The translations under genes were made by a program, and so were the position numbers. Shown in pieces: positions 1 through 64,000 of a DNA stretch of 64,000 nt (position 1 is the stretch's first letter; each line of letters starts with the position of its first letter). The DNA lies in the NCBI GenBank assembly GCA_025059745.1, contig JANXDH010000005.1, positions 1-64,000 on the forward strand. The letters are read 5' to 3'. The notes beneath the pieces are model-generated. The model did no database searches. It was not told the DNA's origin and saw nothing but the letters and a program-made list of their open reading frames with translations. Source of the DNA: Aigarchaeota archaeon (GTDB taxonomy: Archaea > Thermoproteota > Nitrososphaeria_A > Caldarchaeales > Calditenuaceae).

Positions 1-1219
<1,219 letters not shown>

Positions 1220-1264
1220 GTACTCCAACCTGGGACGACCGCAGATAGATGATGTGGCCCGCTG

Positions 1265-1747
1265 CTAAATCATACTTCGTAAAAGCCTATTGATATCAGA
1301 CCCTCTGTAGCCCAGCGCGCCTCCCTGAGAGTAAGGGCGCTTGATACTGGACTTCAATCCGCCCCTGGGTGGGTGGAGCCTGATGTAGGGCTTGAAGACA
1401 CTCTTGAACGCCTCAAGACCTAATTCGCCGTTGCATATCCTCGACGCTAACTCATCTACGTCACCAGCGCCGAGCGTTCTGAGCCCCTCCTCCAAGGACA
1501 GACCGTCTCTTACTTCTCCGCACCTTCTTATAGCGAGCGCGAGCGCCTCCGAGTCCGGCTCGCCCCACGTGACGTACTCCTGGACCCTTCTCAGCATACC
1601 GATGAAGTCCTCGGTGTTGGGGAGCAGAGTCGCATGATTGGCCCTCAGCAAGTTAAGCATCCTCAGCGTCACTGAATCGTCCCTGCTAGCCCCCGAGCTA
1701 CCCCGGAGCCTTATTACGAGTAAGATTTTCGATCGATCAGCACTCAC
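1265..1747 (-). CDS. rpl30: 50S ribosomal protein L30 (uL30), archaeal type
   Basis: Large-subunit protein uL30. The 160-residue product starts with the family pattern KILLVIRLRGSSG and has the long archaeal/eukaryotic C-terminal extension (FKPYIRLHPPRGG near residues 118-130), which bacterial L30 lacks. The start is GTG, four bases after the S5 stop, with GAGG just upstream, so it is translationally coupled to S5. In most archaea S5-L30 sits inside the long spc operon followed by L15 and SecY. Here L30 is the last gene and converges on 16S rRNA. Confidence 0.95.
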   Translation of the reverse strand: MSADRSKILLVIRLRGSSGASRDDSVTLRMLNLLRANHATLLPNTEDFIGMLRRVQEYVTWGEPDSEALALAIRRCGEVRDGLSLEEGLRTLGAGDVDELASRICNGELGLEAFKSVFKPYIRLHPPRGGLKSSIKRPYSQGGALGYRGSDINRLLRSMI

Positions 1748-1751
1748 GTCC

Positions 1752-2369
1752 TCAGGTCACCTTCCAGACGCTGGGTACCACCACTTTGTTCGTGGCCTTC
1801 AGACACATGAAGGTAGCGCCGGCCATGCTCAGGGTCGTCCTCGTCTCACCAAAGGTCCTGGTCCAGCAGTCCCTCACGCCCGCCAATCTCAGGATAGTCT
1901 TAGCTATGTCTCCGGCGACCAGACCAAGTCCCCTAGGGCCGGGTATCATGAGGATCTTGACGCTCCCCCACTTGCCCTCGATCACGGTCTCCAAGCTGTG
2001 GGCGTCGTTACACGCGCACTCCCAGCTCCCGCACCCTCTCCTGACGTAAGAGAGGTTCGTCTTAGCCCTCTTCACTGCGGCCTCAATCGCACTTACTACG
2101 TGTACCGATTTCCCAGCACCCAACCCCACGTAACCATCCCTGTTACCGACGGCAACTATGGCCTTATACTTGGACTTCTCTCCAGCGTCCGTCTGCTTCT
2201 GGACAAGCTTGATGTCGAGCACCTCCTGTTCGAGCTTGGGGAGGAGTACATCAACTATCTCAGGCTCGAGGATCCTCATATTCATAGAGAACAGCTCCTC
2301 TATCGACGCTATCTTGCCCTCCTTCACTAGCTTCCCGGTCTTCGTCTTAGGCTCCCACTCGTCCGTCAA
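1752..2369 (-). CDS. rps5: 30S ribosomal protein S5 (uS5)
   Basis: Small-subunit protein uS5, 205 residues, of archaeal size. It carries the double-stranded RNA-binding region (KYKAIVAVGNRDGYVGLGAGK near residues 67-87, split here only by description) and the C-terminal S5 fold with IPGPRGLGLVAG and GVRDCWTRTFG. The start is TTG in the context TTGACGGACGAG. The gene sits directly upstream of L30 and is not preceded by L18 or L19e as expected for a spc operon; the gene before it on this strand is a membrane glycosyltransferase. A short AT-rich stretch (AAAATAAATA, about 2400-2409) about 30 bases upstream is a plausible TATA element. Confidence 0.95.
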   Translation of the reverse strand: MTDEWEPKTKTGKLVKEGKIASIEELFSMNMRILEPEIVDVLLPKLEQEVLDIKLVQKQTDAGEKSKYKAIVAVGNRDGYVGLGAGKSVHVVSAIEAAVKRAKTNLSYVRRGCGSWECACNDAHSLETVIEGKWGSVKILMIPGPRGLGLVAGDIAKTILRLAGVRDCWTRTFGETRTTLSMAGATFMCLKATNKVVVPSVWKVT

Positions 2370-2418
2370 CCCTGGCTTACCCCATCGAGTCCGCTCCCCA
2401 AAATAAATACCCTAGCCC

Positions 2419-4683
2419 TCACCTACCGAGCACCAGTCTGTAGGGGGAGACTACGGTTCCATAGTATATGACGTACCCGGAGTTCATCGGCGGCCTCAGC
2501 CCCTCGAGTTCCAGCTTAAGCTCGAGCGCGGGCACGACCCAACCCTCGACGAAATCGAACGTGTAGATGGACTGGAGCACCCTATACGAGTTGCCGGGCC
2601 CTACGCTGTCCATCAACATCTCGATCCGCGTCCTATAGTAACCGATCTCCGTGGTGTTGCTGAGTGGGTCGTTCCTAGAGGCCAACCACGGAGAGGTCGC
2701 TAAGGTGACGAAGTCCGAGTTGCGTAGCAGAGACCTAATGTCGCCCGGTTCAAGTAGTGGGCTCACCCCGTCTACAACGAGGGTCCTCGAGGGGCCTAGT
2801 GCCTGCCTCAGGTGTCCTAAGAGTGCGTTCACGTTCCTCACCGCCTCCCCGTCACCGATGCCCTCAGGTCGAGTTGAGACGAAGACACCGTCAAAGCCGA
2901 AGTCCTCTACTACCCTCAGGACCTTTCTCGAGAGGTATTCTGCATACGTTAACTTTGATTCACCCGTCATCAGCGCGGAGAAGTTCACCCTCCCGGACGG
3001 GTCGATCAAATACCTGTGGTTCTCAATCAACCACGTCGATCTGTAACCGTGTATGCCATAGTTCACGTACCTCTGTTCGGGCGCAAGTAGAACTCCTATC
3101 AGCACCTGCAAACCCCTACTCTTAGACTCTTTGACAATGCCCATCAGGTCGTACTGCGTCCACCTCCTAGCGTCGAGCTTGTACCTGATGTAACTGTTCA
3201 GGGTGTCGTTGGCGACGTAACCCCGGTAAGTGTTATAGAAGTCGAGGGAGAGCAGTATGACCACGTGTGTAGGCACAGCGTAATTTTCCTCAATGGTCTC
3301 GACCCAACTACCCTCCCTCGACATCAAGAGCGTGTCTATACCATCGACTACGAGTATCCTCGGATAGACCTCGGGGAGCTTTATCCCTGTAGGTGCAGGG
3401 AAGTAAAAGAGGCCGAGTATCAACGCCACGAGGATCAGAGTGATCCCGCTACGACCGACAACAGACTTGCTTATCTCTCTCACACCCAATATTTGCAACG
3501 TCATCATTAAGAATCCCGCCCCTGCAACTCCGGCTGAACCCAACAGGAAGTACCAGAAGACAGGGTTGGGCTCGATTCCATATGAATTCACGGACCCTAT
3601 GTTGGTTAGAGAGTAACCCACCTGAGTCACGGAAGACATGAGAAACACAGCACCAGCTACGTTCAGCTGCACCGTCACCATCAACCAGACGTTCACCTGT
3701 TTACCGTAGGAGCGGATTCCCATCAGAAGGAGCGGGAGGACCCAGATGAGGTACTGTACGTTGACCTTCGGTGAGAGCCCAAGGAACACTAAGAGGACGG
3801 CGAGCGAGTAGTAAAGGAGAGAGCCCACGTCCCTCACCCTGTTTCTGGACCTGTAGAGTAACGCCAGCATGACGATAGACATGGAGGCGAGTGCGACCAC
3901 CGACGCGGCCCTAGAACCGGTCAAGGGCGCGATCAGAGCCCAATAGGTGAATTGACCTATGTTCGCGGTATGGAAGAGCAGCTTAGAGAGGTAATCGCCG
4001 AGGAACGGTACGTACGGTATTGATGAGATGACGATTGGCGACGTCAACAGGAGGGAGAAGGATGCCAGCCGAGGATAATCCAGCTTACCGTTAGCACGCA
4101 TGTAGAATAGCATGACCGGTGCGAGGAGGAAGGGGAAGAGCTTGACCGCGCCACCGATCCCCAGACAGACCGGAGCTAGGGTGAACCTGTTGTTTATCAG
4201 TAAGTAGAGGCCTAGCAGAGCGAGCGCTGCAGCCACAGAGTCGAACATCCCCCATACGCCCGATATGAAGACGGAGACGGGGTTGAGGAGGTAGGCTGCA
4301 GAGATCAACAGGCCACTCGTCTGGTTGATATTCAACCTCTTGGTCATAGCGAACATGAGCGCACCTATACAGAGGTCTGCGGCGATGATGGGTACCTTCA
4401 CGAGTAAGGCGAAGTAGTTGATTGAGAGTCCGAGGGCTGACGTCAGATACTTCACGAGGGCGATCCAGTACAACCAGACGGGTGGGTAGCTATAGAACCC
4501 CCATGGGAACCCCTCGATCTCCTCGACGCCGTAGACGTTTATGTCCCCGGCTACAAACATCTCCCCGCTCTTGAACCAGACGTACATGTCCCAGCTGTGT
4601 CCCGTGAAGGGCGCGAAGACGAGCCTGAGAGACGCTGCTACCACCACCGTCACTATAAAGAGAGTCCGCGGCGTCCCCGGCAT
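2419..4683 (-). CDS. GT-C type membrane glycosyltransferase fused to a TIM-barrel glycosidase-like domain
   Basis: A 754-residue two-part protein. Residues about 1-440 are a polytopic membrane region with around ten hydrophobic segments. It carries the early acidic motif GHSWDMYVW and YSYPPVWLY, then GVWGMFDS and AVKLFPF, typical of GT-C (GT39/GT87-like) transferases that use polyprenyl-phosphate sugars. Residues about 450-754 are soluble and look like a glycoside-hydrolase TIM barrel: strands such as GLQVLIGV, LIDPSGRVNF, then DFGFDGVFVSTRPEGIG and TLVVDGVSP. Such a barrel would face outside the cell. The start is ATG, with a palindromic TATA shared with the divergent agmatinase gene. Substrates are unknown. 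The GT-C call is firm; the hydrolase-like call is by pattern only and the catalytic acids are not assigned. Confidence 0.75.
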   Translation of the reverse strand: MPGTPRTLFIVTVVVAASLRLVFAPFTGHSWDMYVWFKSGEMFVAGDINVYGVEEIEGFPWGFYSYPPVWLYWIALVKYLTSALGLSINYFALLVKVPIIAADLCIGALMFAMTKRLNINQTSGLLISAAYLLNPVSVFISGVWGMFDSVAAALALLGLYLLINNRFTLAPVCLGIGGAVKLFPFLLAPVMLFYMRANGKLDYPRLASFSLLLTSPIVISSIPYVPFLGDYLSKLLFHTANIGQFTYWALIAPLTGSRAASVVALASMSIVMLALLYRSRNRVRDVGSLLYYSLAVLLVFLGLSPKVNVQYLIWVLPLLLMGIRSYGKQVNVWLMVTVQLNVAGAVFLMSSVTQVGYSLTNIGSVNSYGIEPNPVFWYFLLGSAGVAGAGFLMMTLQILGVREISKSVVGRSGITLILVALILGLFYFPAPTGIKLPEVYPRILVVDGIDTLLMSREGSWVETIEENYAVPTHVVILLSLDFYNTYRGYVANDTLNSYIRYKLDARRWTQYDLMGIVKESKSRGLQVLIGVLLAPEQRYVNYGIHGYRSTWLIENHRYLIDPSGRVNFSALMTGESKLTYAEYLSRKVLRVVEDFGFDGVFVSTRPEGIGDGEAVRNVNALLGHLRQALGPSRTLVVDGVSPLLEPGDIRSLLRNSDFVTLATSPWLASRNDPLSNTTEIGYYRTRIEMLMDSVGPGNSYRVLQSIYTFDFVEGWVVPALELKLELEGLRPPMNSGYVIYYGTVVSPYRLVLGR

Positions 4684-4707
4684 GATTCGTCATTATCGGG
4701 CCCTCAG

Positions 4708-4720
4708 TAATTTAAATAAT
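4708..4720. promoter_or_regulatory. Shared palindromic TATA element between divergent genes
   Basis: The intergenic space of 57 bases holds a single strong AT block containing the palindrome ATTTAAAT (4710-4717). Read rightward it lies about 26 bases before the ATG at 4741. Read leftward it lies about 32 bases before the ATG at 4683. One element therefore appears able to serve both the ureohydrolase and the membrane glycosyltransferase. This is inferred from position and composition. Confidence 0.6.
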
Positions 4721-4740
4721 TGGTGGTTTATGGATCTGGC

Positions 4741-5610
4741 ATGACCGTATCGATCTACCTCGAGAGGAGCAAACCATTCATCGGTCAGGACTCGGGATAC
4801 CGGGAGGCTACGTACGCCATCTTCGGTGTCCCTTACGACCTGACCTCCAGCTGGAGGCCAGGGGCGCGTTACGGACCACAGAGAATCAGGGAGGTCTCGT
4901 GGATGATGGAGTTGACGCCATACAACGGTGAGGGTGACCTGACCCTAGCACCTTTCCACGACCTAGGTGACCTCTCAGTCGTACACGGTCTGGTCAAGAT
5001 GTGTAAGCGGTGTATGGCAGTGACCTCCCAGGTGGTTAGGGACGGAAAGGTGCCCGTGATGATGGGGGGCGAGCACACCTTCAGTCTGCCCACCATCTTA
5101 GCCTGTAGGCCCGTGAAGGTCCTGGTCCTAGACGCCCACCTCGACCTCAGGGAGTCTCACCTAGAGAGCCGGCTGAACCACGCGACCTGGCTGTACAGGT
5201 TATTCGAGAGGACCGGGGCCCTTGAGTGCGCGATAGTTGGAGCGAGGGGTTTCGAACGCTCGGAGCTCGAGTTCGCGCGGGAGTACGGAGTCAGAGTAAT
5301 CAAAGCTAAGGAGGTACAGGAGAGGTGGAGGGAGGTCAGGGACGACATTAGGAGCTTCGTGTCGGGCGGTAAGGGAGTCTACCTGTCCATCGATGTAGAC
5401 GTGCTTGATCCCGCGTTCGCTCCCGGAGTATCGACCCCCGAACCGGGTGGCATCGACGTTCACACCTTCCTCAACCTCATAGGACTCGTGTTCGCGGAGG
5501 CTAAGTTGACCGGTATTGACGTAGTTGAGGTCTGCCCGCTCTTTGATAACGGCCAGTCTTCACTCATAGCGGCCAAGGCCATCGTAGAGCTCCTCGCAGC
5601 CTCTAAGTGA
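4741..5610 (+). CDS. speB: Agmatinase/arginase-family ureohydrolase
   Basis: Manganese-dependent ureohydrolase, probably agmatinase (agmatine to putrescine and urea). All family metal-binding motifs are present: GGEHTF, DAHLDLRES, and SIDVDVLDPAFAPG followed by STPEPGG. The reading frame is open from a TTG at 4720, but the ATG at 4741 is preferred: it gives a normal 289-residue product (MTVSIYLERSK) and lies about 26 bases after the TATA block at 4711-4719, fitting a leaderless mRNA. A deacetylase-like gene 4 kb downstream could also act on polyamines, though that link is only suggestive. Arginase or another guanidino-hydrolase activity cannot be excluded. Confidence 0.88.
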   Translation: MTVSIYLERSKPFIGQDSGYREATYAIFGVPYDLTSSWRPGARYGPQRIREVSWMMELTPYNGEGDLTLAPFHDLGDLSVVHGLVKMCKRCMAVTSQVVRDGKVPVMMGGEHTFSLPTILACRPVKVLVLDAHLDLRESHLESRLNHATWLYRLFERTGALECAIVGARGFERSELEFAREYGVRVIKAKEVQERWREVRDDIRSFVSGGKGVYLSIDVDVLDPAFAPGVSTPEPGGIDVHTFLNLIGLVFAEAKLTGIDVVEVCPLFDNGQSSLIAAKAIVELLAASK

Positions 5611-5664
5611 AGAGTCTACCGATTTAATCCTTAAAATCTATGAAGTCGTGAGATCGATCAGGAA

Positions 5665-8184
5665 ATGCAGGACAGACCCAGCAGATCTGAGGGTGACACT
5701 TACCTACTATTATCGGTCGGTTACGACGGCGCATCCGGTAAGGCGTATTGCAAATTGTACAACGAGAGGACAGGTAAGGTCGAGTTGCTCTACGATAACA
5801 CCGGGCACAGACCCTACTGCTTAACGAATCTGAGCGTACCCGAGGTCGAGGCATTATTGGGTGATATCAGGGGTAACGTCCTCCGGGTAGAACGAGTCAC
5901 CAAGTACAGCGCTATGGACTTCAAGAGCGTGGAGATGACGAAGGTCGTGGTCAAGGACCCTTTGACGATAGGTGGTCGTTCCGATTCAGTGAGGGAGAGG
6001 ATCAAGTGCTGGGAGGCAGACATACCGTACCACCTCAATTACCTATACGATAGGGGTTACGTTATTGGAGTCTCTTATCGCAAAAGTGAGGGTGGTGATC
6101 TTGAGCCTCTAGCTCCTCCAAAGGAGGAGAGGCTGGAGCCGATCAGGAAGTACGCCAAGGGTTTGAGCAGGGAAGAGGAGGAGGTCGCGTCCGAATGGAT
6201 CAGCATTCTAGAGGCCGAACTGCCGGGCGTACCGTTTGCATCACTCGATATAGAGGTATACTCCCCCATTTCTACCCGTGTACCGTCCCCATCGAAGGCC
6301 GATGACAAGGTGATAGCCGTATCGATATGCGGTTCTGACGGCCGCCGTGAGGTATACCTCTTGAGACGTGACCGAGAAGTGATAGACCGAGATCAACTCA
6401 ACTTCAACGTGAAGCTCTACGACAGCGAGAGGGAGATGCTGGAGGACGTCTTCGAGACGATCTCGAACTACGCGGTCATAGCCACGTTCAACGGTGATGA
6501 CTTCGATCTGCCCTACCTCCATAACAGGGCCGATAGGATAGGTGTGTCAGAGGAGAAGAACCCCATCGTCTTGGGGAGAGAGGGCGCAACTTTCTTGCTG
6601 GCGGCACACGTGGACCTTTACGGCTTCTTTATGAACAAGTCCACCCAGATCTACGCATTTGATAACAAGTACCGGGAGCACACGCTTGACGCCATAACGA
6701 GGGCCCTGCTTGGTAAGGGGAAGGTAGTACTCAGCAAGCCGATATCTGAGCTCTCCACCGCCGAGCTCGCAGAGTACAGTTTCGGAGACGCGGAGCTGGT
6801 CTACGAGCTCCTCTCCTCCAACGACAACCTGGTCCTGAGACTGATATTCGCGATATCGAGGATCAGTAGACTCCCACTCGAGGACGTGTGCAGGCACGCG
6901 GTCTCTGGCTGGATCAAGAACCTCATGTACTACGAGCACAGGAGGCTCAACTGGCTGATACCGAGGCCCGAGGACATTCTCGCGGCAAAGGGCGAGACAA
7001 CGACGAAGGCGATCATAGAGGGTAAGAAGTACCGCGGAGCGATAGTGGTGGAGCCGGTGCCTGGCATACACTTCGGGGTGAAGGTGCTAGACTTTGCGTC
7101 ACTGTACCCGTCAGCTTTGAGAAAGTGGAACCTGAGTTACGAGACGGTGAGGTGTCCACACGAGGATTGCAGGTCCAATGTGGTGCCTGAGGTCGATCAC
7201 TGGGTCTGCACGAAATATACGGGACTACAGAGCAGGATCATAGGTGCTCTCAGGGACATCAGGGTCAATATATACAAGCCCAAGAGCGCCGATAAGTCAT
7301 TACCCCCATCTCAGAGGGCGTGGTATGACGTGATACAGAAGGCACTGAAGGTGTTCCTCAACGCGAGCTACGGCGTCTTCGGCTTCGAGGAATTCCCGCT
7401 CTACTGTCCCCCGTTGGCTGAGAGTACGGCCTCTATAGGTCGTTACGCCTTCAAGGCCACCATCGAGAGGGCCAAACAGCACGGAGTAACCGTATTATAC
7501 GGTGATACGGACTCGATATTCGTCAAGGACATCTCGGACGAGGTGATGCGGGAGCTGATAGATTGGGCCAGGAGGGAACTCGGATTGGACCTCGAGTTCG
7601 ATAAGGAGTACGTCTACACCGTCTTCTCCGTGAGGAAGAAGAACTACCTAGGCCTGACCACGAAGGGCGTGGTCGACGTAAAGGGGTTGACGGGGAAGAA
7701 GAGACACATCCCTGAGTTCATACGCGCCGCATTCGAGTCGATGCTGAACGAGCTCGCAAGCGTGAGGAGCGAGGAGGACTTCGACGCGGCTAGGAACAAG
7801 ATCATCCAGCTCATCCGGGGTTGGTACCAGAAGTTGAAGAGACAGGAGTTCGAGCTCGAGGAACTGGCCTTCAGGGTGATGCTCTCGAAGTTACCTGAGA
7901 GTTACATCAAAACCACCCCACAGCACGTGAAGGCGGCGAGACTCCTCCAATCGAAGGGGATACACGTGACATCAGGTGACGTGATCAGTTACGTCAAGAC
8001 CAAGGACAAGATCGGTGTTGCACCCCTGCACCCAGCCTTTCCGATCAGGAAGGAGAACGTCGACATAGACAAGTACATTGAATACCTCCGCGGTACCTTC
8101 GAGCAGGTTTTAGACAGCCTCGATATAGACTTCGAGAAGGTCGTAGGTCGGTACACGGTGTTAGGGCTCGACGAGTTTCTGTGA
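5665..8184 (+). CDS. polB: Family B DNA polymerase, replicative type
   Basis: An 839-residue B-family polymerase with intact proofreading and polymerase centres. Exonuclease motifs: DIEVY (D195, E197), NGDDFDLPYL (from N276) and YSFGD (Y371, D375). Polymerase motifs: A, DFASLYPS (from D476); B, NASYGVFG (from N566); C, YGDTDS (612-617). A small Cys-containing insert between motifs A and B (CPHEDC...C) resembles crenarchaeal PolB1. There is no intein in any of the usual insertion motifs. The ATG start lies about 29 bases after a TTAAAA element. Its 3' end nearly abuts the convergent Lrp gene. Which of possibly several PolB paralogues this is cannot be told from one window. Confidence 0.95.
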   Translation: MQDRPSRSEGDTYLLLSVGYDGASGKAYCKLYNERTGKVELLYDNTGHRPYCLTNLSVPEVEALLGDIRGNVLRVERVTKYSAMDFKSVEMTKVVVKDPLTIGGRSDSVRERIKCWEADIPYHLNYLYDRGYVIGVSYRKSEGGDLEPLAPPKEERLEPIRKYAKGLSREEEEVASEWISILEAELPGVPFASLDIEVYSPISTRVPSPSKADDKVIAVSICGSDGRREVYLLRRDREVIDRDQLNFNVKLYDSEREMLEDVFETISNYAVIATFNGDDFDLPYLHNRADRIGVSEEKNPIVLGREGATFLLAAHVDLYGFFMNKSTQIYAFDNKYREHTLDAITRALLGKGKVVLSKPISELSTAELAEYSFGDAELVYELLSSNDNLVLRLIFAISRISRLPLEDVCRHAVSGWIKNLMYYEHRRLNWLIPRPEDILAAKGETTTKAIIEGKKYRGAIVVEPVPGIHFGVKVLDFASLYPSALRKWNLSYETVRCPHEDCRSNVVPEVDHWVCTKYTGLQSRIIGALRDIRVNIYKPKSADKSLPPSQRAWYDVIQKALKVFLNASYGVFGFEEFPLYCPPLAESTASIGRYAFKATIERAKQHGVTVLYGDTDSIFVKDISDEVMRELIDWARRELGLDLEFDKEYVYTVFSVRKKNYLGLTTKGVVDVKGLTGKKRHIPEFIRAAFESMLNELASVRSEEDFDAARNKIIQLIRGWYQKLKRQEFELEELAFRVMLSKLPESYIKTTPQHVKAARLLQSKGIHVTSGDVISYVKTKDKIGVAPLHPAFPIRKENVDIDKYIEYLRGTFEQVLDSLDIDFEKVVGRYTVLGLDEFL

Positions 8185-8186
8185 CT

Positions 8187-8693
8187 TCACTCGTTTATCT
8201 TCGTCAGTGCGCTCTTCTTGCGATCGATGATGTCGAGGGGGAGCTTCACGGTCTCCTTCAACGTCTTCAGTACTATCTTAGTCTCGGTCGATATCACTCC
8301 CTCCAACAATCCGATCCTGTTCAGGAGTTCGCTGAGGTCCTCCTTGCTCCTCGTCTTGACCTTGAGTAGAGCATAGTAATCGCCCGTGACGTCGTGCACC
8401 TCGAGGACCTCAGGCATCTCCGAGAGCTCTTGAAGGACCCTCTCGTACTTCGTCGGGTTCGCCCTCACGCTCACGAACGCCGTGATGTTCAGGCTCAACT
8501 TCGACTCATCGAGTATCGCCGTGAAAGACCTTATGAAACCGGACCTGATCAGCCTGTTCACCCTCATGTAGACTGCCGCCTCGCTCACCTTGAGGGCCTT
8601 GGCCAAGTTGGAATAGGTCTCCCTCCCATTCTCCTGAAGCCTATTCAGTAGCATCAGGTCCTTCTCGTCCAGTTTCGTCTTCAAATCCTTCAA
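8187..8693 (-). CDS. Lrp/AsnC-family transcriptional regulator
   Basis: DNA-binding regulator with an N-terminal winged helix-turn-helix (LDEKDLMLLNRLQENGR, then YSNLAKALKVSEAAVYMRVN) and a C-terminal RAM/AsnC ligand-binding domain (VRANPTKYERVLQEL, EVHDVTGDYYALLKVKT). The frame is open up to a start at 8765, but the preferred start is the TTG at 8693. It gives 168 residues, close to family size, and lies about 22 bases from the TATA-like CTTTATTAT (complement of 8711-8719). The effector is unknown; it could be an amino acid. It is transcribed away from the deacetylase gene, and both promoters share the 170-base gap. Confidence 0.88.
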   Translation of the reverse strand: MKDLKTKLDEKDLMLLNRLQENGRETYSNLAKALKVSEAAVYMRVNRLIRSGFIRSFTAILDESKLSLNITAFVSVRANPTKYERVLQELSEMPEVLEVHDVTGDYYALLKVKTRSKEDLSELLNRIGLLEGVISTETKIVLKTLKETVKLPLDIIDRKKSALTKINE

Positions 8694-8835
8694 AAGCTTG
8701 GAAGGGACTGATAATAAAGTTTTATTAACGCTCGCGCACACGCTAAAAAACCTTGATATAAGCATATATCTTCTTAAGACCGTTTAGACAATCAACGAGA
8801 CGTTTAAAGCCGAGTAAGGGCGCACCCGGCTAAGA

Positions 8836-8842
8836 TTAAATA
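8836..8842 (+). promoter_or_regulatory. TATA box of the HDAC-like gene
   Basis: TTAAATA centred 27 bases before the GTG start at 8866, in an AT-rich context after a GC-rich stretch. No Shine-Dalgarno sequence lies before the start codon, so a leaderless transcript is likely. Confidence 0.6.
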
Positions 8843-8865
8843 CTTTAAGGAAGAGTGGTAGTTAC

Positions 8866-9822
8866 GTGAAGAGACTGCTCGCACTGACCTACGGGGACGA
8901 GTTACTCCTCTATAGTTTCCCGGGAGGTCACCCCATGAGCAGGAGGAGGGTGGAGTCATTCTACAAGAGGTTCTTAGAGTCGTTCCCGACTCAGCTACTG
9001 GATAACATAGAGGTGATCGCTCCGGTGAGGGCGGTTGACGAGGAGGTCGCTTTATTCCACGATGAGAACTACATAGAGTACGTCAAGAAGATGAGTGAGA
9101 TCGGCAGGGGTTACCTGGACTACGGCGACACGCCTGCCTTTAGGGGATGTTACGACGCATCGCTCTACGTCGTTGGCACGTCTCTCAAGCTCGCTAAGTC
9201 CATAATTGCCGGAGAGTACCTGAGGGGCTTCAACCCGATGGGCGGTCTACATCACGCGATGAGAGAAAGGGCCAGCGGGTTCTGCATCTTCAACGACGCG
9301 GGCGTGGTGATCGAATACGTCCTAAACGTCATTCAGGGTTCCAACGTGGTCTACGTAGACATAGACGCGCACCACGGCGACGGCGTCTACTACGAGTTCG
9401 AGGACAACCCCCGAGTCATATTCGCTGACATTCATCAGGACGGTCGCACGCTCTATCCCGGCACTGGGTTCGAGCACGAGAGGGGTAAGGGGGCCGCTGT
9501 GGGGACCAAGCTCAACATACCATTACCTCCGGGGGCCGGTGATGAAGAGTTCAAGAGGGCTGTGGACAGGGTAATCGAGTTCCTCAGGGAGAGAGAGTTC
9601 TACATAATACTTATCCAGGCCGGTGCTGACGGTCTGGCCGGCGACCCCATAACAGCCCTTGAATACTCTGAGCTCGCGCACAGGTATGCGGTGACCGAGT
9701 TGAAGAAGTTAGCCAACGAGAGGTGCGAGGGGAGGATGCTCGCGATGGGTGGAGGCGGTTACAACGTCGATAACATCACCCGGGCTTGGATGGAGGTCGT
9801 GAGGGTGATGGCGGAGCGCTAG
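8866..9822 (+). CDS. Histone deacetylase-family hydrolase (AcuC/HDAC/polyamine deacetylase-like)
   Basis: Zinc-dependent arginase-fold deacylase, 318 residues. Zinc-binding and catalytic motifs are present: GGLHHAM, YVDIDAHHGDGV (Asp and His zinc ligands), QAGADGLAGDP (second Asp ligand) and GGGGYN. Family substrates include acetyl-lysine proteins such as Alba or histones, acetylpolyamines, and acetylated AcsA. The window also encodes a histone and an agmatinase, so both protein and polyamine deacetylation are possible. The GTG start follows a TATA box at the leaderless distance. The next gene (DUF99) begins just after its end. Confidence 0.9.
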   Translation: MKRLLALTYGDELLLYSFPGGHPMSRRRVESFYKRFLESFPTQLLDNIEVIAPVRAVDEEVALFHDENYIEYVKKMSEIGRGYLDYGDTPAFRGCYDASLYVVGTSLKLAKSIIAGEYLRGFNPMGGLHHAMRERASGFCIFNDAGVVIEYVLNVIQGSNVVYVDIDAHHGDGVYYEFEDNPRVIFADIHQDGRTLYPGTGFEHERGKGAAVGTKLNIPLPPGAGDEEFKRAVDRVIEFLREREFYIILIQAGADGLAGDPITALEYSELAHRYAVTELKKLANERCEGRMLAMGGGGYNVDNITRAWMEVVRVMAER

Positions 9823-9842
9823 CTGAGTCCGTAGGGGGTGAG

Positions 9843-10454
9843 TTGACAGCCACCGTAATCCCTGATAAGAAGGGTCTGAGAGCTCTGGGTATAGCTGAGA
9901 GCTTTCACGGGAGGCCGGGATCTAAGGCTATACTGGCCGGTGTAGTGATGCGGAGGGACCTCCTCATCGATGGTGTAGTCTTAGGGTCATGTACGGTAGG
10001 CGGGATGGACTCAACGGAGAGCGTGATTGAGATGTGGAGGTCGCTAAACAGGGGCGACATAAACCTGATAATGTTGAACGGCTGCATAATCAGCCTCTTC
10101 AACATCATAGATCTGAATGCGGTCTTCGAGCAGACCAAGAAACCCGTAATCTGCGTGACGTACGAGTCCTCCGATGGACTCGAGAACAGGATAAAAAAGA
10201 GGTTCGATAGGGACTGGGATGAACGTCTCAAAGTGTATCTAAGCAACGGGCCGCGGTATGAGGTCAGGACCAGAGAGGGTCATGCGGTCTACGTCAGGTC
10301 TATCGGTCTATCGCCCAAGACCACATCGAGAGTACTGAGGTCTTTCACGGTCTCCGGCAGGATACCGGAGCCTCTAAGGTTAGCCAAGTTAATTGCTAGA
10401 GCTGCGCAAAGACTATCGTCGTCTACTTATCAGGATAGTATCGCCGGATCGTAG
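9843..10454 (+). CDS. DUF99/UPF0215 family protein (endonuclease dU-like)
   Basis: About 203 residues, matching the archaeal DUF99 family by the N-terminal pattern LRALGIAESF, the GVVMRRDLLIDGV segment and the YESSDGLENRIKKRF region. Some members of this family have been reported as endonucleases acting at deoxyuridine (EndodU); whether this one does is inference. The frame is open from a TTG at 9786 inside the deacetylase gene, but TTG at 9843 (MTATVIPDKKGLRALG) fits the family start better and has GGTGAG immediately before it. It likely shares the deacetylase transcript. Its 3' end overlaps the convergent nucleotidyltransferase gene by 25 bases. Confidence 0.75.
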   Translation: MTATVIPDKKGLRALGIAESFHGRPGSKAILAGVVMRRDLLIDGVVLGSCTVGGMDSTESVIEMWRSLNRGDINLIMLNGCIISLFNIIDLNAVFEQTKKPVICVTYESSDGLENRIKKRFDRDWDERLKVYLSNGPRYEVRTREGHAVYVRSIGLSPKTTSRVLRSFTVSGRIPEPLRLAKLIARAAQRLSSSTYQDSIAGS

Positions 10455-11443
10455 GGCGAGCCAGTAAGGGAGGTCCCCTCGGGCACCCTCGCGCCCTGTG
10501 CCACTATGCAGTAGTTCAGTGCAGAACCGCCACCAACACGCGACCCCTCGAGTATCAAGCAGTTCTCTATGCGGGAACGAGGACCTATGAGCGCGCGGCT
10601 CATGATAGAGGAGGACCTGATCAACGAGAGGTCCCCCACAGAGGACCCCTCTCCCAAGTAGGTGGACGTGAGCGTGACGGAGTTGCCTAAAGAGACGAGT
10701 GGGGAGAGCTTGATACCGTCCCTCAACTCCCTTCGTAGTCTGCTAACGTTCGCGGCCAGTAGGTCCGAGGGTTTGCCTATATCGAACCACCAGTCTCTCT
10801 CGGACTTGAGGACGACGATCTTCCTACCCCTCCTCGCCAGCTCGGTTATCACATCGGTGAGCTCGTACTCCCCCCTAGGTGAGAGGCCGACCTCATCCGA
10901 AATTAGTAGGCTCTCGCGTGGTAAGACGTACACACCTGCGTTGATGAGGTTCGATGGAGGGTCGATGGGCTTTTCTATGAAGCCCTCTAGGTATCCGTCC
11001 CTCTCGATCACTACTCCGTAACTTCTCGGATCGCTGACCTCTACAGCGACTAGACCACCATCAGCACTCCTCCGATGAACCTCCTCAATGAGCGCCTCGA
11101 GTACGCTCGGTTCCATCGTCACATCGCCGTAGATCATAATGAACTTCTCAGAGTCCCTGAGGAAATCCATGGCAACCCTTAGTGCGTGGCCAGTACCGAG
11201 CGGCCTGCCCTGGTCGATGTATGTCACGCGGATCCCCCTAGCAAAATCTCTTACAGCACTGATCAGTAGATCCGGTTTGTAACCGACGACGATGCCAACC
11301 TCCACGACACCGATCTGTCTCAGAGAGTCCAAGACGATCTTGATGACGGGCTCTCCGGCTATCGGGAGCAGGTGCTTCGGGACGTTCTCGGAGAGAGGCC
11401 TGAGCCTCTTACCGATGCCCGCGGCCAATATCAAGGCCTTCAT
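10430..11443 (-). CDS. Sugar-phosphate nucleotidyltransferase with hexapeptide-repeat tail
   Basis: Makes an NDP-sugar from a sugar-1-phosphate. The N-terminal Rossmann-like domain has LAAGIGKRLRPLSENVPKHL, the product-binding MIYGDV and NAGVYVLPRE. The last ~90 residues are left-handed beta-helix repeats (SSVGDLSLIRSSSIM, GPRSRIENCLILEG). This layout occurs in archaeal glucose-1-P thymidylyltransferase, mannose-1-P guanylyltransferase and bifunctional GlmU-like enzymes; the exact sugar is not clear. At 337 residues it is short for a full GlmU. It could feed the membrane glycosyltransferase or the epimerase elsewhere in the window. Confidence 0.85.
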   Translation of the reverse strand: MKALILAAGIGKRLRPLSENVPKHLLPIAGEPVIKIVLDSLRQIGVVEVGIVVGYKPDLLISAVRDFARGIRVTYIDQGRPLGTGHALRVAMDFLRDSEKFIMIYGDVTMEPSVLEALIEEVHRRSADGGLVAVEVSDPRSYGVVIERDGYLEGFIEKPIDPPSNLINAGVYVLPRESLLISDEVGLSPRGEYELTDVITELARRGRKIVVLKSERDWWFDIGKPSDLLAANVSRLRRELRDGIKLSPLVSLGNSVTLTSTYLGEGSSVGDLSLIRSSSIMSRALIGPRSRIENCLILEGSRVGGGSALNYCIVAQGARVPEGTSLTGSPYDPAILS

Positions 11444-11464
11444 GATCCGGCAATGATTTGAGCA

Positions 11465-11899
11465 CTACTTCGAGACTAACCTAGCGTGCTCCCGCATCAT
11501 GCACCTGTTCCATACCGCCCTTATCCCCTTGCTCTTGACTAACCGCACCGCGTCTTCGTTGTATATGCCCTCCTGTAGCCAGAAGACCCTCGGTCCTACG
11601 GATACCGCTTCAACCGCTACTCTGTAGACTTGGTCCGATGGTCTGAAGACGTCAACTATATCGATCGGTCGCGGGACCTCTAGCAGAGACTTGTAAACCT
11701 TAAGACTGAGTATGCTATCGGTCATAGGATTCACAGGATATATGGTGTAGCCGTGGTCGAACAGGTACCTCGGGACGTAATGGGCTGGCTTGCTCTCATC
11801 ACGTGACATGCCGACTACTGCCACCCTCTTGCTGGACCTGAGGATCTCTAATAGCTCAGCGTCGCTCAGTCCATCGGTAGGTATGTCGGTCATCATCAT
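11465..11899 (-). CDS. CoA-binding domain protein (YccU-like)
   Basis: A 144-residue single-domain protein of the CoA_binding_2 Rossmann family: VAVVGMSRDESKPAHYVPRYL near residues 31-51, YTIYPVNP, VDVFRPSD, VFWLQEGIYNEDA and the C-terminal WNRCMMREH signature. The family binds CoA but most members have no known role. The start MMMTD offers several adjacent ATG codons. It lies 21 bases upstream of the nucleotidyltransferase on the same strand and downstream of pheA, so these three could share transcripts. Confidence 0.88.
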   Translation of the reverse strand: MMMTDIPTDGLSDAELLEILRSSKRVAVVGMSRDESKPAHYVPRYLFDHGYTIYPVNPMTDSILSLKVYKSLLEVPRPIDIVDVFRPSDQVYRVAVEAVSVGPRVFWLQEGIYNEDAVRLVKSKGIRAVWNRCMMREHARLVSK

Positions 11900-11932
11900 G
11901 GATGCTTCACCCTCCCTTATAAGGCATCTGAC

Positions 11933-12757
11933 CTACTCGAACTCTAGGGGGGCGGCTCTATACGACCCTAGGACCTTGAGGAAGAGCGTCTTCTTGGTCA
12001 GGTCGGTCAACGCATTCCTTACTAGGTCATCATCTATGTGACCCTCGAAATCGACGTAGAAGTTGTACTGCCAAGGCCTCGCCCTTGTTGGCCTCGACTC
12101 TATCTTGGTGAGGTTTATGCCGCGTTCCGCAAAGGCTCCAATAGCGTTGTAGAGCGCTCCCGGCCTGTGAGCGACGCTGAAGATCACGCTGGTCTTGTCA
12201 GCACCGGACGGAGGCTGCACATCATAACCTATGATGAGGAACCTCGTGTAATTCCGTCCATAGTCCTCTATGTCACTCGCTAGGACCTCCATCTCATATA
12301 TCTCGGCCGCGCGCTGACTTGCTATCGCGGCGTTAGTAGGGTCCCCCATCTCCTTTATCATCTTGACAGAACCGGCCGTATCGTAGGTGCTGAAGAGCTC
12401 AACGCCCAGAGACTCGAGGTAGGCCCTGCACTGACCGATGGCCTGGGGGTGTGAGTAGACGCGCTTTATGTCGGACACACTTGCACCGTAGAGGCCTATT
12501 AGACAGTGCCGGATCCTCATGTTTATCTCTCCAATGACCTTCAGGCCCGTGGTAAGGAGTCTGTCGTAAGTCTCGTTCACCGGGCCCTCTATGCTGTTCT
12601 CTATCGGGACGACGCCTGCCTCTGCCTCACCAGCCTCGACCGACATGAACACTGAGGTAATAGTCTTCTTCGGTAACATCGTCACGCCCTTGCCGAACTG
12701 CTTTATCACTGCCTCCTCACTGAAGGAGCCGTACTCTCCCTGAAACGCAACTATCAA
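11933..12757 (-). CDS. pheA: Prephenate dehydratase
   Basis: Converts prephenate to phenylpyruvate in phenylalanine synthesis. The 274-residue monofunctional enzyme begins FQGEYGSFSEEA, has the VPIENSIEGPVNETYD substrate loop and the TRFLIIGYD segment (Thr-Arg-Phe catalytic motif, T near residue 170), then a C-terminal ACT domain (FSVAHRPGALYNAIGAF, ESRPTRARPWQYNFYVD) for phenylalanine feedback. The start is TTG, about 29 bases from a TATA-like CTATATTAT (12780-12791 complement). No fused chorismate mutase is present. The partner TyrA is at 39748. Confidence 0.95.
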   Translation of the reverse strand: MIVAFQGEYGSFSEEAVIKQFGKGVTMLPKKTITSVFMSVEAGEAEAGVVPIENSIEGPVNETYDRLLTTGLKVIGEINMRIRHCLIGLYGASVSDIKRVYSHPQAIGQCRAYLESLGVELFSTYDTAGSVKMIKEMGDPTNAAIASQRAAEIYEMEVLASDIEDYGRNYTRFLIIGYDVQPPSGADKTSVIFSVAHRPGALYNAIGAFAERGINLTKIESRPTRARPWQYNFYVDFEGHIDDDLVRNALTDLTKKTLFLKVLGSYRAAPLEFE

Positions 12758-12801
12758 TCTGTAAGATCATAGGTTTTGAGCATAATATAGCTTTGAGAGG
12801 T

Positions 12802-13560
12802 CTACCTCAAGAACCTCGCCCTTATCTTGGAGCTGATGGCGTCCATACCCATGACGAACGCCAAGATAACGAGTATACACATCAGGAGGCCATCGTACCT
12901 CAGAGACTGGGCCAACGCCAATATGAGGTAGCCGATCCCTCCGGCTCCGACCAATCCAATTATACTTGAAGCCCTGACGTTGTACTCAAAGATGAAGAGG
13001 AGCTGGCTGATGATGTAGTTCGCTGTCTCCGGAACTATCGCGAACCTCAGCAGTTGTAGTTGAGACGCGCCCACCGCGCCGACGCCCTCGAGAACCTCCT
13101 TGCTAACTGAGTCGAAGCTCTCATAGAAGAGCTTGCCGAGATAGCCGACGGTGTAGAAGGAGATCGCCATTACGCCAGCGGGCGGCCCCAACCCTATAAT
13201 TATCACGAAGATGAGGGCCCAGAGGAGCGAGGGCACAGTCCTTATGACGGCCAACAAGGTCCTAAAGGGCACGGTCACGTGTTTAGGGAACAGCAGCCTT
13301 GAGCTGAGCATCGCGAGCGGAAGCGATAGGAAACCTCCGATTACGGTCCCAGTGAAGGCCATCAGCACCGTCTCGTAGGTCGCCTCTAAAATCAGCGGCA
13401 CTAGGCTCACATCAGGCGGTATCATCTGGACTATGAAGGGCACTAGATTCGCAAAACGTCCCAACCTACTCGGGTCCAACAGCCCGACCTGCCATAACGA
13501 ATAGATCAACGCACCAATGAACGCTATGAACCAAACGTCTCTGGGTACTCGTCCCCTCAT
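12802..13560 (-). CDS. phnE: PhnE-type ABC transporter permease
   Basis: Inner-membrane permease of a phosphonate/phosphate-type ABC importer, 252 residues with about six transmembrane segments. The coupling motif region EGVGAVGASQLQLLRFAIVPE near residues 155-175 and VRASSIIGLVGAGGIGYL fit PhnE. It overlaps the ATPase gene by four bases (ATGA), so the three transporter genes form one operon (D, C, E in transcription order). No phosphonate lyase genes are nearby, so the substrate may be phosphonate, phosphite or phosphate. Confidence 0.9.
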   Translation of the reverse strand: MRGRVPRDVWFIAFIGALIYSLWQVGLLDPSRLGRFANLVPFIVQMIPPDVSLVPLILEATYETVLMAFTGTVIGGFLSLPLAMLSSRLLFPKHVTVPFRTLLAVIRTVPSLLWALIFVIIIGLGPPAGVMAISFYTVGYLGKLFYESFDSVSKEVLEGVGAVGASQLQLLRFAIVPETANYIISQLLFIFEYNVRASSIIGLVGAGGIGYLILALAQSLRYDGLLMCILVILAFVMGMDAISSKIRARFLR

Positions 13561-14297
13561 CTCATCGCACTCAGCAAGTCCATCCCCTTGGTAGTGCCCG
13601 GACTGCCTCGGAACGTTATCCCCCCCTCCCTCATCACTACCAAGGAGTCGGCGTACTCATAAGCGATGTCGGCATCGTGGGTCGTGATGACCAACGTTAT
13701 CTTCTTCTCACCCTTGCATATCTCCCGGAAGACCTCTAGTACGTCCCTTGATGTCAGTGGATCCAACTGACTGACGAACTCATCCGCGAGTATCACCTCG
13801 GGGTCCTGCATCAACGTCCTGGCGATCGCGACCCTCTGCTTCTGCCCGCCGCTGAGAGAAGAGACCTTATTGTGAGCGAAGTCCTTCAATCCCACAGTCT
13901 CGATGACCCTTAACGCCCTCTCGACCTCCTCCTCAGGGAACTGACCTAGTATAGAGTGGAGCGTTGAAACGCGTGAGAGCGCGCCCGTGAGTACATTTTC
14001 TAACACGCTTAAGTTGGAGACCACCCCGAAACCCTGAGGAACGTAGCCGATGGATCTGTAAGCGACCCTCCTGTCCTCATCTGATAAGAGGTCTTTACTC
14101 CTGTACCTTATAATCCCGGAAGTCGGCCTCAGTATGCCCTTGAGGACCTTCAATAAGGTGGTCTTCCCCGCACCGCTCCTACCGAAGATCATGTAAACTT
14201 TACCCTCCTCCAACTCGAGCGAGACCCCCCTCAGTACGAACTTTGAGGGTTGGTAGGCGTACCATACGTCTATGCACTCTAGTACACTGGTCGTCAA
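13557..14297 (-). CDS. phnC: PhnC-type ABC transporter ATP-binding protein
   Basis: ATPase of the same importer, 246 residues. Walker A is GRSGAGKTT, the Q-loop region is YVPQGFG, the ABC signature is SSLSGGQKQRVAIARTL, Walker B is VILADEF, and the H-loop is VITTHD. After Walker B the usual D-E is DEFVSQLDP, as in PhnC proteins. Starts and stops overlap the neighbouring genes by ATGA on both sides, indicating tight coupling with the binding protein and permease. Confidence 0.92.
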   Translation of the reverse strand: MTTSVLECIDVWYAYQPSKFVLRGVSLELEEGKVYMIFGRSGAGKTTLLKVLKGILRPTSGIIRYRSKDLLSDEDRRVAYRSIGYVPQGFGVVSNLSVLENVLTGALSRVSTLHSILGQFPEEEVERALRVIETVGLKDFAHNKVSSLSGGQKQRVAIARTLMQDPEVILADEFVSQLDPLTSRDVLEVFREICKGEKKITLVITTHDADIAYEYADSLVVMREGGITFRGSPGTTKGMDLLSAMR

Positions 14298-15226
14298 GTG
14301 AACTCGAAACCCGTGAGCGTGATGTACTTCTGAAGCGCTGAGAAGTGCTCCTCCGCACTCTTCGCCTCGAATCCGACGAAGAGCGAGGAGACAAACCTCC
14401 TCATCAGGTATTGGTGTTCCGGTCCAGAGAGCTCGAGGAAAGCTTGCTTTACTCGTTGCTTCAAATCGTTTGGTAGGTCTTTGATCACCACGACACCATG
14501 AGATGGCAAAGGTCCTTGAGACTCTAACACTTTACTCGCGCTCATGGCCTGGGTGTAAAGACTATAAGATACGTCACCCGCCATGACCGTGACATCCACC
14601 TGTCGTGCCCTCAGGGCCTCCCAGCACTGTCCGTACCCTCCACCGAATACGACGTTACCCTTCCCGAAGAAGTCCTCCGGGTCCACGCTGGCACCCCTTT
14701 TCTCTATGAGTCCAAGCTCGACCAATTTAGCCATCGGTGCCAAGTAACCCGATGATGAGACCCGGCTCGGGAAACAGACCTTCTTACCCCTCAACTCCTC
14801 CAACGACTTGTAAGCGCTATCCTTGAGGACTATCCAGTAAGAGTAGTAATTCGTGGCGTTGATGACTCTATCACCCACCGCCACAGTCCTGACCTCTACC
14901 AGCATGAGTTCGGACCCCGATCTTTGGACCGCAAGGTACGCCGGCCAGGACCCCATGAGCGCCAAGTGGACCGTCTTGAACCTGAGGCCCTCTATGACGC
15001 CCGTGTAGTCGGTGGGCACGTATATCTCCACTGGCAACCCTATTCTCCTCGAGAGGAAATCCGCCAGATCCCGCGAGAGCTCCTTGATCTCAACTGGGTT
15101 CTGGGTGGGCTGTACTGCTATTATCAGCCTGTCGATCCTGTTCTGGTCGTTCAGCCAGATCGCATAAGCAGCTATCGAGAAGATCACAACTACGGCCAGA
15201 ACCAGTAGCGTTGTCGATTTCTTCAT
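14294..15226 (-). CDS. phnD: PhnD-type phosphate/phosphonate substrate-binding protein
   Basis: Extracytoplasmic binding protein, 310 residues. A hydrophobic N-terminal segment (LLVLAVVVIFSIAAYAIWL) after KK serves as a signal or membrane anchor. The body matches PhnD: VQPTQNP, FKTVHLALMGSWPAYL, LRGKKVCFPSRVSSSGYLAP (split across the family's SxTSGxL site) and GGGYGQCWEALRARQVDVTV. The serine-rich SRVSSSGYL region corresponds to the anion-binding site. It is the first gene of the transporter operon. Confidence 0.9.
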   Translation of the reverse strand: MKKSTTLLVLAVVVIFSIAAYAIWLNDQNRIDRLIIAVQPTQNPVEIKELSRDLADFLSRRIGLPVEIYVPTDYTGVIEGLRFKTVHLALMGSWPAYLAVQRSGSELMLVEVRTVAVGDRVINATNYYSYWIVLKDSAYKSLEELRGKKVCFPSRVSSSGYLAPMAKLVELGLIEKRGASVDPEDFFGKGNVVFGGGYGQCWEALRARQVDVTVMAGDVSYSLYTQAMSASKVLESQGPLPSHGVVVIKDLPNDLKQRVKQAFLELSGPEHQYLMRRFVSSLFVGFEAKSAEEHFSALQKYITLTGFEFT

Positions 15227-15245
15227 GGCATTTCTACCACATTCC

Positions 15246-15254
15246 GTAATATAA
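15246..15254 (-). promoter_or_regulatory. TATA element of the phnDCE operon
   Basis: On the minus strand TTATATTAC lies about 24 bases before the phnD ATG at 15226. A second TATA-like TTTATATA (complement of 15261-15268) lies 38 bases away. The surrounding 70 bases are much more AT-rich than the coding DNA. No Shine-Dalgarno site is visible before the ATG, which favours the nearer element and a leaderless mRNA. Confidence 0.55.
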
Positions 15255-15307
15255 CTCTGTTATATAAACTTAAATACGTTTAATTAATTTCTTTACACCG
15301 TAAAGTT

Positions 15308-16240
15308 CTATTTCGTCTTGGCCTTGCGCAACTTCTCTATGAAGACAGGTAGGAACTGGTAGAGGTCCGCGATCACTGAGTAATCTGACTCCCTGTGTAT
15401 AGGTGCGTTAGAATCGTTGTTGATCGCGACGATCGTCTTGGCTCCCCGTATCCCAGCCACGTGTTGCATCTGGCCCGATACGCCTATTGCGATGTAGAGC
15501 TTGGGGCCGACCCATTTCCCGGATAGACCTATGTGCCGGTCCTCGCTGAGCCACTTCAAGTCGCCTGATATCGGCCTCGTGCAACCTACCTCGCCGCCCA
15601 CCTCTCTTGCCAACTCCTCCGCGAGCGCTATGTCCTCTTTCTTCTTGAACCCCCTGCCCACGCTCACGATGATCTCGGCCTTCGTTAGATCAACAGCCTC
15701 CTTCATGACCGCCCTCATCTCCACGAACCTTACCCTCTCATCGACCTCCGGATCGATCCGGGTGATCTTAGGCTTACTCGCCGCGGTCACCGCCTCGGGC
15801 TTCGTCCGTCCAACCCTCAAAGTGACGACTACTGGAAACTCAGCGCGCTGTTCAGCGACGTACGTACCTCCGTAAACCGTACGCGAGACCTTGAGTGACG
15901 GTCCATCAACTTCAATCGTCACGCAGTCATTCAGACAACCCACCCTCAACCTTTGAGCGGCCCTTGCGGCTATCTCACGGCAATCCTTGGTAGACGGTCC
16001 CAATATGACGGACGGTTTGAAACTCTCAGAGCACCTGACCACCGCGCTCGCGAACGAGTTGTTGCTAAAAGCCCCCTCCATGAGGTAGACTTCACTGAGG
16101 CCGTAGGCCTCGACCTCACCGATGCTCGTTGCGTCGCTCCCAACGAGCAGTCTGACGTCATCGAACCCTGCACGCCTCACCGCTGTGATCATCTCGGGTG
16201 CGTACTCTCTGACCTTAGTGAATATCAAGGCGCCGCTCAT
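15308..16240 (-). CDS. etfA: Electron transfer flavoprotein alpha subunit
   Basis: FAD-binding subunit of the ETF heterodimer, 310 residues. The C-terminal FAD domain shows SVGRGF, CTRPISGDLKWL, GLSGKWVGPKLYIAIGVSG and QMQHVAGIRG, ending in INNDSNAPI. It starts four bases inside etfB (ATGA overlap) and is the last gene of the membrane Fe-S oxidoreductase - cyclo-ligase - etfB - etfA unit. ETF collects electrons from flavin dehydrogenases and passes them to a membrane acceptor, here very probably the Fe-S protein encoded at 17778. Confidence 0.95.
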   Translation of the reverse strand: MSGALIFTKVREYAPEMITAVRRAGFDDVRLLVGSDATSIGEVEAYGLSEVYLMEGAFSNNSFASAVVRCSESFKPSVILGPSTKDCREIAARAAQRLRVGCLNDCVTIEVDGPSLKVSRTVYGGTYVAEQRAEFPVVVTLRVGRTKPEAVTAASKPKITRIDPEVDERVRFVEMRAVMKEAVDLTKAEIIVSVGRGFKKKEDIALAEELAREVGGEVGCTRPISGDLKWLSEDRHIGLSGKWVGPKLYIAIGVSGQMQHVAGIRGAKTIVAINNDSNAPIHRESDYSVIADLYQFLPVFIEKLRKAKTK

Positions 16241-17016
16241 ATCCTGACCAACCCCTCCCTGACGAGCTCGGATAACAGCTTCTCGGCCGCCTCATCCAGA
16301 GAGCCTGAGATCACGACTCTCTTCCTCTCGACCTTGAGCGCCCTGACAGAGGCACAGACGACCCTCGGTCTCAACTCGTTCTCGTCCAGCCCTAGACTCT
16401 CTAGGGGAACCGAGTTTATCGGTTTCTTCGAGGCCGCCCTGATCATGAGAAGGCTGGGTAGGCGCGGGGTGTTGATCTCTAACCCGACCGTCAGGACTAT
16501 CGGTAGCTTTACGTCTAATACTTCTCTCCCTTCCTCAAGGTCCCTCTCGACTCTCAACCCCTCCTGTTCTGCATGAATCCTTATCACGTGTGTAACACTG
16601 GGGAGACCTAACTTCTCTGCGACCCTAGGTCCGACCTGATATCCTCCCTCATCGACCGAACACTCACCGCAAAGTATGAGGTCTGCATTACCGACGGTCC
16701 TAGATAAAGACGCCAGCACGTTCGCGTACACCCAGCCGTCCGCGTGCTCGAGCCTCTTATCGGAGACAACATACGCCTCATCAGCGCCCATCGCCAGCGC
16801 CTCTCTTATGAGCAAAGGTTTGACGTCAGGACCAGCTGAGATCACGACCACTCTGCCCTTGAAATTCTCCTTCATCCTGATGCCCTCTTCAAGAGCGTTG
16901 AGGTCAAAGTCGCTCAGTTTCGTCTGCGCGCGTTCGTATATTGGCTCGAGGGTCTTAGGGTTCGGTTCTAATGTGTTTGGATCATAAGTCTGCTTAACGA
17001 GGACGTGTATCTCCAA
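16237..17016 (-). CDS. etfB: Electron transfer flavoprotein beta subunit
   Basis: AMP-binding beta subunit of ETF, 259 residues. Recognisable parts are VLVKQTYDPNT at the N-terminus, SDFDLNALEEGIRMKE, SAGPDVKPLLIREALAMGADE and DLILCGECSVDEGGYQVGPRVAEKLG followed by VERDLEEGREVLDVKLP. The EtfB nucleotide-binding loop residues are in that last region; whether this is a bifurcating type cannot be settled by eye. A Shine-Dalgarno-like GAGGTGAGG precedes the start. Confidence 0.95.
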   Translation of the reverse strand: MEIHVLVKQTYDPNTLEPNPKTLEPIYERAQTKLSDFDLNALEEGIRMKENFKGRVVVISAGPDVKPLLIREALAMGADEAYVVSDKRLEHADGWVYANVLASLSRTVGNADLILCGECSVDEGGYQVGPRVAEKLGLPSVTHVIRIHAEQEGLRVERDLEEGREVLDVKLPIVLTVGLEINTPRLPSLLMIRAASKKPINSVPLESLGLDENELRPRVVCASVRALKVERKRVVISGSLDEAAEKLLSELVREGLVRI

Positions 17017-17058
17017 TTCCTCACCTCCTGATCGGGGGGCTGAAATATTAACGTACTT

Positions 17059-17781
17059 CTATCTCCTCAGCGAGCCGCGCATGTCTCGGAGGAGCGGGAT
17101 CTCTTTTATCTTACCCTCGTCGAGAGAATCCCACAATATCCCCTGTGGTCTTTTATTATTCGCTCTCACCTCGATGACGCGCGTGTTAGTGAATATGTAA
17201 TTTAGAGGAACATCATACGCCTCGCGTGGTATGAAATCTACCAACTGGAGGTCGTGTACGGTCGTGACTATTGGGACGTTACCATCGACCCTTCTAAACT
17301 CGCTCAATATGGCGTACTCTATCTCACTATAGCCCTCGCCCTTCCCCAACCTCCAACCGTCCTCGGTGACTGCTACGGAGCCGAAGACCAATAGATCGAT
17401 CTCAGGTAGATCCTCGGGCGCCACCTCCACCCCCAACCTCATGAAGTTCTTGATGGCTAATCTTAGTTCGACGCCCTCCCCTCGTATCATATCGGGTTCA
17501 AGCATCAGGAAACCTCTCCTCAACCTCGGCGTGGGCACTACCAAGACCTTACCGTCCCCAAGGACGCGATCCCTGATGCACCTCTGGGGAGAGTCGGGGT
17601 TCACCTTGACGACCCTCGCTCGCTTGTAAATACTCGAGTCGAACAACCTCTCAGCGGCCGTATCAGCGCCCTTGAAGTTCGGTATCCTCCCCTTCACGGG
17701 GAACGGTGGCAAGGCTACGCCCTCCTTGACGAGTCGATCCCAGACCATGAGCCTTATCTCTTGCTTTCCCCGGTTCATCAT
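17059..17781 (-). CDS. 5-formyltetrahydrofolate cyclo-ligase family protein
   Basis: ATP-dependent enzyme that returns 5-formyl-tetrahydrofolate to 5,10-methenyl-tetrahydrofolate, or an archaeal pterin analogue. The 240-residue protein has KQEIRLMVWDRLVKEG at the N-terminus, PTPRLRRGFLML, LLVFGSVAVTEDGWRLGKGEGY (the substrate and ATP loop) and VPIVTTVHDLQLVD. The start overlaps the preceding oxidoreductase gene by ATGA, so it is embedded in the ETF operon. Placement of a C1-folate enzyme between ETF genes and their oxidoreductase is unusual and suggests linked C1 and redox chemistry. Confidence 0.85.
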   Translation of the reverse strand: MMNRGKQEIRLMVWDRLVKEGVALPPFPVKGRIPNFKGADTAAERLFDSSIYKRARVVKVNPDSPQRCIRDRVLGDGKVLVVPTPRLRRGFLMLEPDMIRGEGVELRLAIKNFMRLGVEVAPEDLPEIDLLVFGSVAVTEDGWRLGKGEGYSEIEYAILSEFRRVDGNVPIVTTVHDLQLVDFIPREAYDVPLNYIFTNTRVIEVRANNKRPQGILWDSLDEGKIKEIPLLRDMRGSLRR

Positions 17782-19769
17782 TCGAAGACTTCAGAGAGGT
17801 CCTTTATCTCTATCTTTCCCTCGACTCCCATACTCCTCGCAGCGTCCTCGAACATGGCGAGGCAGAAGGGACACTCCACTATCATCACCTCAGCCCCTGT
17901 GCTCAGGCCCTCCTCCAACCTCTCGTGACTCTCGCGCCTCCTCCTCCTTACCTCGTACCAGTAGTTGCCCCCGCCCGCTCCACAGCAGAAGCTGTTCGTC
18001 CTGTTCCTCCTCATCTCGACCAACCTCACTCCCTCAAGGGCCCTCCTAGGCTCCTCCGTTACTCCGTTCACCCTACTCATATAGCAAGAGTCGTGGAATG
18101 TCGTCAACTTTCCCTCTATAGGCTTAATCTTGCCCTGTGACCTCAACTCCGCAAGTAACTCAGAGTGATGGACGACCTCCAGCTCGATCCCCAGCTCGGC
18201 GTATTCGTTCTTTATGACGTTGAAGCAGTGGGGACAGTGCGTAACCACCTTCCTCACACCGTACCTCTTGAACGTCTCTATGTTAGACAGGGCTAGCTCC
18301 TGGTACCTACCCTCCTCCCCCATCCGCCTCGCAGGGTCTCCCGTACAAGACTCGACCGGCATTATCGCGAACTTCACGCCTGCCTTGATCATTAATCTAG
18401 CCATCCTCAAGGCTATCTCCTTGGCTTTCGGATCGAAAGAGGACATGCATCCGAGCCAGTAGAGGTACTCGAAGTCGTCCACCTCCTCCACGGTCCTCAC
18501 GCCCAGCTCCCGCAACTCTCTCACAAGAGCCTCACGCTGAGACTGTGGGTAACCGTGGGGGTTCTGGTAGCGCGAGATGTTGGTTAGAGTCGCTGTGATC
18601 TTCTGGTCCGTTATCCCACCCATCACAATCGACCTCCGGCTCTCGATGATGAATTCAAGCGGCCTGATGAGTACCGGACACGCCTCCACACACGCACCGC
18701 ACGTCGTACAAGCCCATATCTCCTCCTCGGTGAGGACCCCTGACTCGAAGAAATCGACGTTCTCGGTCCTGCCCACATCGTAGTTCCAGACCGCTGATTT
18801 TAGTTTCTGCACGACCATCCGCGGTGAGAGGTTGGTCCCGGCCGCGAGGGCAGGACACTGGACGTCGCATCTCCCGCAATCAGTGCACGCGTCGAGCGAT
18901 AACCTCTGTCTCCAGCTCAAGTCACTCACGGTCCTTATGCCCATGCGCAGCTCTGTCGCGTCAGGAGGTAGCTCCGCGAGGTTGAAGGGGGTAGTCATGG
19001 ACGAGACCCTAATTTGAGAGATCATGGTGTTGAGGGGTGAGATGAAGACGTGGAGCATGTTGGAGTATGGCAGGTAGGCCACCAGTCCGAATGTGATCAG
19101 GGCGTGTGCCCACCAGGTGACCTGATAGATTCCTGTTGCGAGCTCGGGCCCCATAGGTAGGTAATCCAGATAGCCAGCCACAGTCCAGCCGACGAAAGAG
19201 TACCCGCCCCACTCCACGGGCCTGACGTGGAGCCTCAACGCCTCCAATAAATATCCTGAGACGCCTATGAAGAGGAGTCCTCCGAGGTACGCGTAGTACT
19301 CGTTCTTCTCCCTCAACCTCTTCAACCCCCTCACCCTCCTCAGGATCGCCAGTGATACGCCGATTATGAAGAGGAGGCCGAAGAGGTCCAGAGTCACCTC
19401 GTAGATCAGATAGAAGGGCCCTCTCAGCAGCTTCTCGTTGAAGAAACTCAGTATGTCGTGGTCGATGAAGACTAGCGCGGTCCCTATGAAGAGCACGAGG
19501 GCGCCGTACATTAGAGGTATGTGCATCAGGCCGCTCGCCCGGTCTAAGGTCACCTTCCTCTGCAACCAAGCGTATCTGAGAAGGGACGTGATACGACTCC
19601 TAGGGGCGGCCACGAAGTCCCTCAACAGGTTAGAGACTCCGTAGCCCCTGAACCTGAGGTAGACGCCGTAGATGAAGACCGCCGCGAACGGTACTAGAAC
19701 GGTATACATCAGGAGGTCCGTACCCTCCGGCATCAGCACGAAGTTCTCCCTAAAAGGGCCACTCAGCAC
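17778..19769 (-). CDS. Membrane Fe-S oxidoreductase (HdrD-like CCG protein with cytochrome-b-like N-terminus), likely ETF:quinone-type acceptor
   Basis: A 663-residue integral membrane redox protein. Residues about 15-260 hold five or six transmembrane helices of the NarI/cytochrome-b type with histidines that could bind haem. Two [4Fe-4S] ferredoxin motifs follow: CTDCGRCDVQCP and CTTCGACVEACP. The C-terminal half holds two cysteine-rich CCG domains like heterodisulfide reductase subunit D (CPHCFNVIKNEY, and FCCGAGGGNYW with CPFCLAMFEDA). Proteins of this design encoded with ETF are known as ETF-to-quinone oxidoreductases. Context with etfBA supports that role, feeding electrons into a membrane carrier. 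The start is GTG, 27 bases from a TATA element. Confidence 0.88.
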   Translation of the reverse strand: MLSGPFRENFVLMPEGTDLLMYTVLVPFAAVFIYGVYLRFRGYGVSNLLRDFVAAPRSRITSLLRYAWLQRKVTLDRASGLMHIPLMYGALVLFIGTALVFIDHDILSFFNEKLLRGPFYLIYEVTLDLFGLLFIIGVSLAILRRVRGLKRLREKNEYYAYLGGLLFIGVSGYLLEALRLHVRPVEWGGYSFVGWTVAGYLDYLPMGPELATGIYQVTWWAHALITFGLVAYLPYSNMLHVFISPLNTMISQIRVSSMTTPFNLAELPPDATELRMGIRTVSDLSWRQRLSLDACTDCGRCDVQCPALAAGTNLSPRMVVQKLKSAVWNYDVGRTENVDFFESGVLTEEEIWACTTCGACVEACPVLIRPLEFIIESRRSIVMGGITDQKITATLTNISRYQNPHGYPQSQREALVRELRELGVRTVEEVDDFEYLYWLGCMSSFDPKAKEIALRMARLMIKAGVKFAIMPVESCTGDPARRMGEEGRYQELALSNIETFKRYGVRKVVTHCPHCFNVIKNEYAELGIELEVVHHSELLAELRSQGKIKPIEGKLTTFHDSCYMSRVNGVTEEPRRALEGVRLVEMRRNRTNSFCCGAGGGNYWYEVRRRRRESHERLEEGLSTGAEVMIVECPFCLAMFEDAARSMGVEGKIEIKDLSEVFE

Positions 19770-19790
19770 ACAGGTGAAATAGACCTAGAA

Positions 19791-19817
19791 GGTAAAATAC
19801 GTGTCGTCCGAAACGAC
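19791..19817 (-). promoter_or_regulatory. Promoter and small dyad ahead of the ETF oxidoreductase operon
   Basis: On the minus strand GTATTTTACC (19791-19800) is centred about 27 bases before the GTG at 19769. Directly upstream is the inverted repeat GTCGT-N5-ACGAC (19803-19817), placed where a TFB recognition element or an activator or repressor site would lie. This marks the Fe-S oxidoreductase/etf genes as having their own promoter. The regulatory role is inferred. Confidence 0.45.
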
Positions 19818-19837
19818 CTCAATTCTGAACTGAGCGA

Positions 19838-20734
19838 TCAAGAACCGCGCTTTATGGAGGGACTGACCTCCCTCATGAACCACCGCATTCTCCTCTCGTA
19901 CTCATCTTTCTTCACCTCACCCATATACACGACTATGTTACTCACGCCCAGCTCAACGTATCTCGAGAGATATTCTATAACCTCATCGACCGATCCGCCT
20001 ATGATCACTCTAATGTCTCCTAAGTGAGAGGTAAACAACCTCGTCCGTTTATCGGGGTCTATCGTGAAGCGCCCTGAGAGGATAAACCCCTCCCTCCTCA
20101 TCCCGTACTTCTCGACGAGGTCCCTATACTTATCAACCGGTACACCTGTTGGGTGCCATCCATAACATAACCTTATCGCCCTCGCGGCCGCCCTCTCCGA
20201 GTTGCCCGCCATGAGTATCGGCGGACCGCCACTCTGGACCGGGAGAGGACTGAAGACGACGTCTCTTATATCGTGGTACTTTCCCTGAAAGGAAGGCTCA
20301 CTGGATCTCCATACGTTCCTCAGGACACCAATCTGTTCCTCGATAATCTCCCCGCGCCTCGCATAACTGGCCCCCATCACCTCAAACTCCCTCCTCTCCC
20401 ACCCCAGGCCTATCCCTATTATGGTACGGCCGTTGGTGAGGAAATCTAAAGTGGCAATCTGTTTGGCTACCTGCAAAGTGTTCCTGAGGGGAAGGACGAT
20501 GACTGACGTCCCGAGTTTGACCCTCTCCGTCAACCCGCCTACGTATGACAACGTCATGAGGGACTCGGTTATGTTGCCGTAGGGGTGACTGAACTGCTTC
20601 GAGATCGCTATGTGGTCCGAGGTCCAGATCGAATCGAACCCCAGCTCCTCGGCAAGTTGAGCCGATCTAACGACCAACTCTCGAGAAAGGTGCTCTCCGT
20701 AGTGAGGGAGACAAACTCCGATCTGCACGCTCAT
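19838..20734 (-). CDS. Luciferase-like (LLM class) F420/FMN-dependent oxidoreductase
   Basis: TIM-barrel flavin-dependent oxidoreductase of the bacterial luciferase family, 298 residues. Family marks are AQLAEELGFDSIWTSDH near residues 26-42, the strand VKLGTSVIVLPLRN, and LDFLTNGRTIIGIGLGWERREFE. Archaeal members often use coenzyme F420, for example methylenetetrahydromethanopterin reductase and F420-dependent dehydrogenases. The substrate is not evident. It lies 22 bases downstream of a DAO-family oxidoreductase and upstream of the ETF unit, all on one strand. Confidence 0.87.
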   Translation of the reverse strand: MSVQIGVCLPHYGEHLSRELVVRSAQLAEELGFDSIWTSDHIAISKQFSHPYGNITESLMTLSYVGGLTERVKLGTSVIVLPLRNTLQVAKQIATLDFLTNGRTIIGIGLGWERREFEVMGASYARRGEIIEEQIGVLRNVWRSSEPSFQGKYHDIRDVVFSPLPVQSGGPPILMAGNSERAAARAIRLCYGWHPTGVPVDKYRDLVEKYGMRREGFILSGRFTIDPDKRTRLFTSHLGDIRVIIGGSVDEVIEYLSRYVELGVSNIVVYMGEVKKDEYERRMRWFMREVSPSIKRGS

Positions 20735-20756
20735 ACGATCCAGTATAGGGGATTGT

Positions 20757-21905
20757 CTAGTATAATTCTATTACTCTGTCCCCGTACTCTCTGTCGACAT
20801 CGAACCTAGCGGGGTGGTAGCATGTTGGATCGATCTCAGTCGGTCTTCCAAGGATCATTGAGGAGAGCACCTCGGCGAGCGCAGGAGCGCGCATCAACCC
20901 ATAGCCGTCGAGTCCATCTATTATATAGACGTTCTCGAGGAACGGCGACCTCCCGAGTATTGGTCTCCCGTCCGGTGACGAGCTGCATACACCTACCCAG
21001 CCCCCTCCTACCTTGACCTTATCTGTTGTAGCGCACCTCTTCTCGAACTTACTCGCGACCTCCCACACGTACTCCGGTTCAGGCCTCACGGGTACCCCAT
21101 CGGGGTCCTCTACGATCCTCGCGAGGCCGTTACCTATCACGATAGTGTCCCTGGAGAGAGGCCGCACGTACAGGTGATCCTCCGTAAAGTAACAGGGAGC
21201 ATTGGCCGAGGAGAACTCCCCCCTGAGGCTCAGGAGTTGACACGTATAAACGGTCGTGGGCATCCTGGTCAGATTCAGTTCCTTGAGCAGCTGCTTGTTC
21301 CAAGGGCCGGCCGTTAGGATCAGATCTTGTCGGATCTTCAACGTGATGCCCGAGTTCTTCAGCCTCGCTCCTACGACCGAGTCATCAACTACCTCAATGG
21401 AGGAGACGGTGTCCCATTCTATTATTGTTACACCGAGCTCCTTCAACAGAGAACGCGCGCACTCCACGAAGTTCTCCGAGTTCACCACACCGTCATCGGG
21501 AGTGATCAGCAACGACTCGTAATCCTTCACCCTCAGGTATGGCAGCAGGGTCCTGGCGTCATAGCACGAGGCAACCTCAAACCTCACCCCGTTTCGCCTC
21601 AGTACCTCCATCGAGTCTCTGATCATCCACTCAGGCTCGACGGTTACGAATGAGGTCTCCCTGTAGATCGGCCTATCGTTATCGCACTCGAGTGACCTGT
21701 ACAGCTCTATGCTCCTCCTAGTGAGAGCGACGTCATCGTCTAGATTCAGCTGCGTCGTCACTATCCCCGCAGACCTACCGGTTGACCCCGACCCGATCGT
21801 CCTCCTCTCGACAAGTGCGACCTCGAGTCCACTCTCTCCGAGGAAGTACGCGGTCCATAACCCGCACATCCCGCCGCCTATGATCAGGCAGTCGAAGGTC
21901 CTCAT
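20757..21905 (-). CDS. DAO-family FAD-dependent amine/amino-acid oxidoreductase
   Basis: A 382-residue flavoprotein of the D-amino acid/sarcosine/glycerol-3-phosphate oxidoreductase superfamily. It begins with the FAD dinucleotide fold CLIIGGGMCGLWTAYFL and ends in an acidic VALVERR strand, then GSTGRSAGIVTTQ. The C-terminal FAD contact is GVCSSSPDGRPILGRSP and IIDGLDGYGLMRAPALAE. The frame is open to 21965, but ATG at 21905 is preferred: it sits directly before the fold and about 26 bases from AATAAAAT (complement near 21928-21935). Size resembles the sarcosine-oxidase beta or glycine oxidase subunit. A role as an ETF-linked dehydrogenase is inferred from the neighbours. Confidence 0.85.
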   Translation of the reverse strand: MRTFDCLIIGGGMCGLWTAYFLGESGLEVALVERRTIGSGSTGRSAGIVTTQLNLDDDVALTRRSIELYRSLECDNDRPIYRETSFVTVEPEWMIRDSMEVLRRNGVRFEVASCYDARTLLPYLRVKDYESLLITPDDGVVNSENFVECARSLLKELGVTIIEWDTVSSIEVVDDSVVGARLKNSGITLKIRQDLILTAGPWNKQLLKELNLTRMPTTVYTCQLLSLRGEFSSANAPCYFTEDHLYVRPLSRDTIVIGNGLARIVEDPDGVPVRPEPEYVWEVASKFEKRCATTDKVKVGGGWVGVCSSSPDGRPILGRSPFLENVYIIDGLDGYGLMRAPALAEVLSSMILGRPTEIDPTCYHPARFDVDREYGDRVIELY

Positions 21906-21976
21906 GCTTACTAAAGATTTCCGTGCTATTTTATTAACCTCATCACAGATATAAGAATTCACCAATGGGGGATCTG

Positions 21977-21992
21977 ATATTTTTAAAAATAT
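21977..21992. promoter_or_regulatory. Perfect 16-bp AT palindrome in a 164-base gene-free gap
   Basis: ATATTTTTAAAAATAT reads the same on both strands. The surrounding interval 21906-22069, between the ThiD-ThiN stop and the FAD oxidoreductase start, is the most AT-rich gap in this part of the window and has no recognisable gene or RNA. It could be a second promoter, a regulator site or a transcription stop for the thi gene. Confidence 0.35.
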
Positions 21993-22069
21993 AAGTGATA
22001 ATATAACACGATAATCTTTAACGCGTCTTTATAACGGGGGTCTTCAGATCTTTAGGTGATGCGTAGATC

Positions 22070-23428
22070 CTACACCTTGAGATACTCCCGTAATATCAGC
22101 TTGAACTTATCTACCACGTCCAACGAATCACGTCCTATTATGAGGATCATCGGTTCCTTACCGTAATCACCCATGTGATATATAACGTCCGTCACTTTTC
22201 CTGCGGACCTTACGGCCTCTCTTATCCCCCACCTGACCGTCGCTCCCTCAACCCTCTTGACCTCGGGGGGCTCCCTCGACCTGTCATACGAGCTCACGGA
22301 GAAGTTCAATCTCTCGACTATGTTGATTATTGACTCATCGAATTTTATGTTCATCGCAGACCTCATGTTGCTGTCGTAGTTCGATATCTCGAGGAGGGCC
22401 GAGGCTACGTGTCTCGAGGCACCGGGGCTCGGGGGTCCTGAAGCCCTGAGGTAACCGTCTATGCGCACAAGCCTCCCCGGGATCGCAATTACATCTCGGT
22501 GGTCTCTGGGATACGGTAAGGACTCGGCCAAGTTTATCATGGACTCGGGCGCCAATGTACCTGCACCCTCAAGACCTTCTAACGTCCTGACTGCTTTTTG
22601 CAGTCGTTCGATTGCTCTGTGAATCTCCGCATCTCTAATGAGGGAACCTATGGGGTTGACGGGGCCACTCCCCCTCCCTATCGCGAACGAGTAGGCGATC
22701 GATGAGGTGACGAACTCCTTTGCAACTCCCACCGCATCCACCACATCCCTCCCCTTCGCCAGCTCCGCTGCAATCGCCGATGCGAAGACGCAACCAGTCC
22801 CATGGGTGTTCTTCGTATCGATCCTCTTCGAGACGAACCTGAAGACTCTGTCCCCGTAGAGAAGCACATCGACGACCTCATCTCCGTACAGGTGCCCTCC
22901 CTTCACCACCACGGCCTTGGACCCCCAACCTGCTATGCTCCTAGCTGCATCGATCTGGTCCTCCACGCTTTTTATCTCGAGACCCGTTAACAGCCTGGCC
23001 TCGTAGGCGTTCGGGGTGACCACGGTAGCAACGGAAATCAGACCCTTCATGGCCTCAATCGCATCATCACGCAAGAGCTGAGCTCCGCTCTTTGCGACCA
23101 TTACCGGGTCCACCACAATGGGTACCTCTAATCTGGCGACCTCCGCAGTAACCGCCTCGATTATGGAGGCGCTGAACAACATACCCGTCTTTATGGCGTC
23201 GACCCCTATGTCCTCCACACAGACCCTCACCTGCTCCAGAATTGCGCGGGCGTCCAGGGGCACTACTTGGGTAACTTTGGCAGTGTTCTGGGCCGTGATG
23301 CACGTTATAGCAGACATGCCATGAACCCCTAACGCCGCGAACGTCTTGAGGTCGGCCTGTATCCCAGCTCCCCCTCCAGAGTCTGAACCAGCGATGGTCA
23401 GGGCCCTCGGAACCTTAGGTTTATCCAT
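22070..23428 (-). CDS. thiDN: Bifunctional HMP/HMP-P kinase and ThiN thiamine-phosphate synthase
   Basis: Thiamine synthesis enzyme. Residues about 8-270 are ThiD, which phosphorylates hydroxymethylpyrimidine twice: [50 protein letters not shown], and the C-terminal [17 protein letters not shown] anion hole. Residues about 290-452 are ThiN, the archaeal replacement for ThiE, with [30 protein letters not shown] and [15 protein letters not shown]. The frame is open to 23503, but the ATG at 23428 ([16 protein letters not shown]) is chosen because it follows the stop of the upstream gene by five bases. No TPP riboswitch is evident. Confidence 0.93.
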
Positions 23429-23433
23429 GAGAT

Positions 23434-23844
23434 TCACATCAACCCCCAGCTCACTTTCCTCAGGGGAGTGACTTTTATAATTGCAGCCTCCCCCTCGCCC
23501 CATGGGTCGTTCCTCGCCCAGGCGAATCTCTCGAAAAACATCTTAGAGACTTCAACGAACTCAGGCCCCGAGTATAGAGTCTGAGCATCGCCGACGACCA
23601 TCACGGCCTTGTTAGGTTTGTAGCGATCTATAACCAGCGCCACCTTATTCCTGCGTTCGACGTTCCTCAGCTTCCTGGTTCTAAGGTCGGTGACCATGTA
23701 GAAGGCACCGTTCTTATAGATATAACAAATGGGTACCAGATGAGGGTAACCGTTCTCATCGACGGTGGCAAATCTGCATATCTCGTTCCTCTTTATGAAA
23801 TCTAGCTCCTTCTCATTGAACGTTATCATCTGGTAATGAGACAT
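23434..23844 (-). CDS. Pyridoxamine-5'-phosphate oxidase-like flavin-binding protein
   Basis: A 136-residue split-barrel protein of the PPOX class: [24 protein letters not shown] at the start, [20 protein letters not shown], then [21 protein letters not shown] and VVGDAQTL. Such proteins bind FMN, F420 or haem; the reaction is unknown. It is directly upstream of thiD-thiN with five bases between, so the two are probably one transcript. A link between this flavoprotein and thiamine or pyridoxal metabolism is possible but unproven. Confidence 0.82.
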
Positions 23845-23921
23845 CTGACGCTGTCTATAACTATTAAAGAGTTTAACACCATAGGACTTTTATACGATCC
23901 ATACACTTCTATAACCTAGGT

Positions 23922-25154
23922 ATGCAGAGGACCTACCCGATCGATGTAGAGGCCGTCAGGGAGGACTTCCCCTTACTGAGGAGGAGGGACGTCATATATC
24001 TGGACAACGCAGCGACCACCCACAAACCGAGGCAGGTGATAGACGCTATCAGGGAGTTCTATGAGCGGATGAACGCAAATGTCCACAGGGGCGTCTACCA
24101 GCTGGCGATCGAGTCGACCGAGGCATATGAGGACGCCAGGAGGAAAGTCATGGAGTTCATAGGCGCGAGGGATAGGAGGGAGATCGTCTTCACTCGAAAT
24201 ACGACTGAGTCCATAAACCTCGTGGCCAACGGATACGGCTTCAAGAAACTCACCCGAGGCTCGAAGGTAGTCCTGAGCGAGATGGAACACCACAGCAACA
24301 TAGTCCCCTGGCAGATACTGGCTAGGAGATTGGGATGCAAGATAGAGTATGTCCCGATCACCGACGAGGGCGAGCTCAGGTACGATCTGATGGAGAAGAT
24401 GGTGAGGGACGCCTCGGTAGTCTCTATCGTTCACGCCTCCAACGTACTCGGCACGATAAATAACGTGAGGGAGATCGTCAAGCTCGCGAAGGATAACGGG
24501 GCCGTGACCGTGGTGGATGCAGCACAGACCGTACCTCATATGCCGGTTGACGTCGGCGAGATGGGTGTGGACTTCTTAGCGTTCTCAGGCCACAAGATGC
24601 TGGGGCCGATGGGGATAGGAGTCCTCTACGGACGGAGAGAGCTGTTGGAGGAGATGGACCCGTTCCTAGGGGGCGGAGAGATGATAAGAGAGGTCACGCT
24701 GGAGGGCAGCAGGTGGAACGAGGTGCCGTGGAAGTTCGAGGCAGGGACCCCTAACGTCGCTGACGCGATCGGCCTGGGTGCAGCGATCGATTACCTCAAG
24801 CGTCTTGGTATGGACAAGGTCAGGGATCACGAGAGCAAACTGGTCAGGTACGCATTAGAGAGACTCCGGGAGATCCCCCACCTGAGAATCTACGGGCCGA
24901 ACGACTCGTACGAGAGGGTCGGCGTCCTCTCCTTCACACTGGCAGACGTGCACCCCCACGACCTAGCGGAGCACCTTGACAGGAAGTTCAACATAGCCAT
25001 CAGAGCCGGTCACCACTGCGCGATGCCATTACACTCTAGACTCAATCTGACCGCGACCTCACGTGCGAGCTTCTACATCTACAACACTTACGAGGAGATA
25101 GACAAGTTGGTTGAGGGACTCGTCTCTGCCTTAAACTACTATAAGGTCATATGA
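23922..25154 (+). CDS. sufS: Cysteine desulfurase, SufS type
   Basis: PLP enzyme that takes sulfur from cysteine for Fe-S cluster and thio-cofactor assembly. The 410-residue protein has YLDNAATTHKPRQV, the TRNTTESINLVA and EMEHHSNIVPWQ motifs, VVDAAQTVPHMPVDV, the PLP lysine in FSGHKMLGPMG, and the catalytic cysteine in RAGHHCAMPLH. The short loop around that Cys is SufS-like (type II). The ATG is about 29 bases from TTTTATACG. No sufBCD or SufU gene is in the window. Confidence 0.93.
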   Translation: MQRTYPIDVEAVREDFPLLRRRDVIYLDNAATTHKPRQVIDAIREFYERMNANVHRGVYQLAIESTEAYEDARRKVMEFIGARDRREIVFTRNTTESINLVANGYGFKKLTRGSKVVLSEMEHHSNIVPWQILARRLGCKIEYVPITDEGELRYDLMEKMVRDASVVSIVHASNVLGTINNVREIVKLAKDNGAVTVVDAAQTVPHMPVDVGEMGVDFLAFSGHKMLGPMGIGVLYGRRELLEEMDPFLGGGEMIREVTLEGSRWNEVPWKFEAGTPNVADAIGLGAAIDYLKRLGMDKVRDHESKLVRYALERLREIPHLRIYGPNDSYERVGVLSFTLADVHPHDLAEHLDRKFNIAIRAGHHCAMPLHSRLNLTATSRASFYIYNTYEEIDKLVEGLVSALNYYKVI

Positions 25155-25197
25155 ACTGTGAGGGTGAACGAGAGACGGTAACGCGACTATCTCGTCG

Positions 25198-25701
25198 TTA
25201 AAGGTCCACTGTGAAGAAGGTGTGGGTATTAGTCATGTTTATGTCAGTGAGCAACCAGAGCCTCCTGAAATATCTGTTGAAGAAGTCATGCTTCGCGTCC
25301 TCACTTACCCCTACCACCACGTCATACATCCCGTAGACCTCGTGGGCCTCAGCGATCGTATCCACGGACTTCAGAAAGGTCTCCCATAACCTCGGGGCCG
25401 CTGGTCTCCTTATCTTTATGAAAGTGTACGCACACTTCTTCCTCTTGTAACCCCCCTCCCTCTCGAACGAGAGGCCCTCGCTGTTCACGATCATGGTGTT
25501 GGAGTCGACAACTCCGTTCTGCGTCAAGACGTCGAGCAACCCGTTGAGCTGTTGTAACCTTTCAAACTCAACCTTGCATATGATATCATGTATCCCGAAG
25601 ATGAGGTACGCCTCCGAGACGAGATTAGACCTTCGGACCGCGTCGAGACAGTTCAGGAGCTCACTTCTCGCACCGACCGTACCCAGCACGAAGGCCTTCA
25701 A
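25198..25701 (-). CDS. Tandem RAM (Lrp/AsnC ligand-binding) domain protein without HTH
   Basis: A 167-residue protein made of two AsnC-type ligand-binding modules in tandem and no DNA-binding domain. First module: AFVLGTVGARSELLNCLDAV, SEAYLIFGIHDIICKVEFE. Second module: AYTFIKIRRPAAPRLWETFL, AHEVYGMYDVVVGVSED. Stand-alone RAM proteins bind amino acids and may pair with Lrp proteins such as the one at 8187. The start is TTG, about 29 bases from TTATTAACC. It lies 39 bases downstream of a small HTH regulator on the same strand. Confidence 0.75.
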   Translation of the reverse strand: MKAFVLGTVGARSELLNCLDAVRRSNLVSEAYLIFGIHDIICKVEFERLQQLNGLLDVLTQNGVVDSNTMIVNSEGLSFEREGGYKRKKCAYTFIKIRRPAAPRLWETFLKSVDTIAEAHEVYGMYDVVVGVSEDAKHDFFNRYFRRLWLLTDINMTNTHTFFTVDL

Positions 25702-25740
25702 GCCGTTTCTAAATGTCGATCTGGGGTTAATAACCTTTGA

Positions 25741-26124
25741 TCAGACGTCGCAGACCGTGCACCTCTCCACGTCCAGCGTCGGTTCGAGTTGCTTGTGATA
25801 GTCGCAGAGGCTCTTGGACCTCCGTAACCACAGGAGGCACTCGGATATTCGCCTACTTACCTCTATCTCGCCCTCCCCGGTCAGGATAGCCGAGATCACG
25901 CCATCGATCATGTCGGTGAACCTCTTATCGTTCTCGAAACCTAGTACCGCGCAGCCGTGACCGCGTGCACCCCTGATGTAATTGCTCACAGCTGCCTGAG
26001 TTATCCCAAGCGCCTTGGCGACCTGCTGTTGGGTGAACCCGTGATCCTCGATGAGCCTCCTCGCTAAAATGGACCGGATGAGAGGTATCGTCGTCTTGGC
26101 CTCGAGCTCTGAGGGGAGTATCAA
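25741..26124 (-). CDS. Small XRE-type HTH regulator with C-terminal cysteines
   Basis: A 127-residue predicted transcription factor of the archaeal family with pattern RRLIEDHGFTQQQVAKALGI and TQAAVSNYIRGARG (helix-turn-helix near residues 22-54). The C-terminal half contains cysteines in CLLWLRRSKSLC and a final CTVCDV, which could bind a metal or an Fe-S cluster as a sensor; that is inference. The TTG start has GAGG just before it. Its promoter region faces that of the HD phosphohydrolase across an 84-base AT-rich gap. Confidence 0.8.
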   Translation of the reverse strand: MILPSELEAKTTIPLIRSILARRLIEDHGFTQQQVAKALGITQAAVSNYIRGARGHGCAVLGFENDKRFTDMIDGVISAILTGEGEIEVSRRISECLLWLRRSKSLCDYHKQLEPTLDVERCTVCDV

Positions 26125-26178
26125 CCTCTGTCATATACAATAAAACAGTGAAATATTAAGAATACTCATATACCTAAC

Positions 26179-26188
26179 TATAAAATAT
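26179..26188 (+). promoter_or_regulatory. TATA box of the HD phosphohydrolase gene
   Basis: TATAAAATAT is centred about 26 bases before the TTG start at 26209, in an AT-rich intergenic region between divergent genes. The distance and lack of a Shine-Dalgarno site fit leaderless transcription from a TTG codon. Confidence 0.65.
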
Positions 26189-26208
26189 ATTCCACGACCA
26201 CCCTTTAA

Positions 26209-27390
26209 TTGGCAGAGTTGAAACTGATAAAGGACCCGGTACACGGGTACATCACGTTAAAAGAGGATGAGATCTGCATACTCGATACATACCCCTTACA
26301 GAGGCTACGCCGCATATCCCAGTTACCATTCGTCTACCTCGTCTACCCAGGCGCCAGACACAGCAGGTTCGACCACTCGATAGGTTGCTTCCATCTGGCG
26401 AAAGAGATGGCCGATCACTTAGCCCTCGATGAAGAGGAGGCGGAGCTCCTGAAGGTATCCTCCCTCTTACACGACGTGGGCCACACACCGTACTCTCACC
26501 TGTTAGAACCCTTGTTGATGGAGTCGAACCTCTCACACGAGGGCCTTTCCATCAGGATCATCGAAGAGTACGGAGAGTTGCGAGACTCGATATCGAACGC
26601 CGGGATCAGCGTCCACGACGTGACGGACGTGCTGAGGGGGAAGGTCCGGATCAGCCCACTCGTCTCAGGACCTCTGGACGTCGATAGGCTCGACTTCTTG
26701 GTCCGAGACGCCTATTTCACGGGAGCGACATACGGCGTCGTAGACATAAAGAGGATAATACACCTCACGAGGTTGACCGATGCGGGACCAACGCTGGACG
26801 TGAGGGGATGGGGCGTCGCAGAGGAGCTGGCGTTGGCTAGGTACCACTCGTTCATGAACGTGTACTTCCACCATACAGTGAGGGCTGCTCAGGTGATGTT
26901 CCTCAGGGGCGCAAAGAGAATAAAAGAGGACCTCGGGGTCGACTTTGGATCCATGTCCATAGAGGAGTACCTGTCACACGACGACTACTCTATGTGGAGC
27001 CTGATGAAGAACTACCCAAAGACTAGGTCTGTGATCTCGCGTATAGAGCGTAGGTTGTTGCCTAAGCTGCTCTACGAGGTGAGATACAAGGGTGAGGAGT
27101 CCCCTGAGTTCACGAACAAACAGGAAGAACTCGAGTACGAGATAAGCCAAGCGTCAAGGGCCGATCCCGAGAAGGTATATGTCGACTCTTCTCACGCCCC
27201 ACCCCTCCTCAAGTATGGCCCCCAGATGCTGAAGCTACACTCTGATGGAGACGAGAGGGGCGGGGTCGACCTGTGGGTGATGGAGATGGTCTCGCGGCCG
27301 TTCACCATACTGAGGGTATATGTAGATAGGGATGTAAGCGAGGTCGAGAGGGTCAGGGAGGCCGCTAGATCGATACTATCTAAGACCTAA
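26209..27390 (+). CDS. HD-superfamily phosphohydrolase (SAMHD1/dNTPase-like)
   Basis: A 393-residue protein of the COG1078 type. It opens with IKDPVHGYITLKEDEICILDTY and has LRRISQLPFVYLVYPGARHSRFDHSIG, the metal-binding LLHDVGHTPYSHLLE (His-Asp pair), and DVDRLDFLVRDAYFTGATYG carrying the distal Asp. Related proteins hydrolyse dNTPs or other nucleotides. The window also encodes a ribonucleotide reductase, so a role in nucleotide pool control is possible. The TTG start is supported by the TATA box at 26179. The 3' end overlaps the convergent epimerase gene by 15 bases. Confidence 0.9.
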   Translation: MAELKLIKDPVHGYITLKEDEICILDTYPLQRLRRISQLPFVYLVYPGARHSRFDHSIGCFHLAKEMADHLALDEEEAELLKVSSLLHDVGHTPYSHLLEPLLMESNLSHEGLSIRIIEEYGELRDSISNAGISVHDVTDVLRGKVRISPLVSGPLDVDRLDFLVRDAYFTGATYGVVDIKRIIHLTRLTDAGPTLDVRGWGVAEELALARYHSFMNVYFHHTVRAAQVMFLRGAKRIKEDLGVDFGSMSIEEYLSHDDYSMWSLMKNYPKTRSVISRIERRLLPKLLYEVRYKGEESPEFTNKQEELEYEISQASRADPEKVYVDSSHAPPLLKYGPQMLKLHSDGDERGGVDLWVMEMVSRPFTILRVYVDRDVSEVERVREAARSILSKT

Positions 27391-28281
27391 AGTCCTAGAC
27401 CTGTGCTCTATTACACGCCCCAAACCCTCCTCCAACATCACTAACGGCCTGTAGCCCAAATGCTCTGATGCCTTCTCTATCGAGGGGTAGCTCACCATGG
27501 GCTCCGACTCTAACTCGCTCCTAGGGGGTAACGTCTTCAGTTCCGACCTCGAGTCGGTCAACGTCCTGATCTTGATGGCGAGCTCCTTGATCGAGACGCT
27601 CCGGCCGGTCCCGACGTTGAAGACCTCACACCCGTCACAGTTGTACTTCTTCAGGATAAGATCTACCATATGAGAGAAGTTATCGACGTAGCAAGGATCG
27701 GTTACGTCCCTACCGTCGTTATAGAGCGTGAGAGGTCTGTTCATCAGGCAGGCATCGATGAACCTCGATATCGCGCTCTCGTTGGAGTCATATTCTCCGA
27801 AGAGCTTCCAGGACCTGAGTATCACCGACGGGACACCCAGTCTGCTGTAGGATCGTACGACCTGCTCGGCAGCTACCTTTGAGTAGTCGTACGGTGTCCT
27901 GGGGTTCAAGGGTGCGGTCTCTCTCACCGGCGACTCTTTGGGCGCTCCGTAAACGTTGGCGGAGGACGCGTAGATGAACCTCTTGAGTGAGGTCAACTTG
28001 GCCGCTTCAAGGACGTTCAGGGTGCCTAGGACGTTCACCTTGAAGCAGTTGTATTGGTCCGAGAGACAGGCAGGCGGGCTAGAGATCGCCGCGAGGTGTA
28101 TTACAGCGTCAGGCTCCACCCTCCTGAAGACCTCTATCAAGCGATGGAGGTCGAGTATATCAACATTGTAATCTGAGTTGGGTCTCGAATCGATACCGAT
28201 GACTTCATAGCCGGCCCTCAGCAGATATTCCCTCAAGCTCCTACCTACGAACCCCATTGAACCGGTGATCAGTACCCTCAT
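27376..28281 (-). CDS. NAD-dependent nucleotide-sugar epimerase/dehydratase
   Basis: Extended short-chain dehydrogenase, 301 residues, resembling UDP-glucose 4-epimerase. The NAD-binding start is VLITGSMGFVGRSLREYLL; VIHLAAISSP and the catalytic YASSANVYG and YDYSKVAAEQVVR (Tyr-x3-Lys) follow; substrate residues include GCEVFNVGTGRSVSIKEL. The sugar substrate is not determinable. It lies 27 bases after a DJ-1 family gene on the same strand. It may act with the nucleotidyltransferase at 10430 and the membrane glycosyltransferase at 2419 in surface glycan synthesis. Confidence 0.88.
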   Translation of the reverse strand: MRVLITGSMGFVGRSLREYLLRAGYEVIGIDSRPNSDYNVDILDLHRLIEVFRRVEPDAVIHLAAISSPPACLSDQYNCFKVNVLGTLNVLEAAKLTSLKRFIYASSANVYGAPKESPVRETAPLNPRTPYDYSKVAAEQVVRSYSRLGVPSVILRSWKLFGEYDSNESAISRFIDACLMNRPLTLYNDGRDVTDPCYVDNFSHMVDLILKKYNCDGCEVFNVGTGRSVSIKELAIKIRTLTDSRSELKTLPPRSELESEPMVSYPSIEKASEHLGYRPLVMLEEGLGRVIEHRSRTLGLR

Positions 28282-28308
28282 AAACGCCGCCAGACCAGTA
28301 CGCGACTG

Positions 28309-28866
28309 CTATAGTATCGCCTGTCTCGTCCTCTCTTTGCTCGCTTGGCTCTCAACTAACAGATTGATGAACTCTGACATGAAGTAGGGGAGGTCCGCAG
28401 GCACTCTGGCGGTGACGAGGTTGCGGTCCCTCACACAGGGCTCGTTGAAGAATACCGCGCCAGCGTTCTCTAGGTCGTCCTTTATCGCGGACACAGCGGT
28501 CACCCTGTAACCTTTGATCACTCTCGCTGATATCAGGATCTGGGGTCCGTGGCATATCGAGCCCACCGGCTTCCCGGAGATGAAGAAGTCCCGCACCCAC
28601 TTTACCGCCCTCTCGTCCCTCCTCAGCCTATCTGGCATCCAACCCCCTGGTATGACGAGACCGTCGAAGTCAGCGGGACTGGCCTCCTCGAACCTCAGAT
28701 CCGGAATTATAGAGAGGCCGCGCTTTCCTCTGTACTCGGTCCTCTCGGGGGCTATCACCTTGACCTCAGCACCCTCCTCAATCAACCTCAGCAGGGGATA
28801 GTGTAGCTCCAGGTCCTCGTACTCGGGGCCTGCAACTATGGCGATCCTTGTGCCCTTTAATTTCAT
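28309..28866 (-). CDS. DJ-1/PfpI family protein
   Basis: A 185-residue class I glutamine-amidotransferase-like protein. The family fold shows IAIVAGPEYEDLELHYPLLRL (with the conserved Glu), VIPGGWMPDRLRRD, and the nucleophile elbow GSICHGPQIL with its cysteine. Archaeal PfpI proteins have been described as proteases and as deglycases that repair glycated macromolecules; which applies here is unknown. It ends 27 bases before the epimerase gene and begins 34 bases after the RNR gene, so the three may be co-transcribed. Confidence 0.9.
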   Translation of the reverse strand: MKLKGTRIAIVAGPEYEDLELHYPLLRLIEEGAEVKVIAPERTEYRGKRGLSIIPDLRFEEASPADFDGLVIPGGWMPDRLRRDERAVKWVRDFFISGKPVGSICHGPQILISARVIKGYRVTAVSAIKDDLENAGAVFFNEPCVRDRNLVTARVPADLPYFMSEFINLLVESQASKERTRQAIL

Positions 28867-28900
28867 CTCATATCCGTTAAGTTAATCTGTTTAATAAGTC

Positions 28901-31552
28901 CTAACTCACCACACAGGCGGACCATCCGCACTCGAGGCACCTCTTACAGGTCTCTTGGTGGGCGAGATTGGTGCTGTTGCACGAGGGACATCTGTCCTCT
29001 TCATTCGTCACGGTCTCATTCTCCGTCGTAACGACCAGTTGCGGTACGGGTTGTCTCTGCTCTACCGCTTCTTGCTCCTCGGGCCTCACCTTCACCTCGA
29101 TACCCATTCTCTTCATGATGTTGAGCGTATCGTTACTGACCAAGAAGGTATACCCACCGCTCCTCTGGGACGGGGTTACTAGGACCTGTGACGACTTTGA
29201 CTGATCCCTGAATATTGTTATGCCCTTCAGGCCGAGCTTATAGGCGAATAGGTACGCGCTCTTCACGTCGTCAATGCTGACCCAGCTCGGCATGTTGATC
29301 GTCTTGCTGACAGCGGCATCGACCCACATCGATACGTGGTACTGAGCCCTCACATGGTCCCACCAAGGCACGTCGTATGCGACTTGGAAGACGGCCTGAT
29401 CATCCTTGCTGAAGTACGCGTCGAGCCTCTGTATGGAGCCGCCGTTCTCTGCCACCAACCTCAGTACCTCGTCGGTGTAGAGGCCCCTCTCTCGGAGGAC
29501 TCTCTCGAACTCAGGATCCACGTAGTAGAAGACTCCGACGGTGACCCTCTTCTCGAAGACCAGCGCGAAGACTGGCTCTAACCCTGAGCTGGTATCGACG
29601 AGCATCGAGATGCTTCCCGTGGGTGCGATGGACATGATGAAACTGTTCCTTATCCCGTGCTCTCTTATACCGTTGATCACCCTGTCCCAGTCCATGCTCC
29701 AAAGCTCGCGCCTATAGTAACCCTCGAGCGGCAACTCACCTCTCACGTAAGAGCTCTGGTCAAAGAGCGGGAAGGCCCCCCTCTCCTTCACCCTCTCTAT
29801 GCTACAGATGTACGCGTGCCAGGCGATGAACTCGGTCATCCTGCTCATCAAGCTAAACCCTTCCTCACTGTTGTAAGGGATTCTCAGAGCCATGAGAGCG
29901 TTGGCGAGACCCATGAATCCCAGCCCTATCCTCCTCGTATTCCTGGCCATTCTATCGATCTCCGGCAAAGGGTAGGCGTTGACGTCGATCACGTTATCGA
30001 GGAAGCTGTAGGCGATCCTGGTGGCCCTCGCTAGCTCATCCCAGTCAAAGGTCGCTCTGCCATCCTTCCCGTCCCATCTTATGAAGGCATAGAGGTTGAT
30101 CGACCCGAGGTTACATGGTTCGTAGTCGTAGAGCGGTTCCTCACCGCAGGGATTGGTGCATCTTATCAGTCCGAGGGAGTGTCTGAGGACGTTCCTCTTG
30201 TTGATGTTATCGAGGAACAGAACGCCTGGGTCGGCCGTCTTCCAAGCCATCTCCGCTATCAGGTGGAAGAGGTAGCCGGGATCGATGGTGCTCCACTGTC
30301 TTCCATCTCTCGGGTTGATCAGCGAGTAGGGGACGTTTCTCTCCAGATGCTCCCAGAAGCCAGGCTCGATCATCACGCTTATGTTGAAGTTCTCGAGGAT
30401 ACCCTCCTTCTCCTTCGCCCTCACGAACTTCTCTATGTCCGGATGATTGCTCTCAAGGATGCCCATATTCGCGCCGCGCCTCTTGCCGCCCTGCTTGACT
30501 ACATCGGTTACCGTATCTATTATCTTCATGAAGGAGACCGGACCGGATGCGACCCCCGCGGTCGAGAAAACTATGTCTCCCTGGGGACGCAGCATCGAGT
30601 AGTTGATACCAATCCCTCCACCGCTCTTGAAGATTATCGCCGCATCCATCGCCGCCTTCATTATGGACTCTATGTTATCCCTGATCGGTAGAACGAAACA
30701 GGCAGAGAGCTGTCCCAGCCTGGCACCGGCGTTGAATAGCGTGGGACTGTTGGGCATGAACTTCTTCTCTACCATGAGGTTGTAGTACTCGAGGTACTCG
30801 GTGTAGTGGTCATCGAACTCGCCCATCAGTAACTTCTCGAAGAAGACGGGCCAAGGCAGCCTCATCTTCCCCTCGCTGTTGAACCTGTCGTAGAGTTTCT
30901 TCATGCGCTCCAGGTGCCACCTGTTCCAAACCACCTCGTAACCTTCCCCCTTACGTTTCAGGCCGACCTTCCCGCTCCAGAGCTCTGGATTGAACTCGCT
31001 TGGCTCGTGTACTGGCTGGTTACCCTCGACATCGAAGACCCTGGGGTCGTAGAGAATATCTGGGATCACTATGAGGGCAGCGACCCTCTGGAGCATCTGT
31101 TTTGGGCCCTCAATCAGCTTCCCATTCTCATTCCTCAGCAAATACCTCGACGCCATCAAGCGCAACGAGTTCACCGAGAAACTCTTATCGACCTCATCGA
31201 GCGCTTCTTTCTCGAGGATGCGCTGTTTCTCCTGCCTTATCTTCTCCCTCTCCTTCCTGTAGAGTATATATGACTTAGCGACCTCGTACTGGTCGAACTT
31301 GACGAGCGAGAGCTCCACGATGTCTTGAACGTCCTCGACGTGCGGTACCCTCTCGGTGCCGAACTTCTCGGCTATTATGTTAAGGACATGACTGACTATC
31401 TTCTCCAAGAGGGCCTCATCGTACTTGTTCACCGAGAGCATAGCCTTCATGATCGCGTTCTTGATCCTGTTACTGTCGAAATCCACTACCGAACCGTCCC
31501 TCTTGACGATCCTCTTAACAGGGTACGTGGTCACCGAACTCAATCCCGACAC
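28901..31552 (-). CDS. nrdJ: Adenosylcobalamin-dependent (class II) ribonucleotide reductase
   Basis: Makes deoxyribonucleotides. The 883-residue protein has an N-terminal ATP-cone (VKRIVKRDGSVVDFDSNRI to about residue 100), the catalytic barrel with NSPTLFNAGARLGQLSACFVLP, SGGGIGINYS, IRCTNPCGEEPLYDYEPCNL (active-site cysteines) and SIAPTGSISMLVDTSSG. The C-terminus ends in a zinc-ribbon-like tail with CPSC, CKRC and ECGWSAC cysteines that reduce the active site. The layout is class II, and no small subunit gene is nearby. The GTG start lies about 30 bases from TTTATAATTAAGG. No intein is present. Confidence 0.93.
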   Translation of the reverse strand: MSGLSSVTTYPVKRIVKRDGSVVDFDSNRIKNAIMKAMLSVNKYDEALLEKIVSHVLNIIAEKFGTERVPHVEDVQDIVELSLVKFDQYEVAKSYILYRKEREKIRQEKQRILEKEALDEVDKSFSVNSLRLMASRYLLRNENGKLIEGPKQMLQRVAALIVIPDILYDPRVFDVEGNQPVHEPSEFNPELWSGKVGLKRKGEGYEVVWNRWHLERMKKLYDRFNSEGKMRLPWPVFFEKLLMGEFDDHYTEYLEYYNLMVEKKFMPNSPTLFNAGARLGQLSACFVLPIRDNIESIMKAAMDAAIIFKSGGGIGINYSMLRPQGDIVFSTAGVASGPVSFMKIIDTVTDVVKQGGKRRGANMGILESNHPDIEKFVRAKEKEGILENFNISVMIEPGFWEHLERNVPYSLINPRDGRQWSTIDPGYLFHLIAEMAWKTADPGVLFLDNINKRNVLRHSLGLIRCTNPCGEEPLYDYEPCNLGSINLYAFIRWDGKDGRATFDWDELARATRIAYSFLDNVIDVNAYPLPEIDRMARNTRRIGLGFMGLANALMALRIPYNSEEGFSLMSRMTEFIAWHAYICSIERVKERGAFPLFDQSSYVRGELPLEGYYRRELWSMDWDRVINGIREHGIRNSFIMSIAPTGSISMLVDTSSGLEPVFALVFEKRVTVGVFYYVDPEFERVLRERGLYTDEVLRLVAENGGSIQRLDAYFSKDDQAVFQVAYDVPWWDHVRAQYHVSMWVDAAVSKTINMPSWVSIDDVKSAYLFAYKLGLKGITIFRDQSKSSQVLVTPSQRSGGYTFLVSNDTLNIMKRMGIEVKVRPEEQEAVEQRQPVPQLVVTTENETVTNEEDRCPSCNSTNLAHQETCKRCLECGWSACVVS

Positions 31553-31759
31553 CGTTTTGGTTTAACGAACAGTCCTTAATTATAAATCTATCAATACACA
31601 TTCAGTTATAACGTTTTTTTCCTGAAGTTTTTTGAGTTGGAGACGATGAGAGGAGGCAAAGAGGGCGTAGCAGGTCAGTGAAGCATATAATGAGCATGGG
31701 TAAGACCGGGGGCGGGGCCCTTATCTCTTGACGTATTTACCGACTCATCGATCCTTTGA

Positions 31760-33592
31760 GTGATCAGAGCAGGGTACAAACCTATTATTCGGGGTCGGAT
31801 CAATCTAGGTCAGAGGATGTTGCTCCGAGAGCCAATAGTGGTGGTGCTGGGCCACGTAGATCACGGGAAGACGTCACTCCTAGACAGGATGAGGGGTACG
31901 GTCGTCGCGGCCAGAGAGGCCGGGGGGATCACCCAACAGATAGGTGCGAGCCTCTTCCCGTTAGAGGCGGTGATCAGTACCTGTAAGGCGCTCTTAGGTG
32001 AGGTGAGGGCCGACCTCAAGGTACCCGGCATACTGTTCGTGGACACTCCGGGGCACGCGGCCTTCTCGAACATGCGGAAGAGGGGCGGATCGGTCGCTGA
32101 TCTGGCCATCCTGGTCGTCGATCTCACGAAGGGTATCCAAGATCAGACCGTTGAGAGCATAAGGCTGCTGAAAGCGAGGAGGACGCCCTTTCTCGTGGCC
32201 GCAAACAAGATAGACCTGCTACCAGGATGGAGACCGGTCGCGAACGCTCCCCTCAGGGTGACGTTGAGTCAGCAGCACCCCTCCGCTGTCGATCAGCTTG
32301 AGGCGAAACTCTACGTCCTCGCGGGTGAGCTCTCTCAGTACGGTTTCAGAGCCGACCTGTATAGCAAGATCACGTCCTTCGCGACTACCTTGGCAATAGT
32401 TCCGGTGAGCGCGAAGACGGGCGAGGGTATCCCCGACCTGCTACTGGTAACCTTGGGACTGGCTCAGACGTTCCTGAGGGATAAACTGACGCGTACGGAG
32501 AACCTGGAGGGCGTTGTATTCGAGGTGGAGGAGGAGGTGGGACTGGGGCCCACGATAAACGTGATAATAAGCGACGGTTCGTTGAGTACCGGAGATCGTA
32601 TAGCACTCCTCGGACGCAACGGCCCCTTCGTGTCCAAGGTCAGGGCCCTGCTGTTACCTAAACCGTTAGACGAGATGAGGGACCCTCGCGATAAGTTCAG
32701 GCATGTGACTAGGGTCAGCGCATCGACCGGTATCAAGGTGGTCGCCGAGGGGTTAGAGGACACGGTCCCCGGCTCGCCGATCTATCTGGTCTCCAGAACA
32801 GCCGATGAGCGGGAGGTCCTCAGGCAGATAGAGAGGGACGTGAGCGAGTTCAAGATCTCGACGCAGAAGATGGGCGTGGTCGTAAAGGCTAGCACGCTCG
32901 GGTCCCTAGAATCGATAGTCGCCTTCCTCTCGGATAGGGGGGTCCCAATAAGGATCGCCGAGATAGGGGAAGTCACGAAACGCGACGTCGTAGAGGCACA
33001 CATCGTCAGGGAGAAGGACGAGTTTTTGGGGGCGATAATCGCGTTCGAGGTGGGCGTAGACGACGAGGTCGAGAGGGACGCCCTGAGCAAGGGGGTTCGG
33101 ATATTCAAGGGCGACGTCATGTTCAGGCTAGTGGAAGACTATCTCGGATGGGTCGAGGAGGAGAGGGGTGAGAGGAGCAGGTTGGAGTTCGAGCGGTTGA
33201 CCAAGCCCGGGAAGCTGCAGGTCCTCGAGGGTCTGGTCTTCAGGAGGAGCAACCCCGCCATATTCGGTGTCGAGGTGCTTGCTGGAGAGGTCAGATCGAA
33301 GTGCACGCTCATCAACGTAAACGGTAAGGTCGTCGGTACCGTCTCTCAGATTCAGGACAGGGGGCAGTCGATAAACGTCGCCTCAACCGGGATGAGGGTG
33401 GCTATCTCGATGCGTGAGCCAACCATAGGCCGTCACATACGTGAGGGCGAGACGCTTTACGTCAACGTCCCCGAGAGCGACGCGCGAGCGCTCCTGAAGT
33501 CCTTCCTCGACAGGTTGGACCCCCCAAGTCAAGAGGCGCTCAAGGAACTCTTAGAAGTGCAGCGTAAGGTCAACCCAATGTGGGCGATGTAG
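31760..33592 (+). CDS. infB: Translation initiation factor aIF5B
   Basis: GTPase that joins ribosomal subunits at initiation. G motifs: VVLGHVDHGKTSLLDRM, DTPGHAAFSNM, and AANKIDLLPGW; later come the domain II region VEEEVGLGPTINVIISDGS and the C-terminal QGx-poor IF2 fold with RDRGQSINVAST-like residues (QIQDRGQSINVAS). The length of 610 residues fits archaeal aIF5B. Two starts compete: GTG at 31760, about 24 bases after GTATTTAC (leaderless), and ATG at 31817, which begins just before the GTPase core. The upstream 207-base gap (31553-31759) holds two T-runs and no recognisable gene. Confidence 0.93.
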   Translation: MIRAGYKPIIRGRINLGQRMLLREPIVVVLGHVDHGKTSLLDRMRGTVVAAREAGGITQQIGASLFPLEAVISTCKALLGEVRADLKVPGILFVDTPGHAAFSNMRKRGGSVADLAILVVDLTKGIQDQTVESIRLLKARRTPFLVAANKIDLLPGWRPVANAPLRVTLSQQHPSAVDQLEAKLYVLAGELSQYGFRADLYSKITSFATTLAIVPVSAKTGEGIPDLLLVTLGLAQTFLRDKLTRTENLEGVVFEVEEEVGLGPTINVIISDGSLSTGDRIALLGRNGPFVSKVRALLLPKPLDEMRDPRDKFRHVTRVSASTGIKVVAEGLEDTVPGSPIYLVSRTADEREVLRQIERDVSEFKISTQKMGVVVKASTLGSLESIVAFLSDRGVPIRIAEIGEVTKRDVVEAHIVREKDEFLGAIIAFEVGVDDEVERDALSKGVRIFKGDVMFRLVEDYLGWVEEERGERSRLEFERLTKPGKLQVLEGLVFRRSNPAIFGVEVLAGEVRSKCTLINVNGKVVGTVSQIQDRGQSINVASTGMRVAISMREPTIGRHIREGETLYVNVPESDARALLKSFLDRLDPPSQEALKELLEVQRKVNPMWAM

Positions 33593-33598
33593 AACCCC

Positions 33599-34450
33599 TC
33601 AGCGGGTGCCTATCATGAACGAGATCAGTGCAATGAACATCCACATCAGTGCCCTCCTCTTCACCCTGAGCGCGTTGGTACCGTCGTGTCTGCGAAGTAT
33701 CGCAACCGACTCGTAGACGAACCCAGCGTCAGCGACCGTCACCGTCACTAGGTATTCCACGCCCAGCGAGCCCGTGACGTACGGTAGGGGACTCAGTGCG
33801 ACAGCGGTCAGGAAGAGCGACGCACCGAGAAGGGCAGCCACGCGGCTCCCATAGAGGGAAGCGACCGTCCTCACGTTCCTCGCCACGTCCCCACCCACAT
33901 CGGGGATGCCCTTTATGACCTCCCTTCCCATGCTCGCTAAGAACGCCAGCGCTCCCAGTATCTGGACCGAGAAAACCACCTCTCCAGCCCCTACCACGGA
34001 ACCGAAGATAAAAGGCGCCACCACTGTGACGCTAACGGCGGCGTTCCCTATCAACGAGAGGGGTTTCAACCTGAAGTTATAGACTATCGCGATCAGGTAT
34101 GCGAGCGAGGCCACTGCGAACGCCGCATACGAGAGTATCAACGCACTAAACAGGCCGACGAATCCAAGGAGGGCCGCTGAGACTATCGCTTCGAGTCTCC
34201 TGACCCTACCGGACGGTAAGGGTCTCCATGGAGCGTTCACTCTGTCGACCTCTATGTCGAGCAGATCGTTGACGATCATCGAGGAACTATTCAACGAGAA
34301 GGCCGTCGCGAAGAGCAACAAGTTCGTAATGGGGTGGGGGAGGGAACGGGTGCTGACGAAGAAACCCACGACAGTGGCTAGGTACATCAGGGCCCCGTTC
34401 GCCGGCCTCATCAGAGAGAGGACGGACCCCAGCTTTGAGAGTACATTCAA
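33599..34450 (-). CDS. UbiA-family prenyltransferase, probably digeranylgeranylglyceryl phosphate synthase
   Basis: Membrane enzyme that likely adds the second geranylgeranyl chain in archaeal ether-lipid synthesis. It has eight or nine hydrophobic segments and both UbiA aspartate motifs: NDLLDIEVDRVNAPWRPLPSG and MGREVIKGIPDVGGD. These match archaeal DGGGP synthase more closely than quinone prenyltransferases. The frame is open to 34477, but a TTG at 34450 overlaps the stop of endA (TTGA) and gives 283 residues (MNVLSKLGSVLSLMRPANG), so it is preferred. Confidence 0.85.
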   Translation of the reverse strand: MNVLSKLGSVLSLMRPANGALMYLATVVGFFVSTRSLPHPITNLLLFATAFSLNSSSMIVNDLLDIEVDRVNAPWRPLPSGRVRRLEAIVSAALLGFVGLFSALILSYAAFAVASLAYLIAIVYNFRLKPLSLIGNAAVSVTVVAPFIFGSVVGAGEVVFSVQILGALAFLASMGREVIKGIPDVGGDVARNVRTVASLYGSRVAALLGASLFLTAVALSPLPYVTGSLGVEYLVTVTVADAGFVYESVAILRRHDGTNALRVKRRALMWMFIALISFMIGTR

Positions 34451-34986
34451 TCCTTGACCGGAGGAGTCGCGGTACACTGGTAATAGATCACCTCCCCCCT
34501 CCTCTCGACGACCGCTAGGACGAACACCTTCCCCTTCGACATGGACAACTTAGTTGCGTTCAAGAGGTTTCCTGTAGTATCGGGCCGGCCCTCGAATAAT
34601 GGGTGTATGACGTACTTCGCGACGTCCCTCCTCCCTTTCTCATACACCCTATAAGCCAGCTCCCCCCCGAACCCTGGCTTCACGAGGTACCCCCTCTTCC
34701 TGAGGTCTCGGTAGACTATGTAGAGGGTCCAGAAGGACGGGAGGGCCTTGACGTATCTATCCATCAGGCTCCCAAAGCTCATCGCGCTCCCGTTCTCGTC
34801 TACGACCTTCACCACCCCCTCCTCTAGCAGAAATAGCGTCTCCTGGGCCGAGAGGACTAGCCTGTCGCTCTCGACCTCGCCGTAGCCCCTCTCGTAGAGG
34901 GACGTGGCCGTCCTCAACTGGGCCTCGCTAAAACCATCACCGCGCAACCTCACAGTTACCGCGGTTTGCTCGCTGTCCCCACTCAT
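34447..34986 (-). CDS. endA: tRNA-splicing endonuclease
   Basis: Cuts bulge-helix-bulge introns from pre-tRNA. At 179 residues it is the short, homotetramer-type subunit. The C-terminal catalytic domain has the triad pattern: Tyr in AYRVYEKGRRD, His in YVIHPLFEG and Lys in MSKGKVFVLAVV. The N-terminal domain (about residues 10-85) is the usual non-catalytic half. Two intron-bearing tRNA genes lie in the same window (59604 and 60464). It sits between S6e and the UbiA gene on one strand, coupled to the latter. Confidence 0.9.
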   Translation of the reverse strand: MSGDSEQTAVTVRLRGDGFSEAQLRTATSLYERGYGEVESDRLVLSAQETLFLLEEGVVKVVDENGSAMSFGSLMDRYVKALPSFWTLYIVYRDLRKRGYLVKPGFGGELAYRVYEKGRRDVAKYVIHPLFEGRPDTTGNLLNATKLSMSKGKVFVLAVVERRGEVIYYQCTATPPVKD

Positions 34987-35017
34987 TCTCAGGTTAGAGG
35001 GTTGACGGACGACGACA

Positions 35018-35431
35018 TCACTTGGCCTCGCCGAGCAGGACCGCGTTGATCTGTGACGTCTGATCCCCGATCACGTTACCCCTCACGGTCACCCTCTTCC
35101 TCAACCCCTCCACGGACCTCCTGTTCCTCCTCTTCTTCGCCTTGGAGGGCGGTCTCCTCCTTGCCCTGAAACCAGTCCCCTTTGTCAACACTATCCTCGC
35201 GAGCCGTGGTCCGCCGACGTCCCACCTCATGGGGAACCCGCTGCTATCAGAGCCTCCAGTTATCTCTATGACGCCCTTGGGGAGTTCGAGGGCTGAGGCG
35301 TCTATCCTGTCGCCGATTCGTTTCCCCCTAAAGATCATGAACTGTTGAGGGGTTAGCGTGATGCTGCGGGTCTTACCTGTGCTAGGGTCCGAGAGGTTCA
35401 ATTTAGGACCGCTCTTCTGAGCGCTCGCCAT
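35018..35431 (-). CDS. rps6e: 30S ribosomal protein S6e (eS6)
   Basis: Archaeal/eukaryotic small-subunit protein, 137 residues. The pattern KLNLSDPSTGKTRSITL, FRGKRIGDRIDASAL, ITGGSDSSGFPMRWDV and the basic segment RARRRPPSKAKKRRN identifies it. A short AT-rich stretch (GTATTAAATG, complement not tested) precedes the gene on the upstream side. It is followed by endA after 31 bases. Confidence 0.95.
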   Translation of the reverse strand: MASAQKSGPKLNLSDPSTGKTRSITLTPQQFMIFRGKRIGDRIDASALELPKGVIEITGGSDSSGFPMRWDVGGPRLARIVLTKGTGFRARRRPPSKAKKRRNRRSVEGLRKRVTVRGNVIGDQTSQINAVLLGEAK

Positions 35432-35470
35432 CGTACTATTATCTGTTAGAGCGTTGTATTAAATGTGAGT

Positions 35471-36562
35471 TCACCTGGTCACCTCGTACGACCTCACGGA
35501 CTCGTAGAGGCGCCTTGCATGCGGGTCCTTCTTGAAGTGTGACCTTATGGGCGAGATGATCCGGTCAAGCGCGTCAACGACTCCTCTTTTCAAGTCCAGC
35601 GGGTGCAGCCTCCCAGCGACGTAGTCTGACTCAAGCTCGGCGTAGCTGCGATATGTCACCTCACCACCGTACTTCGCGGGTCGCTCGATCCTCAGCTCCG
35701 GGAGCCTCCTAAGGACGATGTACCTACAATACTCTAGTATGGGGTTGCCCTCCACGACCCTCGGTGGGCAGTAGGCGCCCATGATCTTCTCCTCTATGAC
35801 CTCCCTCTCGTCGTGGACAAATATGCTGGTCTCGGGTCTGCTCTTGCTCATCTTGGAGCTTATAGCGACGTCTATACTCGTATCCTCATCGAAACCCATG
35901 TGATCAGCGGCGCCCTGTAGACCCATCAGCATATGGTGGTGTACCGCAACCGGACGCCACAACCCGATCCTCGGTCCGAGTTCACGCGCTAGGATGTTCG
36001 CACGCCTCTGATCCAGCCCTAGTTGACATATGTCACATCCCAGATAGAAGATGTCTGCGACCTGCATCGCGGGATAGATGACCTGTGCGGCGTCCTGGAG
36101 CTCGCCCTCCAGCCGTCCCATTATCGGCATCGCGCGCAGGATCCTCTTGAGCGTGGTATTCTTCGCGACCTCTATCACGAGCCTCCAGTACTCCCTGTCC
36201 CTCACGCAGTCATCAGACCAGACGATATCGACCCTTCCCATATCGATCCCTGACGCCCTCCAGACCTCTACGAAGTACTCCCCAACGGTCCTGATTTTGT
36301 CTAGGTCGCCCCCCATCTTCCTATTGATGTACGCGTGCCAATCGGCGAGGAGGATCTTGAACCTGCAACCGGCCTCGATCATGTCCTGCAACTTGATGGC
36401 CCTCAGAATTCCGAAGGGTAGGTGCGCTAAACCGCTCGGTTCGAACCCGTCATAAGCGACCGGCCTCTCCTTCGTCTCTAAGAGAGTCCTCAACTCCTCT
36501 ACGGTTATGACCTCCTCGGTCGGCTCCCTGAGTATCAACTCCATACGCCGCTCGACGTCCAT
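35471..36562 (-). CDS. tyrS: Tyrosyl-tRNA synthetase
   Basis: Class I synthetase of the archaeal/eukaryotic type, 363 residues. The HIGH-like motif is GFEPSGLAHLPFGILRA and the KMSKS loop is KMSKSRPETSIF. AYINRKMGGDL and YPAMQVADIFYLGCDICQ line the tyrosine and tRNA site. It matches a tRNA-Tyr gene in this window (60464) that has the archaeal C1-G72 pair used for recognition. Its promoter is divergent from the GH88-like gene. Confidence 0.95.
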   Translation of the reverse strand: MDVERRMELILREPTEEVITVEELRTLLETKERPVAYDGFEPSGLAHLPFGILRAIKLQDMIEAGCRFKILLADWHAYINRKMGGDLDKIRTVGEYFVEVWRASGIDMGRVDIVWSDDCVRDREYWRLVIEVAKNTTLKRILRAMPIMGRLEGELQDAAQVIYPAMQVADIFYLGCDICQLGLDQRRANILARELGPRIGLWRPVAVHHHMLMGLQGAADHMGFDEDTSIDVAISSKMSKSRPETSIFVHDEREVIEEKIMGAYCPPRVVEGNPILEYCRYIVLRRLPELRIERPAKYGGEVTYRSYAELESDYVAGRLHPLDLKRGVVDALDRIISPIRSHFKKDPHARRLYESVRSYEVTR

Positions 36563-36705
36563 TTGCCGGTTAACGGTGGCGTACCCTCGAATAATAACTT
36601 AAGCTACTCTATCCATCGGAGAATCCGGATGAGAGGGGTTATTCACACACGAGCGCAGTCACTCTCTAAAAAAGATTTATCTCTAATGACAACGAATGTA
36701 GAGGT

Positions 36706-37824
36706 GTGGAGAGCTCTCGTTCTGATGAAATCATCGGTAGGATGATCAGGAGGGTCGAGGAGACCGCGATGTCCAACCCCTCTGGATTCCCCCATTACAG
36801 CGACGACTTCGGTAGGTGGGTCACAACACCGGACGGTGACTGGACAGGGGGTTTCTGGGTCGGTCTACTGTCTCTCTCGTACCTCGAGACGGGTCGTGAG
36901 GAGTTTCTGAACTGGGCAAAGGAGTGGATGAGAAAGTTGAGACCGCGCATCAGATCAGAGACTGTGTTCAAGTGCTTCCTGTTCTACTACGGCGCGGCCG
37001 TCATAGACTTGCTCTTCAACGAGAAAGAGGCAGCAGACCTCGCAGTGGAGGGCGCGAGATCACTACAGGCGCTCTACAACCCATCCGCGGGTGTCATACC
37101 GCTTGGGAGGGAGGCCGAGGAGGCCTCATCCGTGGGGCTATCAGAGACTAATATAGACAGCACCGTGGCCGTCGCGCTCCTGTGTTACGCCTCCGAGAAG
37201 ACCGGCGATCAGAGACTGAGGGAGACGGGAATCAACCACGCCTTGGCAAACGTGAGGTACTGCGTCAGGGGTGACGGCTCTGTGATTCAGTCGGCGTCAT
37301 TCAACACAGCCAGCGGTGAGCCTATCAGGCGTTACACTCACAAGGGTTACGGTGACAACACTATCTGGGGTCGCGCGCAGGCGTGGGCTATGCTCGGCCT
37401 CTCACAGGCCGTTAGGTGGGCACCTGAGAGGGGCGAGTTCATCGAGGCCGCGAGGAGGGTGACAGAGTGGTGGATCAAGAACGTGAGCGGGGACTACGTG
37501 GCCTTCTGGGACTTCAACGACCCGCGGATCCCAAACGCCCTCAAGGACACCTCTGCCACCTCAATAGCAGCGGCATCAATGCTCAAGCTCTCGAGGTTAC
37601 TGAACGAGGAGAGGTACCGGGACCTCGCAGTACGGACTCTGAACTCCCTCTCTAACTACGTGACCCCTGTCGACGGGAGGGACGATAGACCGCCCGGCAT
37701 GCTAACGAGCGGCTGTTACAACAGGAGGATAGCGCTGGCTACGAACAACGAATTGGTCTGGGGCGACTACTATCTGCTCGAGTCGCTACTGACTCTCAAG
37801 GGAACCATTAAACCGTTCATATGA
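36706..37824 (+). CDS. GH88/GH105-like unsaturated glucuronyl hydrolase family protein
   Basis: An (alpha/alpha)6-barrel hydrolase of 372 residues. Family patterns: PDGDWTGGFWVGLLSLSYL near residues 42-60, NIDSTVAVALLCYASEKTGD with the likely catalytic Asp151, GDNTIWGRAQAWAMLGL, and LKDTSATSIAAASMLKL. The HD-x-GF motif that usually carries the other active-site Asp is not seen; the matching region reads FKCFLFYYGAA. Relatives remove unsaturated uronic acids left by polysaccharide lyases. Archaeal members are uncommon and may act on surface glycans. The GTG start is about 28 bases from AGATTTATC. Confidence 0.75.
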   Translation: MESSRSDEIIGRMIRRVEETAMSNPSGFPHYSDDFGRWVTTPDGDWTGGFWVGLLSLSYLETGREEFLNWAKEWMRKLRPRIRSETVFKCFLFYYGAAVIDLLFNEKEAADLAVEGARSLQALYNPSAGVIPLGREAEEASSVGLSETNIDSTVAVALLCYASEKTGDQRLRETGINHALANVRYCVRGDGSVIQSASFNTASGEPIRRYTHKGYGDNTIWGRAQAWAMLGLSQAVRWAPERGEFIEAARRVTEWWIKNVSGDYVAFWDFNDPRIPNALKDTSATSIAAASMLKLSRLLNEERYRDLAVRTLNSLSNYVTPVDGRDDRPPGMLTSGCYNRRIALATNNELVWGDYYLLESLLTLKGTIKPFI

Positions 37825-37892
37825 AGGGAGTGCAGCTGTGAGATCGTCGCCAAGTTTAGGTTAATTTAGTGAGATCTGGTTACTGTTCAAGT

Positions 37893-38807
37893 ATGTACAA
37901 AGTACTGGTCGCGTTCGATATCGATAGGAGGGCGGTCGAGTACATGGAGAGGAACGGGATATCCGTCGAGGTCAGGTCGGATATCACACAGGAGGAGTTC
38001 GACAACGTCTATCACAAATACGACGCGGTCGTGGTAAGAGGTAACATCAAGGTTAGACCCTCAAGGGGAAGGGGTGAACTAGACGTCATAGTGAGGGCAG
38101 GTGTAGGACTGGACAACATAGATCTGAAGGGCTTCTCCGAGCTGGGCGTCGAGGTGCTCAACACCCCGGAGGCGTCGACCAACTCCGTGGCCGAGCTGAC
38201 AATATGTCTCATGATATGTCTAGCTAGGAGACTCCTCCCCGCGAGCTCCTCCCTCAAACAGGGCAAGTGGATGAAGGCGGGCGTCATGGGAGAGGAGTTG
38301 AGGGGGAAGACGCTTGGCGTAGTAGGTTGTGGGAGGATCGGCCGAGCCGTCTCTAGACTCGGGTCCTGTCTAGGGATGAAAGTGCTGGTCTACGACGTCG
38401 TCAATGTCGACGAGGACTTCCTCAGGAGTATCGGTGCCAGACAGGTCGAGCTGAGGGAACTCCTGAGCCAATCGGATTTCGTCACCGTCCACGTACCACT
38501 CGAGGAGTCGACCAGGCACCTTCTGGGAGAGGAGGAGCTGAGGATGATGAAGAGGTCCGCGTACCTCATAAACGTCGCCAGAGGGGGCGTGGTTGATGAG
38601 GGGGCCCTGAAGAGGGCGCTGATGGAGGGACGGATAGCTGGGGCCGCGCTAGACGTCTTTGAGAGAGAGCCCCCGGACGACCTCGAACTTCTATCTCTGC
38701 CCAATCTGTTGCCAACGCCCCACATCGGAGCACAGACCCAAGATGCACAGACTATAGCCGGCCTTAGGGCAGCTGAGCTCGTGGTCTCCAGTCTCATTAA
38801 AGTGTAG
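37893..38807 (+). CDS. D-2-hydroxyacid dehydrogenase (phosphoglycerate dehydrogenase-like)
   Basis: NAD(P)-dependent enzyme, about 304 residues. Motifs: VRAGVGLDNID, the nucleotide fold LGVVGCGRIGRAVSRLG, INVARGGVVDEGALKRAL with the catalytic Arg region, DVFEREPPDD (Glu) and PHIGAQTQDA (His). It looks like the catalytic core of SerA without the C-terminal ACT regulatory domain, so glyoxylate or hydroxypyruvate reductase is an alternative. ATG at 37893 (MYKVLVAFD) is chosen over a GTG at 37869 because TTAATTTAG lies about 26 bases before it. Confidence 0.88.
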   Translation: MYKVLVAFDIDRRAVEYMERNGISVEVRSDITQEEFDNVYHKYDAVVVRGNIKVRPSRGRGELDVIVRAGVGLDNIDLKGFSELGVEVLNTPEASTNSVAELTICLMICLARRLLPASSSLKQGKWMKAGVMGEELRGKTLGVVGCGRIGRAVSRLGSCLGMKVLVYDVVNVDEDFLRSIGARQVELRELLSQSDFVTVHVPLEESTRHLLGEEELRMMKRSAYLINVARGGVVDEGALKRALMEGRIAGAALDVFEREPPDDLELLSLPNLLPTPHIGAQTQDAQTIAGLRAAELVVSSLIKV

Positions 38808-38837
38808 TTAGACGTTGAAACTGGTAGACTTTTAGGG

Positions 38838-38848
38838 TTTTTATAAAC
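38838..38848 (+). promoter_or_regulatory. TATA box of the PAC2 gene
   Basis: TTTTTATAAAC centred about 28 bases before the TTG start at 38871. The T-run before it could also end transcription of the upstream dehydrogenase gene. Confidence 0.5.
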
Positions 38849-38870
38849 GCGTGAGAGTAGATTAGTAGAT

Positions 38871-39677
38871 TTGAGACCACCGCTCTACCTTTACACAGAA
38901 CCCAAGTTGAGGGATCCGGCCATAATAATAGGGATGGCCGGTTGGCCTGACGCGGGAGGAGTCTCGTCTCAATCGATCTCGTACCTGAAAGAGCTGATCA
39001 GCGCGGTCCCATTAGGTGAGATCGACATGTCAGATCACCTAGACCTCACGAGGCACAGACCGATGGTGGTGATCCAGGACGGGATGGTCAAGTCGATAGA
39101 GCTACCCAAATTCGAGATACATTACGCCATACAGGCCAACAGAGACGTGATACTGATCTCGGGGTACGAACCGCTAAAGGGGTGGAACGTCTTCGTGAAC
39201 GGGCTCTTCGGACTCATCAAGACCTTTGGGGCGTCCCTCCTTCTATCCATCGGGGGCCTCGTAGATGCTGTCCCACACACAAGACCGGTGAGGATCTCCT
39301 TTCTTACCACATCGGAGACCCTGAGAGACTCTCTCCGGACGCAGGGATTCAGGCCGTCAAACTACGCGGGGCCGGGAAGCATCCACAGTTTCATCATGCA
39401 GAAGGCCTCAGAGCTCGGGGTGAAGGCCGTCTCGATATGGGGTCATGTACCGAGCTACCTGACCATGCCCAACCCAAGGATTATCTCGACGATCCTCGAG
39501 AAGGTCTCCAAGCTGGTCGGGATAGAGATAGATCTGAGCAGACTATACGTGGAGGCGTCCATCTTCGAGGGCAGGCTGAACGATATAGTGGCGAACGACC
39601 CGGAGATGAAGAAGCTGGTGGAGAGGCTGGAGAAGGAGTACGATAACAACTCGGACGAGCCAAGTTACATAAAGTGA
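38871..39677 (+). CDS. PAC2-family (proteasome assembly chaperone-like) protein
   Basis: A 268-residue cytoplasmic protein of the archaeal PAC2 family: AIIIGMAGWPDAGGVSSQSISYL near the start, the LISGYEPLKGWNVFVNGLFGLIK segment and GVKAVSIWGHVPSYLTMPNPR. Eukaryotic PAC2 assists proteasome assembly and archaeal homologues are thought to do likewise; that function is inherited from family knowledge, not visible here. The C-terminal end (SDEPSYIK) follows a charged helix. The TTG start is at the leaderless distance from the TATA box at 38838. Confidence 0.85.
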   Translation: MRPPLYLYTEPKLRDPAIIIGMAGWPDAGGVSSQSISYLKELISAVPLGEIDMSDHLDLTRHRPMVVIQDGMVKSIELPKFEIHYAIQANRDVILISGYEPLKGWNVFVNGLFGLIKTFGASLLLSIGGLVDAVPHTRPVRISFLTTSETLRDSLRTQGFRPSNYAGPGSIHSFIMQKASELGVKAVSIWGHVPSYLTMPNPRIISTILEKVSKLVGIEIDLSRLYVEASIFEGRLNDIVANDPEMKKLVERLEKEYDNNSDEPSYIK

Positions 39678-39747
39678 TCACGGAAGCGACGTATCCCGTT
39701 ATCCCTATTTTACCGAGAAGGTTTAAAATTGATTTATCATCAGCATC

Positions 39748-40548
39748 TTGGTGCGCCGAGGAATGGACCTACTGATAATCGGTTGCGGGAGGATGGGAGG
39801 CTGGTTCGCCCGTCATCTGAAGGCTCTCGGACATCACGTGACTCTATACGACAAGAACGTGCGCAAGGCCAAAGCACTCTCGGAGAGGATCAGTGTATCG
39901 TACACTAGGGATCCTGCGGAGGAGAGACCTGCGGGGGTCGTGATCGCCGTCCCAGTCTCGGGCTATCGTGACGTCTTCAAGGAGATATCGGAGTGGAATT
40001 TCAGGCCGAGGTGGGTGCTCGAGGTCTCGTCCGTCAAGTCACCTGTCATGGGATTGATAAGGCGCGCGAGGAGGAAGGGGCTCAACGTCATAATGATCCA
40101 CCCTCTGTTCGGCCCCTCCACAAGAGACCTCAGAGAGACTGTCACAGCCCACGTTGGACCTCGGAGTAGAGGGTACGAGAGACGCCTCATCAGGTCACTC
40201 CTCCCCGGGACTAAGATAGTCGAGGTCGATCCTTTACTCCATGACGAGGCCATGTGCTACGGCCTGCTGCTTCCGCACATTCTCGGGTTAGCATACGCGT
40301 TAACGCTCAGAGACTCTCCTAGGGTAACGAGGAGATTGATGACGAACAGCATGAGACACGCGATCAATCTTTCCCTGATCTCTGTCTCAGAGTCGCCGGC
40401 CTTCTACGATCCCCACGTCTTCTTCCGGAGCTCGTGTAAGAGAGTCTACAGGAACTTCCTCAGGAATTTAACATCCTTGACGGTACTCATCACGAGGGGC
40501 GATGTAGAGAAGTCATTGGCGGTCGCTCGTCGAGGACTGGTCAGGTGA
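39748..40548 (+). CDS. tyrA: Prephenate dehydrogenase
   Basis: Tyrosine-branch enzyme, 266 residues. NAD-binding start is LLIIGCGRMGGWFARHL; then SSVKSPVMGLI, IMIHPLFGPSTRD (catalytic His in HPLFGP) and the helical C-terminal dimer domain with HDEAMCYGLLLPHILGLAYAL. It pairs with PheA at 11933, both acting on prephenate. ATG at 39763 (MDLLIIGCG) is a good alternative start with GAGG before it; TTG at 39748 gives five more residues. A TTTAAAATT element lies at 39722-39730. Confidence 0.9.
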   Translation: MVRRGMDLLIIGCGRMGGWFARHLKALGHHVTLYDKNVRKAKALSERISVSYTRDPAEERPAGVVIAVPVSGYRDVFKEISEWNFRPRWVLEVSSVKSPVMGLIRRARRKGLNVIMIHPLFGPSTRDLRETVTAHVGPRSRGYERRLIRSLLPGTKIVEVDPLLHDEAMCYGLLLPHILGLAYALTLRDSPRVTRRLMTNSMRHAINLSLISVSESPAFYDPHVFFRSSCKRVYRNFLRNLTSLTVLITRGDVEKSLAVARRGLVR

Positions 40549-40560
40549 GACGCCAGAGTT

Positions 40561-42894
40561 TCAGCTCGTCTGGATGTTGTGCATGTCTATCAAGTCCCTC
40601 CTGAAGAGCCTGAGCCTTCTGGGTATCTCAGCCCTGATGGGGTCTTTGAGAGAGAGGTTCATGGACTTCTTCAACCTCCATATCTCGCTGTTGAACTCCT
40701 TGATGTCCTTTGTATATTTCGCGAGGCCCCTGTTCGGCCTCCTCCTCGGGAACCTCTGGAGGTGTATGCTCTCCTCATCGTAGAGGCTGCGCCATATCAC
40801 ATCGGTCATGAAGGGCATTATGGGCGCTAGGAGCAACAGCGAGTTCTTCAGACAGTAATGGAGGGAGAACCACGCAGAGCGCGCCTCGTTTGACTGTGAC
40901 GTACTCAACGCCCTGGTCTTGGTCATCTCGATGTAGTGGTCAGCGAACGTGTTCCAGAGAAAGTCCCTCAGTCTCGTTGCGGGTACGAAGAAGTCGAGTT
41001 TCCTGTAGCCCTCGAGGACACCACTCATCGTCTCTGAGAAGGCATCAATTATCCACGCATCGGTCGAGACCAACCTCACGCGGGTCGGGATCGGGAATTG
41101 GGAGACGTACCTGGCGATGTTCCACAGCTTGTTCAGAAACTTGCTCGCGTTGGCGATCCTCGCCTCCGATATCCTGAAGTCGTATCCAAGGCTAGACTCC
41201 TGGGCGCACCAGAAACGAAAGGCGTCTCCACCGTATCTCTCTATTATCGGTGATGGGTCGATGACGTTCCCCTTGCTCTTACTCATCTTCTCCCCCCTCT
41301 CATCGAGGCCGAGCCCACCTATCCATACGTACCTGAAGGAGGGCTTCGCGGTGATCTGATAGCACCGGAGGATAGTGTAGTAGAGCCAGGTCCTCACTAT
41401 GTCCTTGCCCTGTGGCCTCAAGGTGACCGGGTACGCGCGTTTGAAGAGGCCCCTACGACCTTCATGATAACCGGATATGAAGAGGGGTGAGACGCTGGAG
41501 TCCATCCAGGTGTCGAAGGTCCTCTGTTCTCCCTCGAACTCCGTAGACCCACAGCCGGGACACCTCTCTATCGGAGGTCCCTCGTCCCACGGCCTGTAGT
41601 AGCGCCCCTTCGGGGGAACGATCACTCTCCCGCAGACCTTACAGTACCATAGGGGGATCTCGGTCGCGTAGTAGCGCCTTCTCGAGATAGGCCAGTCTAT
41701 CTTCAAGGAGTTGATCCAGTCTATCAGCAGCTGTCTGTGGTGATCCGGGAAAAACTTCATTTTCCTCGCGATCCTTAGCAGGTCTCCCTTGAACTTGGTC
41801 TGGACGAGATAGTACTCCCTCATCGGAATTATCTCGATCGGGGTGTTTGACCGCTCACAGACCGGCACGGAGTGGTTTATCCTCTCGATCTTCTCGATCT
41901 TGCCCATCTCACTCAGCGACTTGATCAAGGCCCTCCTAGCCTCCTTAACCGTCAGCCCCTTCAAAGGCCCCGCGGCCTCGGTCATCCGACCCGTCTGATC
42001 GATGGCTATGAGTTCCTCGAGGCCTAGCTCGCGGAAGAGTTGCACGTCGGTGTGGTCTCCGTAGCTGCAGACCATCATCAATCCGGTTCCGAAGTCCTTC
42101 TTCGCGTAGGCACTCGGCAGGATGGGAACAACTTGCCCATATATCGGTACCTCGGCCATCTTGTTCTCGAGCCTGTGTGCGTATCTGGGGTCGTCCGGAT
42201 TGAATATGACCGCCTTACAAGAGCATAGGAGCTCTGGCCTGGTAGTCGCGATCACTACCTCCCCATCTGAGCCGTGGATGTTGAACCTGATGTAAACGAG
42301 ATCACCCTGAACCTCCTGATAAGACACCTCGGCGTCCGCTATCGTGGTCTTGCAGTCCCAGCAGTAATTATTCGGGCGCGTCGACTCGTAGATTAAACCT
42401 CTCTTAAAGAGGTCTATGAAAGTCGACTGGGTTAGGGCCCTGTACTTCGGTGAATCCGTTCTGTAGTAATTCGCGAAGTCACAGGACATCCCGATCCGCC
42501 GCATTATCCCCAACATCTCCGACTCTAGTTCATCGAGCACCTTCGAACACAGATCGATGAACGACCTCCTGTCCATGCTCGCGAAGTTCACGTTGAGCGT
42601 CCTCTCGACGTACCTCTCGACAGGTATGCCGTTCCTGTCTATCCCTATGGGGAAGTGCACGTTATAACCTGACATCCTGGCGTACCTAGCTATCATGTCT
42701 ATCTGCGCGTACTGGGCTACGGCACCTATGTGCCAAGGTCTACCTGAGGGGTACGGGGGAGGCGTGTCTATCGAGAAGATCTTGCCCTTTGACGCCTTTC
42801 TCTCGTAGAGGTTCTCCCACCATTTCAGGACATCCAACTCCATCCTGGGGTCCCAGTTCTTCTCCTTCAGCTTGATCTCCAGAGATCTCTCCAT
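40561..42894 (-). CDS. valS: Valyl-tRNA synthetase
   Basis: Class I synthetase, 777 residues, shorter than bacterial ValRS but normal for archaea. HIGH motif within PPPYPSGRPWHIGAV, the DRNGIPVERYVE signature, the CP1 editing region IATTRPELL, KMSKS loop EKMSKSKGNVIDP, and zinc-type pairs CKVCG and CPGCG. ValRS is favoured over IleRS by the PPPYPSGR and RRRYYATEIPLWYC patterns. It ends 12 bases from the convergent tyrA stop. Confidence 0.93.
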   Translation of the reverse strand: MERSLEIKLKEKNWDPRMELDVLKWWENLYERKASKGKIFSIDTPPPYPSGRPWHIGAVAQYAQIDMIARYARMSGYNVHFPIGIDRNGIPVERYVERTLNVNFASMDRRSFIDLCSKVLDELESEMLGIMRRIGMSCDFANYYRTDSPKYRALTQSTFIDLFKRGLIYESTRPNNYCWDCKTTIADAEVSYQEVQGDLVYIRFNIHGSDGEVVIATTRPELLCSCKAVIFNPDDPRYAHRLENKMAEVPIYGQVVPILPSAYAKKDFGTGLMMVCSYGDHTDVQLFRELGLEELIAIDQTGRMTEAAGPLKGLTVKEARRALIKSLSEMGKIEKIERINHSVPVCERSNTPIEIIPMREYYLVQTKFKGDLLRIARKMKFFPDHHRQLLIDWINSLKIDWPISRRRYYATEIPLWYCKVCGRVIVPPKGRYYRPWDEGPPIERCPGCGSTEFEGEQRTFDTWMDSSVSPLFISGYHEGRRGLFKRAYPVTLRPQGKDIVRTWLYYTILRCYQITAKPSFRYVWIGGLGLDERGEKMSKSKGNVIDPSPIIERYGGDAFRFWCAQESSLGYDFRISEARIANASKFLNKLWNIARYVSQFPIPTRVRLVSTDAWIIDAFSETMSGVLEGYRKLDFFVPATRLRDFLWNTFADHYIEMTKTRALSTSQSNEARSAWFSLHYCLKNSLLLLAPIMPFMTDVIWRSLYDEESIHLQRFPRRRPNRGLAKYTKDIKEFNSEIWRLKKSMNLSLKDPIRAEIPRRLRLFRRDLIDMHNIQTS

Positions 42895-42930
42895 AATCGG
42901 GCCTTGGGATTGATCTCGTGGCGCCCTTAT

Positions 42931-43305
42931 TTAGTTTTGACCCGAGCGTCTCTTGAAGAGCTCTTCGATCGACCGGTAACCCATCCTGAACCTCCGCGTC
43001 CTCCTCAACGAGTTCCTAAACTCTTCATCGAGCTTGACGTTTGGTCCGAGCCTCCTCCTCAAGTACCCTAATAGCTCTTCTCCTTGTCTGTCCAGATCTA
43101 AGAGCACTATCACTTCTACTCTCTCATAGGACTCGACCCTCGACATCAGCTCATAGAGCGTCAAGACCTGACCCCTGAACCCGCGCGACGTCACGCGTTC
43201 TCTATCCTTCTCGCCCTCGACGAGCAGCAGGGCTGGGCTGGTCTCGACCCTCTCGTTGAGTTTGCGTACTATTTCATCGATCTCCTCATCATCGCTCATA
43301 TGCAT
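42931..43305 (-). CDS. Small Toprim-domain protein
   Basis: A 124-residue protein with the Toprim fold: LLLVEGEKDRERV (conserved Glu) and VIVLLDLDRQGEELLGYLRRRL (Asp-x-Asp pair). This matches the short archaeal Toprim family (UPF0292-like) of unknown role, possibly in RNA or rRNA processing. The ATG start at 43305 (or ATG at 43299) is about 28 bases from CTATATAC on the minus strand. It is divergent from the regulator-ftsZ unit. Confidence 0.8.
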   Translation of the reverse strand: MHMSDDEEIDEIVRKLNERVETSPALLLVEGEKDRERVTSRGFRGQVLTLYELMSRVESYERVEVIVLLDLDRQGEELLGYLRRRLGPNVKLDEEFRNSLRRTRRFRMGYRSIEELFKRRSGQN

Positions 43306-43382
43306 TTTTTGATTAGAAAGTGAAGGTTCGAGTATATAGAATTAGCAAATTTTGCAACAGAAGGACCGCTTGGGAGTTGATG

Positions 43383-43416
43383 GGTATATACACTCATTAT
43401 AATGCTCGTATATACC
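43383..43416. promoter_or_regulatory. 34-bp nested dyad upstream of the RHH-ftsZ unit
   Basis: Outer arms GGTATATAC (43383-43391) and GTATATACC (43408-43416) are exact inverted repeats. Between them the palindrome CATTATAATG (43395-43404) sits on exactly the same centre (43399.5). A further GTATATA copy lies at 43332-43338. The dyad is 47 bases before the regulator start codon and its right arm is itself a good TATA box, so binding here would block transcription. It is a strong candidate operator for the adjacent ribbon-helix-helix protein, which binds DNA as a dimer; that pairing is inference. Confidence 0.65.
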
Positions 43417-43451
43417 AAGGTTTTAATGAGTTTCACATTCTACTAAGTCTC

Positions 43452-43458
43452 GAGGTGA
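43452..43458 (+). promoter_or_regulatory. Strong Shine-Dalgarno site of the RHH regulator
   Basis: GAGGTGA matches the reverse complement of the local 16S 3' end (TCACCTC) and lies five bases before the ATG at 43464. It decides that start over an upstream one in the same frame at 43320, whose added residues look non-coding. Confidence 0.8.
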
Positions 43459-43463
43459 ATAGA

Positions 43464-43610
43464 ATGAAGGTCGTAACAGTTCATTTACCGGAAGCCTACA
43501 TAGACGCGATAGACGAGCTGGTCAAGAGGAGGCTATATCCGAACAGGGCGGAGGCCATAAGGATGGCTGTCAGGGACTTTATACGTGAGGAGGCCAGATC
43601 GATCGAGTGA
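43464..43610 (+). CDS. CdrS-like ribbon-helix-helix transcriptional regulator
   Basis: A 48-residue MetJ/Arc-type protein: strand MKVVTVHLPEAY, helix IDAIDELVKRRLYPNRAEA and helix IRMAVRDFIREEARSIE. The same frame is open for 48 codons upstream, but the SD site at 43452 fixes this start. The stop overlaps a GTG start of ftsZ (GTGA), so the two are coupled. In haloarchaea a short RHH protein, CdrS, is encoded beside ftsZ2 and controls cell-division genes; this gene has the same size, fold and position. Whether it is a true orthologue is not shown. Confidence 0.85.
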   Translation: MKVVTVHLPEAYIDAIDELVKRRLYPNRAEAIRMAVRDFIREEARSIE

Positions 43611-44782
43611 TCACCATGGACGATTTCGCTGATCACAGGATGGAGGACGTAATCGTCAAGATCGTCGGGTTAGGGGGCGCCGGATGTAACACGATCAACA
43701 GGCTCTTCGCCTCGGGGATTCAGAGCGCCCTCACGATAGCCGCGAACACCGACAAGCAACACCTCGACACGATCAAGGCCCATCACAAGGTCCTCCTTGG
43801 CAAGTCCGTGACGAGGCAGAAGGGAACGGGGGGTAACCCTGAGATAGGCAGGAGAGCTACAGAAGAGTCGTTGGACGAGATAACCCAACTCCTCTCAGGC
43901 GCCGACATAGTCTTCATATCGGCCGGCCTCGGTGGGGGGACCGGTACCGGTGCAGCACCAGTAGTGGCGAAGGTCGCGCGCGACTTAGGAGCTATAGTAG
44001 TGGGTGTGGCGACGTTACCGTTCAGGTTCGAGGGCTCGATACGGAGGAAGGTAGCCCTGAGGGGTCTCGAGGAGCTGCAGAACTCTGCACACACTGTAGT
44101 AGTGGTAGACAACAACAGGCTACTGGATCTCTATCCGCAGTACAGCCTAAACACCGCCTTCTCTTTGGCTGACGAGGTGATAAAGGACATGGTGCTGAGC
44201 ATCACAGAGTCTATAGTGAGACCTAGCCTCATTAACATCGACTACGAGGACTTCAAGACCATCGCTGCGCACGGCAAGTTGGCATCACTCGGCATAGGGA
44301 GGAGCAGCTCACCCAACAGGGCGGAGGAGGCCACGTTCAACGCCCTCCAATCACCTCTCGTTGACGGGTACTATGAGAAGATAGCGTCCGCGATAGTCCA
44401 CGTGACCGGTGGCGAGGACATGAAGCTGAAGGAGGCCTCGAGGCCTGCTGAGATCATCTCAGAGCTGATGGGAGAGGAGGGGCTGATAATATGGGGCGCC
44501 AGGGTGGACAGCTACATAGCTCCCTCTCTACAGGTGGCCTTGGTACTCACCGGGATCTCGTCGGGGTCATTGATGGACCAGAACGGATCCAGACACGCCC
44601 AAGCTACCACACCTTACGAGTCTATGATAAGTGAGGGAAATCACGTCACCGAACTCCCCGCGACCCAGAATCAACCCGAACTCGGACCACTCACCCAGGT
44701 CGACGCGTCGATAGACGACGAATTGGAGAGGATCATGGAGGAGCTCGGAATCAAGAGGCCTAAGGTAAGCAGCGTAGTCTGA
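43607..44782 (+). CDS. ftsZ: Cell division protein FtsZ
   Basis: Tubulin-like GTPase that forms the division ring. The N-terminal nucleotide domain shows IVGLGGAGCNTINRLF, ANTDKQHL, the tubulin signature GGGTGTGAAPVVA and VVVDNNRLLDLY; NTAFSLADEVIKDM and the C-terminal domain follow to about residue 325. A Gln/Pro-rich linker then leads to a short acidic/basic tail (DDELERIMEELGIKRPKV), likely the contact site for partners such as SepF. Starts: GTG at 43607 overlapping the regulator stop, or ATG at 43616 preceded by GTGATC, which matches the 16S tail. Confidence 0.95.
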   Translation: MITMDDFADHRMEDVIVKIVGLGGAGCNTINRLFASGIQSALTIAANTDKQHLDTIKAHHKVLLGKSVTRQKGTGGNPEIGRRATEESLDEITQLLSGADIVFISAGLGGGTGTGAAPVVAKVARDLGAIVVGVATLPFRFEGSIRRKVALRGLEELQNSAHTVVVVDNNRLLDLYPQYSLNTAFSLADEVIKDMVLSITESIVRPSLINIDYEDFKTIAAHGKLASLGIGRSSSPNRAEEATFNALQSPLVDGYYEKIASAIVHVTGGEDMKLKEASRPAEIISELMGEEGLIIWGARVDSYIAPSLQVALVLTGISSGSLMDQNGSRHAQATTPYESMISEGNHVTELPATQNQPELGPLTQVDASIDDELERIMEELGIKRPKVSSVV

Positions 44783-44790
44783 TAACCCAC

Positions 44791-46455
44791 CTAAGTCTTA
44801 GTCATCCACCTTATTTTCTCTTTTATCTCTTCTTCACCGATCTTCCTGAATAGTATCTCGGGCTTGCCTATATTGTGCCCCGGTGGAATCTGGGCCCTGT
44901 ACTCGTCCCACCTCGCGGGTCTCTCGTCCACGTTCAACATCCTCCTGACCCTTGCAGAGGTAAAAGGCAGGTAGGGGTATGAGATGACTGAGAGCGCGTG
45001 TACTACCTGGATCAGTACGTACAGCACCGTCTTGTAGTCGCTCTCCCCCTCCCACGGCCTCGCCTCGCTGAGGTACCTGTTCCCCTCTTGGGCGAGGTTC
45101 AGGACGTGTAGGAATCCCGCGCGTATCTCGGAGTTCTCTACCGATTCAGCCACCCTCTCACCACAGCTCAGTGCATAGCTCAGCGTCCTATCGGCCTGCG
45201 AGTCCATCTTACCGGGCTTCGGAACGACGCCGCCGCACCTGCTGACCACCAAGCTCATCACCCTGTTGATGAAGTTACCATACGTCGCGATCAGCACGTT
45301 GTTCACCTTCTCCCTGAAGTCCTCCCAATCGAAGTCGGTGTCCTTAGTCTCAGGGGCGATCATTATCGCATAGAACCTTATGACGTCGGGGTCGTATTGT
45401 TTTAGAAGATCGTGGAGCCAGACTACCCACCCCTTGCTAGTGGAGATCTTCCTCCCCATCAGTCCGACGAACTCACTCACCACGACGTTGTGAGGTAACG
45501 TGTAGTCGCCGTGAGCGATCAGTATCGCCGGGAACAGTATGGTGTGGAAGAAGAGGTTGTCCTTGCCTAGAAAGCAGTAGATCTTGGTGTTCGGGTCGGT
45601 CCAGTACTCTAGGTACATTCTGGGGTTACCTAGGTTAATTGAGAGCTCCTTCGTGGCTGAGATGTAACCCAAGAGGTTCTCGACCCAGTTGTAGAGCACC
45701 TGGCCCTCTGAACCCGGGAAGGGCGCCGGAGGTCCCCAATCGTACTCCCTCGTGATGTCCTTGTCCCTCAGCCCCTCTTCCTCTAACCAAGAGACCGTCT
45801 TGTTGTATGCGGCCTTCCTCCAATACACCTTAGGCCTCACGTAGTCTAGGACTCGCTCGGTGAGCGCAGATAACTTGAGGAAGAAGTGGACTGACTCTTT
45901 GAGCACGGGCTTGGAGCCACACAGGCTACACCTAGGCTCCTTCAACTCGTAGGCCTCGTAGAATGACCCACAGGCCTCACAGACCTCGCCGTACTGATCG
46001 AGCGCGCCACATTTGGGACAGGTGCCTATCACGAACCTATCCGGTAGCGATTTCTCGTCTTTTGGGCAGTACAATTGTAGGACCTTCTTAGGGTAGACGA
46101 AACCCTTCTCCCAGAGTCGCCTGTAGAACTCCTCACAGACCTTATAGTGTATTGGTGAGGAAGTACGAGAGAAAATATCAAAGCTTATTCCCAACTGATC
46201 GAAGACGGACCTCTGAAGTGGATAGTAAGTGTCGCATAACTCCTTCGGCCCCATCCCCCTCCTCATCGCCTCGAGGACGATGCTGGTTGCGTTCTCGTCT
46301 GTGCCCGAGACGAAGACCGTTTCGTGACCCCGTAGACGCATGTACCTCGCCATCACATCTGCAGGTAGGTAGACCCCTGCAAGGTGGCCGAAGTGTCGAG
46401 GCGCGTATGAGTACGGGAGCGCCGCGGTCACGAGTACCTTTAGTCTCTCCACCAC
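44791..46455 (-). CDS. metG: Methionyl-tRNA synthetase
   Basis: Class I synthetase, 554 residues. HIGH-type motif HFGHLAGVYLPAD, four zinc-binding knuckles (CPKCG, CEACG, CSLCG and the first CPKD) in the connective peptide, the methionine pocket near YNWVENLLGY, and the KMSKS variant KISTSKGWVVWL. The C-terminal alpha-helical anticodon domain has NRVMSLVVSRCGG; no tRNA-binding EMAP domain is attached. The GTG start has GGAG seven bases upstream and TTTAAATTAA further back. Confidence 0.94.
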   Translation of the reverse strand: MVERLKVLVTAALPYSYAPRHFGHLAGVYLPADVMARYMRLRGHETVFVSGTDENATSIVLEAMRRGMGPKELCDTYYPLQRSVFDQLGISFDIFSRTSSPIHYKVCEEFYRRLWEKGFVYPKKVLQLYCPKDEKSLPDRFVIGTCPKCGALDQYGEVCEACGSFYEAYELKEPRCSLCGSKPVLKESVHFFLKLSALTERVLDYVRPKVYWRKAAYNKTVSWLEEEGLRDKDITREYDWGPPAPFPGSEGQVLYNWVENLLGYISATKELSINLGNPRMYLEYWTDPNTKIYCFLGKDNLFFHTILFPAILIAHGDYTLPHNVVVSEFVGLMGRKISTSKGWVVWLHDLLKQYDPDVIRFYAIMIAPETKDTDFDWEDFREKVNNVLIATYGNFINRVMSLVVSRCGGVVPKPGKMDSQADRTLSYALSCGERVAESVENSEIRAGFLHVLNLAQEGNRYLSEARPWEGESDYKTVLYVLIQVVHALSVISYPYLPFTSARVRRMLNVDERPARWDEYRAQIPPGHNIGKPEILFRKIGEEEIKEKIRWMTKT

Positions 46456-46555
46456 AACTCCTTTCCTCTAGCTCATAGATTAATTTAAAGAAGAGGGGAC
46501 CGAAAGTAAAGGACCAGGCAAAGGTTAATACCCCGGCGCGTTCAATAAAGGCGTA

Positions 46556-48025
46556 TTGATAGACTGGTCCGAGATAATCTCTAAGATTGAGCAGGTCGGG
46601 ATAGTGGGCAGCCCATCAGGAGACAACACAGCCTCCTGCATCCTACACGATGGAATGGAGAAGGTACTGAGGGACGAGGCGCTCGTCCTGATAGACAACA
46701 GGAACGGCAACAAGATACTCGCAGTCTGTAGGAAGGGTCAGGGGTTCAACGAAGCCCTCAGGTACAGCTACTATTCACCAGGCATAGCATACGCTAAGAC
46801 GGGTAGGTGGCCCAGCTCTGCCAAGGAGTTCTTCGTCTACACCCTGATAGTCATAGGCGACATAACCGATGGTGTCGTAAGACAGAACACCTTGATTATA
46901 GCACCTGGTTCACCTGTCTACAGGTTCAACGAAGAGGTCAATCCGGTGAGGTTCTTGAGCGATAAAGGGGTGAAGATAGGTTACTACGCCACCGGTTTCA
47001 AGACGTGGAAGGTACCGCTCAACCACGAGTACATCTCGCACCACATAGGTGTCTTCGGGATCACGGGGTCCGGGAAGTCTTACCTCTGTAGGTATGAGCT
47101 GATACCTCTCCTGAGGAAGGTGGGCTACGACGTATTGATATTCGATTGGAAGGGCGACGATTTCGCGCGCTTTTACAAGAGCGTTATCAGCATCAAGGAC
47201 ATCAAGCTTGATGAGAGCACTGTTTATAGGTTGATGATTAAAAAGTTCGAGAACTTCGGTCAGAAGTACGAATCGTCCCTCCCAGCGCACATATTCCTCC
47301 AGGAGATTATCAAATCGAATGAATGGAAGCGTGCGACGGCCTCGGATACGAAGAGGAAATTACTCGAGATGATGAAGGAGAGGGGCGAGAAATTGACAAG
47401 ATCAGACACCAAAGCGAAGTTTGAACAGTGCCTCAATTACGTTGAGTACGTGCCCGACGAAGAGTTCAACATCTTCTTGGGGACCAGACCGGTCAGCGAG
47501 TTGATCGATGGTATGCTAAGAGAGGAACACGTGGTGGTGGTAGACCAGAGCTTCGGACGGACGGACGAGAAGCTGAGCGTATTCCTGTCGTTCACAAGAT
47601 ATCTGGAGAAACAGATGGAAGAGAAGAAGACCCTGAACATCGCGGTCGTAGTAGATGAGGCGCCCCAGTACTGTCCCCACAACCCAAGGGGGATAGAGGA
47701 GGATACGACCGAGATGATAAGCCGTCTGGCGGCACTAGGTAGGGCCCGCCACCTCTCCCTCGTACTGATAGCACAGGGGATGGCTGGAGAGATAGGCATA
47801 AACGCCTCGGTGAGGAGGAACCTAAACACGCTCTTTATAGGTCGCATCCACCCACTCGACGTACAGGAGGCCGAGAGGTTCTTCGCCAACAGCTCCATCT
47901 CATCGGATGACCTGCTCAGGCTACCCGACGGTCACTTCTACATGGTAGGGAAGATGAACCCCTCACCCGTCCCTATCCTCATAACTTTTGAAATTCAGAA
48001 GGGTGAAGAGGTTGGAAGTAGCTAG
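46556..48025 (+). CDS. HerA-like FtsK/DUF87 ATPase
   Basis: A 489-residue hexameric-type ATPase. Walker A is GVFGITGSGKSYLCRYEL near residue 168, followed by DVLIFDWKGDDFARFY; Walker B is AVVVDEAPQYCP near residue 365; a later sensor region reads RHLSLVLIAQGMAG and an arginine-bearing RRNLNTLFIGRI. The N-terminal ~150 residues form a beta-rich domain in the place of the HAS barrel but look divergent. It overlaps a NurA-type nuclease gene, the classic partner. HerA-NurA resects DNA ends with Mre11-Rad50, but no mre11 or rad50 gene is here. The TTG start follows GGTTAATACC by about 27 bases. Confidence 0.87.
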   Translation: MIDWSEIISKIEQVGIVGSPSGDNTASCILHDGMEKVLRDEALVLIDNRNGNKILAVCRKGQGFNEALRYSYYSPGIAYAKTGRWPSSAKEFFVYTLIVIGDITDGVVRQNTLIIAPGSPVYRFNEEVNPVRFLSDKGVKIGYYATGFKTWKVPLNHEYISHHIGVFGITGSGKSYLCRYELIPLLRKVGYDVLIFDWKGDDFARFYKSVISIKDIKLDESTVYRLMIKKFENFGQKYESSLPAHIFLQEIIKSNEWKRATASDTKRKLLEMMKERGEKLTRSDTKAKFEQCLNYVEYVPDEEFNIFLGTRPVSELIDGMLREEHVVVVDQSFGRTDEKLSVFLSFTRYLEKQMEEKKTLNIAVVVDEAPQYCPHNPRGIEEDTTEMISRLAALGRARHLSLVLIAQGMAGEIGINASVRRNLNTLFIGRIHPLDVQEAERFFANSSISSDDLLRLPDGHFYMVGKMNPSPVPILITFEIQKGEEVGSS

Positions 48026-49277
48026 CGAGGAGATACCGGCCCTACAGAAGATCCCGAAGGATCTACAGCTGAGATTTTATTCGTTGATCGAGGACGAGGT
48101 CAATAAGCTCATCAAAAATTTTGAGACAAACAGGGAGCTGATCTACGGTGCGATCAGGGACGAGGTGAGGAGAGGGATACGGAGGGTCGAGGACCTGCCC
48201 GATTGGAGTGACATGAAGATAGCGTTCGTGGACGGGTCGGACACGCCCGTGATAGACGAGCGGATAGGTCTGAACTACGGTCTCTACGCGGTGATATGCA
48301 AGCTCTTCAAGGGTTATGACCCCGTGGAGGGAGCGGAGTGGTACCTCGGCGGCAAACTTGGTGACGCACCCAGTGAGTCGGCGGCGGAGTTCAAGCTCGC
48401 ATTGGACTTGGTGACGACATATTACGAGAGGTACGTTGCCGTCCAGACGCTCATGTCTTACGACCCCGACCTGATCATCATAGACGGGAGTTTCTTCGGT
48501 TACAGGTACCTGTCGAGCGGCGTTGTGCGGAAGAAATTCATGTGGGTCGATCAGCAGAGCGGCGAAATGTTCAAGACCTTTGGGGACCTGCTACATAGGA
48601 TAACGGACCTCACGGAGGAATTGATCAACTCAGGGAAGGCCGTGGCCATAGTGAAGCGTGTCATCACTAACTCCATATGCGGGTACCTCAAGTACAAGTA
48701 CGGTGACGACTTCGATCTCAGGATGTCTGATAGGCTACTGCTTAACCTGGTGATGGACGATAACGAGCTGTTCGACTTCAATAAGTTCATCGAGAACGGG
48801 GTCTGGTACGGTTACTTCTCAAACTACGGGGGGAGGGTAGACGACCGAGACGGATCAGGAAAATCGAGGGAGAGGGCACTCAAAGAAGCCATCAGGCTGT
48901 ACGAGAACACGATAAAGATCAATCTGGCCTTGAGAGACCGGGACCAGATTAAGCGCGTAAGTGGCTTGGTGACCGGTCTCGAGAGGTATTTCCTCAAGAC
49001 CACCCGTGACCAACTCCCCGTCTGCTTGGAGTTCCCGAGGGGTATAGACGAGAGGCTACTAGGGTCTACCATCAGATACATGTTCGAGACGGTCAATCAC
49101 TCGACCGGGTTTCCCATATGCTTCGACCTTATCGATAACCTCGTATCTCTACCGAGAGGGCTGACGAGGGAGTTCATAGACGAGATAGAGGCCAGGCTCC
49201 TCAGCATGGGGATAGACAAGCTATATCTGCTCTCGGTGTTCGGGAAGGTCAACCCCCAGAAGGAGTTTGAGGGCTAA
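48012..49277 (+). CDS. nurA: NurA-domain nuclease
   Basis: A 421-residue nuclease that probably works with the HerA-like ATPase before it. NurA active-site patterns: IAFVDGSDTPV (Asp near residue 74), DLIIIDGSFFGYR (Asp near 158) and AIVKRVITNS (Lys). The C-terminal half is longer than in typical 330-350-residue NurA proteins and has a charged helical stretch (KSRERALKEAIRLYENTIK). TTG at 48012 is chosen because GGTGA lies five bases upstream; an earlier TTG at 47988 also opens the frame. It overlaps the ATPase gene by 14 bases and the convergent thrS by 29. Confidence 0.83.
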   Translation: MEVASEEIPALQKIPKDLQLRFYSLIEDEVNKLIKNFETNRELIYGAIRDEVRRGIRRVEDLPDWSDMKIAFVDGSDTPVIDERIGLNYGLYAVICKLFKGYDPVEGAEWYLGGKLGDAPSESAAEFKLALDLVTTYYERYVAVQTLMSYDPDLIIIDGSFFGYRYLSSGVVRKKFMWVDQQSGEMFKTFGDLLHRITDLTEELINSGKAVAIVKRVITNSICGYLKYKYGDDFDLRMSDRLLLNLVMDDNELFDFNKFIENGVWYGYFSNYGGRVDDRDGSGKSRERALKEAIRLYENTIKINLALRDRDQIKRVSGLVTGLERYFLKTTRDQLPVCLEFPRGIDERLLGSTIRYMFETVNHSTGFPICFDLIDNLVSLPRGLTREFIDEIEARLLSMGIDKLYLLSVFGKVNPQKEFEG

Positions 49278-50973
49278 ACCCCTCGAGGTGCCCCAAGTTC
49301 GGCAACCTCTCCCCGATTAATCTATCCAAGTACCTCACGAAGTGACCTACTTCGACGCCCTCATGAAGCTTACCGGACGCATCCCTAACAGTTATGACGC
49401 CTTTAGTGACCTCCTTCTCGCCTATCACAACGGTGAAGGGTACCCTGTCGCTGTGCGACGCCCTCACCCTCTTACCGAGCGACCCCTCTACGTCCAATGA
49501 TACCCTGAACCTCGAGAGCCTAGATGCGACCTCCTTGGCGTAGATGAGGTGAGCCTCTGTAACCGGTAGGACCCTGACCTGCTCGGCCGATAACCAGACA
49601 GGCAACCGTCCGTTGTAGTGCTCCAGCAGAATGGCCGTGAACCGCTCGAGGCTCCCGAGTATGGCCCTGTGTATCAGTACAGGCCTCTTGATCGATCCGT
49701 CAGAGTCCACGTACTCAAGCCCCAGGCGCTCTGGCAGGAAGAAATCCAGTTGTATTGTCGAACACTGCCAGTACCTCCCGAGGGAGTCCCTGACCTCCAC
49801 GTCTATCTTGGGACCGTAGAACGCGCCCTCCCCCTCCTTTACGGTGTACCTGATTCCAGATGAGTCGAGTGCTGACCGCAGGCTCTCCGTCGCGCCCTCC
49901 CAGGTCTTGAGGTCCCCTATGTACCTCTCAGGTCTCGTCGATAGTCCTACTCTAATATCGGTCCTGAGGATCGAGTCCATCACTCGTTTAATCGCATCGA
50001 GTATCTTCAGTACCACTCCCTCGATCTGATCGGGCCTCAAAAAGACGTGACCGTCATCTTGGGTGATCGCCCGGACCCTCAGTAGACCAGTCAGCTCGCC
50101 CGACTGCTCGTTCCTGTAGACGGTTCCAAACTCAGAGTAGGCTATCGGTAGGTCTCTGTAGCTCCGAGGCTTGCTGGCGTAGATGAGCGCGTGTGCGGGG
50201 CAGTTCATCGGTTTGAGGACGAACTCCTCATCGTCCACGTTGATCACGAACATCCTCTCCCTGTAGGCCTCGTAGTGGCCCGTGAGGTGCCACACCTCAG
50301 ACCTCAGTAGATGCGGCGTCCAGACCTCCTCGAATCCGAGCTCCCTGTTTATCTCTCTGATGTACTCGATCAACTCGTTCCTCACGATGAAGCCCCTCGG
50401 TGGGATTAACGGTAGACCCGAACCAGAGACCTCGCTTATCTGGAAGATATCTAGCTCCCTTCCGAGCCTCAGATGTGTTGGTGCGTCCGTGATATGGCCG
50501 CTCTTGGCTAGAGGGATCTGTCTGTCGACCTTTTTCAAGGTTACCTGTGACTCTGTGTCACGTACAGTCCACTCCCTATACTGCTCAGCCAGGGGGTGGG
50601 CCTTTATCGAGAGCCTGAACCTCTTCGTCCACCCAAAGGGCGCGCTGACGACCTCCACGTTCAGTTCTCGCGCCCTCTCAACCAACTTCTTGAGCACCGC
50701 CATTGCGGTGGAGGGGTCTGCCAATCTGTTACTCAGGTGAGCATACGGGTAGACGACCAGCCTACTCACACCGAGGTTGGAGACCACCTCTTTCAGGTCC
50801 CTGATGACGTCCGAGATCATAGTCTCGTGATCACCAGACTCAACACAGGTGAACAGGACTACGGCGTCCTCCACGAGGACCTTCGTCGGTGAATCGACCC
50901 TCTCAAATACTCTCCCCTCGGGTCTGACAGGCTCGAACTCGATGTAGTCAACGTGGAGCTGGAGCGCCTTCAA
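49249..50973 (-). CDS. thrS: Threonyl-tRNA synthetase, archaeal type
   Basis: Class II synthetase, 574 residues. Residues about 1-145 are the archaeal editing domain related to D-Tyr deacylase (MKALQLHVDYIEFEP, FTCVESGDHE, VVYPYAHLS), which clears misacylated serine. The catalytic core has PTHLRLGRELDIFQISE, the zinc ligand region MNCPAHALIYA, ELTGLLRVRAITQDDGHVF and GAFYGPKIDVEV. The C-terminal anticodon domain starts VRVLPVTEAHLIYAKEVA. Archaea sometimes split editing and catalysis between two genes; here both are in one. Confidence 0.94.
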   Translation of the reverse strand: MKALQLHVDYIEFEPVRPEGRVFERVDSPTKVLVEDAVVLFTCVESGDHETMISDVIRDLKEVVSNLGVSRLVVYPYAHLSNRLADPSTAMAVLKKLVERARELNVEVVSAPFGWTKRFRLSIKAHPLAEQYREWTVRDTESQVTLKKVDRQIPLAKSGHITDAPTHLRLGRELDIFQISEVSGSGLPLIPPRGFIVRNELIEYIREINRELGFEEVWTPHLLRSEVWHLTGHYEAYRERMFVINVDDEEFVLKPMNCPAHALIYASKPRSYRDLPIAYSEFGTVYRNEQSGELTGLLRVRAITQDDGHVFLRPDQIEGVVLKILDAIKRVMDSILRTDIRVGLSTRPERYIGDLKTWEGATESLRSALDSSGIRYTVKEGEGAFYGPKIDVEVRDSLGRYWQCSTIQLDFFLPERLGLEYVDSDGSIKRPVLIHRAILGSLERFTAILLEHYNGRLPVWLSAEQVRVLPVTEAHLIYAKEVASRLSRFRVSLDVEGSLGKRVRASHSDRVPFTVVIGEKEVTKGVITVRDASGKLHEGVEVGHFVRYLDRLIGERLPNLGHLEGFSPQTPSGG

Positions 50974-51036
50974 CCTCCACGCATTTCATCTGAGAGGGAA
51001 AATATAATTATGAAAGCGGTCCTCAAGGAGTGCCTG

Positions 51037-51648
51037 ATGAGCACCAAGAGGTCACTGGAACGAGAGCTACTGGAGAGGGCCTTCGGCTGGCTGATCAAGG
51101 TGCTGGCGTCTAGGGACGTGAACCCATTTTACCTGACGTACGGTGGCCTGGTCCTCGCGGTGTTCGCATCGTTACTCTACACAATATCCCGAGGTGACTC
51201 TCTCCTCGTGGCGCTAGGGGGGGTGGCCCTGATGGCCTCAGGTCTCTTCGACGCGGTGGACGGTGCGATAGCGAGGAGGACGGGCAGGGAGTCTCCTTTC
51301 GGGTCGTTCGTGGACTCGTTATCTGACAGGGCCGCAGACGTGATAGTCACAGTGGGCATATGGTACTCGGGGACCGTGGATACCCTCCTCGCCATACTGA
51401 CGCTGACCGCCTCCTTACTCGTGAGCTACATCAGGGCCAAGGCCGAGTCCTTGGGCGTGAGGATGGAGGGCATCGGTATAGTTGAGCGCGGTGAGAGGAT
51501 AATTCTATTAGCTCTGGGTAGCCTCCTCTACTGGGTTCACGGCTACGTCATCCAAGTCGTCTTCCTGATAATCCTTATAACTAGTTGCGTAACGATCGCG
51601 CAGCGTTGCTTATTCGCGTACAGGTCTCTATCAGGGAGGGCCCGTTAA
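51037..51648 (+). CDS. CDP-alcohol phosphatidyltransferase, archaeal phospholipid type
   Basis: Membrane enzyme that joins a CDP-activated lipid to a polar alcohol, about 203 residues with five or six transmembrane segments. The family motif is complete: DAVDGAIARRTG then SPFGSFVDSLSDRAAD. Archaeal relatives include archaetidylinositol phosphate synthase, with myo-inositol phosphate as acceptor; that is the likely role. The frame is open from 50953 inside thrS, but ATG at 51037 is preferred, with AAGGAG upstream and AAAATATAAT at 51000-51009. Confidence 0.87.
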   Translation: MSTKRSLERELLERAFGWLIKVLASRDVNPFYLTYGGLVLAVFASLLYTISRGDSLLVALGGVALMASGLFDAVDGAIARRTGRESPFGSFVDSLSDRAADVIVTVGIWYSGTVDTLLAILTLTASLLVSYIRAKAESLGVRMEGIGIVERGERIILLALGSLLYWVHGYVIQVVFLIILITSCVTIAQRCLFAYRSLSGRAR

Positions 51649-51683
51649 AGTTTATTACAGGACGGATCGGTAGGTAGTTAGGC

Positions 51684-52241
51684 TTGCACCTCTTCGGTAA
51701 GTGGTCGTTTGATGGCGTGGTGATCTCTGATCAGGGTCTACAGAGGTACATCTGTCTTAGACCCACACCCGTCCCTCACTCGAGCGGGAGGCATGAGCAC
51801 AGGAGGTTCGGGAAGGCCGAGGTGAACGTGGTCGAGAGATTGGCGAACAACCTCATGAAGCCCGGCAGGAACGGTGGCAAGAAGACCAAGGCGATAGCGT
51901 CTGTGAAGAACGCATTCCAGATCATCCACCTAAGAACGTCCGAGAACCCGATACAGGTACTGATAAGGGCCATAGAGAACAGCGCTCCGCGGGAGGACGT
52001 CACCAAACTCACCTACGGCGGCATCACTTATTTCAAGGCGGTTGACATCTCTCCGCAGAGGAGACTCGACCTCTCGTTGAGGTGGATAACGGAGGCAGCT
52101 AGAGTTAACTCGTTCAGGTCAGCCAAGACGCTGGACGAGGCCTTGGCAGACGAGATAATAGCGGCCGCTAACAACGACCTCAAGAGTTACGCCATAAAGA
52201 AGAAGATGGATCAGGAGAGGGTCGCGCTCGCGTCCAGATAG
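51684..52241 (+). CDS. rps7: 30S ribosomal protein S7 (uS7)
   Basis: Small-subunit protein, 185 residues, archaeal type. [44 protein letters not shown] and [18 protein letters not shown] are diagnostic. The TTG start follows a GTTTATTAC element by about 30 bases. It is upstream of EF-1alpha as in the archaeal str cluster, but S12 is missing from its normal place before it; a phosphatidyltransferase gene is there instead. Confidence 0.95.
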
Positions 52242-52297
52242 ACTTATTTTAAGAATACCTTAAAATATACGGGATTAGTGGGATTTGGAGACAGGAC

Positions 52298-53596
52298 ATG
52301 CCAGAGAAGCCTCACCTGAACCTAATCATAATAGGACACGTGGACCACGGGAAGTCGACGACGATAGGCCACTTCCTGGTCTTGAACGGGAGCGTAGACG
52401 AGAGACAGCTCAAGCAGATCGAGGAGGAGGCGAAGAGGCTGGGGAAGGAGACCTTCATCTACGCGTACATAATGGACTCCATCAAGGAGGAGAGGGAGAG
52501 GGGGCTGACCATTCAGCTCAGCTTTCAGAAGTTTGAGACAAAGAAGTACTACTTCACCATCATAGACGCCCCGGGTCACAGGGACTTCGTGAAGAACATG
52601 ATCACGGGCGCCTCGCAGGCGGACGCTGCAATACTGGTTGTCTCAGCCAAGAAAGGCGAGTACGAGACCGGGATAGGCCCGGGAGGTCAGAGCAGGGAAC
52701 ACCTCTTCTTGGCCTACATGCTTGGCATCAGGCAGATAATAGTAGCCATAAACAAGATGGACGACCCGACTGTGAACTGGTCGAAAGAGCGGTACGACGA
52801 GATCAAGCAGGGGATAAGCGACTTCATGAAGAGGATAGGCATCGACCCAACAAAGGTCACCTTCATCCCCATCTCGGGGTGGCTGGGCGACAATCTGGTA
52901 TCGCTGAGTCAGAAGATGCCTTGGTACAAGGGTCCAACGTTACTTGAGGCCTTGGATACGTTCCAAGAGCCTTCGAAACCCCTCGATAAACCGCTGAGGC
53001 TTCCCATACAGGCGGTCTACACCATAAAGGGTATAGGTACGGTCCCAGTCGGGAGGGTTGAGACGGGGATCCTGAAACCCGGTGACCAGATCGTCATAAT
53101 GCCTGGTAACGTGAGGGCTGAGGTCAAGAGCATCGAGATGCATCACGCTCCCTTACAGCAGGCCGTCCCGGGCGACAACATAGGTTTCAACCTTAAGGGC
53201 GTCGACAAGGCTCAACTCCAGAGGGGCATGGTGGTAAGCCACACGGACAACCCGTGCAAAGTTTCGTCTGAGTTCAGGGCTCAGATCATAGTCATCAACC
53301 ACCCCACTGCCATAGCGGTCGGGTACACACCCGTCATGCATATACACACCGCTCAAGTCGCGGTGAAGTTCGTGGCTCTCGAGGCGAAACTGGACCCGAG
53401 GACCGGTCAGGTGGTGGAGAAGAACCCACAGTTCCTGAAGACGGGGGACGCCGCGGTAGTTCTTCTCCAGCCGTTGAAGCCCACCGCGCTAGAAGCCTAC
53501 AGCGATTTCCCGCAGCTCGGTAGGTTCGCGATAAGGGACATGGGTCAGACGATAGCGGCGGGCGTAATCAAGGAGATCACCAAGGTCTCATCGTGA
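52298..53596 (+). CDS. tef1a: Translation elongation factor 1-alpha
   Basis: GTPase that brings aminoacyl-tRNA to the ribosome, 432 residues. G motifs: IIGHVDHGKSTTIGHF, DAPGHRDFVKNMITG, and VAINKMDDP, then FIPISGWLGDN. Domain II has VYTIKGIGTVPVGRVETGILKPGD and domain III HIHTAQVAVKF. It follows S7 by 56 bases. TTAAAATATACGGG, upstream of the ATG, is a good promoter element. Confidence 0.97.
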   Translation: MPEKPHLNLIIIGHVDHGKSTTIGHFLVLNGSVDERQLKQIEEEAKRLGKETFIYAYIMDSIKEERERGLTIQLSFQKFETKKYYFTIIDAPGHRDFVKNMITGASQADAAILVVSAKKGEYETGIGPGGQSREHLFLAYMLGIRQIIVAINKMDDPTVNWSKERYDEIKQGISDFMKRIGIDPTKVTFIPISGWLGDNLVSLSQKMPWYKGPTLLEALDTFQEPSKPLDKPLRLPIQAVYTIKGIGTVPVGRVETGILKPGDQIVIMPGNVRAEVKSIEMHHAPLQQAVPGDNIGFNLKGVDKAQLQRGMVVSHTDNPCKVSSEFRAQIIVINHPTAIAVGYTPVMHIHTAQVAVKFVALEAKLDPRTGQVVEKNPQFLKTGDAAVVLLQPLKPTALEAYSDFPQLGRFAIRDMGQTIAAGVIKEITKVSS

Positions 53597-53600
53597 GGAG

Positions 53601-53918
53601 TTACTCCGTTCTAACCTTCATCTCAACGGATACCTCCTCCGGTATATTTATCCGCATGATACTCCTGATCACCCTGGGATCGTTTATGCTCAGATCGATC
53701 AGTCTCCTGTGAACCCTCAGCTCCCACCTCCTCCATGTCTTGGTACCCTCACCACATGGGCTCTTCCTCACCTGGAGCGTCAAGTCTCTCCGAGGCAGTG
53801 GTATGGGACCAGAGATCTTTATGCCAGCCTTGCCAGCGATGTCCGTTATCTCGCGGCAGATGGCCTCCAACCGCTCGAGGTTAGTCGAGGTCAGTTTTAT
53901 CCTAACGACCTGCGGCAT
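53601..53918 (-). CDS. rps10: 30S ribosomal protein S10 (uS10), on the reverse strand
   Basis: Small-subunit protein, 105 residues: VVRIKLTSTNLERLEAICREI, GPIPLPRRDLTLQVRKSPCG and WRRWELRVHRRLIDL. It abuts the EF-1alpha stop by four bases but runs the opposite way. Archaeal S10 usually lies directly after EF-1alpha on the same strand. Its own promoter, GTAATATAAG on the minus strand, is about 25-30 bases before the ATG. Confidence 0.95.
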   Translation of the reverse strand: MPQVVRIKLTSTNLERLEAICREITDIAGKAGIKISGPIPLPRRDLTLQVRKSPCGEGTKTWRRWELRVHRRLIDLSINDPRVIRSIMRINIPEEVSVEMKVRTE

Positions 53919-53961
53919 TCTACTGGTAGAGCTAGTCCCTCTTATATTACTCTTAAACTAA

Positions 53962-54900
53962 CTAGAGGCTGAATACCATGTACTGGACCGTTATGGAGAT
54001 ATATATGAACGAGAAGGTTATGAGGGCCGCGACGTACCAAGGAACCCTCCTGACGTAAGAGAAACATGCGGTCATGACAAAGAACGAGATCAGCTGGGAG
54101 ACGATCAGCGTGATACTTGGCACGATCGAGGTAGGTATCGCCGTCTGGTTGTTGAAGAGTCCGGTCCCTAGGATGCGGTCCAAGAAGACGACCCCGGGGT
54201 ACAGTGCCATGGGCGATATACCTATCATGATGCCAGCAAGCAGCTTGTGACCGGAACCATCGGAGATTACCACGTTAAGGAGCTCCCTCAACACTGACCT
54301 GTTAGTCTCGGTCTTCTCCTCCATGATCCTGCTCCTGAGAGCCGAGTAGGCAAATGCGGTCACGCTCATGTAGAGGTAGGCCGCGACGATGGTGATGGCG
54401 GTCGTGCTCAAATAATCCGGTATGCTGAAATCGGCACCCCTGTGATAGACGTGTAGCAGGATGAGGGAGGTCTTCGCGTTTATCATGAGCCCCGCGAGTA
54501 ACGCCTGCAGTACAATCCCCGCGATCAGCCCCACCTTCGCGCGGTCCAAGATCGGGCCTATCAGCCATATGGGGGAGAAGATCGAGTAGATGACGTTCAC
54601 GGTCCTTGACTGCGGTACCCTCAGTTCGCTCATAGATACGTCACCCTTCTCCTTCAGTAACTTGTATATCCTTACGCCCTCATCCGTCAGTACATAGGAC
54701 CTGCTCTGGTCCTGTCGCACCAGCCTCTCCAGCTGTCTTAGATTGTAATAGAGGCTTCCCGTGCTTATGTCGAGCTGATCCCTCAGCGTGGTGGCACTTA
54801 TCTTCCCCGCGTCCCCCACCGCTACTACGATGTTACGGCGTACCTTGTGTCTGAGCAACCAGATCAGCTCCTCGATGTCCTCGGTAGATCCCTCGGCCAT
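53962..54900 (-). CDS. Membrane-anchored winged-helix protein
   Basis: A 312-residue protein with an N-terminal ArsR-like winged helix (about residues 8-95: LIWLLRHKVRRNIVVAVGDAG, ISTGSLYYNLRQLERLVRQD, YVLTDEGVRIYKLL) followed by five or six transmembrane segments from residue 105 to the end. No known family is recognised in the membrane part, though it loosely resembles Yip1-type domains. This could let a regulator respond to a membrane signal; target genes are unknown. A TATA-like AGTATATATG lies about 30 bases before the ATG. Confidence 0.7.
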   Translation of the reverse strand: MAEGSTEDIEELIWLLRHKVRRNIVVAVGDAGKISATTLRDQLDISTGSLYYNLRQLERLVRQDQSRSYVLTDEGVRIYKLLKEKGDVSMSELRVPQSRTVNVIYSIFSPIWLIGPILDRAKVGLIAGIVLQALLAGLMINAKTSLILLHVYHRGADFSIPDYLSTTAITIVAAYLYMSVTAFAYSALRSRIMEEKTETNRSVLRELLNVVISDGSGHKLLAGIMIGISPMALYPGVVFLDRILGTGLFNNQTAIPTSIVPSITLIVSQLISFFVMTACFSYVRRVPWYVAALITFSFIYISITVQYMVFSL

Positions 54901-55136
54901 TCAGCCCTTCTGGGATTCCTCTCGCTATCTATCACATATATACTTAATGTACACAAGAGGTCTCGCACTAGCGCGGATCAATGAACTCAGCGGCTCAGGC
55001 AAATGCCTTCCGATCACTCCTCACGGTAACTCTGAGTCCTCATTGCCGCCATAAGCAACCACTGTAACCTTGAATATTTATCTATCTGGGAAGTGTTCCG
55101 GTTCGTTAAATAGAGGCACGAGCGGATTTTAGGTCG
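54901..55136. other. Gene-free 236-base divergent gap with promoters
   Basis: Holds the TATA element of the winged-helix membrane gene (near 54935, minus strand) and that of trmI (GTTAAATAG near 55105, plus strand). A third AT element (GAATATTTATC near 55073-55083) and the palindrome GGCAAATGCC (55000-55009) lie between. No tRNA fold is present. A small RNA on the minus strand is possible but not supported by clear C and D boxes. Confidence 0.4.
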
Positions 55137-55961
55137 ATGTCTCCACTCGAAGGGTTGAGGTACGGGACGAGAGTCGTTCTGGTCACCGAGGGAGGCAAAC
55201 GCTACCGTTTCACGCTCCGTGAGGGTGCGAGGATACACACCTCGGAGGGTTACTTCGAGTGCGACGATATAGTCAGAGGGGGCAGCGGCGCTTTGGTCAC
55301 CAGCAACACCGGGAGGAGGGCTGTGGCTTTCGAGCCCCTGTTCGTGGATCGGCTCCTCTTCGTGCCCCGGAGGACGCAGATAGTGTACCCCAAGGACCTT
55401 GGTTTCATACTGGTAACGTCCTCGATCTCCGACGGTTCTAAGGTCATCGAGGCCGGGACCGGGAGCGGCGTTCTGGCACTCGCATTGGCAAACTACGTCA
55501 GACCCACCGGTCACGTGTACAGTTACGACCTGACGGACGAGAACTTCGAGAACGTGATGACCCAGGCAAGAGCATTGAATCTACAGGAGGTGATAACCTT
55601 GAAGGTGGGAGACGTGACGGAGAAGGTCGACGAGACCGATGCGGACGCTTTCATCCTTGACATACCAGAACCGTGGAGGGCCGTCAAGACGGTCAAGGCT
55701 GCACTCAAGCCCGGCGCTGTGTTCATCGCGGTCGTGCCCACTGTGAACCAGCTAGAGAGGACTCTGGAGGCTCTGAGGAGTGAGGGCTTCATGGACTACG
55801 TATCCGGGGAGCTGTACTTCAGGTCCTGGAGGGTCAGAGAGGGAATGACCAGACCCCACCACCTCATGCGATCTCACACGGTCTATCTGATCGTATCAAG
55901 GAAGACTCTGTGCGAGGACCTATCCTCCTGGAGGATCGAGCTGCCCGACGGGTACAGCTAA
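55137..55961 (+). CDS. trmI: tRNA (adenine-N1)-methyltransferase TrmI
   Basis: Methylates A57/A58 in the tRNA T-loop, stabilising tRNA in thermophiles. The 274-residue protein has an N-terminal beta domain and a SAM-binding fold: VIEAGTGSGVLALALANYV near residues 102-120, YSYDLTDENFENV, and the DIPEPW active-site motif. MRSHTVYLIVSRK near the C-terminus is typical of TrmI. The ATG lies about 30 bases from GTTAAATAG. The last few bases overlap the convergent adenylate kinase gene. Confidence 0.92.
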   Translation: MSPLEGLRYGTRVVLVTEGGKRYRFTLREGARIHTSEGYFECDDIVRGGSGALVTSNTGRRAVAFEPLFVDRLLFVPRRTQIVYPKDLGFILVTSSISDGSKVIEAGTGSGVLALALANYVRPTGHVYSYDLTDENFENVMTQARALNLQEVITLKVGDVTEKVDETDADAFILDIPEPWRAVKTVKAALKPGAVFIAVVPTVNQLERTLEALRSEGFMDYVSGELYFRSWRVREGMTRPHHLMRSHTVYLIVSRKTLCEDLSSWRIELPDGYS

Positions 55962-56563
55962 CTAGTGACCCCGAGAAGCTCTTCTATGTGTTTGTTCAGC
56001 TGTCTCGCCGCGTCGTCAACGTGCTGAAAAGGATAACTCTCCTTATACCTGAAGTTCAAGGAGAGGAAGTAGCATGAGGAGGCGTTCGATGCGGAGATCG
56101 CGAACTCCTTCGCTATCCTCTGGTGCTCCTCTATCTCCTCCGGCACGTCACCTCCCCTATCTCTCAGGCCGAGCGCCGCGTCCTTGTTGCGCCTCGCTAA
56201 TATGTCGGAGGGATCGAATTCCATGAAGACTATGCTGTCAGGCTCAATCCTCCGTGCCACATCTATCGGTAGCCCGGGATAGTAACCGTAGGGCGTCTTT
56301 ATGACCGCGTGCGTATCGACTATCACGACACCCCCCATTCTGGCTATATTCTCCGCCGCGTTAAGCTGTATTTTCCTGTAATCCGGTAATTTCAGCCTGA
56401 CCCTCATCTGATCGCGGTCGTCTATGTTGAAGATTGTCTTCGCGGTCTCAAACATCATGTCACCGAAGTTCACTACCCTCAGATCGCTCCTCTCCTGCGC
56501 CAACCTCCTCAATATCGTGGTCTTCCCGGCACCTGGAATAGCTAGCACCACGACCTTTACCAT
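55958..56563 (-). CDS. adkA: Archaeal adenylate kinase
   Basis: Interconverts AMP, ADP and ATP. The 201-residue protein is the archaeal AdkA type: VVLAIPGAGKTTILRRLA (Walker A), VVNFGDMMFETA, DYRKIQLNAAENIA, VIVDTHAVIKTPYGYYPGLP and FEFDPSDILARRNKD-like FMEFDPSDILARR. The family is unrelated in detail to bacterial Adk and has no lid zinc site. In many archaea adkA lies beside secY; here it does not. Confidence 0.93.
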   Translation of the reverse strand: MVKVVVLAIPGAGKTTILRRLAQERSDLRVVNFGDMMFETAKTIFNIDDRDQMRVRLKLPDYRKIQLNAAENIARMGGVVIVDTHAVIKTPYGYYPGLPIDVARRIEPDSIVFMEFDPSDILARRNKDAALGLRDRGGDVPEEIEEHQRIAKEFAISASNASSCYFLSLNFRYKESYPFQHVDDAARQLNKHIEELLGVTS

Positions 56564-56622
56564 AGGTTACAGTTTTTGAGGATAAAGGATAGTAAATATA
56601 CTTGTCGAGGGCTTCGTTGAGC

Positions 56623-57471
56623 TCAGAAGACCAGCTCTAACTGTCGCTCCAGTCTCTGGCGCTGAGCGAGGTACTCGTCCTGCTTCAACTCACCGATCTT
56701 GAAGCGTAGTTCAAGCTTCGCTATCTCGTGCTTTATCTTCTTGTGCATCTCCCTCATCACGTCCGTGGCCTTTAGGAGGTTCTCCAAGTCGCTGACGATC
56801 TTGGACGTCAATTGCTGAGATATCCCGAGCTGTGGGCCCTTGGACTTGACGTCTTCCATCAGTCTCTTCAGGTTCTCGGTGAAGTCCGCGATATCGGCCA
56901 GTCTTATCTCGACTGGGTTCTGCAGTATACCGATCTTAGGCCTTAACTTAGTGATCTCTCTGTCGAGCTCTATCTTCTGTCTGATATACTCGCGGTCTCC
57001 GACCTCTCCGACCTCGTGCCTCACCTTTAGGTTCTCGACCTTCTCGGTCAGCTCTCTCAATCTCTGTTCGTACCTCTGGAGGAGCTCGAGGCGCCTCTCG
57101 TTGATGTTGTTCAGCCTCGTGCTGTACTCCTCGTATATCTCCACGAAGACGTCGGAGGACGCCTCCTTCTCAAGCAGCAGGTTTATGAGTTTCAGAGACC
57201 AGTTGTACAGCTTGGAGAGCTGCTCTATCAGCTTCCTCTCCTCGGTCACGTCCTCGGCAAGCTGCTGCTCGACAGGTTGTGCGGCTGGTTGCTGTACGCT
57301 AGGTCCTGGAGGCTGCGTCACGGTTGGCGATAAGACCTCAGGCTCCACCTTCGGCTCAGTCACTCTCTCGACCACCTCCACCTGTAAATCCTTCCCACAG
57401 TTCATGCAGTACTTCCCGCGCACCGTCAGTTTCTTGCAGTGGGGACATACGACTCGATCTATCAACGTCAC
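56623..57471 (-). CDS. Zinc-ribbon coiled-coil protein with two SHOCT-like motifs
   Basis: Unrecognised 282-residue protein. Residues 9-25 form a zinc ribbon (CPHC at 9-12, CMNC at 22-25). A Pro/Gln/Val-rich linker covers about 40-75. The rest is predicted long coiled coil, rich in Leu, Glu, Arg and Lys. Two similar short motifs occur within it: GEVGDREYIRQKIELDREI near residue 155 and GELKQDEYLAQRQRLERQL near 265, resembling the small SHOCT motif. It is transcribed divergently from the histone gene. It lacks the PRC barrel of CdvA, so it is not that division protein. Confidence 0.7.
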   Translation of the reverse strand: MTLIDRVVCPHCKKLTVRGKYCMNCGKDLQVEVVERVTEPKVEPEVLSPTVTQPPGPSVQQPAAQPVEQQLAEDVTEERKLIEQLSKLYNWSLKLINLLLEKEASSDVFVEIYEEYSTRLNNINERRLELLQRYEQRLRELTEKVENLKVRHEVGEVGDREYIRQKIELDREITKLRPKIGILQNPVEIRLADIADFTENLKRLMEDVKSKGPQLGISQQLTSKIVSDLENLLKATDVMREMHKKIKHEIAKLELRFKIGELKQDEYLAQRQRLERQLELVF

Positions 57472-57580
57472 AAGCCATCACGTCTTACCTGAACTGAAAG
57501 AAGTCAAGCTATAAACTTTATAAAGCTTATCTCATGACATAATACGAATAGATTGGTCGACGTATTAGCATTGTAAACCC

Positions 57581-57588
57581 TATATAAT
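57581..57588 (+). promoter_or_regulatory. TATA box of the histone gene
   Basis: TATATAAT within CCCTATATAATCCC, centred about 30 bases before the histone start codons at 57615 (GTG) and 57618 (TTG). It fits a leaderless or near-leaderless transcript. The rest of the 143-base divergent gap is AT-rich with no other recognised element. Confidence 0.65.
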
Positions 57589-57617
57589 CCCTCCAGAAAC
57601 TTAGTAAAAGTTAAGTG

Positions 57618-57854
57618 TTGAGCGAGTTATCTACGGCGCCAATACACAGGATACTGAGAAAGGCCGGTGCCGAGAGGGTCAGCGAGGAGGCCGCGGAGGA
57701 GCTAAAGCGCGTCCTAGAGGAGGTCGGCATGCGGATAGCCGAGCAATCCGTCCTGTTGGCCTATCACGCTGGAAGAAGAACTGTGAAGAAACAGGACGTG
57801 GAGAGGGCTTCACAGATAGTACTCCGTTCCTCTCTGAGCCCCGTCGTTAAGTAG
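57618..57854 (+). CDS. Archaeal histone
   Basis: DNA-wrapping histone-fold protein, 78 residues. The sequence MSELSTAPIHRILRKAGAE, RVSEEAAEELKRVLEEVG, MRIAEQSVLLAYHAGRRTVKKQDVERA covers the three helices and carries the usual Arg/Lys contacts (RILRKAG, AGRRTVKKQD). It has a short C-terminal extension (SSLSPVVK) beyond HMf-type histones of about 68 residues. TTG at 57618 gives the typical MSEL start; GTG at 57615 is an alternative. The HDAC-like enzyme at 8866 could act on it, though no acetylation evidence is visible. Confidence 0.92.
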   Translation: MSELSTAPIHRILRKAGAERVSEEAAEELKRVLEEVGMRIAEQSVLLAYHAGRRTVKKQDVERASQIVLRSSLSPVVK

Positions 57855-57898
57855 GTTTATATTTAGCTTGAGGCGGGAATAATCCGGTGATATAAGTT

Positions 57899-59530
57899 AT
57901 GACCCTTGCAGGACAACCAATCCTAATCCTCAAGGAGGGGACGACCAGGACGCGCGGGAGAACTGCTCAGAAAAACAACATAGCCGCTGCCAAGATAATC
58001 GCCGAGATGATCAAGACGACCCTTGGTCCAAAGGGCATGGACAAGATCTTGGTGGACTCCATCGGTGACGTGGTGGTGACGAACGACGGGGCGACCATCA
58101 TGGAGAAGATGGACGTGGAGCACCCTGCGGCCAAGATGATCGTGGAGGTGGCCAAGACCCAGGACCACATAGTGGGTGACGGTACCACCACCGCTGTAGT
58201 CTTGGTGGGAGAACTGCTTAAGAAGGCCGAGGAACTCATAGAGCAGAAGATACACCCGAGCACCGTGATATCTGGGTACAAGAGAGCACTCGACCTCGCC
58301 TTCAATAGATTGAACGAGGTTGCGATGAAGGTGCAACTGAGTGATAGGGATACGCTACGCAATATAGTGAAGACGTGCCTCTCGAGCAAGTCATTGGGGT
58401 TCGCGACCGATCACATAACCGACATAGCGATAGATGCGGTCCTCTCGATCGTCCGACAAGAGAACGATAAACTGAAGGCGGACAAGGAGGACATACAGAT
58501 CGTAAAGAAGATAGGCAAGAGCCTGCTCGAGTCGCAACTCATCAAGGGCGTCATAGTGGACAAGGAGGTCGTCCACGCAGCGATGCCGAAGAGGGTCGAG
58601 AACGCGAAGATAGCGCTACTCGATGCGGCCTTCGAGATCGAGAAGACCGAGTTCAGCGCTGAGATCAGGATCAGGGACCCGACGAAGATAAAGGAGTTCC
58701 TCGACGAGGAGACGAGGATACTGAAGGAGATGGTCGACAAGGTGGTCAAGGTGGGGGCGAACGTTGTCTTCTGCCAGAAGGGCATCGATGATGCGGCCCA
58801 GTTCTTCCTAGCCAAGGCCGGTGTCATGGCGGTAAGGCGCGTCAAGAAGAGCGACATGGAGAAGCTGGCTAAGGCGACGGGTGGCAGGATAATAACGAAC
58901 TTCGAGGACCTCTCATCGAAGGACCTAGGTGAGGCTGGGCTGGTGGAGGAGCGAAAGATCGGTGAGGACCGGATGGTCTTCGTCGAGAGGTGCAAGAACC
59001 CCAAGTCAGTCGCGATACTGGTCAGGGCCGGGCTCGAGAGGCAATTGGAGGAGGCGGAGAGGGCACTGAACGACGCGATCATGAACGTGATCAACGTCAC
59101 CCAAGACAGCCGCATGGTCGCTGGCGGGGGGGCCGTGGAGACTGAGCTGGCCAAGCACATCAGAAATAACGCGTCGAGGTATCCCGGCAAGGAGCAGCTG
59201 GCCATGCTCTCATACGCAGACACACTGGAGGTCATACCGAAAGTACTAGCCGAGAACGCAGGGCTGGACCCGATTGACGTCACCACAAGCCTCAGGAAGA
59301 AGCACGCTGAGGACGGTATAACGTACGGAATAAACCTCACGACCGGATCGGTAGAGGACATGCTCAAGCTGGGCGTTCTAGAGCCGATACGCGTAAAGGA
59401 GCACGCGCTGAAGTCGAGCTTCGAAGCCGCGGCGATGATACTGAGGATAGACGACGTTGTGGCCGCCTCAAAGAAGAAGGAGGAGAAGAAACCACCGGCG
59501 GGAGAGGAGGGCGCAGGACTGGGAGATTAG
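57899..59530 (+). CDS. thsA: Thermosome (group II chaperonin) subunit
   Basis: ATP-driven protein-folding chamber subunit, 543 residues. It has [44 protein letters not shown] and [14 protein letters not shown]; the apical region includes the helical lid. The C-terminal tail is charged ([19 protein letters not shown]) rather than a simple Gly-Met repeat. GGTGATA seven bases before the ATG is a clear Shine-Dalgarno match. It follows the histone gene by 44 bases. Only one thermosome gene is in the window. Confidence 0.96.
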
Positions 59531-59542
59531 TCGAGAAACAGA

Positions 59543-59549
59543 TTTTTTT
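59543..59549 (+). terminator. T-run terminator after the thermosome gene
   Basis: Seven consecutive T residues begin 13 bases after the thermosome stop codon, in the position of a typical archaeal T-rich transcription terminator. No hairpin is needed or seen. Confidence 0.5.
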
Positions 59550-59603
59550 AGTATGGACACTCAACTCTTACCTTAAATTCCGGTCGGGGAGACGCTTTAT
59601 AGG

Positions 59604-59695
59604 GCCTGGGTAGTATAGCCAGGACAAGTATACTGGCCTTTCGAGAATCGCCGCGGGGAGAGCCAGTGACCCGGGTTCAAATCCCGGCCCAGGCA
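59604..59695 (+). tRNA. tRNA-Glu (TTC) with 17-base intron
   Basis: Acceptor GCCTGGG (59604-59610) pairs with CCCAGGC (59688-59694), followed by discriminator A695; CCA is not encoded. The D arm is GTAT/GTAT with AGCCAGGACAA loop containing GG. Anticodon stem CTGGC (59633-59637) pairs with GCCAG (59662-59666). The loop CTTTCG..A carries anticodon TTC (59640-59642). T arm CCGGG-TTCAAAT-CCCGG. The intron 59644-59660 lies at the canonical 37/38 site. A TTAAATT element at about 59572 is the likely TATA box. Confidence 0.9.
59644..59660 (+). other. tRNA-Glu intron
   Basis: Seventeen bases between positions 37 and 38 of tRNA-Glu, required to restore a 7-base anticodon loop. It is expected to be removed by the EndA enzyme encoded at 34447. 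The exact cut sites could shift by one base because AGA repeats at the borders. Confidence 0.8.
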
Positions 59696-59747
59696 GAGTA
59701 AACCGTGGTCAGAACTAAATAATTCCTCGATATAGTGCTGTACGGTC

Positions 59748-60413
59748 GTGGACCCGCCCTACCTGCACTTCGTCTTCGCGTTCTCTGCTGGGTTCTTCGT
59801 GACCCTCTCTCCATGTGGCATAGCACTGATCCCCGCATACGTTGGTTATCTACTCGGTGAGAGCAGACCCCGTATACCAGATGTGGTGAAGGTAGTGACC
59901 GTCGCCGCGCTCTCGCTGATATCGACCATGATGGGTATCGGACTCTCCCTCAGCCTCCTCGGCAACGCTCTGGCTGGCTTTGTATCGATTTCAGGGATCC
60001 TAAGCGCGGTCATAGTGATATCGATGGGCGCGCTCATGATGCTCTCTAGAACCTTCACTCTACCCACCTCTGCACTCTTCAGGTTCTCCCGGTCGGTAAG
60101 GGGGTTGGCTGGCAGTGCGCTATTTGGAGTGAGTTACGCCGTGGCTGCATCAAGCTGTACTGCACCCATACTGGTCGCTATCCTCTCTCACGCCGCGTCC
60201 CTCTCACCGTATGACTCATTGGTCACCATGACCCTCTACGGCATCGGCGCATCGTCCCCCATCTTGGCTGTAGGGTTCGCGTCGATGGGAGCCCAGCAAC
60301 TATTCTACAAGAGGGCGGTATCGCTAGCGAAGCGTGGAGGTTTTATCGGAGGAGCTCTACTCGTGATCTTCGGCTTGATATTTCTCGTTGAGAGGCTTTC
60401 CTTCGTAATTTAA
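59748..60413 (+). CDS. ccdA: CcdA-type thiol-disulfide membrane transporter
   Basis: A 221-residue membrane protein with six transmembrane helices, carrying reducing power across the membrane. The two conserved cysteines are in SPCGIALIPAYVGYL (TM1) and AASSCTAPILVAIL (TM4), each with the proline/glycine setting of CcdA/DsbD proteins. No thioredoxin, cytochrome c or haem-lyase gene is adjacent, so the partner is unknown. The GTG start lies between two intron-bearing tRNA genes. Confidence 0.88.
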   Translation: MDPPYLHFVFAFSAGFFVTLSPCGIALIPAYVGYLLGESRPRIPDVVKVVTVAALSLISTMMGIGLSLSLLGNALAGFVSISGILSAVIVISMGALMMLSRTFTLPTSALFRFSRSVRGLAGSALFGVSYAVAASSCTAPILVAILSHAASLSPYDSLVTMTLYGIGASSPILAVGFASMGAQQLFYKRAVSLAKRGGFIGGALLVIFGLIFLVERLSFVI

Positions 60414-60463
60414 GTCGCCTCCAGATATGGTTTTAATATTCGTCCGATCAATCAATAAAATGA

Positions 60464-60583
60464 CCCGGCGTAGCTCAGCCTGGTAGAGCGCCCGGCTGTA
60501 GAGGGAAGCCAAGTGCTGTGCCCTCGTCTGCGTACCAGGCTACAGATACCGGGGGGCCGCAGGTTCAAATCCTGCCGCCGGGA
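60464..60583 (+). tRNA. tRNA-Tyr (GTA) with 46-base intron
   Basis: Acceptor CCCGGCG (60464-60470) pairs with CGCCGGG (60576-60582), followed by discriminator A; CCA is not encoded. The first pair is C1-G72, an archaeal tyrosine identity element. D arm GCTC/GAGC; anticodon stem CCCGG (60491-60495) with CCGGG (60549-60553); anticodon GTA at 60498-60500. Variable loop GGGCC; T arm GCAGG-TTCAAAT-CCTGC. Intron 60502-60547 at the 37/38 site. TTTAATATT at about 60431 is the likely TATA box, 29 bases upstream. Confidence 0.93.
60502..60547 (+). other. tRNA-Tyr intron
   Basis: Forty-six bases between tRNA positions 37 and 38. It is long enough to fold partly on itself and carries a segment complementary to the anticodon region (GGCTACAG against CTGTAG), as in many archaeal bulge-helix-bulge introns. 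It should be cut by EndA. Confidence 0.85.
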
Positions 60584-60603
60584 TAATCCAACTATTAGCA
60601 GTT

Positions 60604-61275
60604 ATGATAGATTCGAGGTCGATAATAGCGATCGATTACGACGGGACCTTCACGTCTGCACACCCACCGAGTCCGGAGTTCTTGAGGAGGTTTCGGTCAC
60701 ATCGCAAAAGGCACGATTCACTGTTCGTCTTGAGCTCAGGTAGGCTGCTCTCGGACCTCATGGGGGTGAAGGAGATCCCTTACCTCTTTGACGTGATAAT
60801 AGCCGAGAACGGTGCCATCCTCTACTTCCCCAATCACGGGACCAAGGTCAAGCTGTTCGAGAGGCCGAGGGGTCTGGAGGAACTGGTGAGGGGTCTGTCC
60901 ATCGACGCCCTATACGGCGAGGTCCTTATAGCAACCGATAGGGTGAACTCGGATCTACTGGAGAGGCACCTCTCGGGACTCGCGGACGAGGTCGAGGTGA
61001 AGTTCAACGTAGGATCGATGATGATAGTGCCGAGAGGATGCGACAAGGGATCGAGCCTCCTCCAGGCTATCGCGATCTCGGGGCTACGCGACCCCCGCCG
61101 GGTGGTTGCGGTAGGCGATGGTGAGAATGACGAAGACCTCTTCAGGGTAGCCGATGTGAGGGTGGCAGTAAAGAACGCGGTCCCCTCTCTCAAGGAGAGG
61201 GCGGATTTGGTGCTTGACCGCGAGAACGGCGAAGGCCTCTTAGACTTCCTCGAGAGATGGGGCAGCCTGATCTAG
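60604..61275 (+). CDS. HAD-family phosphatase (archaeal phosphoglycolate phosphatase-like)
   Basis: Magnesium-dependent phosphatase of the Cof/HAD-IIB type, 223 residues. Motif I AIDYDGTFT (Asp-x-Asp), motif II LSSGR, the KG of motif III in PRGCDKGSSL, and motif IV AVGDGENDEDLF. The size and order match archaeal phosphoglycolate phosphatases; sucrose-phosphate phosphatase relatives are alternatives. ATG start, 20 bases after tRNA-Tyr. It ends 28 bases before the converging S30e gene. Confidence 0.85.
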   Translation: MIDSRSIIAIDYDGTFTSAHPPSPEFLRRFRSHRKRHDSLFVLSSGRLLSDLMGVKEIPYLFDVIIAENGAILYFPNHGTKVKLFERPRGLEELVRGLSIDALYGEVLIATDRVNSDLLERHLSGLADEVEVKFNVGSMMIVPRGCDKGSSLLQAIAISGLRDPRRVVAVGDGENDEDLFRVADVRVAVKNAVPSLKERADLVLDRENGEGLLDFLERWGSLI

Positions 61276-61302
61276 GTGCGACTCGGGAGAAAACCCGCCG
61301 TT

Positions 61303-61461
61303 CTAGATCTGCTCAGTGGTCGCCTGAGCGTTTAGGACCCTCTTGAAGTAGTTCTGTCTGTTCCTCAGACGAGGGGGTAGGAACTTGTGTGGTTTCGGCT
61401 CTATCTTGGGAGTCTGGGCCCTCACCTTTCCCGCCTTGGTGACCGATCCGTGAGATGGCAC
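61303..61461 (-). CDS. rps30e: 30S ribosomal protein S30e (eS30), short gene
   Basis: A 52-residue protein that is easily missed by length filters. Its residues [35 protein letters not shown] identify eS30, found in TACK archaea and eukaryotes but lacking from most euryarchaea. The GTG start has AGGTGAGG four bases upstream on the minus strand, a full match to the local 16S tail. It sits alone between the HAD phosphatase and nop5. Confidence 0.93.
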
Positions 61462-61535
61462 TCTACCTCACCTGTTCTAATACTTCACCTGTAAGATTTA
61501 ACCCTTTTTATCGGAGAACATAAATTAATCAGGCA

Positions 61536-62741
61536 TTGAAAGAATTTATATTCAGTTTGAGATCATCGCTCTACCTCACACCGATAGCGCTGATAGCCCA
61601 CACAGAGGGGGGCCGGACGTTGACCCTTACTTTCACTGGAGACGCAACCGAGGCTCTGCGCAGGATCGAGGACGGTGAACCGACCGAAGAACTGGTTAAA
61701 TTTGTAGAGCAGCTGTTGAACGAGGGAGTCACTGAGATCTCGTGCACGAGCCCCGGACTCTACCTGTCGTTGAGAGCACTCGAGGAGCCGCGCATAAGGA
61801 GCGTGAGCATATCGACAGACGCGGGTAGGGCTCTACCCAGACTACTACTGAGCTCTGGGCTAATATCGGACGTGCGAGAATATTACAGGAGGGTGCGCTC
61901 CGTCGCGCTCGCACTCACTGAGCTCAGGATCAGGAGCACGATAGGCCGGAGGGACCTGATGATAGTCCACGCGGTGAAGACGCTTGACGACCTCGATAAG
62001 ATCATCAACATGCTCTACGGCCGGTTGGTCGAGTGGTACAGCGTCCACTTTCCGGAGTTAAAGGAGAAGATCAACGAGCCTATCGCGTACGCTAGATTCG
62101 TCTCTCTTATAGGGAACAGGAGAGGGATGAGTTACGAGCACCTCTCCAAGGTCCTCAGGGACGAGAGCACGATAAGGGAGGTCCTACCCTACGGGACCTC
62201 ATCTCTAGGCATCGATCTCGGGGAACCAGATGAGGCCAAGATAAGATCGATAGCAGACCTCATTTTAGAGCTCCAGAGCAACAGGGACCGGATGCACGAG
62301 TACATCAGCAACTTAATGTACATAGAGGCGCCTAACCTGACCGCGATAGCCGGCCCGGTCTTGGGCGCTAGGTTGATTTCGTTGGCGGGTGGGCTCGAGA
62401 GGTTGGCGAGGGTGCCGGCGAGCACTATCCAGATACTCGGTGCGGAGAAGGCGCTCTTCAGGTTCTTCAAGACGGGGAGGGGGGCTCCTAAGCATGGCGT
62501 CATCTTTCAACACCCCTACGTACACTCCTCGCCGAGGTGGCTCCGCGGTAAGATCGCGAGGACCCTCGCGACTAAGATCTCTATTGCCGCGAGGATAGAT
62601 TTCTTCTCGCGCGAGGACAGGTCCGCAGAACTGAGGGAGTCGTTGGAGAGGAGGGTCACCGAGCTCCAGGAGAAGTACCGCGAGCCGCCTCAGAGGAGGC
62701 CGCCCAAACAACCTAAGACTAAGAGGGTGAGGAGGAGGTGA
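61536..62741 (+). CDS. nop5: Nop5/Nop56-58 C/D-box RNP core protein
   Basis: Scaffold of the C/D small RNA-guided 2'-O-methyltransferase, 401 residues. The N-terminal domain contacts fibrillarin, the middle is coiled coil (IVHAVKTLDDLDKIINMLYGRL) and the Nop domain has TAIAGPVLGARLISLAGGLERL, ILGAEKALFRFFKTGRGAPKHG. The tail is basic (PKQPKTKRVRRR). The TTG start is about 28 bases from CTTTTTATC. Fibrillarin follows with a four-base overlap. Confidence 0.95.
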   Translation: MKEFIFSLRSSLYLTPIALIAHTEGGRTLTLTFTGDATEALRRIEDGEPTEELVKFVEQLLNEGVTEISCTSPGLYLSLRALEEPRIRSVSISTDAGRALPRLLLSSGLISDVREYYRRVRSVALALTELRIRSTIGRRDLMIVHAVKTLDDLDKIINMLYGRLVEWYSVHFPELKEKINEPIAYARFVSLIGNRRGMSYEHLSKVLRDESTIREVLPYGTSSLGIDLGEPDEAKIRSIADLILELQSNRDRMHEYISNLMYIEAPNLTAIAGPVLGARLISLAGGLERLARVPASTIQILGAEKALFRFFKTGRGAPKHGVIFQHPYVHSSPRWLRGKIARTLATKISIAARIDFFSREDRSAELRESLERRVTELQEKYREPPQRRPPKQPKTKRVRRR

Positions 62742-63433
62742 CAGAGGTGGACCCGCTCGAGGGCTTCAGCGGGGTTTTCTGGGTCTACGAGGGCGGGACG
62801 AGGTACCTCTGCACCAAGAACCTCGACATAGGTTTCAGGGTCTACGGCGAGAGGCTTTTCACCTCCAAGGCCGGCGAGTTTAGAGAGTGGATACCCTACA
62901 GGAGCAAGCTGGCTGCAGCCATCCTCCGCGGACTGCGCGGAACATCGATTGGGGAGGGCTCAAGGGTCCTTTACCTGGGAGCCGCTACCGGGACAACGGT
63001 CAGCCACATCTCCGACATCGTCGGCTACTCAGGATACGTCTTCGCCATTGACTTCGCACCCCGCGCGATGATACAATTCCTCGAGAGGGTCGCAAAGAGG
63101 AGGGAGAACGTAGTACCGATACTGGGTGACGCGCGCGCCCCGGAGAGGTACTCGCACCTCGTCGGTGAGGTAGACGTGGTCTACTGTGACGTAGCACAGC
63201 CCGAGCAGGCCTCCCTACTGCTCGCTAATTGCAACGCGTTCTTGGTGACCGGAGGTGAGGCGTTGATCGCGATAAAATCGAGGAGCATCGACAGCACTGA
63301 GGACCCTGAGACGGTCTACAACAGGGAGATAAAGCTGCTGGAGAGGGGTGGCGCTAGGGTCATCGAGCGTGTGAACCTCGAACCATACGAAAGGGACCAC
63401 GTACTAGCGAGGTTGAGGTACGGTGGTACGTAA
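62738..63433 (+). CDS. flpA: Fibrillarin, rRNA/tRNA 2'-O-methyltransferase
   Basis: Catalytic subunit of the C/D RNP, 231 residues. SAM fold: VLYLGAATGTTVSHISDIVG near residues 76-95, YVFAIDFAPRAM, PILGDARAPERY and VVYCDVAQPEQA (acid/Lys catalytic set with IAIKSRSID). GTG start overlaps the nop5 stop (GTGA). It works with Nop5 and L7Ae; the L7Ae gene is not here. Its 3' end overlaps the next gene by 11 bases. Confidence 0.96.
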   Translation: MTEVDPLEGFSGVFWVYEGGTRYLCTKNLDIGFRVYGERLFTSKAGEFREWIPYRSKLAAAILRGLRGTSIGEGSRVLYLGAATGTTVSHISDIVGYSGYVFAIDFAPRAMIQFLERVAKRRENVVPILGDARAPERYSHLVGEVDVVYCDVAQPEQASLLLANCNAFLVTGGEALIAIKSRSIDSTEDPETVYNREIKLLERGGARVIERVNLEPYERDHVLARLRYGGT

Positions 63434-64000
63434 GGGTAGGACCACGTTGGCCGGTATAGACGAGGCTGGACGCGGCGCTCTGATCGGCCCTCTCGTCGTG
63501 GCTGCTGTGGCGGTCCCTCAGGACTCCCTGATGGTTCTGAGGAGGATGGGTGTGAGGGACTCCAAGACGCTCAGTCCACATAAGAGGACGGAGATCTACC
63601 ACCAGCTCTCGATGACGGGCGCTAAAATTTTGGTTCGCATCATACGCCCATCAGAGATCGACCGCTCGACTAAAGCCGGAGGAGGACGTGGTATAAACGC
63701 TCTTGAGGCCGAGGCCATGGAGTCTTTGCTCTCTGAGTTACCGCCCTCCACCGTTTACGTAGACTCCCCCACTAGGCCACAGAGGAAGTTGGCGTCCCTC
63801 TTCTCTCGCTCTCTCGCGAGGCGCCACAGGATAGTGTGCGAGAACGGAGCCGACTCTAAAAGGACTGTAGTCGGGGCGGCCTCAATTGTTGCAAAGGTTG
63901 AGCGCGATCTACAGATAGCCGAACTGAGAGAGTCATATGGAGACTTCGGCAGCGGATACCCCTCCGACGTCAAGACCATGAAATTCGTCAGGAGGCACCT
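63423..64000 (+). CDS. rnhB: Ribonuclease HII, truncated at window end
   Basis: Removes RNA from RNA-DNA hybrids. The visible ~192 residues begin TLAGIDEAGRGALIGPLVVAAVA (catalytic Asp-Glu) and continue through GVRDSKTLSPHKR and VYVDSPTRP to ENGADSKRTVVGAASIVAKVERD, GSGYPSDVKT. The GTG start lies within the last bases of the fibrillarin gene. The 3' end is beyond the window. It extends the nop5-flpA operon. Confidence 0.93.
   Translation, partial: MVRKGRTTLAGIDEAGRGALIGPLVVAAVAVPQDSLMVLRRMGVRDSKTLSPHKRTEIYHQLSMTGAKILVRIIRPSEIDRSTKAGGGRGINALEAEAMESLLSELPPSTVYVDSPTRPQRKLASLFSRSLARRHRIVCENGADSKRTVVGAASIVAKVERDLQIAELRESYGDFGSGYPSDVKTMKFVRRH

Follow-up and report, generated by a model that had tools for sequence, protein, structure and literature searches.

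Six genes on the minus strand occupy positions 15308-21905 of the window, the whole stretch of 64,000 nucleotides analysed from contig JANXDH010000005.1 of an Aigarchaeota archaeon (Calditenuaceae). They encode a DAO-family FAD enzyme, an LLM-class oxidoreductase, a membrane CCG Fe-S protein, a 5-FCL-like protein, EtfB and EtfA, and the question that they raise is whether a single pathway joins them. The first-pass annotation had proposed a pathway in which an N-methyl amine is oxidised, yielding electrons for ETF and a C1 unit on tetrahydropterin. All six ORFs were confirmed and their Pfam matches exceeded the gathering cut-offs (Table 1). The DAO and LLM genes are separated by 22 bp and the LLM and CCG genes by 68 bp. 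The CCG gene overlaps the 5-FCL-like gene by 4 bp, a gap of 42 bp follows, and the EtfB and EtfA genes again overlap by 4 bp, in agreement with the earlier description of the last four genes as overlapped or close. Two of the earlier names need narrowing: the 5-FCL-like protein, which had been called a cyclo-ligase, matched at family level only and failed the equivalog model, and the DAO enzyme fell below the models listed for it.

Table 1. Features of the locus and its flanks, with the matches on which each name is based.
Feature	Position	Strand	Evidence
ThiD-ThiN fusion (HMP/HMP-P kinase + ThiN-type thiamine-phosphate synthase)	22070..23503	-	PF08543 311.8, PF10120 182.5 bits; PRK08573 530 bits (cut-off 528)
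DAO-family FAD amine oxidoreductase, 382 aa	20757..21905	-	PF01266 166.6 bits
LLM-class oxidoreductase, F420-type subfamily TIGR03619	19838..20734	-	203.2 bits (cut-off 166.9); Bac_luciferase 169.4 bits (Pfam)
EtfD-type membrane ETF:quinone oxidoreductase (predicted), GTG start	17778..19769	-	phmmer 2.2e-77 to 9ojn_A; CCG 100.4 bits and Fer4 models (Pfam)
5-FCL-fold protein, COG0212-type paralog group	17059..17781	-	PF01812 87.2 bits
EtfB, ETF beta subunit, TTG start	16237..17016	-	PF01012 139.3 bits
EtfA, ETF alpha subunit	15308..16240	-	PF00766 110.7, PF01012 70.7 bits
phnD-phnC-phnE-like ABC transporter	12802..15226	-	TIGR01098 143.4 (cut-off 112.05), TIGR01097 241.9 (216.7), ABC_tran 123.3
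Prephenate dehydratase (pheA)	11933..12757	-	PF00800 218.5 bits

The only PDB match to the CCG protein at E ≤ 1e-20 was EtfD of M. smegmatis (9ojn_A). Its N-terminal domain, like that of the mycobacterial protein, is hydrophobic and contains two candidate heme His; both proteins also have two 4Fe-4S motifs and a pair of CCG domains, with the etfB and etfA genes nearby. The D1/D2 ligand signatures sought (Cys, Cys-Pro-His-Cys and Cys-Cys-Gly) were found in the CCG domains, and the shared ligands include Cys-Thr and Cys-Pro-His-Cys. Across 17 EtfD sequences, 20 of 21 ligand-type positions were identical; the eight ferredoxin Cys, the four D1 Cys and the five D2 Cys plus His were invariant throughout. 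The remaining position, T476, was occupied by Thr in nine sequences, Asn in six, and Ser and Cys in one each; Asn is found in genus g4, Ser in G054 and Cys in G060, in contrast to the mycobacterial protein. Hydrophobic segments were located at residues 15-42, 78-110, 117-149 and 160-180, and the stretch around H222 fell below the crude hydrophobicity threshold used. Both candidate heme His, H83 and H222, were present in all 17 sequences. The heme-b ligands of mycobacterial EtfD are given as His78 and His241 in the cryo-EM paper that is also the source of the proposed electron-transfer mechanism (PMC13083937), and by analogy H83 and H222 may bind heme. The window protein differs in being archaeal and only 663 aa long, without the C-terminal extension (9ojn has 1042 aa and the match stops at 733), and in having a 5-FCL paralog gene between etfD and etfB. 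EtfA was encoded within 2 kb of EtfD in 16 of the 36 genomes possessing both and, in the order outside Calditenuaceae, in 13 of 19. EtfD and EtfBA form a module of known kind, in which the CCG protein is, from its homology and conserved ligands, an EtfD-type ETF:quinone oxidoreductase predicted to transfer electrons from ETF to quinone. The earlier suggestion that ETF delivers to a membrane Fe-S oxidoreductase is supported by the homology, the ligands and the linkage to EtfA.

The identity of the 5-FCL-like protein is less straightforward. One reading is that it is a working 5-formyl-THF cyclo-ligase for folate repair, placed between etfD and etfB by an accident of gene shuffling. Its AF2 model (pLDDT 92) has the MTHFS fold over residues 1-205, with a Z score of 17.9 to 2jcb. 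FolD and GcvT are present in this genome, so folate C1 chemistry exists there, and no other PF01812 protein was found in the genome, leaving it the only candidate seen should a 5-FCL be needed. Of the 80 named loci, eight have an MTHFR-like gene next to the paralog (one was Pfam-tested, at 25.4 bits against a cut-off of 24, and the rest were assigned by similarity to that one). Against this, the protein scored 32.2 bits with the NCBIfam equivalog TIGR02727, for which the cut-off is 84.9, and also missed the cut-off of PRK10333. Its motif reads GKGEGYSEIE; at the site of the canonical Tyr-Asp(-Arg) after the GxGxG loop, represented by E. coli Fau, 1wkc, 1sou and 1ydm, no Tyr was observed in any of the 23 rows of alignment A1. 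The Tyr replaced is the second of the motif (by Phe in three rows), and a Glu three residues on was invariant. The comparison covered 79 other paralog loci, to which identity was 43-53%, and a single full canonical enzyme, E. coli Fau, to which it was 24%. No FolD was detectable in 39 of the 48 genomes carrying the paralog. The canonical identity was therefore rejected on the failed TIGR02727 cut-off and the altered motif, and a working cyclo-ligase is considered unlikely. The fold, the non-canonical motif and the greater nearness to paralogs than to the canonical enzyme indicate that the protein is most likely of the COG0212 type and, from model score and motif, predicted not to be the canonical folate enzyme.

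Such paralogs have been tied to thiamin in the literature, including PMC3223725, a table of which lists the plant COG0212 protein At1g76730 as 'Not a 5-FCL enzyme; involved in thiamine salvage'; 5-FCL activity is reported there as undetectable for the plant paralog. The window protein resembles At1g76730 and its relatives in its 5-FCL fold and its non-canonical motif, and may do so in its thiamin neighbours, which are present in some genomes; it differs in that its gene lies directly behind etfD and overlaps it. Pribat et al. reportedly linked At1g76730 and related 5-FCL paralogs of COG0212 to thiamin in 2011. Among the 80 loci, ThiD was a neighbour in five, three of them from Calditenuaceae, and ThiW in four, as against eight for the MTHFR-like gene. 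The ThiD-ThiN gene (ThiDN) is approximately 4 kb from the paralog gene in the window, and in Ca. Geothermarchaeum rappei (L126) genes for ThiD-ThiN, ThiW and a P-loop ATPase are followed directly by the paralog.

The DAO enzyme was examined against the same background. The interval 15308-21905 ends short of ThiD-ThiN, the gene that explains its presence: ThiD-ThiN adjoined the DAO gene in all 10 assessable Calditenuaceae genomes, and DAO itself was found at E < 1e-70 in 11 of 12. In three of these genomes (G001, G004 and G006) DAO lies beside ThiDN, yet EtfD, ETF and the 5-FCL paralog were absent from the stretch read. DAO tracks thiamin genes rather than ETF, although the spacing to ThiDN is not tight (between about 80 and 263 bp, according to which start is taken). 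ThiW also adjoins ThiDN in G003 (tested) and in L099, L106 and L122 (by similarity). ThiC was found in none of the 12 Calditenuaceae genomes, and these organisms probably rely on salvage for their thiamin pyrimidine. A search of 15000-24200 revealed no TPP riboswitch.

The AF2 model of DAO (pLDDT 88.8) was nearest in fold to monomeric sarcosine oxidase and to L-proline dehydrogenase 1y56_B, the latter being also the closest PDB sequence; glycine oxidase is a further close solved relative. The enzyme shares its fold and FAD motif with sarcosine oxidase, the beta subunit of L-proline dehydrogenase and ThiO, whereas it falls below the equivalog cut-offs and its genome also encodes Thi4. It reached the cut-off of none of the 25 NCBIfam models listed among the 32 matched, scoring 99.5 bits against 257 for N-methyl-tryptophan oxidase and 89.0 against 250.8 for ThiO (TIGR02352), and identification as the glycine oxidase ThiO was rejected on the latter. 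Thi4 is not known to require a glycine oxidase; it was full-length in nine of the 12 family genomes, split in a tenth and a fragment in an eleventh. Identification as an ETF-linked sarcosine or dimethylglycine dehydrogenase is likewise not supported, as the C-terminal GcvT/tetrahydrofolate domain is absent: no GcvT domain was matched by Pfam in the 382 residues at E ≤ 0.001, and the dimethylglycine dehydrogenases matched in the PDB are 841-869 aa long. The role of DAO is probably thiamin-related, making this ThiDN-linked enzyme a candidate thiamin gene that is named by no equivalog model among those examined.

Conservation of the arrangement was then compared among relatives. Of 47 genomes with both genes, only two have the paralog within 2 kb of etfA, so that a cyclo-ligase in such an operon is indeed unusual, as had been remarked. 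Its conservation as a neighbour, the point on which the first-pass annotation could be refuted, largely failed for ETF, though it held for EtfD within the family. The paralog was directly behind EtfD in 8 of 32. The order ThiDN-DAO-EtfD-FCL was observed in eight Calditenuaceae (among them G010, whose contig stops short of ThiDN); in two genera EtfBA comes next, and seven of the eight have a 4-bp EtfD/FCL overlap. FCL and EtfA were within 10 kb in genera g1, g3, g5 and g10, where 0.47 genera were expected over 22 (P ~0.01 with g1 and g3 counted once), and this nearness, somewhat above chance, may be meaningful. In five genus-g4 loci, DAO and EtfD are separated by a Cys-rich ORF (73-80 aa) on the opposite strand, and a comparable frame is readable in G003 and G002, which makes co-transcription of the two genes unlikely in those relatives.

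Taken together, these data favour, somewhat more than they disfavour, a meeting of two modules, an EtfAB-EtfD respiratory branch and thiamin metabolism, in an arrangement of Calditenuaceae and not one six-step pathway. In the first, flavin dehydrogenases would reduce EtfAB, which would pass electrons to membrane EtfD and, by way of Fe-S clusters of linear/non-cubane and cubane type and of heme b, on to quinone; acyl-CoA dehydrogenase, a usual ETF client, gave three matches in the genome. The second would comprise ThiD-ThiN and the adjacent DAO-family enzyme, with the ThiW precursor transporter in relatives, and the 5-FCL-like protein would most likely be an ATP-using enzyme of thiamin-precursor salvage or repair.

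A single redox-linked salvage is improbable: DAO would oxidise a putative thiamin-derived amine, passing electrons through ETF and EtfD to quinone, while the paralog activated an N-formyl pyrimidine with ATP. The conserved gene order and EtfD/FCL overlap, the nearness of FCL to ETF and the failure to find ThiC agree with it; the scattering of the parts in G001, G004 and G006 and the opposite-strand ORF do not. Its explicit form in Calditenuaceae, with DAO acting on aminomethylpyrimidine with ETF and the co-translated paralog applying 5-FCL chemistry to N-formyl-aminomethylpyrimidine, is more doubtful still, though if respiration-coupled salvage were true the orphan COG0212 paralog would gain its reaction. 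The N-methyl-amine route, with the C1 unit handled by the cyclo-ligase, has a DAO of the right superfamily, ETF and EtfD close by and GcvT and FolD in the genome, but is very improbable given that DAO keeps to ThiDN in genomes whose ETF, EtfD and paralog genes lie elsewhere, lacks a tetrahydrofolate-binding domain and is separated from EtfD by the opposite-strand ORF in relatives, that FCL of altered, paralog type rarely joins ETF, that only three and two of 12 family genomes have FolD and GcvT, respectively, and that no LLM gene occurred in the loci read from relatives.

An attractive pathway call, which the evidence does not support, is thereby corrected, and family-level names such as 'cyclo-ligase' and 'sarcosine oxidase' can evidently mislead inside an operon. 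The known EtfD-ETF modules gain archaeal members in which the ligand residues are conserved, and two sharper leads emerge on the COG0212 5-FCL paralog, namely its overlap with etfD in Calditenuaceae and the ThiDN-ThiW-ATPase-paralog run of Geothermarchaeum. Downstream, pheA adjoins EtfA in several relatives (L033 and L081-L085) and follows etfA directly in G002 (cf. L033); in this genome the phnD-phnC-phnE-like transporter separates the two.

All six genes of the proposed same-strand block lie on the minus strand, and Pfam backs every name at family level (table below). Overlaps of 4 bp occur at two junctions, CCG/5-FCL-like and EtfB/EtfA. Downstream of the block are a prephenate dehydratase gene (pheA) and a phnD-C-E-like ABC transporter (12802-15226), which separates etfA from pheA here; in a related genome, G002, pheA directly follows etfA. 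A TPP riboswitch before the genes was rejected, the sole Rfam match at E ≤ 1 in 15000-24200 being a chance hit to a miRNA model under its gathering score. No description of this gene order was found in the literature searched, although its absence is not thereby proven.

Genes of the minus-strand block and the next gene upstream
Feature	Coordinates	Strand	Order of transcription	Basis
DAO-family FAD enzyme (DAO)	21905-20757	-	first of six	Pfam
LLM-class oxidoreductase (LLM)	20734-19838	-	second	Pfam
Membrane CCG/Fe-S protein (EtfD)	19769-17778	-	third	Pfam
5-FCL-like protein	17781-17059	-	fourth	Pfam (family level)
EtfB	17016-16237	-	fifth	Pfam
EtfA	16240-15308	-	sixth	Pfam
ThiD-ThiN fusion (ThiDN)	22070-23503		next gene upstream of DAO, beyond the six

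The arrangement was compared among genomes of the Caldarchaeales family Calditenuaceae, to which the window most likely belongs; the name was put forward in PMC10547907 for GTDB family HR02. The order ThiDN-DAO-(LLM)-EtfD-5-FCL-like-EtfB-EtfA is found in the window's genome (G000) and in G002. Six genomes of genus g4 carry DAO-EtfD-5-FCL-like, with ThiDN in front in the five whose contigs extend far enough, and in the four inspected (G003, G005, G007 and G009) EtfBA lies elsewhere, beside pheA. The genes are scattered in genus g2, where etfA still lies by pheA in G006. A conserved six-gene operon is ruled out, since among the loci read LLM occurs in that of G000 and in none from relatives, and ETF is joined to the 5-FCL-like gene in two genomes. 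We read the locus as a neighbourhood whose genes have been shuffled, rather than as a set pathway.

The membrane protein is of the EtfD type. At E ≤ 1e-20 the PDB yields a single match, mycobacterial EtfD (9ojn, 2.2e-77). According to PMC13083937, the two CCG domains of that protein carry a linear [3Fe-4S] cluster and a non-cubane one; it also has two cubane clusters, a b heme held by a pair of histidines, and a site for menaquinone. All 17 aligned sequences (the window and 16 relatives) share eight ferredoxin cysteines, four D1 cysteines, five cysteines and a histidine of D2, and two histidines that are candidate heme ligands. At position 476 a threonine marks EtfD as against heterodisulfide reductase; the window and eight others have Thr there, six (genus g4) Asn, one Ser and one Cys. 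By match coordinates, EtfA lies within 2 kb of the EtfD gene in 16 of 36 genomes possessing both when all matches are counted (16 of 35 if the 17 lowest-scoring EtfA matches are dropped together with G060, the genome whose 5-FCL-like match is the weakest at E 1.5e-4). For members of the order that fall outside the family the figure is 13 of 19 genomes. The EtfD match, the ligand conservation and this nearness together support the suggested electron route from ETF to the membrane Fe-S protein. Three acyl-CoA dehydrogenase matches in G000 indicate that a usual ETF client is present. A second EtfB/EtfA pair, with large flanking ORFs, occurs in the same genome (L091, C3:169000-183000).

The DAO gene goes with thiamin genes, not with ETF. 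An ortholog at E < 1e-70 is present in 11 of the 12 Calditenuaceae, and ThiDN adjoins it in 10 of 10 assessable genomes (the window, G001, G002, G003, G004, G005, G006, G007, G009 and G011), G010 falling outside the count because its contig stops just before DAO. In relatives ThiDN also has ThiW, part of a transporter for thiamin precursors, as a neighbour (by family test in G003, by similarity in others). Next to ThiW and ThiDN at L034:2723-3283 and L126:7385-8014 is a protein of some 190-210 amino acids that resembles P-loop ATPases; the L034 copy, the one scanned, has weak Pfam matches alone. It is perhaps part of thiamin-precursor uptake. ThiC was found in none of the 12 family genomes. 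Thi4 is full-length in nine of them; G008 has it split, G006 has a fragment, and in G002 none was detected. From these distributions the pyrimidine moiety of thiamin is probably salvaged in Calditenuaceae. DAO itself falls under the cut-off of each of the 25 models shown, of 32 matched, and ThiO was rejected as an identity on its score. Among known folds, its predicted structure comes nearest to L-proline dehydrogenase (1y56_B) and to the monomeric form of sarcosine oxidase.

In five genus g4 loci DAO and EtfD are separated by an opposite-strand, Cys-rich ORF of 73-80 amino acids that contains two CxxC pairs; a common transcript for the two genes is therefore unlikely there. The relatives' gaps before DAO and before EtfD were aligned, the latter containing the ORF, and the reverse frames of G003 (L034) and G002 (L033) read a similar stretch. 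The ORF is conserved in the genus and zinc-ribbon-like by eye (L036:10665-10886, L038:10533-10775, L039:5958-6179, L040:1244-1471 and L041:6335-6556).

The name 'cyclo-ligase' stands as regards fold and family (PF01812) and fails, by model score and motif, as regards the canonical enzyme: the protein is probably a COG0212-type paralog with the 5-FCL fold. Its structural model (pLDDT 92) aligns to 2jcb with Z 17.9 and an rmsd of 3.1 over 175 residues, whereas it scores 32.2 bits against a cut-off of 84.9 for the bacterial 5-FCL model. At the motif site it reads GYSEIE, as against GFYDRT in E. coli Fau and [YF]YDR in solved enzymes. An alignment of 23 rows, picked among relatives from a whole-protein search, has no second Tyr in any row (three have Phe), while every row keeps the Lys and the final Glu of GKGxGYxxxE; this is a fairer sample than the 86 sequences for which motif counts are biased, most loci having been fetched with a pattern containing the motif. 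The protein is 24% identical to Fau but 43-53% identical to the other members compared, 79 archaeal and bacterial sequences drawn from 79 of 80 named loci, L158 having no called ORF. For the Arabidopsis COG0212 paralog, comparative studies give 'Not a 5-FCL enzyme; involved in thiamine salvage' (PMC3223725) and an unknown function with thiamin associations (PMC4120688).

The paralog occurs in 48 of 61 relatives searched. ThiD lies near it in five of 80 named loci, three of them Calditenuaceae, and in Ca. Geothermarchaeum rappei (L126) it directly follows ThiDN-ThiW-ATPase. Co-occurrence with ThiN gave no contrast (ThiN in 57 of 61 genomes), and that with ThiC was uninformative (6 of 47 with the paralog, 5 of 14 without). 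It is joined to EtfA (≤2 kb) in 2 of 47 genomes with both (2 of 46 without G060 and the 17 weakest EtfA matches) and to EtfD in 8 of 32 (8 of 31 without G060 and the weakest matches). A link with ETF draws some favour from its nearness to EtfA, which exceeds expectation: it was observed in four genera where chance would give 0.47 among 22 (P is about 0.01 when a same-arrangement pair is counted once). ETF copies and intervening genes differ, so the nearness may reflect function or shared history.

We consider it rather probable that the locus sets an EtfD-ETF module against a thiamin module, with the COG0212-type paralog lodged behind etfD. The first-pass annotation had instead proposed that DAO oxidises an N-methyl amine, with electrons passing to ETF and a C1 unit to tetrahydropterin. 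Folate C1 chemistry draws some favour from FolD and GcvT, both present in G000, from the lack of a second PF01812 match in that genome, and from MTHFR-like genes adjoining the paralog in 8 of 80 named loci, including Acidilobaceae and Desulfurococcales (one of the eight was scanned, barely above the Pfam cut-off). FolD was not detected in 39 of 48 paralog genomes (38 of 47 without G060), a scarcity that on its own is no proof that folate goes unused. The amine route is nevertheless not supported, given the identity of the 'cyclo-ligase' and a DAO that stays next to ThiDN even where EtfD, ETF and 5-FCL-like genes sit elsewhere (G001, G004 and G006). A Pfam scan found no folate-binding domain in DAO, and on this and the ThiDN linkage an ETF-linked sarcosine/dimethylglycine dehydrogenase was rejected as its identity. 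Thiamin salvage coupled to respiration via ETF is improbable; it would stand beside the known conversion of formylaminopyrimidine to aminopyrimidine by YlmB and then to HMP by TenA (PMC10470507). Substrates are putative in all of these readings.

Another 5-FCL paralog, less closely related at 30-31% identity, occurs at L042:4937-8898, L043:378-4292 and L061:4819-8729, alongside an apparent ECF-type transporter set (S-like, T-like and double ATPase, by eye); of two S-like proteins scanned, one had no family match and the other matched QueT alone, under the cut-off. In the eight archaeal loci with MTHFR-like genes (L110, L127, L149, L150, L165, L167, L168 and L171), Sulfolobales among them, a UbiA-like prenyltransferase and the MTHFR-like protein precede the paralog and a UbiX-like flavoprotein lies close behind it, both Ubi names being assigned by eye.
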